Source of the DNA: Morinoia aosen
Taxonomy: Eukaryota; Arthropoda; Malacostraca; Amphipoda; Talitridae
DNA: 64,000 nucleotides
Direction of reading: 5' to 3'
Assembly (NCBI GenBank): GCA_030386875.1
Contig: CM059564.1
Location: 69,211,436 to 69,275,435 of the forward strand
Positions 1-64,000 of the stretch are shown piece after piece; within the stretch, counting starts at the first letter, position 1, and the number at the start of each line of letters is the position of its first letter. The position numbers were made by a program, and so were the translations under genes. Under the pieces are notes generated by a model, which was not told the DNA's origin, made no database searches, and saw only the letters and a program-made list of their open reading frames with translations.

Positions 1-323
1 CTAACGTCACCCACCCTTAAGACTTGTGGTCTCAATTTACACTACATTTTATCACACCGGAACTACCCAAAGTGCAACAATGCATTAGCTTAGAAAGAGA
101 GTCATTAGCAACAGGAATCAATCAAAGTATCAGCATTGGGCATTGCCTCTACTGAAGAACCATCGCCTCTCTCGACTCGAATGATCACGCACCCTAGAAA
201 TAAAATGCACTTCTAATTCCTTAATTGTGAAACAGCAACTTTTTAAGAAAGCTTTACATCGCACAACTTAATATTTGTACGTGCGAGAGGGATTTAGGAC
301 TTCATTTTTTGAAGAGGACTTAC

Positions 324-6549
<6,226 letters not shown>

Positions 6550-6616
6550 CTGCACAAGCATGAACAGTTGTTAGATGACTCGCCTTAATTTCCTTTAAGT
6601 CACTCATGATTATCAG

Positions 6617-6976
6617 TTAGTTTTAGCCTCGCTTACTACAATAATGATGTTAAAGGAGAGGAAGAATTGAGGCACCATTTAATACGGAGTTAAGGGAACG
6701 AAGAATCTGTGCACAAGATGTGCTCTCGCACAGGAACTCGTGCGCATAGAAGCATTAAGTTAAGAAGGAAGTAGTAACTTGAAGAAGGAAGTAGTAGGGG
6801 ATGAAAAAATGAACAGCAATGAACAAAAAAGAAAGATGGTCCTTATCATAACAAAAATATTATATTTCAACAAAAAGAAAGCCTACCCAACTCTCTGCTC
6901 GGGCCCTCACGTTTTGCCCCTGGGAGTGCTAATTCCTATAGATACGAGTACAATAGTTGTATCCTCCTGAGGGGAG
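6617..6976 (-). repeat. SINE-like repeat copy 1
   Basis: This is the first of about twenty copies of one 350-370 bp family. Diagnostic blocks on the plus strand are a purine-rich GAGAGGAAGGAGGAAGGCACC block, TTTAGTATGGAGTTGAGGGA, an A-rich middle, CTCGGGCCCTCACATTG, GGGAGCGCTAATTCCCATAG and a terminal palindrome GATACAATAGTTGTATC followed by CCCCTGAGGGG. The sense strand is inferred to be minus, because ATT- or TTAGATTAGA-like tails sit at the left end. This copy is diverged. Confidence 0.75.
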
Positions 6977-7719
6977 GTATCATACAAAAAAACAGAAAGG
7001 TATAATTATCAAGATTTTTATTGTAATTTAAGAAAAACTAAACGTTCCTAGTCTCCTTTAAATAACACGCAACATTTTAGTTCCCCGACATGCCAAACTA
7101 CAGAGAGAGTTAGGGCTTGATCTATCAAGTGTTCTTTAAGCGAAAGGACCAAGCTCCCGGGCTCTTACAATTCCATGCCTGCAGAGAAGCGGCGAGGTAT
7201 GTTCAAAGGCTAAAAGTTCACGTGACGAAAGAAATTTCATGAGAGCCAAAAGTAACTTCAAGAAGCGCAACGCGATATAATCTAGAAAAGCTTCAAGGCT
7301 GAAGAGAGCCAAAGACTGCTGTGCGAAACTTGAAATTCATAAATAAACACGGAGACGTGAAAAAATACCTACGAAGAGATATAAAAGTCTGGTGCGGCGC
7401 CACCAGAAATGAAAAGTGGGGGATAATCGAACAATAAACCAGATAATCCGATCATACAACAGCATACATGAGTTTCTAAAAACTCACCCAAAACAAGCAC
7501 ACAATCAACGCATTGCATGCGAGCTTTAAATCTTACAATTAAGCCAAACTGGGACAAAAGAAGGCGCGTTCCCCTCTCGCAATCCCGAGCTATTATGGTG
7601 CAATGCTTTGTGAAATCCAGTCTGAAGAAACTGAGACGCACGCAATGCGCAAGAACGCTCTAAAAATATTGCATAAAATTAAAACACACAGATCTAATAA
7701 ACTGAAAATAATTCCATAG

Positions 7720-8057
7720 ATTAGACTCGATGTTAGTTCAAGCTTCCCTAACCGCGACAAAGGGCGTTCCAAAGAGAGGAAGGAGGTACCATTTGGTATG
7801 GACTTGAATGATTCTATGTTAGAGTATAGAAACAGTAAGTTGAGAAAGAAGTTTATTATACAAGATAAAAGTTGAAGAAGAAAGTAGTAGGCGCTTAGAA
7901 AAAGGAAAGCAGCGAACCGAAAAAGATTATCCGAAAGAAAACAAAAAGAAATATTCTACTTCAACAAAAAGAAGGCCTACATAACCTTTAGCTCGGGACC
8001 TCACATTTTTCGCAGGGAGCGCTGATTTCCATAGGTACAAATAATTCAATAAATCCT
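7720..8057 (-). repeat. SINE-like repeat copy 2
   Basis: Begins with the TTAGACT...GTTAGTT tail and carries GAGGAAGGAGG and CTCGGGACCTCACATTT. The right-end palindrome is degraded (aatccTCAAAAT instead of CCCCTGAGGGG). Confidence 0.75.
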
Positions 8058-8359
8058 CAAAATACATAGTTATCATGAGTTAAGCACAAAGAATGTGAAC
8101 AAAATGACGAGATCAGGTAACACTGAAGAGGCGGAACTTGAGGGGGTGGCCGGTCATCATGTAATATCCGCTCGATACGTGCTTCAATTTATTGGTCAGT
8201 CGGTTGTCTGAAATACTTTTTGGGAAAACTCTTCTTGGTAGTTCTAATAACGAGTGATCGATTTCAAGTAAAGTGTTATCCGATTTAGCGTCAGCCTTCA
8301 GCACAGTGCACCCAAAACTTAAGCCGGACTACGGAAGAACTAGAAAAACTGCATTTTAA

Positions 8360-8621
8360 CACGTTGACTACGAATTGGTACATGTGTGTACCATTATGTA
8401 AATTGCTCTGTTTACGTACCGGGATATGGAAATAACATTTGAACTGTTTTGCTACCTTCTACGAAATAAATTTTCAGAGTATAAGGTAAAATATTCAGTT
8501 ATATTCTTTACACTTTTTAGAAAGGCTAAAATGTTTTAGAGCAGTAAAGCCGATTTTTAAATGTGACTTGTTCTAAGATAGCCAAACTGACCGTAGCAAC
8601 CGCACAACCAAAGTCAACGTG
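8360..8621. mobile_element. TTAA-flanked MITE (piggyBac-type ends)
   Basis: A 262-bp segment is flanked by TTAA at 8356-8359 and 8622-8625. The ends are inverted: CACGTTGACTACG on the left, and the right end reads AGTCAACGTG. A short palindrome (GGTACATGTGTGTACC) lies just inside the left end. TTAA duplication is characteristic of piggyBac-superfamily transposition. No transposase is present, so it would be non-autonomous. Confidence 0.6.
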
Positions 8622-8824
8622 TTAACAAGGACACAGAGTTTTCGGTGATCCAAGGTGTTTTCAGAGAGTTGAAGATGAGTCATGCACTGATAAGCTTCAC
8701 CCTTTAGTACTTATGGAAAAATATAGACATAATCCAGAACCTCGTGAGTTCAGTTTGTCGGTTGACGGTCAGAATGATCGGGAAAGAGTTGATTTTAGCT
8801 GGTCCAATGTTCAGGTTTTCAAAT

Positions 8825-9188
8825 TAGATTAGACAAGTAAGTTTAAGCCTCTCTAAACGCAACAGAGCTCATCCGGAAAGAGGAAGGCCAGTATTTAGTA
8901 TGGAGTGAAAGGAACGGGGAATTTATGCATAATACGAGTCCCCACATCCTGCGCGCTGAAGCACCGAGATAGGAAAAAATTCATGGGGAAAAAATGAAAA
9001 TTAAAAAAGAAACTAATAGGTACCGGAAAGAGACGACAGCAGTGACGGACAACGTTGCCCGTTGAAAACTAAAGACTTATCCTACGATAAAAAAATGGAA
9101 GGTCTACCCACCCTTCAACTCGAGATTTCACATCTTCCTTCTGAGAATGTGAATTCCCACAAAATACTCGTGTCCCTCTGAGAAAACT
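8825..9188 (-). repeat. SINE-like repeat copy 3
   Basis: Starts TTAGATTAGACAAG and carries the TATTTAGTATGGAGT block. The right end is mutated (CCCTCTGAGAAAA). A diverged copy. Confidence 0.75.
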
Positions 9189-9886
9189 ACCGTCCAACAA
9201 ATTTTGATCATAGAATCGACGTTGAGACCAATTTGCTACATGCACACAGCAATTGCATTAAACGCTATTGGCAAAAGTCAATTGCAGTCAACAAGTTTGT
9301 CGGACATGAGGCTACCAGTAAAATTTTATTCTTCCTCAAATCCAAAAGTTAACCCTAAAGACATAATTTCTGGATATTCGAAACAGTTCAAACTATTCAA
9401 ATAGCTCTAGCAGTTCTGCTTAACCAGTAACTATTCGAAGCATTTGAAGAACCACCTTCGATGTTGAGGCATTTACATAGGCAGTAATTTGGATGGAGAA
9501 AATATTGAATTAAAAAATTTATTGACCACAAGTGATACAGAGGTAGAATGTTTCTTAGGTCTAGTACAATGGTCAAACTAGAGTATAGCTACCTGTGGGC
9601 CCGAACAAGTTCAGAGACTTCATCCTACCATCACGTTATTCTAAGGTGTACAATAATGTTCAACCTAATTCACTTAACCTTGTTTCGCATTAGACTGATC
9701 ATTGAGATAATTAACTCGATATTTTATGCTGTAATTTACAATATTAGTCAAATCGGCTATATTTAACAGTATGTTCGATAAAACGATTTAAGAGTAGACT
9801 GAAGATCGGTTATATTACCCATGGCAGGTTACATTATTAGGACCAGACATGTAGGAGGCAAGATTTGACATGGTGATCTTACACGA
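9189..9886. other. No feature recognised
   Basis: This AT-rich stretch lies between a SINE copy and the LINE 3' end. Its short open frames have no recognisable content. The part next to 9886 may be LINE 3' untranslated sequence. Confidence 0.4.
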
Positions 9887-12863
9887 CTAGTATTCTGATA
9901 GGAAGTGAGACTCAAGATGTCTTTTGTATACTTTGTACGAATTACTTTCACGGATCTCCGCAGGTATTGAGTTCCAAGTTTTAGTTCCAACGAAGAGGAT
10001 ACTGTGTTGCGACCGGGCCTTTGAATAATAAGGAAGCATGAATTTACTTCTATATCGGGTTAAATGGTCGAGATGACCAGTTTGCGCAGTAAATAATTGT
10101 TTTAGCCTATTGTCGCCATCATTTGGTAATGTTTTGTAAATGAAATTGCAAATGGAGATTTTGTAGATCCGAGAGCTTGAGTATTCGTAAATTTTTGAAT
10201 GAATCATTTGTGTGAGCATTATATTCTAGGTTCTTTACCGCTCTGATAGCTCTTTTCTGCAGAGTAAAAATTTTGTTGGTTTTATTTTTATCAGTTCCGG
10301 GCCAAGCTTCTATTCCGTATTGCAAGTATGGAGAAATGAGCGTTCGGTAGAGCATTTGTAAAGCTGTTTCAGGCAGAAAATTTCTAACTTTATTTAGGAT
10401 TCCGATGGATTTTGATAATTTAGAACTAATATGAGTGATGTGTTCTTTGAAGGTCAGATGTTTTATCTATTATGACGCCCACAAACTTACATGAGTTGGT
10501 TTCTTCGATTTCACCTTCGCCAATTTTAATGCGTGGGAGAGATACATTTTTCTTGTATGAGAATGTAATATAATTTGTTTTATCGATATTAAGGCTTATT
10601 TTATTAGCTTTGAGACACAATGAAACCTTATGAAGTTCATTATTTATACTCTTCGCAATCATAGCGGGATTTTGGTTCGGAAGGACCGCAGAAAGCGTAC
10701 TGTCATCGGCAAAAAGTATGAATTCGATGAATGATGTAGATGTTATAATATTATTGATAAAATCAGAAACATTAGATGCCCAAGAACAGATCCTTGAGGA
10801 ATTCCATGGCTAATTGTCTGTGGGTCAGATTTTGCGTTGTCAATGACAACGTATTGCTTCCGATTTGTTAGGTATGATCTGAACCAATCATGGGCAATCC
10901 CTGGAGTGCAATAACAGTGTAGTTTCTAGAGTAATATTTTATGGTCCACACAATCGAATGCTTTTCGAAAGTCAAGAAATTCAGAGAACACAGGCTTTCC
11001 TTCATCTATATTAGAATAGAGGAATTGTAAATGATTTAATATAACCTGTGTTGTTGATTTTTTGGAGCGAAAGCCGTATTGTTTATCGTAAAGAAATGAA
11101 TTTTTTTCGAAACACGAGTATACTTTTTATACACAATTTTTTCGAATACTTTGCTAATAATTGGTAGTACGGAGATAGGTCGATAATTGTTTACACAGGT
11201 TTTTTCACCATTTTCAAAGATACGGGTTACTCTAGCAACTTTGAGGGAGTTCGGGAAAGTGCCTAGGAAGAGAGACTGGTTAAAAAGATTGGATATCAGC
11301 GGGGCTACAATATCAGCAATAATTTCAAGTACTTTTGTCGGAAACATTTGTAACCCACTCTATTTATATTTCAGGTTGTTTATGCACGCAATTACATCAG
11401 ATGAGTTGGTAGGCGTAAAGAAAAAGGAGTTGTGTTCTCGAATATGATCCATGTATTCCAGGTGATCAGCAGGTTCACTTGGAATACCATCAGCTATAGT
11501 TTTCCCTACGTTTACGAAGAAATTGTTGAAGAGATTAGCAATTTCTTTCTTCTCATGGTATTTTACATTATCTTGAACATGTTTAATTTTCTTTTTATCG
11601 GCGTTATTCGGTTTACAGCGAGAGTTAAGGAGGCGCCAAGTCTTTTTAACGTCAGCTTTCAATTGAGTAAACTCGCGCGTGAAGTAGTTCTTTTTTGATG
11701 TCCTCATCTGATTTGTCACAGTTTCTGAATCGGTTATATGTTTCTCTAGATATTCGCCCTTCACAAAGGAGGGCTAGGAACGCTTGACGTTTCTTTATGT
11801 TTGTCACGATGTCTCCAGTAGTCCAGGGCTTTTGTTTATTTTTCGGGGTTACGAGTTAGAGTTAGAATTGGGCAACATTGATTGTATGCGGCCATTATAG
11901 TTTCAGTCAACTTTACTACTGCTTCATCAATGCTCGTTGCATTATTGTATTGAGAGACGTGCAATATTGGTATTGATTCGTCTAGAACGGTGCGCATTTC
12001 CTCTAAATTTGATTCGTTTACTTTACGACATGAGTACGTTTCAGCCCGTGGCTTGGTGCAAGCAATATAAACATTTTTCTTAAAAAGAAAAATTGGAAAA
12101 CGATCTGATAAGTCAGAGGTAATGATTCCAGAAAGAAAATCACTTGGGTCTGTCATAAAGATATTGTCTAGTAGCGTAGTAGATTCAGAGGTTATTCGTG
12201 TAGGCTTTGTGATGATCGGAAGGAATGATTGAGACTGAAAGGTTGTTAGGAAATTAGAGATTGGTTCATAGCTTTCATGTTTCAGTAGATCATAATTGAA
12301 GTCACCGCATATTATTATGTCATTGTTTAAGGGCCTATTGAACTGAGAAATAATACGATTTAGCTCATTCAGGAAGGATATAGGACAGGCTGTAGGAGGC
12401 CTATACACAGTTCCAAGCACAATACGTTTACCATCTCTAGACAGTTCTACGAAGAGTGATTCTATATGATCCTGATTCATTATTGCACTTGCTATGGTTC
12501 TCGAGTCTATGTGGTTAGATATACATGTGCTGATGCCTCCGCCTCGCTGGCTTTTAATCGTAGCGAATGGTAACTATGATAATTTTCAAATCGAATCATG
12601 TCTTTGGTCGAGTCATCTAGCCAGCTTTCGGTGAAGCTAATCACATCTAGGTTATATTGAAGTTCAGTAATAGTAAATTGTATCTTTTCCGACCTACAGT
12701 TCCTACACAGGAGTGAGAAATCACGGCGAGTTATTCGTATAGTTTCGTTAAAATTTGATTATATTAGTATACCTACACTCTTGAGAATCGTTTAGGTTTG
12801 GATTCTGTTCAAATGATTGTGATCTGGGTCGATTTCCTCGAATATATCAGCGTGATCAGTCAT
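9887..12863 (-). pseudogene. Decayed non-LTR retrotransposon ORF2 (endonuclease + reverse transcriptase)
   Basis: Read on the minus strand in several frames, this is a LINE ORF2 of the CR1/Jockey-like group. From the N-terminus: a diverged start near 12863, then an EEP endonuclease (IICGDFNYDLL, TTLLDNIFM and SDLSDRFP, where functional enzymes have SDH). The RT region follows (YRPISVLPIISKVFEKIVYK, FLDFRKAFDCVDHKILL near 10950-10985, HGIPQGSVLG, FFADDSTLSA near 10701-10720). The tail is LISPYLQYGIEAWPGT with WNSIPAEIRESNSYKVYKRH. Both RT aspartate motifs survive. Several frameshifts and stops break the ORF, so it is dead. It lies antisense to nothing recognised and in the same orientation as the malic enzyme gene. 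Confidence 0.9.
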
Positions 12864-13259
12864 TTAAAATTAGTAAACAGTAAGAAGTAGGTACTATATA
12901 GCTTAAAAACGAAATACAGAGTCACGCTTAAATTAAATTAAGGGATATTCTTGTCTAAAAACTAGCTTATGAAGTACGAGAGAATAGAGTGAAAAATCTA
13001 GCGCGATTTCGTGAGTACACACAAACTCAATCCATGAGCAAATAATATTGGGGTTCAATATCACATCACTGGTGTAAACAGATTGCTGTTAGAGGGCGTT
13101 TTCACAAGTTTACATACAACAGGTAATAAGTTTTAAAGATTATAACGACAATGATATAATCAGTCAATATGGTTTACGCGTAATAATTTTAGTGGCAAAA
13201 AAAGAAAAAAAATCACTGCAACATTGGTAGGTAAAAAAATTGCTGATTGCGCTGTTACA

Positions 13260-14330
13260 AAAGAAAGAAAGGAAAAGAAAATAAAAACGTTTATTTTTCA
13301 AGTTGCCATATGAGATGCATGCCAACATGTTGACTTTTAACCATTTTTTAATATAAGATGTCCTAAAACAAAAGTTCCATTCGAGGAGTACTAATTGACA
13401 AACCCTTCGAGGTGAACATATAGAAAAGCCATTCGAGGCATAATAATAGACAAACTATACGAGGTGTACTAAAAGACTAACTATCAGAAGTGTGCAAATA
13501 GACCATACGAGGCATATTGATAGACAGAATATACGAGGCGTACTAATAGACAAACTATACGTGGCGTGCTAATGGTCTAACTCTGTCAAGGGATAGTTGA
13601 ATGAGAAATGAAAAATATCATCTCTTGGATATTTAATATTCCAAGAGATGGCTAACAACTTATAAATAATACGAATACTACTAAAGAATTCTTCGAAACT
13701 TCCAAGTTATTAGTTGAAATTATCGAAGTAAGAAAAAGACAAAAAACGCTACACTGGAGCAGATTGAAACACCATCGTAAATGACAATCACGTTTCGAGA
13801 AAAGGTTAGTCACGAAGTAATTTATAAAGAACATCGCGCAACACAGCACGCACATCTAGAAATGCGTAAACAAACACTCAAAAATGAAATGCATTGCATG
13901 TTCGGCATACATATGTATATAGAGATAATCTTTGCACGAGCGCTTTATTTTATTTGTCTGTTTATACTTTTAATTTTTTCTATTCACAGAATGCCCTTCG
14001 GGACCGTGATAGATCGATTTATGAATCATTAAGCAAGCGCAATCTATTTGTTTATTTCTGGAATTTGGTTCAGTGTTAACTGATCGAAAAGCTTTAGGTA
14101 AAATGTAATGTGTCTTGAGGTTTTGCTTTTTACGCAAAAATAGAAACATATATAAGTACATGTGCGTATATATATGTGCGAACGTGTGCATGTGTACACT
14201 GATACATAGACATTCATGTTTGCGTACGCACACATACACACTCATGCACACACTAATACACATATTCATATATATACGTATTGAAAATGAATGTAAGAAA
14301 ATTGCTAATAAACATAAAAAATAATCTTGC
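13260..14330. repeat. Unclassified interspersed repeat, copy A
   Basis: This AT-rich block is shared with 14630-15010 (partial) and 59940-60660. Matching landmarks are GTTTATTTTTC followed by CATATGAGATGCATG, TATTAGTTGAAA, CATCGTAAATGA, GATAGATCGATTT and the GGTTCAGTGTTAACTGATCG segment before a TTTTTACGCAAAAA tract. It contains a hairpin near 13619-13649 (arm CATCTCTTGGA) and CA/TA-rich microsatellite sequence near 14150-14280. I could not assign it to a class. Confidence 0.5.
13385..13575. repeat. Minisatellite of ~26-bp units
   Basis: About seven imperfect tandem units share TAGACAAACTATACGAGG and end in GTACTAA-like sequence. Unit length varies from about 22 to 29 bp. A single unit-like segment is present in the related repeat at about 60040-60070. 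Confidence 0.7.
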
Positions 14331-14629
14331 TCTTTCTACATTTAAAATGACAGCCAAAGCTCTGATGAATCGGAAGAAATAACCTGAGGAAAATAAGGAA
14401 TAGAAAAAGGACTTCAAAAACACGTATAAATGAAAGGGTTTTTTAATTTCCTGAAAGAAATCTTTAGAAAACTGTAGTTACCGTCGAGGAACAACAACAA
14501 AAAAACATATTTCATATCTTCTCGATATTCTCTGCAACATCATGCGGACATGGGAGCATGGGATAAAATGGAGATACAGTGTAAGCCGGTTACCACTCAT
14601 GGTTGACAAATATCTACAAAATTGTGGCA

Positions 14630-15010
14630 AAAATGCGTAAACAAACATATACTCAACATCAAAATTCATAGCTTGTACAACATACGGATAGAAAGATAAT
14701 TTTAAAACGATTCATATGCTCAAATTGTGCTTCATTTCATTGATTGTATTGGTCATTAATCCGATTCAAAGAAACGCCCTCTGGGGAAGTGATAGATCTA
14801 TTTTTGAATCATTTCGCTGGTGTAATAAAATTTATTAACCGGATGGTTTTCGCGTAAAGAAATGAAATAGAAACATGTATATCTATTTATGTAGGTATAT
14901 AAATACCTACATACGTACACACACATTAATATATATACTTATTGAAAATGAAATATAAGAGTAAAAATACATATACAAAAATAAAAAAATAAAAAAACAA
15001 CCTACCATCT
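14630..15010. repeat. Unclassified interspersed repeat, copy B (partial)
   Basis: This repeats the right half of copy A: the GTGATAGATCTATTTTTGAAT segment is followed by a TTTTCGCGTAAAGAAA tract, AAATAGAAACATGTATAT and A-rich tail sequence. Diverged. Confidence 0.4.
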
Positions 15011-15224
15011 ACTACACCGAAAATGACAGTTGACCTCACTGTAATCCTAAGAAAAGTATATGACATAAAAGTTGTACGAGTATGTCATAAAAGTATGACA
15101 TAAAAGTTCACGTACAGCTGTCATAAATGTTTACACATATCTGTTATACATTTGTCAAGATTGAGGTTAAACTGATATTTAACTGAGGTGAAACTGACAT
15201 ACCTAATTGAGGTGATCACCCAGT

Positions 15225-15886
15225 CTAATCACCCATGACCTGTTTCGATGACATGTTCAGTTGTTGTATCAGGTATTGCTCGAGGTCTTCTGGCGTGTTG
15301 ATCTCGCGGCGTCTTGAATCTGGGTTTTCGGGGTTAGATACGAAGATGTTTCTGTCCTGTGTTCTCGGGATTCCAATCTTCTCGGGAATTTTCTTTTGGC
15401 CATTCTAAGGATGTACATAGCGTTAGCTCGTGAAGGTATGAGGTATTCATTTATAAAGAACTTTGGTTTCTTTTCTCGGCAGGCGGTGAGAATTTTACGC
15501 TTCTTGTTATAATGTTTTAGTTCAAATGCAATGTTTCCTCGATCTACATTCCCAGTTACTGTTTTTTTCCCCATTCTGGTAGCTGACGTGCTGTCATTTT
15601 CGCAAAGGTCGATGTTGATATTGTCCTTCAGGAGGTTGCAGACTGTTGCTCTACAGTTTTCGTTTGCGTGTGTTTGCGGTAATTCCTTCCCAGAAATGAT
15701 GAGAGTGCAGTTTCTTTCTTCTAAATCTCGGCGCTGATCATTTTTCTCCAGGCGGTCGAGACGGGAGGCTAAGCTACTTATTTTTTTCATCTGTTCTTCG
15801 AGAATTTTTTTGTGTTCAGCTTCTTTCCCCGCAATTGTTTCAAATAGTGTTTTAATATTGCTTATTTGGCTCTGCATATCTTCCAT
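15225..15886 (-). pseudogene. LINE ORF1-like protein with coiled coil and FP-like domain, frameshifted
   Basis: An open frame of about 205 codons starts MEDMQSQISNIKTLFETIAG. Residues 1-55 look like a coiled coil rich in Glu, Lys and Leu (KILEEQMKKISSLASRLDRL). The following part (CTLIISGKELPQ, NIAFELKHYNKKRKILTA, KPKFFINEYLIPSRA) resembles the FP/ORF1 domain found in arthropod LINEs. A one-base shift near 15385 moves the tail to a frame reading IGIPRTQDRNIFVSNPENPD and ending at TAG (15225-15227). It lies in the same orientation and upstream of the ORF2 remnant, as ORF1 would. The 2.4-kb gap is filled with another repeat. Confidence 0.7.
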
Positions 15887-16024
15887 TTTAGTATTTAGAA
15901 TAGAATTTAAAGAATTTTACTTCAATAGAATTTTACAATTTAGAATAGAATTAAAATTCTATTTGAACATAAAATCAACGAAACATTAATTACATTACAT
16001 TAGTCAATAAATTTGCATTCAATT

Positions 16025-16350
16025 TAAGCAAATTACAACAAAATTGTTTCAAAGAGAGGAAGGATGAATGCCACATTTAGTAAAGAGTTCAGGGAACGGG
16101 AATTCATGCACGAGGTGTATTCCCAATCAAGATAGCATAGAAACAGCCATTTAGGAAAGAAAGTTTATGAAACAAGAAAAATGTTGGAGTAGAAAGTAAG
16201 TGCTGGAGAACCGAGCAGTTGTGTTAATTAAGATAGATTGTCTATAACATAGCAAAATAACCTATTTAGTTAAAACAACAAGAAGGCCAATCAAACCTTC
16301 AATTAGGGACATCTCATTTTTCCCTGGGATCTCATTTCCCAATTCACAGG
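16025..16350 (-). repeat. SINE-like repeat copy 4
   Basis: Carries TTTCAAAGAGAGGAAGGATGAA, CACATTTAGTAAAGAGTTCAG and the CCCTGGGATCTCATTTCCC end. The terminal palindrome is lost. Confidence 0.65.
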
Positions 16351-16489
16351 CCTCGCACGCAACAAGCTATGGTTCGCACACCTAGACTTGATATCACACT
16401 CAAGAAACATTGAGTAACATTGCACAAACACGATCGTGTTCGGAAGCAATTTAGACTAAGTTTACGAGTCAAGCTCGAGATATAAAAAA

Positions 16490-16682
16490 ATGGAACATTT
16501 TTTGAAAAGCGACGGCCGCACCCACGGGAGCGTCAGGGTGAAGGCATTTCGTAACCCGAACAAGGTGAACACCCAAAGGAACTTCCTGACCTCGCTGGAA
16601 AGGATTGCTGCAATCCAACTTGTGGTCCACTGGGAATTTTCCCATCAAAACTCTCGCTCAATTGGGAACGGTCATACCAAAG
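16490..16682. other. Short unrecognised segment between SINE copies
   Basis: A moderately GC-rich stretch with a 65-codon plus-strand frame that matches nothing I know. No TIRs were seen. Confidence 0.3.
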
Positions 16683-17010
16683 ATTAGATTAGATGTTAGT
16701 TTAAGCTTCCCTAACTGCTAAAAAAAACTGTTCCGAAGAGAGTAAGGAGGAAGGCACTATTTAGTATGGAGATGAGGGAATGCGGAATCTATGCAGAAGC
16801 GGCATAGAATCAGTAAGTTGAGAAAGAAGTTTCAGACACAAAATATAAGTTGAAAAAGAAAATAGTAGGTCCTGAAAAACAGGACAGCAGCTAGTGAACC
16901 GAAAAACGGTGATCTTTAACATGACAAAAAACTTTTTTCAACAAAAAGAAGGCCTAATTAACTTGCAGCCGGGGCCCTCACACATTGTTCTCCCGGGAGG
17001 GCAGTTAAAA
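16683..17010 (-). repeat. SINE-like repeat copy 5
   Basis: Begins AGATTAGATGTTAGTTTAAG and carries GCACTATTTAGTATGGAGA and GGGGCCCTCACACATTGT. The last 40 bp are missing or degraded. Confidence 0.75.
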
Positions 17011-17184
17011 TATTCAAGAAAAGTTCGTTTTGCCAGCATTGAAGAGCATTAGAATCCTCATTAATAGTACTTCCAAGCCCATGGAAAGCGATGCATGAAA
17101 GTGTAATGACGGTGTAAATTTCTAAGGAGGTCTAGCGATTTGCTCTCAAGCTTATTGAGAAGTAAACAAAAAGATGCAAGCAAA

Positions 17185-17189
<5 letters not shown>

Positions 17190-17220
<31 letters not shown>

Positions 17221-17565
17221 AGAAAGTTTTAGCCTCCCTAAACCACGACAAAGATGTTCTAAGAGAGGAAAGAGGAAGGCACCATTTAGTATAAAGTTGA
17301 GGGAACGCGGAATCTATGCACAAGGTGCACAGAAACAGTAAGCTAGGAAAGAAGTTCATGAAATAAGAAAAAAGTTGAAGAAGAAAGTAGTAGGTGCTGA
17401 AAAACAGGACAGCAGTGAACCGAAAAAAGATGGTCCGTAACAAAAAAAAACTATTTTATTAAAACAAAAAGGAAGCCTACCTAACCTTTAGCTCGGGCCC
17501 TCACATAGTCCCCCTGGGAGCGCTAATTCCCATAGATACAATACCTGTTTCCCCCTGAGGGGTTC
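17190..17565 (-). repeat. SINE-like repeat copy 6 with (ATT)n tail
   Basis: An ATT microsatellite of about nine units (17190-17216) forms the left end, then TATAAGAAAGTTTTAGCC, exactly as in the copy at 27592. The copy runs through CTCGGGCCCTCACATAG to CCCCTGAGGGG. The ATT run is best read as the 3' tail of a minus-sense retroposon. The asparagine run in the open frame here is just this microsatellite. Confidence 0.85.
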
Positions 17566-18102
17566 TTACCGAGAAGCCGAAAAAAAATTAGTTCCTAAGT
17601 TTGAGTTTTCCTCAAAGAAGAATTTTTTAAGCTAAGAAGATCTGCAGTTCCCTCAGCAAAATGGGCTGCAAAGCTACAAGTGTTGCACAGCGTAGAGCTG
17701 GGCAGCAGCCAAATAAGTGACCACCACGCCAGCCGGTCGCACGCGGAGGATATTTCTGCACTGGGTAAAGTTCTAATTTATAAACATTTGAATATAATGA
17801 ACCCTTTCCTAACACACCACATGACGAAATTTTTCGCTGCTATTTATGATACATAATATACACATCGGTAAACCCTCAGTGAGTGGCAGGTTTCGCAGTC
17901 TCAATTCATCCATTCGCGTTTCGGTGCTGCTCTCAGATTGTGTGGCACAAAGACAACAAGATATACCTGCGATAAATGTTGACATGATGATCGGTTTCAT
18001 ACCCCTACATATCACACGAAACTATCCGATCTTTAGAAGGATTCATCAGCAAACTAATCCTACAATTCAAAAATTGGGTACCGTACATATATTTACGTCA
18101 AA

Positions 18103-18478
18103 TTAGAATACAAGTTGGTTTAAGTCTCTTTAAGCACAAAAAGGTGTTCCAAAGAGAGGAAGGATGAAGACCATATTTAGTATGGAATAAATGGAACAGG
18201 GAATGTATGCAGAAAGGTGTTTCTACACAAGATCCCCTGCGCATAGAAGCAGCAAGATCTGAAGGAAGTTGACGAAACAAGACAAAAGATGAAGAGACTA
18301 ATAGGTGCTCAAAAAAAGGACAGCAGTTAACGGAAAAAAGATGATCAGTCACAAAATGAAAATTATTATATTTTATTGAAAGGAAGGTTTGCCTAGCCTC
18401 AATTTCGGGACCTCACGTCGTCTTCCTCGGAGTGCAAATTCCCAAAGATACAATGGTTGAACTTTTCTACGGGGAATT
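18103..18478 (-). repeat. SINE-like repeat copy 7
   Basis: Starts AATTAGAATACAAGTTGGTT and carries AAAGAGAGGAAGGATGAAGA, CATATTTAGTATGGAATAAA and CGGGACCTCACGTCGTC. The right end is mutated. Confidence 0.75.
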
Positions 18479-19796
18479 CCAGATATACAAAAAGACGAGA
18501 GAGTTCAAGTCAAAACAGCCGACAAAGCTTGCTACCACAGGATATGAGCGACTTCCTTCGGGCATCCCAACAGCATGAGAGAGCACACTAACGATAACAC
18601 CATGAAGGAAAAAGTTTACCGTCGCTTGCGATGTCACGATAATGAAGTGGAGGTGAGTCTGAGAACAAAGTTTTTAAGGGTACGTTTCTTTGTATCAACA
18701 TCGGAATAAGAATAGACAGCGCCATCTTCAGAAGCGGTAGGCACTGTGCATTGAGTCAGCAGCCCTCGTATTGTCAAGCTCAAGCTATTTTAACCGATAG
18801 CTTCTGACTTCTAGCTACCAAAAACTGAATAGCACTCAGACTTATATTCTTCGAAAATGTCGTGCATTTCAGTAAGTAATTCCAAATCTAAATATAACAG
18901 AGAGAAATGAATAACTTTTCCCCCGTTAACTAACACGACAAAATATTGCGTATGAGCTTCAATACTCGACAAAAGATGGCAGGCGATAACAGTCAGGTAT
19001 ACATGGTAAACGTCGCATGATGTCGCAGCCTAGGGTCATATTTCGTGAGCCCTGAGCTAAGACTGTAGTTAAGATAACATTCAGACGCCACAGTCCCATG
19101 AGAGGAAATAATTCAAGAGAGAAAATAACTCATCCTATTCACTTTATGCAATTTTAGAAAAAAAATCGTATAGGCCTATCTATCTTGCAACCAGTTTTCA
19201 CCTTATGGTCGCACGTATCGTTTTTAATCAAGTCGAGTTACAATGCTCATTCTTCGTAATCTAAACGATATATTTTTAGAAAATTGGATCAAGGAACCAT
19301 TAAATTGGGGGTTAGAGTGATGGATGACCGAAGCTTCGCTTTCTGACAGGAAGGCTAAGACGCACGGACCACGCGCCGGTGGGAGGGACCCAGGAGTGGG
19401 TTCCGGCGATGTGCTTCTTGGTGCTTGCAAGGTCATCGATGATACGGATATTATTGATAGATATAAGGGTATCATCCGGCCATTTGTTTCAGTCGTTACT
19501 TTTAAAACAATAGAAAATAAAAACAAAATAGTGAATTAAACAAAAATGGAGGTTTTCAACACTGTGAATACTCTTTTTTAATCACGAAATGTAAATGGAA
19601 TTCAGAGTGTTCGTGTCAGAAATTGTTACAATTGTGACGCATGTTACAAAACAATCCAATAACGACAGTTTCATAAATGTATTCTCTTTCGCCACAACGA
19701 GAAAGGATGCGTGTGAAATAAACATCCATGATTTCCCAGTGCTAAAATATATATATTCCAAGGTTCCGAGCATTTTTCAGCTGAAAAGGTCGTAAA

Positions 19797-20132
19797 ATTG
19801 ATAAGTTAGCTTAAGCTTCCCTAACCACAACAACGGTATTCCAAAGAGAGAAAGGAGGAAGGCATAATTTAGTATAGAATTAGGGGTACGAGTCTATGCA
19901 CATGGTGTTTCCTTCCCCACACTTTGCGCACATAAACAGCATGATTAAAAAAATTTTATGAAACAAGATAAAAGTTAAAAAAAAGAAATGTACTGAAACA
20001 GGAGAGCACTGAAGCGAAAAATGACATCAAAAACTATACTTTCACAAAAACCCACTATAGTTTCAGCTGAAACTTAACTGGGGGATGTCAACTCCAATAG
20101 ATGCAATAATGTAGTTGTCTCCCCTCAAAAAA
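19797..20132 (-). repeat. SINE-like repeat copy 8
   Basis: Starts TTGATAAGTTAGCTTAAGC and carries GGAGGAAGGCATAATTTAG and a degraded ATGCAATAATGTAGTTGTC end before CCCCTC. Strongly diverged. Confidence 0.7.
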
Positions 20133-21584
20133 AAAAGTGCAGGTAAATTCTATACCCTCACGGGTGCTTTAATTTGGTTTTCAGAGGACACCGTGAATTT
20201 ATGCTACGAAGTCGCATTGAACTTCCCGTAATGATGGTAACTTCTAGATGTGTAATGACTATTTCGAAGAAAATTTGAATTGTCGACGAGATCATACTTC
20301 ATTACGACTGTCAAACTAGTTGTCTTCAAACCTCTCTTTAAATGGATTTAGACCTTTAGGACCGCGTACAATTACTTTAACAACTAAGAATAATTCTATC
20401 TCTACACTAAGACAAAATTAGCTGGGCCTCACCCTGAGATCAGATCAAATATTCCTGATGCCATCGTCTGAATACCATTGTGGAATCGAAACTCAAGTTC
20501 AAATACTCGCTAATGAATAATATAAAATATAAATTCTCAAATTTCAATTTGTGGTTCATAACTGAAGCTGATTTTTTGGATAAATGTCTACAGAAGCGAC
20601 AATCAAGCATAACAACATAAGGTGTCAGCCTTTCAAATTTTCATCGCTAATCAGATGAATCCGAAGTTACTGAAACATACACAACGGTACGGTTCTAGTC
20701 ATTATTTTTGATTTACTACAATTTTACCTAACACAAAACTAAAATGACGAGCGAGTTTTATAACCGACAAAGTTTTAAAAGCATCAGTACTATTCAGTCA
20801 GGTGTAATCGTAAAAATCAGCACAATGATAAACGAATGAGACAAATGATAAAATAACCCATCATGAAATAGCTAATTTATTACCGCCTTCTCTGGCCAGA
20901 GTCACCGAGCGCGTTGGTATAAGCTGTCAAAAACAGCCGACGCCGAAATCTTTTATTCCATCCGTAACAGAGAACGCCAACTTTGCATTAATTAACAGAG
21001 GAACGACATTTACCTGAGATACGACGGTGAAGCAAAGAGTCTAGCAGATAAGATAATAAATGAGATGGCAAATGTCGCTTCCGGCACAGAAGATTCTTTA
21101 CACAGCTACTCAGCGTGGCACGATGCGACCAACCTACAGCGAAGGTAACGAACAACTGAGCTCAGCTCAGCTGTGAGCAGCTCGTACTCAATGTACTCGG
21201 GCGAAGCGACATCCGCAATGGTGGAAGACAAGGAAAAATCTTATGTAATGTCCATAGTTCTGCAACACGGCGGAAAGTGGAGCGGCATGCAACATCATTC
21301 TGTGTTCACTTTTGGTTCAGTTCAGCCACTTTAGACGCAACGCCATTTGCTCATATCTTGCTCTCATTGGTTCATTCAAGTCAGTAATTATGCTATAAAC
21401 TTCGATGAAACTAGAAAAGAGTTATATCACTCCACAGTCGCACATTAACTGAGGAAGTAATTTCTATTAGACTAGCAAATTAAGCAAAAGGTTAAATTAT
21501 CAAATTATTATAACTGTAGTTGAGGTTTAACGTCCTTTTTCGCTCAGTCGGACGATAGTTATCAGAGAATGTCTAGAAGGGTCC
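20133..21584. other. No gene recognised; moderately GC-rich core 20880-21340
   Basis: Most is AT-rich and featureless. The 20880-21340 part is richer in GC and contains an inverted CCAAT-like ATTGG. It could be a promoter or 5' untranslated exon, but I see no start codon plus donor that supports this. Confidence 0.25.
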
Positions 21585-22111
21585 TAAAGGCCCGTCCACA
21601 GTATCAATCTTTCGGCCGAAGTTCGTGTTTTTCAGCAGTCCGCGAACACGAACACATGAAAAGTTTGCAGATTTCGGTGTGTTTGTGTTTTCCATCGTGT
21701 TGGAAAACACGAACACGAACTTTCGTTCAAACAGCGAACACTCGCTTGTTTATGTATTGTGGAAGGTGATTTTGAGAGTGAATTACTTTGTTTCTATGTA
21801 TTTTTTCTACTTTATCTATTTAATTGTGTTTTTGGTGCAAATATAGTAAATTGTAGGGCAGCATAGATATTTATTTACCAAAATTGACTACGTAACGTTG
21901 TTATTCTATGTTATTTAGCTGTGACCAAATATGTTAGGCTTGGATTTAATTGTTAATTTAATTAAAATGAAGATTGAACAACTCGAACAACTTCACACCG
22001 ACGAACACGTAGTCTGGACGTCTGGACACGGTTCGGAAAAGTTTGTCTTTTTGTTCGCGTCTTGGTGTGTTCGTGTTTGACGAAAAGTTTGATAGTGTGG
22101 ACGGGGCTTTA
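21585..22111. mobile_element. TIR element (MITE), about 527 bp
   Basis: The left end reads TAAAGGCCCGTCCACAGTAT and the right end is its approximate inverse, AGTGTGGACGGGGCTTTA. Subterminal matches continue (CTTTCGGCCGAAGTTCGTG against a right-arm segment with TTCGTGTTTGACGAAAAG). The interior repeats the words GAACACGAACAC. No transposase is visible. The target duplication is unclear. Confidence 0.6.
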
Positions 22112-22945
22112 GTTGAAGTAGCTAAGACCTTGTGTGCTACATACATTGGTATCGCGAACTAAAAACAACGTAGAAACGGCTCCATTAATTCCAATATCCA
22201 ACATATCAAACCTATTCTAACATTTGATCAGCGGTACAGATTATTAATCATCACAGTAAGGATCGTACAAATTTTGTGTTCACTATATCCATTCAGCTCA
22301 CCGACTTCGCGTACATTTCAATTATTTACAGAACAACATTCATTCTCAACAGTTTCAAGGCACGTGTAGGTGTACATGAGCTCTATGAGCTGTCATGAAA
22401 AATTGCCTTGCATCGATCACGAGATTTGCGCATGAGCATGCGATCGAAATAGCATTATGATCACAAGGGGCTGACGATTACGGCGTGTGATGCCAGGCCT
22501 TTACTACAGCATCTGATCACACAGCAGTTTATGGTTGCTGGATGACTTTGCTATTTTCAGGCCCGCGACGCTAATAGTTGACTCAAGTTCTTCACAGTTG
22601 CAGTAGGCCGTCAATCAGAATAATTGTTGAACATGATGTCCTCTCCATTTACATCGACTTCACATTATAAATGGCGGGTAAAATTTTTCAATATATTACG
22701 ATGCTCTTTTCCGAATGGAGTTAATGGCTTTAAACCTGTCACCCAGAGGGCATAAGTAAAAATGCAGCGATCAAATAGGACTTCCATTTCTGGTATGATT
22801 TAGATGATATAATATTTCGAGTAAATGACGAAATAGTTCAGGGATAGAAGCTAAATTCTAAAATAATGGAAGAAAACGTATAAGACCAATAACATATTAA
22901 ATGCTGAATTCGATGTATTGCGTCTGAGCTGAGCTAAGGTAACAG
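22112..22945. other. No feature recognised
   Basis: Mixed-composition intergenic or intronic sequence. I see no coding domain, TIR pair or SINE copy. Confidence 0.4.
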
Positions 22946-23221
22946 ATTAGATTATAAGTTAACTGTTGTCTGCCTAACCAGAACTGAGGTCTCCCCATGA
23001 AGGGAAAGAGGAAGGCTCCATTTAGTATGGAATTGAAGGAACAGGAAATTTATGCACCAAGCATGTTAGAAAGTAGAAACCCTTCGCACAGAAACAGCAA
23101 ACTGGAAAAAAGTAAAAAAATGAGATAAAAGGTGAAGGAAATAACCCCTCAAAAAAGACAGCAGTGAACCGAAAAACGATAGTCCGTACCAAACAAAAGC
23201 CCACACTGTTTCAACAAAAGA
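22946..23221 (-). repeat. SINE-like repeat copy 9, truncated at its right end
   Basis: Begins AGATTAGATTATAAGTTAAC and carries GGCTCCATTTAGTATGGAATTG. It stops within TTTCAACAAAAGA, where the next copy begins immediately. The two copies sit head-to-tail, as if copy 10 inserted into or replaced the end of copy 9. Confidence 0.75.
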
Positions 23222-23588
23222 TTAAATTAGATGTTGGGTTAAGACTCACTAACCGCAGCAAAGGCGTTCCAAAGAGAGGAAGGAGGAAGGCACTATTTAG
23301 TATAGAGTTGAGGGAACGCTGAATTCATGCACAATGTGCATACTGTAGATAGAGTAAATTGAGGTTGAAGCTTATGAAGCTAGCTAAAAGTTGACGAAGA
23401 AAGTATTAGGTGCTGAAAAACAGGACAGCAGTGAACCAAAAAAAGATGGTCCGTAATAAAATGAAAAATCTATTCTATCTCAACACAAGAAAAGCCCACC
23501 AAACCTTTCGCATTGGATCTTGCCTCTCCCTAGAAGCGCCAATTCCCATTGATAAAAATAATTGTATTTCCTTGAGGGGTTGTTACAT
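23221..23588 (-). repeat. SINE-like repeat copy 10
   Basis: Begins TTAAATTAGATGTTGGGTTA and carries AAAGAGAGGAAGGAGGAAGG, CACTATTTAGTATAGAGTTG and a partial TTGAGGGGT end. Confidence 0.8.
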
Positions 23589-24349
23589 TTAAAGCACTTG
23601 GGTGAGCTCAAGAACTGAATAGTATCATGCATCGGCTATCTCACCCTAGTGACCCACAAAGTAGTGACTATCAACGTGGAGGCAGTGGGAGAGCAGCCAG
23701 TGGGCAGCAGAGGCACCGTGATTTCATTGCATCTGCCCCTGGTTTTTCAACTTCTACGTTACACGCAGAACTCCATGTAGCAACTGCGTGCATTCTCCGA
23801 TTTTGAAAAGTAAGTTTAACTGTACAGGCTCGAAAACGATAACAGTGACTCACAATGTTTAATTTAAAATACCCACATGAAAATAATATTAAATTGAAAG
23901 ACACTTATGGGCTCCTAAATTCAAAGATTAAGACAAATTTTTCTGAATCTAAAGCAAGCGGCTAAAAACATCCTAGTCGAAAGTTGACTGTTTGATGTAC
24001 GATAAATAGCCACTTATTACCCTTAAAGAGAGGCTTCAAGTAAAGGAGTGATCTTCAGAGAGCAGATTTCAAATCCCTCTTCTTTACTGAAGCCCGTTTC
24101 TCTAATGCATTTTCCCATGAATGAGACTTGTTGAGCTGAGCAACAGCACTGACTACCAATGAACGACTCTCAAGTGAGTAGTATATAACTTGTGAAGGTG
24201 TCGAGTTACGCTGCACGTGTCGCAAGTAAGGCAAAACTCCTCAGTTATTTGAGCCCGCACCTTAGTTCCTCCAAGTTATACACATTGAATAGCGCATAAT
24301 ATTAAGAGCGCATAGAGCTCACATAATGGCTGGCTGGCAAATTTAGAGG
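23589..24349. other. No feature recognised
   Basis: I see no domain, TIR pair or SINE copy here. The short open frames are unremarkable. Confidence 0.4.
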
Positions 24350-24712
24350 ATTATAAGTTAGTTTCAGCTTACCTAAGCCACAGAAACTGTGTTACCATAG
24401 ATGGAAAACATCAGTTTGTGCAGAATTAAAGGAAGAAAGTATTTATACACGAGTGGGTTCTCCCACAGAATTCCCTGCGCATAGAAACAGTAAGATCGAA
24501 ATAAGTTCATGAAACATTGCAGGTAAAGAAAAGGTTAATGGGTGTTAAAAAAGGACGATCGACAATGAACCGGAAAATGATAGGCCTACTAAAAACTATT
24601 CAATTTCAACAAAAGAAGGCCTACCTAACTTTCAGCTAAGGATCTCACTTTCTCCCTGAGAATCGCTAATTCTCACTGGGATAGTTGTATTCTACTGAGG
24701 AGTGGTGAAATG
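24350..24712 (-). repeat. SINE-like repeat copy 11
   Basis: Begins GGATTATAAGTTAGTTTCAG and carries AAGGAAGAAAGTATTTATAC, CTAAGGATCTCACTTTCTCC and a degraded right end. Diverged. Confidence 0.7.
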
Positions 24713-26192
24713 AGAAACGTAGAGTTGTAAAGATAGATGAAACAGAAGGTTTTAAGCATCGTTTATAAACAGCACACTTATATCTTTAAGTCCTATTCTG
24801 CATTACCAAAAAAATCTGCACATTAACTAAAAAAAATCTAAACGCGCAAACGTATGGATTTAATTCGCGTTCCAGCCAGGGCAAAATTAGGGGAGGTTCT
24901 TATGATGTGAAGTAACAAAGCCCATCAAACTTATCTGTTCTTCAACACGTTAAGCCTCAGTGAGCTGCTTGATTACGGTAAGATTTGCTATACGCCGCTT
25001 ATGAGTGCTAAGTTTTACGCCTTATCATCAACTATGAAGCCGAATAATTCTCCTAGCTGAAAATTCGTAGAAAACTTTCAGTGCAAGAAAACACCCAAGC
25101 CCTGATTTTGTTTACAGGTGTGAATGCCAGTGGTACACGTTGCCGCTCACGTTCGCCTGAAAAAAAGTAGCGGCCGTTCTTCCTTCTGGCACAGAAACGC
25201 TAAGAAAGCATGGTTCCGGGGCTCGTGGGGAAACGTATGTTCGTACCGACAAAATTATGAAAATGGAAAGTGGTATTGGCTTCAGCCATACTAGCTTTCA
25301 GTCTCTAAAAAAATCATCCTGAGCTCTTTAGAAACGTCGCGTGAAGACTGTCTAAACGTCGGTTTTGGGATCAATCGAAAATGCCAACTTGACGCTGTCA
25401 AAGAGCTCCTACCACGGTGTACAGTGGCCCTTACCAAAGTCAAGAAAGAGGAACGGCTTGATTTCTGCGTGAAAGTTAAGAACTGGAGATAGCAGCGGCG
25501 CATGTTCAGTGAGCTCATTCAGGTTGGTAACGGGCGGCACATAACTCTTTCTTTGCCGCGCTGATGCATTGAGATACCGACTCGCGGTGTACGAATAAAC
25601 AGTAAAACGCTCAAACAGTGAGATCATGTGGGAAGCCTAGCTTTCATGGTAAAAAAGGCATAGACGAACTTTTCCTCCTTTATAAAATTGAAGTTTGAGG
25701 GAAACTGTTAAGGGTCCCAAAATCTTCCCAGTGTGCATTTTTTATGGCCACTATAAAGTTTGGGATGCCAACAAAAATTGGAAGACATCCTCTCGAGTAT
25801 GAATAATGGGATGATGTTTTTTGTGTTTTCATAGAAGATAAAATAAACGATAGTATCAGGTCATGAATAACGTGTTAAAACATAGGATTCCATCATTTCC
25901 GCCATAGTTACACAAGAAACGCACTTCTCAACTCACTGCACACCTCGGCGAGCAGAAAAAATCAGTTGAAAGCGGTAAAAATTCACTGCATCGATGCTTT
26001 CGCTCACTGTAAGCCTCTGAAAGAAACTTCACGCTTCTTCACTCGTGACGTAAACAATGACGTCTTTCGTAATGTGTATACAATGCAGAAACTGGTAAAC
26101 GTGAAGTAGTTCACAAGCTACAGAGAGCATGACAAATCTGAAGCAACAAAAATCAGCCCTCAAAACGTTTGTATTTACATCGTGACGGTAAA
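24713..26192. other. No gene recognised
   Basis: Minus-strand frames at 25291-25627 give a protein-like stretch (PPVTNLNELTEHAPLL), but I know no family for it and it is interrupted. The rest is plain AT-rich sequence. Confidence 0.3.
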
Positions 26193-26207
26193 GCACAATG
26201 AATAAGT

Positions 26208-26562
26208 TAGTTTAGTTTATTAGTTAGTTTAAGCCTCCCTATCCTCAACAATGAGATGTAAAGAGAGGAAGGAAGAAGGCACCATTTAGTATGGAGTTAA
26301 GGGAACGTGGAATCTATGCAGAAAGGGCACAGAAACAGAAAGCTAAGAAAGAAGTTCATGAAACAAGAAAAAGTTGAAGAAGAAAGTGGTAGGCGGTGAA
26401 AAACAGGACAGCAGTGAACCGAAAAAAAGATGGTCCGTAACACAACAAAACCTATTCTATTTTAACAAAAGAAAGCCTACCTAACCTTTAGCTCGGGCCC
26501 TCACATTGTCCCCCTGGGAGCGCTAGTTCCCATAGATACAATAATTGTATCCCCCTGAGGGG
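26208..26562 (-). repeat. SINE-like repeat copy 12 with 15-bp target-site duplication
   Basis: This near-consensus copy is flanked by perfect direct repeats GCACAATGAATAAGT at 26193-26207 and 26563-26577. The repeats define both element ends and show target-primed retroposition. The right end is GATACAATAATTGTATCCCC then CTGAGGG. Confidence 0.92.
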
Positions 26563-26758
26563 GCACAATGAATAAGTAACTCGTGTCTTAAAAATAATAC
26601 ACTAAGCTGTAAAAAATAGCACCTTACAGAGAAGCAAGAACAACACCGAAATTTCACAACGTGCGTCACATTTCAGAAAATATAGCACATCAAATTTGTA
26701 TAGTGAAGCACAGGCAGCTAAAAGCAGGAGAAATGGCAATTTTTATAACTGTTCCCGC

Positions 26759-26905
26759 TAGATTAGATTATATGCTAGTTTAAGCCTGCCTAATCGCGAA
26801 AAAAAGAGTGTTTCGAAGAGAGTAAGGCACCATTTAGTATGGAGATGAGGGAATGCGAAATCTATGGAGAAGGGGCATAGAAAGAGTAAGTTTATGAAAG
26901 AAGAA
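26759..26905 (-). repeat. SINE-like repeat copy 13, cut off by mariner sequence
   Basis: Starts TAGATTAGATTATATGCTAG and carries GGCACCATTTAGTATGGAGA. It ends abruptly in A-rich sequence that runs into a transposase fragment. Confidence 0.7.
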
Positions 26906-27155
26906 AGAAAAAGATGGGAAATGGTGTCTCACCCACCCTACAGCCCAGACTTAGCACCAAGTGACTTCCATCTCTTCCCTGAGTTGAAGAAAAACCTTGG
27001 CGGAACCCAATTCCAGACAGATGAAGAGGTACAAAACGCGGTTGTTAGTTTCCTACACGGACAGGCGGCAGAGTAATATGACTGGTTTAAAGAACTGGGT
27101 GCCTCGAATGCAGAAGTGCATAGAACGCAACGGCGATTATGTAGAAATATGAAAG
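26905..27155 (+). pseudogene. Mariner-family transposase C-terminal fragment
   Basis: The plus strand reads SHPPYSPDLAPSDFHLFPEL and continues KKNLGGTQFQTDEEVQNAV to a stop at 27074, then YDWFKEL. A frameshift moves the end to a frame reading PRMQKCIERNGDYVE, the usual mariner C-terminus. The aspartate in LAPSD is the third catalytic acid of the DD34D triad. The first two aspartates are absent, so the fragment is inactive. Confidence 0.9.
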
Positions 27156-27591
27156 AAAGACTGAACTTTCCAAAAATGAACTTTTCTTCGCAATTAAACC
27201 AGTTTTTTGATGTGAAAAAAATCCGTGGAACTTGTTTTACGGACACGCCTCGTATAACAGAGGCACGCAGATTTAAATCCACATTTGTCACCAGAAAAAT
27301 TGTTTCCTCTACTTTCTAGGACTCAAATTATTCTGTGAAATTCCCCGCAATTAATAATAAAATATTCACAAAAAATAAGCAGTTAAACTCTCATCGGGAA
27401 TAAATTATAAAAAGTACTATGGGTCACATGAAATTTGCGATCGGTTGTGTATTATTTATAACGTCAGTGACTTTTTTCCTCTGAGTTATCTCATAACGGT
27501 CTACATACAAGATCAAATCATTCTGTTCGAATGAGGCAGCAGAGGATACTCTACTGACTTGAACCGAACGTTGACATTCCGTGGCCTGCAT

Positions 27592-27954
27592 TATTATTAT
27601 TATTATATAAGAAAGTTTTAGCCTCCCTTAACCACGACAAAGATGTTCCAAGAGAGGAAAGAGGAAGGCACCATTTAGTATGGAGTTGAGGGAACGCGGA
27701 ATCTATGCACAAGGTGCACAGAAACAGTAAGCTAGAGGAAGAAGTTCATGAAACAAGAAAAAATTTGAAGAAGAAAGTAGTAGGTGCTGAAAAACAGGAC
27801 AGCAGTGAACCGAAAAAAGATGGTCCGTAACAAAATAAAAACCTATTTTATTACAACAAAAAGGAAGCCTACCTAACCTTTAGCTCGGGCCCTCACATGG
27901 TTCCCCTGGGAGCGCTAATTCCCATAGATACAATAGTTGTATCCCCCTGAGGGG
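27592..27954 (-). repeat. SINE-like repeat copy 14, near-consensus, (ATT)n tail, 14-bp TSD
   Basis: Flanked by perfect direct repeats TCCGTGGCCTGCAT at 27578-27591 and 27955-27968. The left end is an ATT run, the presumed 3' tail of a minus-sense insert. The right end is GATACAATAGTTGTATCCCC then CTGAGGGG, the presumed 5' end. This is the best type copy. Confidence 0.95.
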
Positions 27955-28102
27955 TCCGTGGCCTGCATCAACACCATATTCCCCTACACAACGACTTCGA
28001 AAACGGAGAACCACTAATGAAAGATGCCAGATATCGACGTTGAGAGAAGTTCTTTCAGTAATAATCTTAGGTCATTATTTCATTTAATTACTCTAGAAAC
28101 CT

Positions 28103-28464
28103 AGATTAGATTAGTCGTTAGTTTAGCCTCCCTACCCACAGCAACAAATGCGATCCAAAGAGAGGAAGGAGGAAGGCACCATTTAGTATGGAGTTAATTA
28201 AGGAAACGCAGAATCTACGCAGATAGGGCATAGAAACAGTAAGTTGGGAAAGAAGATTATGAAACAAGATCAAAATTGAAGAAGGAAGTAGAAGGTACTG
28301 AAAAACAGGACAGCAGTGAACCGAAAAAAGTGGTCCTCAACATTACAAAAAGATTTTATTTCAACAAAAAGAAGGTCTACCCAACTCTCAGCTCGGGCCC
28401 TCATATTGTCCCCCTGGAAGCGCTAATTCCCATAGATACAATAATTGTATTCCCCTGAGGGGGG
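28103..28464 (-). repeat. SINE-like repeat copy 15 with 11-bp TSD
   Basis: Flanked by TCTAGAAACCT (28092-28102) and TCTGGAAACCT (28465-28475), one mismatch. The tail is AGATTAGATTAGTCGTTAG rather than an ATT run. Confidence 0.88.
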
Positions 28465-28475
28465 TCTGGAAACCT

Positions 28476-30063
28476 ATACAAGATATTATCAACTGAATTA
28501 AATAATAATGTTTCTATTAAAAATGAGAGTTCAATATATTACCATCGATCGATTTGGCTTGCTCGTGAGGCTAGATCTCAAGCGTCACAAAACGGTCTCG
28601 GTCGGAATACTTGAAGGCGCTGCCCGCTCGCTGGGGAGCATAGGACCGGGATTGGAGAAACTCGTCGTTTCTGCCCCGCCTGCCCTTCGGGCATGGCGAG
28701 GAACTTTCTTGATAAAATCCCTTCCTTATCATTAATATCAATATTTGAGTGAAGCGCTATAAACATAAAGTTTCATTCCAATTGCCGACCAGGAATTCAT
28801 AAGGAAGAAAAGTGGCATTATTTACTTGTGTGCACATGAGCACTATTCCCATCACTAATTAACACGTAGGATTATCGTTCACGCGTAGGATTATCTTGGA
28901 CACGCATAAGATGTGTTGATGCATAGGATTATCTTGGACACGCATAAGATGTGTTGATGCATAGAATTATCTTTAATGTAGCAAGTTTTTCTTCAATGTA
29001 GAAGGCATATCTTTGATGCACAAGATAATTCCGAAATTCATTCCTTAAGGCAATAAGTCATCAATGTGGGTCTGGTTTTCTTACTTCCATGTTAATTATG
29101 GAGTTGTGAGTTTTCGCTAACGTTATTGAAGTTAATAACGATACAAACGCAACTTTGTGGTAGTAATCACGCTATCTAATATCTTGAAACTTTGAAGTCT
29201 TCAAAATACGATAAATCATATGTGATAAATTCAACTAACTACAGATGACATATCCAACTTGTGAATGATGAATGAAATATTGGAGAGAAAAAAAAAAGGT
29301 TACGACTACGAAGATTAAAAATATGTGGATTAACAACTACGGAAACAGCACAGAATATTTTTCATTTATCCATGAATAGATGACTGAAATGAAGCTTCAA
29401 ATATAAAGGTATGTTTTGGATTAACTTAAAATAATCAAAGCAGATATTCAACATTTCAGAACAGAGACCAAATACATCAGAAAAGTGATTAAAAAATAAA
29501 GAACAGCGAATCCAAATGAAAAATCTATCTGTGAAAACATTTCAAAAAATAGCACATGAATTTGAAAACGTGAGCAACTCAGAGAAAACTGGCATTAAAA
29601 AAAACACAGTAACACTTTCGACACATATAGTTGGCTCCGCTTACCCTCCGACAAGAGACATTCTGCAAAAGAAGAAAAATAATCCTGTTACAACGCTCAT
29701 TCAAGCAGTCTTGTCGTCCTGTTATTTGCGTTACACTACCACGAGCAGAACAAAAATGCGAGAAAGGCATAAACTTCGGCGTTTAGCTTTTTATACCTGC
29801 ATAATTCTTACATCACCTAAAAAACAGTCTTGCTGGCATTTAACTCTGAGACAGGAAAAATTTCAATGTCGAAAGATAACCAACAGGAATCATGATGTTT
29901 CCTGTTCCGTCAAAACTCACTCGACTCCCTTCACATGCTAAGCTAAATACCGATGGCCGTTTTGATGAAAGCAGGCTACCTTGCCGTGAAATTTTGCGCT
30001 GGAGACGATATCTACAAGAACTAAATTTCTAAATTTTCCTCATTGGGGATTGAAAAAAACATT
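28476..30063. other. No gene recognised; small tandem duplication inside
   Basis: The 28560-28700 part is GC-richer without a recognisable exon. An open frame of 141 codons at 29516-29941 is Lys/Thr-rich with no known domain, probably chance. The tandem repeat is listed separately. Confidence 0.3.
28871..28985. repeat. Tandem duplication, 38-bp unit
   Basis: The unit containing GGATTATCTTGGACACGC and ATAAGATGTGTTGATGCATA occurs twice in a row. Partial units lie on both sides. Confidence 0.85.
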
Positions 30064-30067
30064 TTAA

Positions 30068-30289
30068 CACATTCATTGCGGTACGACCCACCGGTGGGTC
30101 GTAGTTAGGTTTTTCCTGCTGCGAAATGACCCATCGATGAGTCGTTTTGAAAAACTCTAACAACCATTCTGAATTAATGGTGTTTAACAAGCCCAGCTAA
30201 TGTTTGATATTTACAAATTGGCTTGTCACTTTTGACTTTAAATTTATGTTGAATATTGAACTTCAGTTTAACCCATCGCAACTAACGTG
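30068..30289. mobile_element. TTAA-flanked MITE with 22-bp perfect palindrome
   Basis: A 222-bp element is flanked by TTAA at 30064-30067 and 30290-30293. The left end is CACATTCATTGCGG and the right end reads CGCAACTAACGTG. A perfect 22-bp palindrome lies at 30082-30103 (centre CACCGGTG), followed by an imperfect one (GACCCATCGATGAGTC). It has the same architecture as the element at 8360-8621. Confidence 0.65.
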
Positions 30290-30293
30290 TTAA

Positions 30294-31224
30294 ACTAGAG
30301 TAATTTGAATATTACGATAGAATACTCGGATGAATAGTACAATTTAGGGCAATCCGTATTATTTAGGAATTATTTTAGAATGCGACATTTGACCAAAATT
30401 GCTTATAAATTCTCAGTAACTATTACAAATAATTTGTAACACGTATTTTATAATTTTTCACCTAATCTAAGTAATTTAGAATTCGTAATTTTTACATCAG
30501 TCAACCGAATGGTCAACGCTAAAACTTGAATCGCGCACTACCGGGTGTCTCACAAAAATGTCAACTTTTAATTGATCATATCTCCGCTTAAAATCAACAT
30601 ATTTGAATTGTCTTTATCACAATGCAACTAAATTTTGTTTCCTTTTCGAATAATTTGAGTTATTGGAAATCTGTTGGATTGAATTCACTTTATACGATTT
30701 CAGTCATCCGACACAGGAGGCTCGAGATGATCTTACCAATGAACGTTATGAACGGAAACGAGGCGATGTATAGTTCCAGATTATGAACAGAAAATTGAGA
30801 GAGGTAATACTGACGTTTGGCAAGCTAAATATAGTTAGTTGTCTTCTTTTTTTTGCATATTCTGGAACTTGGTATCGATCGTGTTTTCATGCGTGCGTTA
30901 GATTGATTATACTTTGTATTTTAGAGAACTAATGATGGACCTGGTCTCCGAAACGTTTTCGATTTTTCATTCTTTCTTTTGAATAAAAATGACTAATTTT
31001 GTAAGCATTTTCATTGATTTTAAATTTTTAGTGAATTTGCGATTTATGCAAAGTGAACATTTGTTTAGAAATATAAATATTTAGCAAACTAACAGAATGA
31101 GCTGGTATTTTTCAATACATATTGTTCTTTCCATTTTTATAACGCTAAAATTTTTGACAGCTGGAGTGAGCGCGAATTCTCGTTGAGAAGCCTCAAGAGT
31201 GCTCATACTCGTCCGATTGTCGTC
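30294..31224. other. No feature recognised
   Basis: An AT-rich stretch leading into the transposase remnant. The CCGGGTGTCTCACAAAAATG at about 30541 could be a decayed transposon end, but I found no matching inverted end. Confidence 0.3.
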
Positions 31225-31765
31225 CGTACGCATCGTGTCGAATCTATCGAGCTGCAGTATTGCATTAAGTTTTGCCTGCAGCTTGGTGATGTACAAATCC
31301 AAACTGTCAGGAAGATACAGCGAACCTTTGGCGATGTAACCAAGGAATAACACTTATAAAGGAGTGGTCCTGACAGTTTCAAGCATGGACAAACCTCAGT
31401 CGAGGGCAAGTACGACGTTTAAGGCCGTTCATCAGCAGGAATGAATTCATTGCTTACGTTCACCTAATAGTGATAGAAGACCGTCGCATAACTATCGAGG
31501 AGCTTGTTGGAGGTGTAAGAATAAGCACATGATTCGTTCATACAATTTTTAACAGTAAACTTGGAAATGCGACGAGCGTCAGGAAAAATAGTTCTAAAGT
31601 TGCTTTAGGATCAAATAACTTTACGTGGAAATTGCTAAGACATGCTTGACGCACTAACAGCGACTGAATCCATGAAGAACATTATTGAGAAATGGCCATA
31701 TGGGTATTTTGATACAACACTAAAAGACAAGCGCTTTGAGTCGAGAGAGAAAACTATAAGAAAAG
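31225..31765 (+). pseudogene. Mariner-like transposase N-terminal fragment
   Basis: The plus-strand peptide YCIKFCLQLGDVQIQTVRKI, then IKEWS-QFQAWTNLSR, RPFISRNEF and EDRRITIEELVGGVRIST, follows the paired helix-turn-helix N-terminus of mariner-type transposases (HTH, RTSVE-GRP linker, DRRLTI-EL second HTH). Stops and frame changes interrupt it, and the catalytic domain is not recognisable beyond about 31760. Confidence 0.7.
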
Positions 31766-32721
31766 TGACTGCAAAAAAGTGAGTGAGCTCTGAAGGGGAG
31801 TACTTAGGTGCTTAAATAAAATTTGTGAAATGTCAATTCTTTCCTTAAAGGGCCGAGGTGGGATCCTTTTAAATGAACCTAGAACCGATATGCTTCTTAC
31901 ACTGTTTTATTGCTCATGGAGTTGCTACCCGTATAATTACACCTGCTTGCATATTTGTACAATCGGGGTTATCAATAGAGCAACAATAGAACTAAATTTG
32001 GTGACCAGTAATCCAGTTTAGTACGCTCAGCTAGTAGCCCACAGCAGTTGTTCAATCTCGGTATACATGTACAAGAGATGTAACACGCCAGTTTTGTTAT
32101 CGTTGTCCACGTGGTTTCAGATTCCTCAATTTGGTCTATGATCTTATTTATCTGGCTCAGTTTGCTGATCTCCGTTTGACGGGCCATATTTTTTATCTTA
32201 TTTTCCTTATCTCGGTCCAGGTGAGCTCGCTCTTACGTTTATCTTATCGATAGCTAGAGGAGCGTGCTCGCATTCCTTAATACTGCCGGAGCATGAATGA
32301 ACGAAATAATACACAGCTTTCTCACTCCACCAAAAATCCAAGACCTGCTCTCTGATAAATCAAAAACAGGGGCCAAAACAGGGATGTATTGAAGAAGAAT
32401 TGGTCGACTCGGCCAAAAAATGCCTACAGCAAATTTCGATCGAATAACCCAAACATTTGGGACAGCCTTGTACTCTCACGTTCCATTGGCCGCGTTCATA
32501 CTATGATGGTCAACAAAAAACGACAATCCTGTAAAAAAGGCCAACAATTGTGAGTTGTAAAACCGTTAAATAAAAATTTTCATAGCATGCGTTTTAGGCA
32601 GGAATTACATTTTCTAACAGGATTACAATGATAGTTCAGAAATAAAACAGCTTCAAATATAAAATGCAATGTTAAATAACAACTTTACTTTTCAATTTAA
32701 TAGCCCACTGAAAGATTTTAA
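31766..32721. other. No feature recognised
   Basis: I found no SINE copy, TIR pair or coding domain here. Confidence 0.35.
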
Positions 32722-33092
32722 ATTATAAGTTAGGCTCAGTCTTCCTAACCAAAACAAAGGTGTTCCAAAGAGAGCAGAGATGAAGGCACCATTTGGTATG
32801 GAATTGAGAGAACGCGGAATCTATGCACAAGGTGCGTCCGAACACAGGATTCCCTGCGCGAAGAAACGGACGGAAAGTTGAGAAGGAGGTTAATGAAGCG
32901 ACACACGAGTTGAAGGAGAAAGTAATAGGAGCTAGAAACAGGACAGTAGTGAAGTGATTAAATAATGGTCCTTAACGAAAGAAAAAAAGTCTATTCTGTT
33001 TCAACAAAAAGAAGGCCTACCTAATTTCAGCCTGGGACCTCACATTTACCCTTAGGGAGCGTTATTTCCCATAGATGTATCCACCTAAGCAG
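32722..33092 (-). repeat. SINE-like repeat copy 16
   Basis: Begins AAATTATAAGTTAGGCTCAG and carries GGCACCATTTGGTATGGAAT, GAACGCGGAATCTATGCACA and GGGAGCGTTATTTCCCATAG. Confidence 0.8.
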
Positions 33093-33124
33093 TAGCCCAG
33101 AGAAAATATACTATTTAATTAATT

Positions 33125-33420
33125 GAAAACTTCCTTGCCTCTCATCAGAGGCGATGTTAAGAGAGCCAAGTGAAAGGATCATTTAGTATGGATTATAGCG
33201 AACGGAGAATCTACATTACATCCAAATTTATAAAGCGAATGTCTTTGATGCCTAAGTTTCATTTGAGTTTAACAATCCCTTACTTCGACTAAGGCGATTT
33301 TAGAGAGCGAAATAAAGGGATTTAGTATGGAGTGTAGAAAACGGAAATCCACACACTAAGTGTGAAACGGCTAGTGAAGTAGGAAAAGGGAAAACAGACG
33401 ATGAAGAGACAGCGAAGAAG
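33125..33420 (-). repeat. Degenerate SINE-like fragments
   Basis: Two partial matches to the family lie here: ATCATTTAGTATGGATTATAG at about 33180 and GGGATTTAGTATGGAGTGTA at about 33320. They look like old truncated copies. Confidence 0.5.
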
Positions 33421-34439
33421 GCATGAAAACAAAGAAGCAAAGTGGGGACGAACGGTAGAAATGCTGAGCTTAACCATAGCTGCGGTAACCTAACAGAAAT
33501 CCCCGGCGCCTCGTCCCTATTGCATACAATAGACTAAACTAACCTTAACCTATGCCTGTCCTATGCCTTTGAGGAGGCACTTTTTCCTTTCATCGAGATG
33601 CTTGTGTCTTTTTTTGCTAGCGTAGCGATCTTTGCCTACCAAGACATCCAAATTTTGCGCCGTACACAGCACGACGTAACTTTACCTCAACCGAGTTTCT
33701 AGGTTATTATCGCTCAACTGAGAGGAAATGGAGGATGACTTTTAAATTTATTATTAAAAAATAGTGCAGATTAGTTGGTACTTGTGAAGTTATAGCAAGC
33801 ATTTACACATTCCGTTTATCTGCCTAAGGTATCGTAAGCCAAATTAATTACAATCGTGTAATGATTTTTCGGATGAAAGTCAAGCCCTCGTGGCGCTAGG
33901 TCATCTTCCTTATATGTGATGAATATTACGCTTGAGATATTTCACTTGCTTTTGTTTTCGAAAGGCTAAAGCTTTACCCTGCTGAGTCACCTAGCACAAA
34001 CAACTCCGCGGATATTCAAGTAAAAAAAGGTTGTGGAAATCGCACCTAGGCTTCGTGCAGTTATTGCCAGCCGCCTTATTGCATGAAAAGTTCTGCCGTT
34101 TGTCACAATTAAATAGACATGGAATTACAGATAGATGCATTTAATAATAATGTACGAAACTCATAAGAAATACCGCCATTCCTGAAAGACTTCAGAAATA
34201 ATGTTCAACTTTCTCATAATCTCAGTGTTTCGTTGAGCAGCTCGCTCCCTAATGCACATCATGAATAATAATTTACGTTATAATTGAGTATAATTTAAAT
34301 TACTCAAAAAAACTTGTTCTATATGGAGAAATGACCTAAAATATTTCAATTATATTGCCCATCAAAGGAATACTTAAGAATTTTACTGCCCTGTTAAGAG
34401 GTCTATTGGGACATGCATTTAATTATGCCTGTTAATGAG
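33421..34439. other. No feature recognised
   Basis: AT-rich, without recognisable coding or repeat structure. Confidence 0.35.
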
Positions 34440-35075
34440 TAAAAGTTGACATTCGAGGAAACGCGAACGGGAGCTTTCCAGCGCCAGTTTCCAGCGGGGA
34501 GGACAGCACGACACCGACACGTGCACAGAATTTCCATGACGTCACTCACGGCAGAGCTCGGGCCTGCGCAAACGGACCCTCGTCGATATCGTCGAGCATC
34601 TGCCACCCTCACCCTCCATGGTAGCTTACAGATTTACCACATACCAACAATTCTGAGGAAACATCGCAAGCAAACTGAGAATGCAGTCATGAAGGCGTTG
34701 TACTCTACAAGTGTACATGGTACGACGCTTAAAACATTCATTGGACCACCGGAAGCATGCATTCGATACAAGCTTGCCATGGATATTAAATAAAGCTTCA
34801 CTAAGCGTAGAAACCTAACGCCACCTGCGTTTAACTTTGCTGATGGCAAATCTACCATAACTTTTGCTCGTGAAAAATTCGAGTTCAATACAAAAAGCAA
34901 AACTTTGCAGTTGAAAAACAAGTGAGGGAGGGACCACGAACCGGTCGATTCAACCCAAGCCTTTCCGAGGGGGCGATACTTCTTCTTCGCTTGTTCCCAC
35001 CTGCTCTTTCTCTCTCTCTCCCCCTCTCCCTCCCGGAAGCGCCTACTCGAACGCAGCTTTCAGGTAATTCTGCAG
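34440..35075. promoter_or_regulatory. Possible promoter/5' region, GC-richer, with a CRE palindrome
   Basis: This is one of the few GC- and CpG-richer islands in the window. It includes a perfect CRE site TGACGTCA at 34537-34544. It is followed by a pyrimidine tract (35005-35035) and a donor-like CAG|GTAATT at about 35065. Neither strand gives a recognisable first exon. It might serve an upstream exon of the minus-strand malic enzyme gene or an unseen gene. Confidence 0.2.
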
Positions 35076-36855
35076 GTTTTATTCAGGCTAGACATGTTTA
35101 GCAGCATATTTAATAACTGTAGGTATCGTGCACTTCATCAACTCATATTCTTTAGACCTCACATGGGATCAACTAAATGTTCCATGTGATGTGAACACAT
35201 TAGTTGGTTTCGGAAGAATATCTTTCCTCATGCAGCAGGCGACAGCATTCCTAGCTGATGCCAACAACTCGGAGAACACATGGGAGTTATGAAACCGCCT
35301 CAAAATAAGCTCGCAGCTGCGGCTGAAAGATTACTCGCACAAATAATGCAATAGAAACTAAAGCAGACCACTCTTGCGCGGAGGCTATATCATACGTGGT
35401 AAGCGCAGCTCACTAGTAGCCTTCCTACAATTTAGTTTGGCTTGCAACATGAAAACCTGACTGTACATCGTGCTTGTCAAGCTTAACGTAGTATTGCACT
35501 GCATCAGAGACCTCTGTGGAAACGAACACCACCGGTGAAGATCTCGGGCAACGCAGCAGTCAACAAAGGCCCAAATAAAATTCGAACCTTCATTCTCATG
35601 TGATGCTACTAAAAATTGCCTAATAAGCTCCAGCTACGTTTCGTTCCAATTCCTCCTTCACGAACTTGTCCCCCAGGCGTCGGCATTGTCTGCCGGCGAA
35701 TCAAGGTCAGCGAGCATCTTGAGCTCCTCGGACGCTGCGCGACGTGAGCAGCATGTGCCGCACCACCGAACTGCGCGCTGTTTGGCAACGACGGCAAATG
35801 AATCATGGCTTCGTCGTCACTCTCTCTTCACCTTTTGAATGACGATTATCCGGATAGTTTTGTTTTCACATTTGGCCTCGGAGCTCAACTTGGTCCACTT
35901 ATTTGACATGTTAATGATCGAAACGTCTCTTCATATTATTTTTAATTTTAGGATGTCAGTAACAGTTCTATCAGAATTATAACTTCTACATCATTTGTGG
36001 GCAGAAAAAAATATAACGATATGTTTCAAGGTGAATTGGGGGCTACAATTCCCTCATATTTATGGAGTATAAATTGGAGAGATAAACTGCATTATTCCCT
36101 TAGATTCGTATACGCTATTCTATTCTTTAAGTGCAAATTCCCTGAGACTTACTCGCTTTAATCCTTGAGATGAATTGAGTGCTGTCGACACCGGTGTACC
36201 GCGCGAGATTCCCCCCCCACGCACAAGTACAACGCAACGTGAGCAAAGAGTGCAACCTCGCAAGGACACGTTCGCTCCACCGCGAAGTGGGGGCTCAGAC
36301 CATGGCCTTATGCAGAGCTGTAACCTCTCAATTGTCAACACGAACTGCTTCAAACAGAATACCTAATTTGGTACTAGTTGAACTGTCAAAGTGTCAGATT
36401 TTGCCCACGAATAAACCTAGGCTCGAAATTTAATACAAAAACAGTAGAATTTCACAGTTATGCTGAAACAGAACTTTAGGGTCTACACCACTGGCTAGGG
36501 CGGGGTTGGTAATTCTAAGAAATTTATAAAAAAAAACCTTAGTGAAGCATAGTCGATCTTCACATTTGGGCTCGTGCAGCGGTGCATTGCATGGGCGAGA
36601 GCAGTGGTAAAAACGTGTGACAAGATTGGAGGTTTGCCAAACGTGACCTGCCAAGAGAACCGCGGCAACAGGACCTGCCCACCAGCTAAACGTGCCCTCT
36701 GCCCTCGAGTTTTACCAAAATTATAAACTATTCCTGGTTGATATCCCAGCCATCCATGTAATTATAATTTTCAACATTTTTCAGCTCTCCGAGCACAACG
36801 ACATTGAGCAAATACAGAAAATTAATCTTTGCTTCAAGCATATTACCCTCTCACA
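35076..36855. other. No gene recognised
   Basis: Mixed composition with GC-richer patches near 35640-35820 and 36180-36310. Open frames on both strands are short and unfamiliar. A plus-strand ATG in a fair initiation context (TCATGGCT at about 35803) opens only 33 codons. Confidence 0.3.
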
Positions 36856-37205
36856 TTGCTGGTTATCTATCAGTCGAAGTCTTCCTACTCGCAACAGGGG
36901 TGTACCTCAGGGAAGGAGAAAAGCACCGTTTATGATGTTATTAAGGGCACGGTGAAACAGAGAATCTAAGGACAAGATGCGTCATCAAACCCTGCACATA
37001 AAAACAGCAAGATTGACAGAATTTTATAAAATATGATAACAGTGAAGAAGAAAATTGCTGGTGCTAGAAAAAAAGGCCTCAGTGACCCGGAAAAATGGTC
37101 TGTAAAATAAAAAGGACTGCCTAACCTTCAGCTCCGGATCTCGCATTTTCCCCTAGGTGTGCTAAAGCCCATAAAAACAACAGCTGCATCCCCTAAAGAG
37201 GTGTG
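36856..37205 (-). repeat. SINE-like repeat copy 18
   Basis: Diverged copy carrying CTCCGGATCTCGCATTTTCC, CCTAGGTGTGCTAAAGCCCA and a degraded right end. Confidence 0.65.
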
Positions 37206-38054
37206 ATAGACCTTATAATATTTGCTTCGTTTCCTACGAAGGAAAAAATAAAATATTAGCTGGATGTCAAAGTTAGATCATCTCGATAATTTTTTACTGC
37301 CTTAATATCAACGCCAACGAAGAACCGATAAATCTGAACTTAAAATAGTTGTGCATTCTTTTGGTAACGAGCTAAAATTCAACAAATAAATTCGAAAATC
37401 GAACAGGAAAGAGTGAATTAAATTCCGAACTTATGTGCATCAGAAATCACGCGATGCTTTCAGTCCCTGCCTAAGTTAAAATGAGACCTGCATCGAAGTA
37501 AGCGCTCAAGGGAAGGAATCAATTAATAAAAAAGTATCATGTAACCCATTTGTGTAGTCGTACAAAATTCAGGGACGATAAAAAACGAGAACACTAAATC
37601 GAATTACAAATATGGAAACTGAATATTTAAAAAATTCAACGTAAGCAGTACTGCAGTAGTGGAATTTAGTACAGACTTACGCCATCTAGAAACGCAAAGG
37701 TCCGGGTCTAGCCCAAATGAAACACCGCCACAGCGGTAAAGTAAAACCAAGACCTCCACACAAACTCTCCTGATAACACGCCATCCGTCGTGAGATAGAA
37801 CTGATAGCAGAAACTGAGACTTAGCGAAGGCACATGGTGAATAATACTACTTTCCTATCTATAAATTTCTATACCATAGGTGGGTAATTTCGTTCTAATC
37901 CAAGTTTATTCGTGTTTATCCCTTGGAACTGAGAGGTTAACTTTCAAATACCGAATGATTCAATCTTCACCCTTTGCAAGTAATAGAGATCCAAAACTTG
38001 TTGATGTATTGTCTCTAAACGACCGACAATCATCACATATCGCTCTAATTATAT
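37206..38054. other. No feature recognised
   Basis: I found no coding domain or repeat family here. Confidence 0.35.
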
Positions 38055-38390
38055 TAGATGGTAATTTAGGCCTTTCTAACCGTAACGATGTCGTTCGAAA
38101 GACAGGAAGGCACAGTTCATTACGGACTTGAGGGAACGCAGAATCTATGCACAAGGTGCGTAGAAACAGTAACATGAGAAAGGAGTTCATGAAAAAAGAC
38201 AAAAGTATAAGAAGAAAGAAGTGGGTGCTGAAAGACTGGAGAGCAGTGAAACGAAAAAAGATGGTACGTAACAGAGCAAAAAATCTATTCTATATAAAAA
38301 AGGCCAACCTAACCTTTAGCTTTGGACCTCGCATTTACCCAGGGAGCGCAAATTCCCATAGATACAATAGTTGTATCCCCCTAAGGGGAA
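38055..38390 (-). repeat. SINE-like repeat copy 19
   Basis: Begins ATTAGATGGTAATTTAGGCC, carries GAACGCAGAATCTATGCACA and ends with an intact GATACAATAGTTGTATCCCC palindrome. Confidence 0.82.
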
Positions 38391-38568
38391 TCGCTCTTAT
38401 TAATCGCAGAATCTCATTACTAAAATAATTTTTTTGCTACTGCGACGAAGAGCAAAAAACAAAAATTGTAGAAATTTACCTACTAGGTAACGGGTCAGTT
38501 CAGAGAAATTATGAATACAGTGTTAGTAATTAACGAAGTCATGACACAAACAGTAGAGGCGAGATGGA

Positions 38569-38587
38569 AATATATATATATATATAC

Positions 38588-38617
<30 letters not shown>
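38569..38617. repeat. (TA)n microsatellite
   Basis: About 45 bp of alternating TA with a central ACG interruption. Confidence 0.9.
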
Positions 38618-38618
<1 letters not shown>

Positions 38619-38821
38619 TCCACGCATTCAGACAACGTTGGACGTGATCTGTTCGAAAACGGGAACATAAAACTTAAAAAATTTCTACTCCGAACAAGTA
38701 ACTGTAGTTCATACAGCTTGCTAATCAGTGGCCTTACTTGACAGTTTTCAATGGCGATTGATTTCGTGATTCAGCTACGTAGAAGCCGCTCCGATCTTAA
38801 TTTCTACATGCTTCCGACTTC

Positions 38822-39192
38822 TTAGATTAACTTATACGTCAGCGGAAATCTCTCTAACCTCAAAAAATACGTTGCCAGGAGAAAGAACAGCGGAACCATT
38901 TCCAGTGGAATTTGAGGAATTGAAATCAATGCATAATTGTGTTCATCAACACGCGATTCCTTGCGCAAGAAACGGCAAGATTGAAATAATTTTATGAAAC
39001 ATTACATTTAAATAATAGGAGCTGAAAAAAGGCAACAGTGAACTCGAAAAAAGATGGCCTCTGGGAAAGCAAAAAAGAATTTCCATTTCAACTAAAGGCA
39101 AGCCTTCCTAACCTTCAGTTTGGGACCTCACAGCTTTCCCTTAGGAGCGTTAATTTCCATAGATACAATAATTGCATGTTCATGAGGGGCTC
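38822..39192 (-). repeat. SINE-like repeat copy 20
   Basis: Diverged copy carrying TTTGGGACCTCACAGCTTTC, GAGCGTTAATTTCCATAG and GATACAATAATTGCATG before ATGAGGGG. Confidence 0.7.
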
Positions 39193-40574
39193 TAATGTCT
39201 TTTTCTAGAAATATTTCAAGAAAAAAGTTTCCTTTATAATGCATGAGACGAAACAGGAATTGATGCATGTGTTACCCAGGAAATCCATAGTCTTAACTCC
39301 AGAAATTTTGTGTAGAGCAATGAATAAAACAAAGTATCAGGTATTTTTTAAACAATACGGTGGTTGTCTAACAAATACTATATTCCACACTTAACAAGGA
39401 AATGAAACAAAGATTTCTTCTATTATTCTGAATTATCGTAAACTCGTTCAAGCTTACTTATTGTTGATTTTCTACAAGGGTGGGTTACTTATTCACCACA
39501 CTGAGTATTGTGTTGAAAGCAGAGTAACAAATTTGAACGTTTTTTGTTCTGGGAAAAAAATTGGTTATGCTGATTAGGTGGGAATAGAATTTGAGATAGA
39601 AAAATTTGTCGTCCCAAAGATTTTTGACTTTGCGTATAATTTTAATTTTTATCGATTCGAAGCAAAGTTATCTAATCAACTACAGTCATAACCCAAACCG
39701 GGCAGTAATCTAACATCACATGCGAGGGACGACATATTTACAAAACCTACGGTGGATGGATAAAATTCGCATCTTCGAAAATAAGGTATTACTTTTCTCT
39801 TTAAACTCTTCAGTTATTAGTGTCGCTACGCTTGACGCCATGAGTATCAATTAAAAACTCCAAAATATTCATTTCAGATGTATTAAAATTTGTCATAGTT
39901 AAAAAAATATGAATAGCTTCATTTACGAGAAATCAATCGTTCAAGAACAATCCACATGGAACACTTAACTTTACCGGGAAAATACTGTAAAATAATCCTA
40001 TGCCTAACATGTGAAGCACGTGAGCATCATGGTCCAACGATACTATCGAGGTCAAGCTGTGCTGTCATTTCCTTACCACCGCCCATCAGCAAGGGCGAGG
40101 CCAAAACAAAGGAGGAAAGTCATTGAGTGTTTCTAACAAATGACCTATCGAGTTGAATTCTCCAGTGCGAAGTAGATACCATGTCAAAATGTTGAAAGAC
40201 ACTTGCTTATTCTCGCCAATTAAAAAGGAACCAAGTTACAACTCATGAGAGAAACATTAGAAAACGAAGTCAAATTATACCAAGTCGAAGCTCTCACGCA
40301 TCATGGATCGAAATTTCACAATGTGAAATAAGAGTTAAAGGTGAAAGTTAATTCATCAAACCAAAATACCCGATTGGGTTCATGATGTTATTTAAATTTA
40401 ATTTTTTATGTGTTCCACTTTAGTAAGATAATTCTGGGCACAAGGAACTACAGGCTAACATTCACAAAGCATTTAAGAAAAATTGTTGTTAGATATTTTG
40501 GAGGCAAGCTCAGCCAGTGCTTGATAGTCCATAAATTTTTTCTCTGAAAGTGCTTATTTTGAGATTTTCAAAAT
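39193..40574. other. No feature recognised
   Basis: AT-rich sequence without a recognisable gene, TIR pair or SINE copy. Confidence 0.35.
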
Positions 40575-40945
40575 TATTAGATTAGATAAGCTAGTTAAAG
40601 CAAACCTTACCACAACAGAGGTGTTTTAAAGAGAGGAAGGAAGAACGTCAGTTTGGTATCGAATTAAAGGGAACAAAGAATATATGCACAAAAGTTTGTT
40701 CATACACAAGATTCTCTACGCACAGAAAAGCAAGATAAGAGGGATAAAGTATAATAAAAGTTGAGAAAAAAGGTGTTAACAGAAAAATAAAACAGCAGTG
40801 AACCAAAGAAAAATCGAGTCAACAAAAAATGCAATTTCAACTGAAGAAATGCTTATCAACTCCCCAACTCGGGATCTGACCTCTCTCCCCTGCGGAGAGC
40901 TAATTTATAGAAAATACGAAAATTGTATCCCCCTGATTAGATACC
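40575..40945 (-). repeat. SINE-like repeat copy 21
   Basis: Begins ATTATTAGATTAGATAAGC and carries GTTTTAAAGAGAGGAAGGAA and GTTTGGTATCGAATTAAAGG. Its right end is AAATTGTATCCCCCTGA. This is the last copy I found in the window. Confidence 0.75.
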
Positions 40946-41082
40946 ATTCAAACCTTAACACTATAATCAATGCATTCATAAGTACACTTATCATTTCAAA
41001 TGAACCAAGTGCGCACAGTAAATTCTTGAAAAACAGAAACGACCTTGTTTGTTCGTAATTCTCAAAATTTGGCAAATGTTAA

Positions 41083-41623
41083 GGAGATGCAACTAATTGA
41101 TTTTCGAAATTTTGTTGCCTTTATCATGGTAATTATATCGAAATGAGCAAATTTTCTTCTATGCACTTTTTGGGGCAAATGAGTATTTAACGGGTTATGG
41201 TGGTATGTTAATTTTCATCGTTGATGACCGCAACGCGCTCGAATAAACAGCTACTAATCGATTTTCGAATTTTTGTTGCTTTAATCATCGTAATAATATC
41301 AAAATGAACAACTTTTCTTCCATGCAATTTTTGGAGGGAAATGAGCATTTAACGAGTTATAGCGGTATGTTAATTTTCACCTCAGATGGCTGGAATGCGC
41401 TCGATCGTTTGAGCGCGTCGGAAGGGAGAGTCCATTGTAGTTTTCCCCTCAGGACAATTATTTCTTCCTGCTTCAAACTCTTGAGTTACGATAAGTAAAT
41501 TACCGTTATAACTCGTTAAATAGTCATGTGCCCCAAAAAGTACATAGATGAAAAGTTGTTTATTTCGATGTAATTACCATGATACAGGCCACAAAATTTC
41601 AAAAATTGATTAGCTGCATCGCC
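41083..41623. mobile_element. Fold-back element with TTAA flanks, ~541 bp
   Basis: The left end GGAGATGCAACTAATTGATT and the right end (ATTGATTAGCTGCATCGCC) are inverted, with TTAA at 41079-41082 and 41624-41627. The inverted similarity continues through TTACCATGATA and TTTTTGGGGC segments for more than 100 bp per arm. No ORF of note. Confidence 0.55.
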
Positions 41624-41895
41624 TTAACGTTAACCCAAAATTTAGTCTAAGCCTTGTGAAAATAGGATCAAATGGGTAACGGTCAAATTAAAGCAGTCAC
41701 GAACAAAGCCTTTTAAACGAAAGCATTAAAAGCAAAGGCTTCAATAGGAACAACTTCACGTCGTCTCCAGTCCCTGCACACATGAATAATTCCCAGAATA
41801 ACCTAATAATTTGTCAACAGCGTGGATCTGGGTGATGTAATTCATCAACACTCGCCATCTAAGCCACTCGGATCATTGAAAACGATTTAACTTGG

Positions 41896-44095
41896 GTAAA
41901 TCTGAAGGATATGTCAGTTATCGATTTTCCACTTTTTGGTGCCTGAACCTAATTAATTGAATCAAAATAAACAAGTTTTCTTCTATGCGCTTTCGGTCTC
42001 AGATGAGTATTTTACGATTTATAGCGGTAGATTTAGTTTCGTCTCTGATGACGAATGCGCTCGAATAAACAGCTACTCATCGATTTTTGAATTTTTGTTG
42101 CTTGAATCATGGTAATAACATCGAAATAAACAACTTTTCTTCTGTACACTTTTTTCGTCAAATGAGTATTCAACGAGGTATAGCGGTAGGTTTGGTTTCG
42201 TCTTTGATGATGATCGCGCTGGAAGCGCGTGCGCTTTGCAGTGTTGCTGTCCGATGTGCTCCTTGAATTACTTGCCGCTTCAAACACTGGAGTTGCGGTA
42301 AGTCATTTACCACTATAACTAATAAAATACTCATTTGAGACGGAAAGTGCATAGAAGAAAACTTGTTTATTTCGACCTAATTAACTATGCTAAGGCATCG
42401 AAATTTACAAAATCGACAACTGTCATCTCCTTCAGATTTACCAACAAAAATTCGAAAATCGATGAGTAGCTGTTAATTCGGTAAATGTATAGTGTTTGAC
42501 CATAATGGATTTTCCACTTTTTGATCAACAAACATTGTTGATGAGACGAAAATAAACAAGTTTTCTTCAATGCAATATCCGTCGGAAATGAGTATTTTAG
42601 AAGTTAGAGCGAGAAATGAGTTACCGTAACTCCAGTATTTGAGGCGGGGAAAAATATGCCGCGCGGTCCGACGTGAAAGTAAACAGGCGTTCCCGCGCGC
42701 CAACCAAGCCGACGAAGAGAAGCAAACCCCCTATTACAAACGTAAAGAGGTTAGGTCGTGAGGGGTAGCAACAGTTCTTTTAGTGAAAATTATAAAACTA
42801 AAAGAACTGTTGCCACCCCTCACGACCCAACCTCTTAACGTTTGTAATAGGGTGTTCCGATAACTCATTTAACGCCATAACTTTTAAAATACTCATTTCC
42901 GACGGAAAGTGCATTGAAGAAAACTTGTTTATTTATGTCTCATCAACCATTTTTCTTGATCAAAAAGTGGAAAATCGATTATGGTCAAACACTATACATT
43001 TACCGTTAATTCGAGCGCATTCGTCATCATAGACGAAACTAAACTTTCCGCTATAAATCGTAAAATACTCATTTGAGACGGAAAGTGCATAGAAGAAAAC
43101 TTGTTTATTTTGATTCAATTAATTAGATTCAGGCATCATAAAGTGGAAAATCGATAACTGACATATCCTTCAGATTTACCTTTTCTTCTATGCACTTTCC
43201 GTCTCAAATGAGTATTTTACGATTTATAGCGGTAAGTTTAGTTTTGTCTTTGATGACGAATGCGCTGGAATTAACAGCTACTCATCGATTTTCAAATTTT
43301 TAGTGCTTGAATCATGGTAGTAACATCGAAATAAACAACTTTTCTTCTATACACTTTTTTCGTCAAATGAGTATTTAACGAGGTATAGCGGTAGGTTTGG
43401 TTTCGTGTTTAATGACAATCGCGCTGGAAGCGAGTGAGCAGTGCAGTGTTGCTGTCCGACGTACTCCTTGAATTACTTGCCGCTTCAAACACTGGAGTTG
43501 CGGTAAGTCATTTACCACAATAACTATAAAAGGTCAATATTTACTTAAGGTCAGGCAGGCGACCATTATGGGCGCCGCCATCTTGGATCCGATGTAAACA
43601 AGATTGCGGTCGTCACCCTAATGGGTGGGTTAGAAGCTTTATTTATAATTTTCGCTATAAGAACTGTGGCTAACCCTCACGACCCAACCTCTTTACGTTT
43701 GTAATAGGGGGTTAACTACCCTTATTAACTAAATAACGGCTCAGGCGCGCGCGCGCCGGCGCCAACTTCAAAGTACAATTATTCAAAAATAACGCATCAG
43801 CGAGCAGAATGTCATTCGTGTAAAAGGTTATTAAATGTGTTCCTTTATTGATTATTTGCCCCCAAATTATTAATTTCCTTGCCTGACAAAAAATAAATAT
43901 TGTCCCTATAAAATACTCATTTGAGACGGAAAGTGCGTAGAAGAAAACTTGTTTATTTCGATCTAATTAACTATGCTTAGGCATCGAAATTTACAAAATC
44001 GATAACTGACATATCCTTCAGATTTACCTTAATTAGGTTCCGGCACCAAAAAGTGGAAAATCGATAACTGGCATATCCTTCAGATTTACCAAAGT
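41896..44095. mobile_element. Nested cluster of related fold-back elements
   Basis: Recurrent blocks appear in both orientations: GGTAAATCTGAAGGATATGT (and its inverse ending CAGATTTACC), TCGATTTTCCACTTTTTGGT, ATAAACAAGTTTTCTTCTAT, GAGTATTTTACGATTTATAG and GCTTCAAACACTGGAGTTGC. They form at least three overlapping inverted pairs (roughly 41896-42442, 43014-43190 and 43190-44095), one split by the insertion at 42480-43004. No transposase is seen. Confidence 0.6.
42480..43004. mobile_element. Fold-back MITE, GGTAAATG ends, 8-bp TSD GTTAATTC
   Basis: A 525-bp element begins GGTAAATGTATAGTGTTTGA and ends with the inverse. It is bounded by perfect direct repeats GTTAATTC at 42472-42479 and 43005-43012. 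Long inverted arms (about 150 bp) enclose a second near-perfect hairpin at about 42729-42855 with arms over 50 bp (CACGACCCAACCTCTT...). It is inserted inside an older related element, whose broken halves flank it. Confidence 0.85.
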
Positions 44096-44600
44096 GACTT
44101 AGGAGTAACAAATACTGTAAGATGTGTAGATTTTAAAGCACAGTGCAGCATTCTATGCGTAAATATACTGAAAAGCATTGAAAATTTCATGAAGACCTCG
44201 TGGAAAACTTACATTCGAATAGATCCACCTGATCTATTTGCTGACTTGCAGAGTTGCCAGCTTGCATAACTTTCATGAAGAAATATTTCTCCGGTATTAG
44301 CTCATAAGGAAATAAAGAAAAAATATGACAAACTTCTAACCCATAAGACCACCCATATTTCCTGCCAAGGTATTGCTAGTCGCTGTATAATACTAGAATG
44401 ACGTTAGTAGAAAGAAACATTTCGTAAAACACGGAACCACGTAAAGATGGATTCCATCCTATGCCACCCACTTACATGATAGCTCTCTGGCCGAGGGAGA
44501 ACATTACTGACGATCACGAAGTTGAGCTTCGTGTCCTATTTCCTCACTTAGTACACGGAAATTTTACTGTTTTCATTTGAGCACAACACTTATGCAACAA
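44096..44600. other. No feature recognised
   Basis: Plain intergenic sequence to the right of the fold-back cluster. Confidence 0.35.
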
Positions 44601-44615
44601 AGTTGATCACTGAAC

Positions 44616-45050
44616 TTGAAATTCGCTGTCAGTTCAGACAGAAGAGATGCATTCAACCGATCAAGAACGAGACGCGTTGCTGCTCTCCTCCAACTGCGAG
44701 GTACAGATGGTGTGTCGTGTGTGGAGTGTGGACGAAGACCGGCTGACTGGTGCAAACTGGTGCTGGTGGAGGGGTTGAGGAGGGTGGTGATAGGAAGGGA
44801 GGAACTGCCTGATGTGAATATAAAGAGAAGTGGAGGTGAAAATGAAGGTGATATCTCTGGCGGTGCCGGCCCAAAACAGCAGGGTGAAGTATCAAGTTGT
44901 ATCGGTGTGGGAGAGATGAGACTCTTTCGTGTGCAACTCTTGCAACGCTTTCACTCAACTTCTTACCAGGTTTGTATTTCACGTGCTTTACCTCTTATTA
45001 TAATCCAGCGGGTAGCTAAAGAAACACCAAAAATGCTATATGTATTATAA
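44616..45050 (+). other. Unrecognised 144-codon ORF in a GC-richer patch
   Basis: An open frame starting at ATG is Arg/Gly-rich and has an overlapping 109-codon frame on the other strand, so GC bias may explain both. I see no domain, signal peptide or splice context that would make it a gene. Confidence 0.12.
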
Positions 45051-48000
45051 AGTTTATTTTGTCCACACAACCGATCAAAATACGTAATTTTTCAGTATTT
45101 ATTGCGCTAGAAACAAGTAGTTCATAATTCTGGTAATTCTACTTCTCACACTACATAATACGATATATTTATTTGAAAAAACATTACATCAGTCATAATT
45201 TACCGCCGGGTAACTGTGGAGAAGATGAGCGACCAACTGAGCGACATGCAACTGGTCCACAAGCTTTTGCTCAGTTGAACCAGGACAGCTGTCCGGGCTA
45301 GAGAAAAGAAATCACTAAACACGCATGTTTGCTTTAAAACACTCGAATGAGCTTCATAGATGGGTATCCATCCCGATAGTACTTTGCTGTCTGCAAGAGA
45401 CATAAGAGACATGAATAAAATCGAACCGACGCTGGGTAATTTCTCACTCAAATCGCACGCAGATCGTTTGTGCATTGGAGGGAGGAATACATAGAGCAGC
45501 TAGTAGCAAGAAAACAGGGAACTCATTCATGCTTTCATTGAATGCCAGAGTACACCCTACTTGTGTGACACCCGCACTTCTGATTACAGTATATTTTATG
45601 ATTCATTTTCTTCAGACGCTCAATAATTTTCAATTAAATGTTGTTTTGGCACGGTGATGTTAGTTATAAGGCGATACACTAGTTATTTTTAGTAGCTGTA
45701 GTTCAGTGTTTTCATTATTGGCGGCTTCAATTTCTAATAATCGAAATAATAATAAACTACTCAGTAGTTCAACAGAATACCTGTATCAAGCTCTACAAAA
45801 GATTTTATATTCGTTCATTCGTCTATGGTATTGTTTCTAGTTACTCAAATAAGCTTCGTGCATTTGCGTTTTCATATCTTACGCTTATACGCATTTTACT
45901 ATGTTTGAATCATATCGTGCTATTGTCAGCACACAATTGCTAAAGTTCGCTTTTTGTTTTCAGCTAGCACTCGTTAAGTGGCTCGTTCAATTCGAAAGTT
46001 TATTTTCGTGTGTTCTGTTTGTGAAAGCATAAAACATTAGCCACTCAAACTATGCATAACTATACGTTTTAACACCACTCACCAAAATTTGAATTGTGCA
46101 TAAAACAGACATAAAAACAATATATGTATTTCTAATATTGAGTCTTTGGATATCTATTCTTATGCTTCATCTTTTCGCTGTCATCAATCTTATCTTCGGC
46201 AATTTTAATGAATGAAAATGTGAAGAAGTTTCGGATAATTTAACGTTCCACTCTCAGAGTATATTTCTTATACATCAGCTATCCTAGCAGTATTATTAAC
46301 CAAATTCATTGACTAATGAGTTTTTACGTAATGGAAACAGCAGCAAAATATGTGGTGGCTTGATTATAAGTTTGTAGGACAACGTGACTAGTTGGGTTGT
46401 ATTTTACACACCCGCCTGTATATCGCATTTGCCAACGATTGCGAGGCTACGATGGAGAACTGCATCTGACCAGTGCACGTCCTACAATACCTCGAAAAGA
46501 ACCAAAATCACCACCTTGTGAAAGATGTGTTCTCTTCAAAACAATTAAGCATCTTTGCAATCCGCTACGATCCTAGAGAAGATTATTCAAGCCACGAATT
46601 TATAATATGAAAGGAAGAACGCAGCCCTGCGTTTGCTCATCCAATATACGTCGGCATCAGTTGAATTGCTCCTACGCTTTACCTCACATCCCCATCACTT
46701 CCAACCAGCAACCTTAAGGAAGTTCCACGTCACCTGCAGCTGGTTACCACTTCGCTTCGAAGAATGTATTTCTATGTGTTTGAAATTTTAACTACGTAGA
46801 ATTTAATCCATTTCATAGAGGTTAGATGTTGGTTTTGGTTTTTCAATGATTTATTATAATTGCGGGTATTTATCCCACTTAAAATTTAGTAGCTCTCGCG
46901 ACGTGTTTGTTCTGTCAATCATAGAGGGCTTAGCTTTGACGGTCACTGAGGGCCAAGTGCATGATTGAGCCAGAGGCTAGTTTGACGCAAACACACACGC
47001 TGCTGTACCGTCATATGATCATGGCAACCAGGCGATAAATCAGTTATATTTTCTAGATGTATTAAACAGTTAAAAAATACCAATTTCTCCTGGGCTATGT
47101 TTGGCAAGTTTCAGTTAAAAATACGATCAGCCTCTCTGTACTCACATCACCGATGGTGAAGTGGACTCGTAAGATAAGTCCTCATTATTACCATCGTGCA
47201 CGTCAACTTTCTCTCTCAACAGCTTTGTGAAGCAGAGTTGTCTGCGTTCATCTGTTCCAATGGGGAAATAAGTGCTCTCTCATGTTTCAATATTCTTTGT
47301 CAGTTAGGAAGAGTGACAGTGAGGAATGGAAAAGAAGAGGAAATATCCTGGATATGATACTGGAATTTCACACACAACTGATTGCATTAAAAATATGGCT
47401 TTATTTGTGTCTTCAAAACTCTAACCAAAAATGATCACTTGATCACAACAACCGAAATGAATCCTTCAATTATATCATTTACTACATGAATTATATAATT
47501 TTACTGATATAATTAGTCTCATTGGAGACTGGTGGCGCCATTCACTGAATATCTCATTGAAATTATTTCCTAAAGGACGTAATTTTGGCCGTGGAAAACA
47601 TGAACTGAAGCTGCACCAGTGGCATCAAATAATTTAGAAAATAGGGGCTCTCACAACTGATTGCGCAGCAGTAGAATCAAAAAATCAGCCTAAATAGGAA
47701 ATTATTGCAGTTTATTTATTTATTTCTTTTACAGCGATATTTTTACTTCTATGAATCAAATTCAATATATCTTTAATTTCCTTCACACTGTAATAAGAGT
47801 CAGTATTTTGCCCAATAGTTTACATTGTGTTTTTTGAAGTTATTTCACTTATTATTTTGGACAATCGTTCACAATGTATTTTTGAGATTATTTTCCAGTC
47901 TGTACGAGATCCCACATCTCTTTACGTCATTTGTGAAATGAGTGAATTGTTCAAAGGAACAGCTCTTTCTGAAAATCCTGATTTGGTTTATAACACATTT

Positions 48001-49380
48001 TCTGAATCTTCGATTCATTTCGAAAGGAATTTTTCCCCTTGGTATGAAAGGAAATGTCTGTGCATGTCCCTTCTCTATGTTGGAGATTTCCCCTTATTTT
48101 TGTATTTTTGTTACACACTCCCTTCAACTTTACTTAGTTAAAGCCCTGAAGATAATGGAGAAAATTTTGGATTGCGATTCTACATTCGAGTTCTTAAGTT
48201 ATTCAAAATTCAAAATGTTGGAAGGACACGCTGAAGATTAGAAAATAACACAAAAACCATAGAAGTTCAACATTCTGATTTTGAAATTTGTTTAAATTCT
48301 ACGATCATCTTTGACTAATCAGTTAAACATAGAATGCGAAACAATTTCTGCAGTTGATTTTGCCTTATTTTGTTGCATGTGAAAGTGTGCGTATTTAGCC
48401 AAGAGACATATGAGGCATTGGGCAAGCACGAGCAGTTCAGAAGCTCTGAGGATGAACAAGATATTGCACAAGAGGTGCGGTCGATTTTGTGGCTATAGAG
48501 GCACAAGAAGCTCCAATGGCGGTAACTAGACCGCGTCACGACGTTCAGCCCCTTTCACTCAGAGGGCGCAGTGCAATAACTGCATTCCATACTCATCAAA
48601 TGATTGGCAAGCAACTATGAGAAACTCATGCTTGAAAAGAACAGTTAATAGTGGCACTTGATATTCTGCGAAAAATTAACTCGTTTGAACGTCTCTTTCA
48701 TTTTTTCAGACCAAAGTTTTTAGTTATAAAATTGCTTGAAAACCATTTGCGTTATAGTTTTAAAATGAAAATATATTAAATTGGCTTAATTTACTTTTCA
48801 TCGTAAGCTAGATTGAAATTGTCGCACTAATCTATATTTCAATCGAACGAGTTAATGATCCAATTCTCATAAAAAAATTTCCGACGTTGATTTTGATTGT
48901 TCCATTTGCTATTCCTCAGTGACCTCGTCCAAAAAGTCTCCAATAAATATAGCTAGAGTAAACTAAGCGACACGTTTAGTGTAGTAGCGTTGCTAGATGC
49001 GAGTTGCGACTGTGGAGTGGAGTGTCATCGGAGGTATATATAGACAACCTGACCGTCATACACCTTTTCTGATCAGGAAATCGTAGCATGCAATCAGACA
49101 CCTTGCCTCCCAAGCTGCATGCCTTATGCGTTATCATGGATGTGTTATGAAAGGTTCGAGTAATTTGGTATGTGTGCGCTTATTGATGCACAAATTATAC
49201 TGGTGTCTTGAGCCAGAATAGTACCACATTTCCCATCAGTAGTGCATGTAGAGCAACATTGAGTATTTACATCCAAATATCTCTCACGAGTCTAGCACCA
49301 ATTACCAAATAGCGTAGGTAAACCTCAGAGTTTAGCGGATAGTTTCAGCGCAGGATAGGATATATAGCGGATAGTTTCTT
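45051..49380. other. No gene recognised
   Basis: A long AT-rich stretch. The overlapping frames at 47827-48241 and the minus-strand frame at 45200-45475 have no family resemblance I can name. A TATATATAG at about 49035 could be a TATA box, but no ORF follows. Confidence 0.3.
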
Positions 49381-49449
49381 CAGAAGAAGAAACAGGCAAT
49401 GAGTTCTAAAGACAGGATAACTGCCAGCCTTAACTTAAATGCGTACCTG

Positions 49450-49632
49450 GCTTTTTTGTTACGCTTCCGCTTGAAACAGGCGACAGCTGAGGTGTTTCCC
49501 ATTCCACTTGAGCAGAACTTCAGATGCTTCCTTGATTCCAGGAGCACCTGGAACAGCAGCTTGAGGAGTCAGACCACGTGACACAGCAGAGCGCTAGCAC
49601 CTCGAGGGTCAGCTCCATTGGCAACTTGGTCC
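49450..49632 (-). pseudogene. Possible exon or pseudo-exon, Ala/Pro/Gly-containing
   Basis: On the minus strand a good acceptor (ctttttacag, 49633 upward) precedes GACCAAGTTGCCAATGGAGC, and CCAG|GTACGC could be the donor. One frame starts DQVANGADPRGASALLCHVV and stops. After a shift another reads TPQAAVPGAPGIKEASEVLL and stops. The split suggests a broken exon, or chance in a GC-richer patch. The family is unknown. Confidence 0.15.
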
Positions 49633-50075
49633 TGTAAAAAGTACCAGAGGCTTCAAATTTTGTCAATAAATATCTAGCAATGCAATCAATGAATCAAATA
49701 TCGTAGATATAAGAGAACATGCGTGCTGTTTGTAGTAACTGCAAACGATTCCCTACACTGTTTTGACCTTTTTATACAGGTTTGACGTCACCCTCTCTCT
49801 AACCTTCGTTTTTCACTGGTTTGGAAAGTCTTTTCACTTTTCTGTAGTTCTGTAGATACCTACACAGAACAGAGTGAAAGCAAGGTTAATATTTATTAGC
49901 ACTAATTCCGGGAACTGTGCATGGAGATCGATGCTGAACTTGCAGTGCAGTGACCTATAATTGCACGGCGACCGTCGCACAAGAGCCCCATAATTTATGC
50001 TTTCCGAAATGTTTTCTATGAACAGGCGTGCGTCATTGAAACAAAACTCGCCCAATTTAATCGTATTTTATTATC

Positions 50076-51203
50076 AGGGTGTTCCACGAAAAAAGAAACC
50101 CAAAACGAGAATAATATATTTCAATAACTATTTGCTGCATTTTTATCGTTTCGATATTATTCTTCTTTGAACACCTTCCAACAAATGCTATACATTCTGA
50201 TGGAATAAGTGTGTTCAAAAACATTTACCCCGTTAATTACTTTACTGATGGCTATCAAAAACGTGATTGCGCAGGAGATTCAAACAATAAAATGTACGCA
50301 CCGCAATTTAACTTTATTTAAAGTTTTAGAAAAGAGGTCTTTACAACTACGAACTATGTAGTAAATCGTTTTATCAAAAATGCAAGTGTGAGTGGCCCGT
50401 CAAAAATGACGGGATTCAATATTTTCCTGAAGTAAAGCTTCCAGGTAGGGATGAAAAACAAGTATATTGATTCTAATAATACTCGCGATTAAAATATTCT
50501 CGCACTTGTGCGCTGGTCATGAAGACTTGCACCACAGATACGGTCATTAAGTATCCTTAAGAGCGTGACAGAGAGGCGGACCAACTAAGCTATAACTAAA
50601 TATTATTATTTATTATTAACCAATAAGTTTTTGGGAGAAATTGCTATGTTTATTTTCTTATGATAAGTTGCATTTTCTTGAACAATAGACTCAATTTTCA
50701 CTGCAGCAATGTTCAACTTTCATTTCTGCAATATTTTGCAAGGACTGATAGCTGTAAGAACGCGGCTGAGAGAAGTTTTTAATAACCGCATAGTTGTACT
50801 GAAGGAGTATATTGAGTGGCCTCTAAGATCCCCAGATCTAACACCGTGTAATTATTTTCTATTTGTACTTAAAGACGAATGTTCTAGTGTTCCTCAAAAC
50901 ACTATCACAGACACAAGCCAAGGTTCAGTGAACAGATGATATTACTAATTTTTCAAAAGTTAAACTAAAGTGAAATTGTGGTGTGTAAATTTTATTATTT
51001 GACTCTGCTACTCAAACGTGTTTCTGACAGCCTGCAGTTGAGTAATTAACGCTCAATATTTTTGAAGATATTATATTAAAAAGTATAGCATTTGTTCACA
51101 AGTGTTCAACAAAGAATACTGTGGAAACTGAATCGAAATGTAATAAGTAGTTCTCGAATTAAATTATTTTCATTTCGGGTTATGTTTTTTTGTGGAACAC
51201 CCT
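50076..51203 (+). mobile_element. TIR DNA transposon remnant (GGGTGTTCC ends), ~1.13 kb
   Basis: The left end AGGGTGTTCCACGAAAAAAG matches the inverse of the right end (TTTTTTTGTGGAACACCCT), with similarity reaching about 40 bp. Direct repeats TTATTATC at 50068-50075 and 51204-51211 flank it (up to 10 bp if the end is taken at GGG). Inside, 50709-50939 encodes a transposase fragment. The element is deleted relative to a complete transposon. Confidence 0.8.
50709..50939 (+). pseudogene. DDE transposase C-terminal fragment
   Basis: The peptide NRIVVLKEYIEWPLRSPDLT continues PCNYFLFVLKDECSSVPQNT. W-P-RSPDLTP-D-FLW is the signature near the third catalytic acid of IS630/Tc1-mariner-related transposases. 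Here that acid position reads Asn (CNYF), so the copy is inactive. Upstream catalytic segments are missing. Confidence 0.7.
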
Positions 51204-51211
51204 TTATTATC

Positions 51212-53585
51212 ACTCTGGCATAGGTAATCATAATGATGCGTATATGTTTACAGTAAGGAAGAAAGAGAGCAAAAAATGAAATCAACACCACAATTGTGAG
51301 AGTAACCATTATCTAGTCAGAAGCTACTATACTTCAATTTTTGACCACTGTCCACCATTTTTACATACCTCCTTAAAAACTGCCACTCACACTTCTGAAA
51401 GTTAATATTTTACCCTTCTCAATTCCACAGAAATACTGCGAGGGAATTTTAAGTAAACTTGAGCTGAGAGGCATGCAGTGTGTGTCAGAGCTCGGCACGA
51501 ACCACCTGCAAGCTGCACGTCCACCTGTCGATTGCAGGAACAGCAGCTGTTGCAGCACCAGTCACGCTCGGCGACCGCCCTCTCACTCTCGGTCACGGCC
51601 CATGATCACCTAGGCAACCAACTACCTCGTCAGATGCACCTTTCCTTGCAAATGCCGAGCATATTTTAGGTCACCCTTTTCCCTTAGGCCGCGCGAACTA
51701 CCACCCTATCAAAAAACTGCTTATTATCGTACACTTCCAGTCATGAACTGTTCCTTCCCTAATTTAATTCTGTTTTTTAAATGCCTGCAAGATTGGTTAT
51801 CTTTAAATGCTGGGCTCTGTAATTAAACTTGAAAGAAAAGTGGAAAATCAGGATACACCAATGAGTGTTTCAATGCGGGAACTCAGATGCGAATCAGTCT
51901 TTGATGTCACCGCTAGCAGGATACTGAAATGCAGTTGAAGAGGAGGCGGCCATCAACCTATCACAAATCCTTATATGCTGGCAACATTTTTCAGAAATTC
52001 ATCAAAAACAGAGTGTGTTATTTTGTACTTTTTAGACGGATATTAACACACAGAAATAAATAGTCCGTATATAAATGAATGCGTATATTAGAACGTCCTG
52101 CATCAAATATCAAATATAATTCATGAGAAAGAACGTTGTTTATTGGCTTACATAACTTAACTAGAAAATGAGTATAAAGTAAGCAAGAGGGATTTGAATG
52201 ATTCTTGTTTTATTTATTAACATACTTGCGCACAGTGTGCGTCTGAGTACCTAGGTTCTACCACAAGAGCTTTGCGTGTTTGTATGTATAGCCAAACACG
52301 CCGGTAAGATTTTTCGTACTGATCTACCTCTCGTAAGTACTTCTCAGTCATCCATCAGCTCTCATACTGAAAACTTAGATCTTCCGGTAAAATCAATGAC
52401 TCCGATGTTTCAGCCTCTGTTTCTGATCCTGTTGATTTTTTATTTATGAAGGCTCTGGAATTTATAAAGGCTCATTTCATAATATATGTATATATATATT
52501 ATAATTCAAATTAACACTACCAAAAAATGGAAATAGCCCTTGACACTATATTGAGTCTACTTTATCACACTTATAGGGCTGGCATATTTTGCATAACATT
52601 GAATTCAATACTGAGAAGGCTTACGCATTTATGTTTAACTCCACCGGCTATATTTCACAATATTATTAGCTAGAAATTGAAGACTACGGACGGCTACCAG
52701 TATGCAATTCACATAGCTATAGTTTCTTGGGCTTCAGGGGATAAAAACGAGTGCAACTGAGCGCGGGCGACGTCAATTTTCGCCTGAAAGCGTGTGCTCT
52801 CGGTGGTTGTCATGGTAAGGTGGTGGTTGAATTCCTCGAAGTAGGTTCTGTGGTCATGGTTTTGATTTCACATCTAAGATAAACGAAGAGTATTTAGTTA
52901 GTATGAGACACAAAAAAGTGCAATTAGTAATAATATTACATTTGCCGGTACTGTTCATATTAGTATCAGTGTTCGTGGTTGATAGTGTGAGAGAATGTTA
53001 TTCGTTTCATAGATATTTTAATTTCCTTAGGAGGTGGTAGAGGTAGATTTTTAGTTTCCATATCGCGATCGCTTCTGATTGAAAGGCACCCCAAAGCATA
53101 AGCACTTCATATAGTAATTATTCCTCATGATGACATAAATACTGAAGTAACCGAAAGTATCATCGGACGGTGTAATTTTGAAGTTTCATAAGGGTGTTGG
53201 AAATAAACTGTTTTCGCCGTTTTCAGGATGATCGAAGTAGGTTCATTCATCAATGGGTAACTTTTCCATACCAATTTTCCATACAAATAACACAAAACTT
53301 GTAGGCATTTTTTTGAGCATATTACGGAACTCTAAAATTTTATGTTATATGTTTCCAGTAATTTACAGTTCGTGATTCTCAAACGTTGAGCGTTGAAATT
53401 GATCACTGCGCATATGTTTGTTTATTGTCTCAGACGAGCGTTTCATAAAATATTTTTCGTAAATTATGTTAATTAACTCTTTTCCCCTACATAAAAATTA
53501 TCAATAACGGTATTAATTGAGTGAAAAATTTCAAAATAAGTCATGCATTAAGCACGGTCACTTTCGTATAATCAAATCACTCTAC
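51212..53585. other. No gene recognised
   Basis: A GC-richer patch at 51440-51700 has overlapping frames on both strands without a known domain. The rest is AT-rich. Confidence 0.3.
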
Positions 53586-53596
53586 ATTAAAACTTA

Positions 53597-53645
53597 TCTC
53601 AATTGTTAAAATAAAGGACGTCTTGGTAGTGAAGTTTCCATTTTT
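53597..53645 (-). repeat. PLE terminal direct repeat, 3' copy
   Basis: A 49-bp sequence containing AAGGACGTCTTGGTAGTGAA is repeated at 56187-56235. On the element's strand it follows the hammerhead-like motif and ends at the insertion boundary. Confidence 0.85.
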
Positions 53646-53684
53646 TCAAAATTTTGGGATCAGCAAAGACAAATTTAATTTTTT

Positions 53685-53731
53685 GACCCAAGCTTTCGGC
53701 TAGATTAGCTCTAGCCGTCATCAGGGGAACG
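53685..53731 (-). ncRNA. Hammerhead-ribozyme-like motif, left copy
   Basis: This is the exact mirror of the right-arm motif, lying 3' of the full-length ORF between its TGA and the terminal repeat. It has the same CUGAUGA, 7-bp stem and GAAA arrangement. Confidence 0.65.
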
Positions 53732-53825
53732 ATGTATTTTTAAACAAAACCTCTTATGGTATCTGCGGGTATCTAGTATACAAAACATTTTTTTAAATTT
53801 TTACATGCAAGCCGAAAATCATTGA

Positions 53826-56231
53826 TCAAGGGCGACTGATGAGCATAGGAAGAAACTGCGGGGGGACATCAAGATGACGATTAATTTTGTTAGGTTCCTA
53901 AACACTGTACATTGCTTCGACAATTTTTCGAGCGTATTAATTTTTAACATTTTATAATATACATACATTTTCAAAATCAAAAGAATGGTTATCTTCTTCG
54001 GAATGCTAATAGACAAGGGATAACCTATTCTTCCTCTGCACATTCTTCGCATGCTCATCAATTCGTTGTTAAAGATTTCTACCCGTTTCCCCAATGTAAC
54101 ATGCTTCACAATTTTTACATTATAATTTATATATAAGATTACTTTTTTCAGAATTCTATCGTTTATCTTTAAGTCTGATTAGGCTGTTTTTTATCGTATT
54201 CGAAGATTTGAAAGCCAATTTAACATTGAATGGTTTTAAGATTCGCTGGACTCTTTCAGAACAACCTTTAATATACGGGACGCTTATATATTTCAGGGGG
54301 CGTTAGGAATTTTCGTTGCTTTATCGAAGTATGGGGAGGTTTTGATTATTTCCACCAATCATTAGTCGGTTGCTATTACGTAGTTACGGAGGAAAATTAT
54401 TCTATTTCAATAATTAATCCACTGTTGAAAGTTCTTACTTCAAATTTTGCTCACTACAAATATTAACTGCTCTCTGATAAAGGGATTTCGCTACACTCCT
54501 CCTCTGTGATAAGGGATGATAACTGAAATAGTCTAAGTACCTGCCTGTGTTTGTTGGTTTCCGGTAGACCCGGAATTATAATCTATTATTGCTTAACCGA
54601 TTAATTAATATATCTAAGTACGGGATGCATCCATTACTTTCTAATTCCATAGTAAATTATATGTTGGCGTTGAACCCATTGATATGCTGGAGGAATGTAT
54701 CAGGCATATCTTCTGGTAGTGCAGTCAATATATCGTCAACGTAACGTTTCCAAAACAGTGGCTGGCACGGGGGTGTTGATAGGAATTAATCCTCCATTGC
54801 TTGCATTGTTATCTCGGCCAACGCGACAGAGATAGGGGAACCCATCGGTGTTCCTTCTACTTGTTGATAAATTTTGTGATTCCATTAAAAATGATTAGAT
54901 TCCAGGCATAGGTTGAGGAGCCGCAAAATAGCTTCAGTTGAAATCGGAGTTACTTGAAGAGGTGAGTTGAAGTTCTGCAATTTTTCGGCGACACATTAAT
55001 GAGCAAAATTTTGAGGTATACAAGTGAACAAACTCTTCACATCATAAGAAACTAGGATATAATTGTCCGGAACGTTGATTTCTTGCAAAAATTACTTGAC
55101 TTGAAAGCTATTTTTTAGTTTTTGCGATGCCTCGTTTGTAATTGGGGTTAGGATTCCCGATAAAAATTTGGCAACTTAATAAGTTGGTGAATCAATAAAA
55201 GATACGATAGGACGAATCGGGTAGTTTTCCTTGTGTGTTTTGATTAGCGCGTAGAAGAGGGGGGTCACGCACTTGTTTACGTACAAGGCTTTACGCTATT
55301 AGTCGGTGAGTTCATTTTCATCTTTCAACTATTTTATTAGCTTGTTCACTTTCTTTACTGCTAAATAGGTTTTATTTTCGTTCATTATCCTATAGGTACT
55401 ACTATTCGCTAAGTGATCAGCTATTTTTTATTCATAATCTCGTCGGTCAATAACTACCAGCGAGTTCCCTTTATCTGCAGGTGCGATGACGATTGAGTCA
55501 TCCTCTCTTAATTCTTTAATGGCAACTTTTTCTTTTCTAGATATATTCGTGACCCGCTAGCTACTTTGTAATGCAGTTATTACTCGGGAGCGAAGAACGG
55601 CTTTTTCTTCCTCTGGAACGGTTAGTTATCTAATTACAGTTTCCGTGTTGCCAAGGAAGTCAATTTTATCTTTCTTAGAATGAGGGAGCGCAAAGTTTTT
55701 CCCTTTCATCAAAAGTTTTTTCTAATCTTCGGTTAGATGTTTGCTTGACAAGTTTTTTACGGAATTCATTTAAAAGGTAGGGTTTTGCTATTGAGATAGT
55801 TGATCATACTTTTCTTTAAGACGTTATTTTTCAAATTGTTACTTTCTTTGCAGTTTTAGCGTTGCTGCTTACTAGAGACTGTTTAATAATTCAATAGTAA
55901 TTTTTCCTTGTAGTTCTAACTCAATGCATTCAATTCTTTTCCGATTGTAATTGATTCTTCTGTGGTCATCGTTGATCATGAACGTTAAGCATTTTCTAGC
56001 GACGGTCTATCGAAAATATTCTACGGCTTCAGCAGATCGAATTGGGGGTCGAATCCTTAGCGACTTGGGAATGATGTCATTTTTCTTGCATCTTAAGTTG
56101 AAGCGGAGCTATTCCCTTGCAATTCCTAGGCGTTCGTGACACTCGCAAAATTCACAGGAGGCTTTGTACACATCTTATCCTTTTTGTCTCAATTGTTAAA
56201 ATAAAGGACGTCTTGGTAGTGAAGTTTCCAT
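53826..56231 (-). CDS. Penelope-like RT/GIY-YIG polyprotein, complete only if TAA/TAG = Gln
   Basis: ATG at 56231-56229 opens 801 codons to TGA at 53828-53826 (2406 bp, exactly divisible by three). By hand count 37 codons are TAA or TAG and none is TGA before the end; about 28 Gln are CAA/CAG. Domains in order: PLE N-terminal region (NLRCKKNDIIPKSLRIRPPI, about residues 48-70), Gln/Lys-rich coiled coil (about 120-160), LLMKGKNFALPHSKK (about 175-190), RT with LIKTHKENYPIRPIVSF, motif A SYDVKSLF (Asp at 397), GTPMGSPIS and RYVDDIL (YVDD 497-500), YRKPTNTGRYLDYFSYHP, then GIY-YIG with YKL(stop)CKNCEACYIGETGR (YIG at 712) and a late VEAM glutamate. Length and order match canonical PLEs. Under the standard code it is untranslatable; alternatives are dense nonsense decay or readthrough. 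Confidence 0.88.
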
Positions 56232-56235
56232 TTTT
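56187..56235 (-). repeat. PLE terminal direct repeat, 5' copy carrying the start codon
   Basis: Same 49 bp as at 53597-53645. On the element's strand it contains ATGGAAACTTC, the inferred initiator of the 801-codon frame, so the terminal repeat doubles as the ORF start. Confidence 0.8.
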
Positions 56236-58066
56236 CCTTGGCAACACGGAAACTGTAATTAGATAACTAACCGTTCCAGAGGAAGAAAAAGCCGTTCTTC
56301 GCTCCCGAGTAATAACTGCATTACAAAGTAGCTAGCGGGTCACGAATATATCTAGAAAAGAAAAAGTTGCCATTAAAGAATTAAGAGAGGATGACTCAAT
56401 CGTCATCGCACCTGCAGATAAAGGGAACTCGCTGGTAGTTATTGACCGACGAGATTATGAATAAAAAATAGCTGATCACTTAGCGAATAGTAGTACCTAT
56501 AGGATAATGAACGAAAATAAAACCTATTTAGCAGTAAAGAAAGTGAACAAGCTAATAAAATAGTTGAAAGATGAAAATGAACTCACCGACTAATAGCGTA
56601 AAGCCTTGTACGTAAACAAGTGCGTGACCCCCCTCTTCTACGCGCTAATCAAAACACACAAGGAAAACTACCCGATTCGTTCTATCGTATCTTTTATTGA
56701 TTCACCAACTTATTAAGTTGCCAAATTTTTATCGGGAATCCTAACCCCAATTACAAACGAGGCATCGCAAAAACTAAAAAATAGCTTTCAAGTCAAGTAA
56801 TTTTTGCAAGAAATCAACGTTCCGGACAATTATATCCTAGTTTCTTATGATGTGAAGAGTTTGTTCACTTGTATACCTCAAAATTTTGCTCATTAATGTG
56901 TCGCCGAAAAATTGCAGAACTTCAACTCACCTCTTCAAGTAACTCCGATTTCAACTGAAGCTATTTTGCGGCTCCTCAACCTATGCCTGGAATCTAATCA
57001 TTTTTAATGGAATCACAAAATTTATCAACAAGTAGAAGGAACACCGATGGGTTCCCCTATCTCTGTCGCGTTGGCCGAGATAACAATGCAAGCAATGGAG
57101 GATTAATTCCTATCAACACCCCCGTGCCAGCCACTGTTTTGGAAACGTTACGTTGACGATATATTGACTGCACTACCAGAAGATATGCCTGATACATTCC
57201 TCCAGCATATCAATGGGTTCAACGCCAACATATAATTTACTATGGAATTAGAAAGTAATGGATGCATCCCGTACTTAGATATATTAATTAATCGGTTAAG
57301 CAATAATAGATTATAATTCCGGGTCTACCGGAAACCAACAAACACAGGCAGGTACTTAGACTATTTCAGTTATCATCCCTTATCACAGAGGAGGAGTGTA
57401 GCGAAATCCCTTTATCAGAGAGCAGTTAATATTTGTAGTGAGCAAAATTTGAAGTAAGAACTTTCAACAGTGGATTAATTATTGAAATAGAATAATTTTC
57501 CTCCGTAACTACGTAATAGCAACCGACTAATGATTGGTGGAAATAATCAAAACCTCCCCATACTTCGATAAAGCAACGAAAATTCCTAACGCCCCCTGAA
57601 ATATATAAGCGTCCCGTATATTAAAGGTTGTTCTGAAAGAGTCCAGCGAATCTTAAAACCATTCAATGTTAAATTGGCTTTCAAATCTTCGAATACGATA
57701 AAAAACAGCCTAATCAGACTTAAAGATAAACGATAGAATTCTGAAAAAAGTAATCTTATATATAAATTATAATGTAAAAATTGTGAAGCATGTTACATTG
57801 GGGAAACGGGTAGAAATCTTTAACAACGAATTGATGAGCATGCGAAGAATGTGCAGAGGAAGAATAGGTTATCCCTTGTCTATTAGCATTCCGAAGAAGA
57901 TAACCATTCTTTTGATTTTGAAAATGTATGTATATTATAAAATGTTAAAAATTAATACGCTCGAAAAATTGTCGAAGCAATGTACAGTGTTTAGGAACCT
58001 AACAAAATTAATCGTCATCTTGATGTCCCCCCGCAGTTTCTTCCTATGCTCATCAGTCGCCCTTGA
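56234..58066 (+). pseudogene. 5'-truncated inverted copy of the same PLE ORF
   Basis: The reading begins at the codon for residue 192 (FLGNTETVIR) and continues in one frame to TGA at 58064-58066. It carries the same 26 TAA/TAG codons as that part of the left copy. The one base difference found is at 56681 (left partner 55211), changing the conserved RPIVS to RSIVS. The missing first 191 residues and start codon make it non-coding. The 96-codon ATG frame at 57783-58073 is an off-frame shadow of the nuclease domain. Confidence 0.9.
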
Positions 58067-58160
58067 TCAATGATTTTCGGCTTGCATGTAAAAATTTAAA
58101 AAAATGTTTTGTATACTAGATACCCGCAGATACCATAAGAGGTTTTGTTTAAAAATACAT

Positions 58161-58207
58161 CGTTCCCCTGATGACGGCTAGAGCTAATCTAGCCGAAAGC
58201 TTGGGTC
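58161..58207 (+). ncRNA. Hammerhead-ribozyme-like motif, right copy
   Basis: It has the CTGATGA box (58168-58174), a 7-bp stem (CGGCTAG with CTAGCCG around AGCTAAT), a GAAA box (58195-58198), then GCTTGGG. Stem I could be CCC/GGG. Stem III would need the self-complementary AGCT, as in dimer-active hammerheads of PLEs. Cleavage is not demonstrated. Confidence 0.65.
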
Positions 58208-58633
58208 AAAAAATTAAATTTGTCTTTGCTGATCCCAAAATTTTGAAAAAATGGAAATTAAAACTTATGTTTCATAAGTTCAATCTTTTATTTTAACTCG
58301 ACATTCTCATTAACTATATTGGCCATTAGTGAATAGGAAAGCACCATAATTTACTATAAATATAAGCATAAAATATCTTTAACTAAGAATTATATAAACA
58401 CGTGAATTAATTTTAAATGCCTTGAAATTTAGGAAACAAAATAACTAAAATTTTGTACTTTTTCGTTTGTCAGTGAAAAGATTTAGGTTTTTCGTGTTTG
58501 TTCATTACTCAGAACAGACGAAGAGGGTAGGCTACATTTTCACCGTTTTGCTCAAAGTTAATTTCAGCTTTTTTCAAAGATATTCGCACATTAAGGGCAT
58601 TTTAACTTGAGAATTTTGATAGCCAAATTTTTT

Positions 58634-59168
58634 GGTAAATGTATAGTGTTTGACCATAATCGATTTTCCACTTTTGGACCAAGAAACATTGTAGATGAGA
58701 CGAAAATAAACAAGTTTTCTTCTATGCAATTTCCTTCGGAAATGAGTATTTTAGGAGTGAGAACGGGAAATGAGTTACCGTAACTCCAGTATTTGAGGCG
58801 GGGAAAAATACACCGCGCGGTCCGACGTGAAAGTAAACAGGCGTTCCCGCGCGCCAACCAAGCCGACGAAGAGCAAACCCCCTATTACAAACGTAAAGAG
58901 GTCGGGTCGTGAGGGGTTGCAACAGTTCTTTTAGTGAAAATTATAAAACTAAATGAACTGTGGCTACCCCTCACGACCCAACCTCTTTACGTTTGTAATA
59001 GGGTCATGCACTATCGAGTTCCGGTAACTCATTTAACGCCATAACTTTTAAAATACTCATTTCCGAAGGAAAGTGCATTGAAGAAAACTTGTTCATTTTG
59101 GTCTCATTAACCATCTTTCTTGATCAAAAAGTGGAAAATCGATTATGGTCAAACACTATACATTTACC
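58634..59168. mobile_element. Fold-back MITE, GGTAAATG ends, 8-bp TSD AATTTTTT
   Basis: Second copy of the 42480-43004 family: it begins GGTAAATGTATAGTGTTTGA and ends with the inverse, flanked by AATTTTTT at 58626-58633 and 59169-59176. It has the same nested inner hairpin (about 58878-59007, CACGACCCAACCTCTTTACG). The two copies are very similar along their length. Confidence 0.85.
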
Positions 59169-59176
59169 AATTTTTT

Positions 59177-59939
59177 ATACTGTTATATCTAAGTCTTGGA
59201 AACAAACAGTTCTTTTTTTTCTTCATTCTTAAAACGGCTTAATTATGCCTTTCGGCAAACTATTATAGATACCTACAAAATACTTTTTATGGGTTAAGTT
59301 TTTCAAACTTTTCGTAAAAAACTAATCTATGAGGTACTATGCTAATTTTATGCTTGCACATGTAATCATAATGATTTCACTGGCATTTGAATTGAAGTTA
59401 AGTCCCTCGAGCCGATAATATAATGTTTCTTAAAATTAATAAAATTCTTATAATAATTGATGAACACTGCTTTGCATCAAAGATGGTATTCCAATTGCCT
59501 CTAGGTTGTCAGAGATGAAGTGGTAAAGCTCGGTTGGACTTGAGTGATGCATAACGCTCTCAGCCTCCCTTCGAGTTTTGTAGCTGGTAAGAACACGCAA
59601 GCAACTCATGCAAATTATAAAAGCTTCAAGTACATATTTCAATATAAAAGCCTCAATGCATCGTCATATCAAGTTTTTTCTTTGAAAATAGTGAGTTGAA
59701 AATTTATATTTCATCCGGACTTCACAAAAACACTGTTTCCTTAGGGCAGCATTTCCAACTCTGCAAAGCTGAACTATTCTATGCTTGAGTTATTTAACTG
59801 TCTACTTAAGTATATGATTATGTCTTTTTTAGTAGCAATCTCGATTCGGCATTTATTAATTGGATTTTTTCCTACATCAATTGCGAAGACTAGTACAATT
59901 GCTCGTGAAACTACAATTTCATTCATTTATGATAGAAGA
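59177..59939. other. No feature recognised
   Basis: AT-rich sequence with short, unfamiliar open frames. Confidence 0.35.
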
Positions 59940-60660
59940 AAGAGGAAAGAAAGAAGAAAAACCGTTTATTTATAAAAAATGATACATGAGATGTATAACA
60001 CACTGGATTTTAAATTTTTTTAATATAAAGGACCATAATTGATAGACAAACCATACGAGGGGTACTATAGCCGTATCGGGGGCTAATTATGTTATTGAGA
60101 GAAACAGTCAAAATATCATCACTTGAATATTTTAAACACAGAGAAATGGCTGACGACTTACAATTAATTTAAATATTATTAGAAAATTCTTTGAAATTCC
60201 TTAATTATTAGTTGAAACGTAATAAGAGAAGTCAAAAAATGATTTACCGAAACAGACTGAAACATTATCGTAAATGATTATCAAGTAATGACAAAACGTT
60301 AGTCATAAAAGTAATTTATTGAAAACATAGCGCAACATGCACGCACATCTAGAAACATGTAAACATGTATAAAAATGAAATACATGGAAAATGAAATTCA
60401 TAGCTTGTTCATCGAACGGACAAAAAGATAATTTAGCCACTAATCATGTGTTTAAATTGCGCTTTATTTCATGTTTGTTCCTCTTGCGTAGTGATGCATC
60501 TATTTTTTAAACAGTTGGCAAGTGCAATAAGTTCGTTAACTGGACTATCGAGTTATTTTTGAAAAATGGTTCAGTATTGACTGGTCGCAGAGGATTAAAT
60601 GAAATGTGATGGACATTGAAGTTTTGTTTTTACGTAAAAAAAGACATTTCGTAATTATTT
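59940..60660. repeat. Unclassified interspersed repeat, copy C
   Basis: Same family as 13260-14330: GTTTATTTATAAAAAATGAT, GATAGACAAACCATACGAGG, ATTATTAGTTGAAACG, ACATTATCGTAAATGAT and GGTTCAGTATTGACTGGTCG in the same order and orientation, ending near a TTTTTACGTAAAAA tract. It has roughly one minisatellite unit where copy A has seven. Confidence 0.55.
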
Positions 60661-63039
60661 TAAAGGTTAAATTAAAATAATCTATCATTGCATTTTCATT
60701 TTATTTTATGTATCAAACTCCGTATACTGTAACGGAAATGACGAGAGAATGAGATACTAAATCGTTTTATTTGCTTTAAAACTAGCTCAATTCAGGGTTT
60801 GTTATGTAAAATCATCTCTTTTTCGAGTACACTGAGCTATACAGTCTTCAATTTAATGTAGCAGAAGAAAGTTTTTCATTTTATTGTGAAAAATATGAGA
60901 ACTGAAAATCATAAATATTACATTCACTATATGTTCTGTAGTAAGCAAAATAATATTGAATAATTAATTAAAAATAACTCAGATGTTTCCGTTAATAAAA
61001 TCAGTACACTAGCTCACTGCTTCAAAAAGCGGTTTATTTCTCTACCCTGAGTTTTTCTACCCTTATTTTTCTGTACTCCAAAACATGAATAAAAAAACAA
61101 CGTCAGTGCATAACGTATATTATAACGTATAAACAACGTATAAAAAATGAAAATAAACGCTGCGGGCTTATGATTCACAAGCCAATTACCTCAGCCATTC
61201 TAGCATATTGTAGCCAATTACCTCAGCCATTTCAATATATAAAATTGAATATTTGTTTTAGACGTACGTGTTGTATAATGCTTTTTGTATATTAGGTTAG
61301 CCAACTCTTTTTCATTATTTGCAAATGAACTGCGACAGTATTTTCGTCGGTTCAATAAAGTGCACATGATGTAGGTTTTTTCTGCACTTGTAGCTAGCGT
61401 ACGAAGTAATTACATTTTTACTGTACTACACTGCTCTAAATTAATTCAACCATTGCCGTAGGTATGAGAATATTGTTTGTTTTATTTCCTATAATTTGAA
61501 ACAAGGCAATTGAAAACAAGCCAATTAGAAACAAGCCAATTAAAAACAAGGAATTTTAAAAATCTAATGTGTTGAATTTTCGCGCAAACTTTTTTGAGAC
61601 ATTCGATCGTTTTTATTGTTTCTTTTTCGTAAAATAATGTTTATTGTTAGTCTTGAACTAAAACCCGTCCTCGTTTCTAACTTTTGAGAATTTTTTTCTT
61701 CAGCATTATTTTGGTAGAAAATTAACATGAGTTTGTGGTAAGGGACTCCTCCTTGCTTGTTTCTTTACGTATTTGATTATATGTATGTACAAAACTAGTA
61801 TCACATTTCTTACATGTTGACTCTGTACTTTCATACGCACAATTATTTACTTCCACTCATTATACTTTCAATTATATCAACAACTGTAGCAGAAGCTAAA
61901 TCTCATGTGTGAATGTGAGGAAAGACTGTTCTCCAATGCGCTCTTGGTCTTTATTCACAGTGTTTATAAGTTTCGAGTCTTCATGCCTAGAGTGGAATGT
62001 CTCCTCACTCTCCCCCTCTTTCTCTCTCTCTCTCTCGCGCGCACATTTATGCATTTCACACCTGACATGATTATTGTCTACTTCTCATGGTTTGTCTATC
62101 AATTTAGCGTTTTAACGCAAAGAAATATTTAAAATCTTTTCGGTTTTTATATATTTTATGTATCAAATTTTTTGGGAAACAAACGGTTTTTCTTTTCTCT
62201 GTTTTTTTTTATCTGTCTACAGAAACTCCTTTAAACCTTAAAGATATTTCTCTTCATCTAAGACTTAATGCATTTATGAGCTGCACAAAGATGAAAATTC
62301 CCTTGAGTTTTACTTTTAACGATTTGTAGATTTAAATTTGTTATGCTACGTCGTTGAATTTGACTTCAGTTTATCAGATAGAGATGCAAATTCACTGAGT
62401 CACCTCACCGACTGATTCTGTCACCAGGCGTATAGTTTTTAATTTTACTTCACAGTTTCATGAAATCAGATAAAATTATTAGTGTGCAAGTAGGTTTCAA
62501 GCCACGGCTGGCATTATGATCTGAATTTCCTTAAATGGTCAAATTGCTGCTAAGCGTGAACTTCCATAGGTTCCAGGAAATCTAGGTTGAGGGCAAAAAA
62601 TGTTCAATGATTCCTTATCAATGTGAAATGATTTTTTTTCGTCTAATAGTTTTTCAAAATGACAAACTGATGGTAGATTTTTACACAAGACTCGGAATGC
62701 TATGTTGAAACAACTTTTTATGTTCTAAACACAACAGTTGCAACTTAAATCTATTCGGGTTTGTACTATGACGTTACGTTACACCATCTTTACATTGAAT
62801 TAAAGCTATAAATCTATTGTGTTCCTGCCAAGTTTCACGTTTTATCGAAGAATGAGACGTCGTTCTAATTTAAGGGAACCATTTTGATAAACAGGTCAAC
62901 TTTTGTTCTATCGGACGTACGTCTATGAAAATTTGCATATTACTAGATCTCCACATTTGTAAGAACTTATCTTAAACAAAAATTTTTCATAAGGCCATAG
63001 AAAATTAATTATTTAAAAAAAATTATATATATACATACA
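60661..63039. other. No gene recognised; small tandem repeats
   Basis: It includes a twofold repeat of AGCCAATTACCTCAGCCATT (about 61180-61235), about four units of AAACAAGCCAATT (61498-61555) and a CT microsatellite (62018-62037). No coding domain was seen. Confidence 0.4.
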
Positions 63040-63345
63040 TTATTCAGAATTACTTCGAAACTTACAAAGCTAGAGCAATGCAGTTTGTTGCATTTGACAG
63101 TCAAACGTGTGCTCTATCTAAATTAAGAGGGGATTTTTCGATATATTTCATTCAGAATTTATATGAATATTTTTGTAAGGGTCAGGGAAGAAGTTATACT
63201 TTTAGGGTAAAAAAGTTTACGGAAAGCTTAACAGAAAAATTTTGAAAATCCCCTCGTAAATTAGATAGAGCACACATGTCACTTTCAAATGCAACAAACC
63301 GCATTGCTCTAGCTTTGTAAACTTCGGAGTAATTCTGACAAACGT
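63040..63345. mobile_element. Inverted-repeat element 1
   Basis: The left arm (about 63043-63142; AAAGCTAGAGCAATGCAGTT, then TGTGCTCTATCTAA and AGGGGATTTTTC) pairs with the right arm (about 63236-63341; GAAAATCCCCTCGTAAATTA, then CGCATTGCTCTAGCTTTG). The loop is about 90 bp. No ORF; it is probably a MITE or fold-back element. Confidence 0.65.
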
Positions 63346-63384
63346 CTTGAAAACTTACTTGTTATATAACACCTATTTTTAAGA

Positions 63385-63676
63385 AAAAAAGCTTCTCCTC
63401 CTACAGTTTTTGAGCTACAGTAATGATTTTGGTATCATTGGATGCCGAAAAACAAGGGCTTTACAATGTGTTAGGAAGTTTTCCAAAATTCATTCTTGTT
63501 TCAAAGTTATGACGTCATAAATTTGAATTTTCTTGAGAATATTTTCATTTTTTTTTTTAATTTTTAAATTGGAAATTTGAGGAAAAACATTCTAGTTTTT
63601 GGTATGTCCACGCTATTCTGCATCCAATGATACCAAAATCATTACTGTAGCTTAAAAACTATCAGAGAAGAAGCAT
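63385..63676. mobile_element. Inverted-repeat element 2
   Basis: The left arm has GAGCTACAGTAATGATTTTG and GGTATCATTGGATGC. The right arm carries the inverse (GCATCCAATGATACCAAAAT then CATTACTGTAGCTTAAAAAC). It lies right beside element 1, and both may be parts of one larger element. Confidence 0.65.
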
Positions 63677-63839
63677 TTAAAAACCCCCCAAAATGTCGTT
63701 TTCTATGATTTCCCATTTTCCTTACAAGAAAATCGCATTTTGTCATAAATGATTCTAAATTGCATTTCCTATCTGTATACCAAATTTCATTGCTCTAGGT
63801 TCAAAAATGAAAAAAAAGGTCCGTAAGGGGGATGCTCTC

Positions 63840-63860
63840 CCCCCCCCCCCCCCCGGGGGG
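63840..63860. repeat. Poly-C/poly-G tract
   Basis: A run of about 15 C followed by six G. Length is likely unreliable in an assembly. Confidence 0.8.
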
Positions 63861-64000
63861 ACGTTAGCTCTGGGATACATTCCTGATATTTTTACAGACA
63901 TTCGGGGACATATCTCAAACTCATTTAAGCAATAAAAAAAAATCGGGAGTATCGACTTTTGGACTGCAGATGCCCCCAAAATGGTTTCCTCAAAACTTTA

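Follow-up and report, generated by a model that had tools for sequence, protein, structure and literature searches.

Introduction

The closest described systems to the locus reported here are the Poseidon elements of Anolis (PMC11167929) and the Penelope families of Adineta vaga (PMC3846280). The Anolis element cuts its target at ATT in AT-rich DNA, and its reverse transcription begins at two internal sites that lie side by side close to the start of the ORF, with a tail of 30-40 bp between them and the main start of reverse transcription 111-118 bp into the ORF (PMC11167929). For A. vaga, the second account describes inverted pLTRs, a 9-bp target-site duplication (TSD) and a pLTR that extends into the ORF by 12 codons, or by 22 when a 31-bp tail is present (PMC3846280). 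The element analysed in the present study resembles both systems in its coding capacity, that is, a single ORF with an N-terminal helical region, a telomerase-like reverse transcriptase (RT) and a C-terminal GIY-YIG endonuclease. It also resembles them in its insertion, with a pLTR that extends into the start of the ORF, a tail of 30-40 bp, an inverted partial copy and a short TSD starting with ATT (PMC11167929, PMC3846280). Unlike the main start described for Anolis, however, the two ends of the tail here lie near +7 and +44 of the ORF (PMC11167929). Unlike either system, our element has a frame that is open only when UAA and UAG are read as glutamine, a host with the standard code and an imperfect, hammerhead-like motif.

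Codes in which UAA and UAG (UAR) specify glutamine and UGA is a stop (NCBI code 6) are used by many ciliates, and one report describes glutamine as raised proteome-wide in such ciliates (PMC10942620). The element is like the nuclear genes of UAR=Gln lineages in that TAA and TAG (TAR) mean glutamine, TGA is the stop and glutamine is raised, but it sits in an animal chromosome and the surrounding genome does not use that code. Altered genetic codes have been considered an obstacle to gene flow. PLEs have reportedly been transferred from arthropods to conifers, with the standard code in both donor and recipient; the present case is similar in that a PLE appears to have moved between distant eukaryotes, whereas here the codes differ. 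The parts are thus already known, namely PLEs, UAR=Gln codes and the horizontal transfer of retroelements. Among the matches listed in a search of the open-access literature, no title or abstract beginning mentioned a PLE with an altered code or a transfer across codes, and a complete element in one code freshly inserted in a genome of another code appears to be a new combination. In our judgement, a canonical PLE that had long evolved under a nuclear code with UAA and UAG as glutamine and UGA as stop was probably inserted recently into this amphipod chromosome by PLE-type retrotransposition.

Results and Discussion

A single frame that is open with TAA and TAG as glutamine

The window, by which we mean the whole stretch of 64,000 nucleotides of Morinoia aosen DNA that was analysed, contains a complete canonical Penelope-like element (PLE) with a telomerase-like RT and a GIY-YIG endonuclease (Table 1). 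Its ORF is a single frame that runs from ATG to a terminal TGA. The original prediction had described an 801-codon frame that is intact only when TAA and TAG are read as glutamine, and translation confirmed this. The hand count of 37 in-frame TAA and TAG codons proved exact (25 TAA and 12 TAG), no TGA occurred before the C-terminal end, and ordinary glutamine codons were also used (28 CAA or CAG, together CAR). No other code-6 ORF in the window was as long (831 aa counting an upstream extension); next in length came the PLE's own inverted copy (649 aa) and then an unrelated ORF of 409 aa. When 5000 random sequences were drawn from a first-order model of the same composition, in-frame TGA codons per 801 codons had a mean of 16.0 and a minimum of 5, against the 0 observed internally, and a chance open frame was therefore rejected.

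The frame was also predicted to be free of frameshifts, and none was found, relatives aligning across up to 99% of its length. In the same alignment, the ATG at 56231 lay at about the position at which the relatives' proteins start, and the terminal TGA fell where they end. The repeated 37 bp near the start of the ORF had raised the idea that flanking host DNA supplied the ATG; this was abandoned, since the N terminus could be aligned with relatives and the 37 bp fit a PLE tail. Both predicted domains were recovered, through PF01541 above its cut-off, the alignment and the telomerase fold matches. A structure model of the code-6 protein had a mean pLDDT of 86.8 over 801 residues, and its best fold matches in the PDB were telomerases; among the matches listed, the rows of one fold search mostly covered residues 160-629. 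No GIY-YIG entry was among the 50 matches listed in either fold search of the PDB, and a search of the PDB by sequence with the PLE protein gave no match. Membership in the PLEs was indicated by the telomerase-like RT, the C-terminal GIY-YIG domain and the place of the protein among PLE proteins in the tree, and equally by the pLTR, the 37-bp tail, the inverted copy and the short TSD.

Table 1. Positions of the element, its parts and the neighbouring host features in the window.
Feature	Position	Strand	Basis or remark
Malic enzyme gene in eight or more exon pieces, the first exons lying on the right	324..6551	-	Protein matches; standard code
Left TSD, ATTAAAACTTAT	53586..53597	.	Same 12-mer at 58257..58268, read from the flanks
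37-bp PLE tail beyond the element's 3' end, repeating about codons 3-15 of the ORF	53598..53634	-	52-bp match of 53594-53645 to 56184-56235; fits the tails in PMC11167929 and PMC3846280
3' UTR / pLTR part of the main copy	53635..53825	-	Repeat comparison
Hammerhead-like motif: CTGATGA, stem II, GAAA, one extra C before stem II	53694..53724	-	Pattern search
PLE ORF, 801 codons, TAA/TAG = Gln, TGA stop	53826..56231	-	Translation and masked-column likelihood test
GIY-YIG endonuclease domain, residues 699-737	54021..54137	-	PF01541 above cut-off
Telomerase-like RT region, residues about 159-629, D397, YVDD 497-500	54345..55757	-	Domain search, alignment, fold search
Tail sequence at its first site, inside the ORF (about codons 3-15)	56188..56224	-	Same 52-bp match
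Inverted 5'-truncated copy, residue 192 to the 3' end, 26 TAR	56234..58257	+	1 mismatch in 2024
Hammerhead-like motif of the inverted copy	58168..58198	+	Pattern search
Right TSD, ATTAAAACTTAT	58257..58268	.	Its first A could equally belong to the element end, giving 11 or 12 bp
Host repeat, 362 bp beyond the right TSD	58631..59168	.	91.7% over 541 bp to 42477-43004

Meaning of the TAA and TAG codons

The meaning of each codon was assessed by a likelihood test in which TAR and CAR positions were masked and each residue was scored at every codon's columns. The relatives were the best 120 of 535 database matches, from 8000 scored candidates, and 63 of these 120, thinned below 80% identity, were used in the test. 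The best meaning was glutamine for both TAA (33.0 bits; next lysine, 14.7) and TAG (12.0 bits; next lysine, 7.5). With the two codons pooled, glutamine scored 45.0 bits, lysine 22.2 and glutamate 6.9, and tyrosine was outside the six best-scoring residues. The CAR columns gave 43.5 bits for glutamine in the same test. Five or more usable sites were available for 59 codons, and all but one of these, TAA and TAG included, were assigned the residue that they have in code 6. The observed glutamine score was not reached by any of 10,000 random draws of 37 other columns, nor by any of 10,000 draws restricted to polar columns; glutamine was the top residue in 160 of the former and 29 of the latter. 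These results agreed with the predicted glutamine meaning of TAR. Lysine, glutamate or another residue was rejected as the meaning of UAR, lysine lying 22.8 bits and glutamate 38.1 bits below glutamine.

In the raw counts over the 120 relatives, glutamine was the commonest residue at the TAR columns (13.8% of 3864 cells), followed by aspartate (12.2%), arginine (10.3%) and lysine (10.2%). The original prediction had named alignment of TAR to many different residues as an outcome that would speak against it. Many residues do occur there in the raw counts, but the CAR columns behave alike, with glutamine in 16.3% of 2768 cells (19.5% in the best 22 relatives), and no other residue explains the set. 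Since glutamine fills so small a share of the cells at TAR and CAR columns alike, these are variable glutamine sites and not mainly ancestral CAR codons turned into TAR; such variability is as expected at the 31-50% identity of the relatives to the PLE protein. The glutamine content of the protein was 8.1%, compared with a mean of 4.4% in the 120 relatives (SD 0.75, maximum 5.9%). Judged from codon usage and composition, the high glutamine content and the meaning of TAR suggest a long evolution of the element under a UAR=Gln code.

That this frame arose by decay of an ordinary PLE, whether through random mutation or through C-to-T hypermutation at CAR codons, is scarcely credible. Although each TAR codon is a single C-to-T step from CAR, random decay was expected to yield TGA as well, an expectation in the original prediction that the numbers upheld: under random change, the probability of no TGA among 37 new stops was 6e-5 to 1.8e-4 (kappa 1, 2 or 4). 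If only C-to-T changes were allowed, it was 1.5e-4, given 12 unchanged CGA codons. Glutamine stands in only about 14% of the relatives' TAR cells, so there is no need to suppose an earlier CAR at most of these sites, and the glutamine content exceeds the maximum among the relatives. Both forms of decay were rejected.

Anatomy of the insertion

The inserted unit spans 53598..58257, with ATTAAAACTTAT on each side. The main copy and the inverted copy, of which the original prediction made no mention, meet, by our reading, in a two-base overlap. Given its close anatomical match to the described systems, the insertion is read as a product of PLE-type retrotransposition. The two arms differ at 1 of 2024 positions, and with such near-identical arms the insertion is a young retrotransposition product; when the arms are read as one event, the single difference is read as little elapsed time or one RT error. 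The PLE tail on the insertion implies that a PLE protein acted on this chromosome.

Amphipods carry ciliate epibionts, and an assembly artefact that joined protist DNA from the microbiota into the amphipod scaffold would account for a foreign code, but we hold this to be very improbable. Besides the epibionts, it would fit the left flank, where no repeat within 45000-53596 recurred elsewhere in the window, so that on this side host origin rests on the TSD. Composition cannot decide, as the flanks and the element have a similar 4-mer make-up (0.94-0.95 when compared with the first 45 kb). Against such a join, a TSD of 11-12 bp stands at both ends, of which a chance join would make none, and a host repeat lies 362 bp past the right end. 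Farther out on that side, parts of 60110-60644 match 13.6-14.7 kb of the window at 75-78%.

The surrounding host chromosome

The original prediction placed the element in an arthropod genome, and the surroundings are indeed those of a standard-code amphipod, as judged from the malic enzyme gene at the left of the window. Seven joined pieces of it were 95% identical to the protein of Hyalella azteca, other crustaceans coming after, and piece by piece the identity to Hyalella was about 81-100%, a range that points to an amphipod probably distinct from the sequenced H. azteca, unless the gene is a paralogue. Eight exon pieces held 19 CAR, 0 TAR and 0 TGA in 452 codons, and the chance of finding 0 TAR at the element's TAR rate was 1e-7. 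A host with a changed code was rejected on these counts of CAR and TAR. The malic enzyme gene of the host is also useful as a species marker.

Relatives and candidate donors

We built a 30-row tree from the query and 29 hand-chosen relatives with TAR masked, and a quick 61-row tree from the query and 60 of the 120 relatives, thinned at 70%. In the 30-row tree, the query paired with P0021 (98/94) inside a clade of 26 rows (100/100), and Hyalomma (tick), Spirometra (tapeworm), Mugilogobius (fish record) and P0024 lay outside that clade. The quick tree recovered the same 26-row clade with an SH-aLRT of 100. Among the best 120 of the 535 matches, P0021 was also the closest relative, with 50% identity; it is a protein of 460 aa on a 430-kb contig, with 49 members, and has glutamine at 7 of 20 TAR columns and 4 of 18 CAR columns. 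The upstream part of P0021 is absent from the gene call, perhaps because it is broken by stops.

The PLE protein and the family alignment were each searched against two contig collections. They gave 2 and 31 pattern stretches, respectively, in the viral collection and 15 and 26 in the collection from prokaryotic genomes, with no relative in either. A TAR-free piece of 48 aa found no candidate relative in the protein database. A close UAR=Gln relative or donor was therefore not found in the viral and prokaryotic contigs or in the best 120 of the 535 protein matches, a negative of limited reach, as these contigs come from viruses and prokaryotes and proteins of this kind would be broken up by ordinary gene calling. 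The relatives found have frames that are open under the standard code, presumably for the same reason, in that gene calling of the ordinary kind would break any UAR=Gln members.

The candidate donor is likely a ciliate. Tetrahymena and Paramecium have a strong AGA bias for arginine, unlike the element, in which 30 of the 54 arginine codons are CGN and 24 are AGR, and this counts against such a donor. Diplomonads and oxymonads also have UAR=Gln codes. Other candidate donor lineages are some ulvophycean algae with UAR=Gln (PMC2984419) and Amoebophrya ex Karlodinium, in which UAR is probably glutamine and UGA is also read (PMC12005148); in the element, TGA is used as a stop only.

Origin and route of the element

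The original prediction held that the element originated under a reassigned code and was transferred into an arthropod. The meaning of TAR, the raised glutamine and the standard-code host support this, while the transfer itself we infer, the search for a donor in the viral and prokaryotic contigs and the best 120 protein matches having been negative. The observations are best read as a horizontal transfer between lineages with different genetic codes. In the simplest account, an RNP or cDNA made with the protein of that PLE family would have come from a UAR=Gln organism associated with the animal, whether on its surface, inside it or alongside it, and would have been inserted by target-primed reverse transcription. 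When the element is translated in the code of the host, the frame ends after 11 codons, with a stop at codon 12, so its protein would not be made in the host by ordinary decoding. The copy was probably dead on arrival in the amphipod.

As alternatives to RNP delivery, suppression of stop codons in the germ line, or mobilisation of the RNA in trans by another PLE, would let the PLE family live and multiply in the amphipod lineage itself. We consider this unlikely. The near-identical arms, together with the marks of PLE retrotransposition, would fit it, in that a PLE protein was recently active on this genome, as would the absence of visible decay of the frame. However, 37 readthroughs per protein would be implausible with ordinary suppression, and a tRNA scan of the 64-kb window found 0 genes. 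No match above 50% identity occurred among the best 120 of 535, so no near standard-code helper was seen. It is similarly doubtful that a UAR-coded family is now propagating in the standard-code germ line, whether through germ cells that read UAA and UAG as glutamine, through repeated delivery of RNPs by a symbiont or parasite, or with help in trans from a PLE.

If the transfer across codes is true, it would be direct evidence that nucleic acid or an RNP crosses a code boundary even though the protein cannot be remade on the other side. The direction of transfer would then be readable from the codons alone, and the locus would be a test case for how retroelement RNPs get to the animal germ line.

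Hammerhead-like motif and neighbouring repeats

The 3' region of each arm carries a hammerhead-like motif. The bare hammerhead core had 5 matches in the window against 1.9 expected, and 4 of 100 shuffles reached 5, which is not beyond chance. When a perfect stem II was required in addition, with the extra C allowed after the fact, only the two copies matched, and none did in 60 first-order random 64-kb strands. Rfam at E<=10 gave 4 matches on 53590-53900, all far below the cut-offs and none of them a hammerhead, and 0 matches at the gathering threshold over the whole 64-kb window. The RNA fold of the 3' UTR had a z of -1.2.

Several other repeats were observed in the window. The stretches 41092..44092 and 58631..59172 have a common family of inverted and tandem repeats, 73-95% identical by piece. 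A decayed LINE lies at 10119..12573 (minus strand), with an Exo_endo_phos_2 endonuclease in 11836-12573 and RT-like pieces further left; it is CR1/jockey-like by eye, and Pfam gave no RT in 11036-11359. At 50076..51203, two inverted arms that are 75% identical surround a central piece without a Pfam match, which, by its motif, we take to be similar to a mariner transposase.
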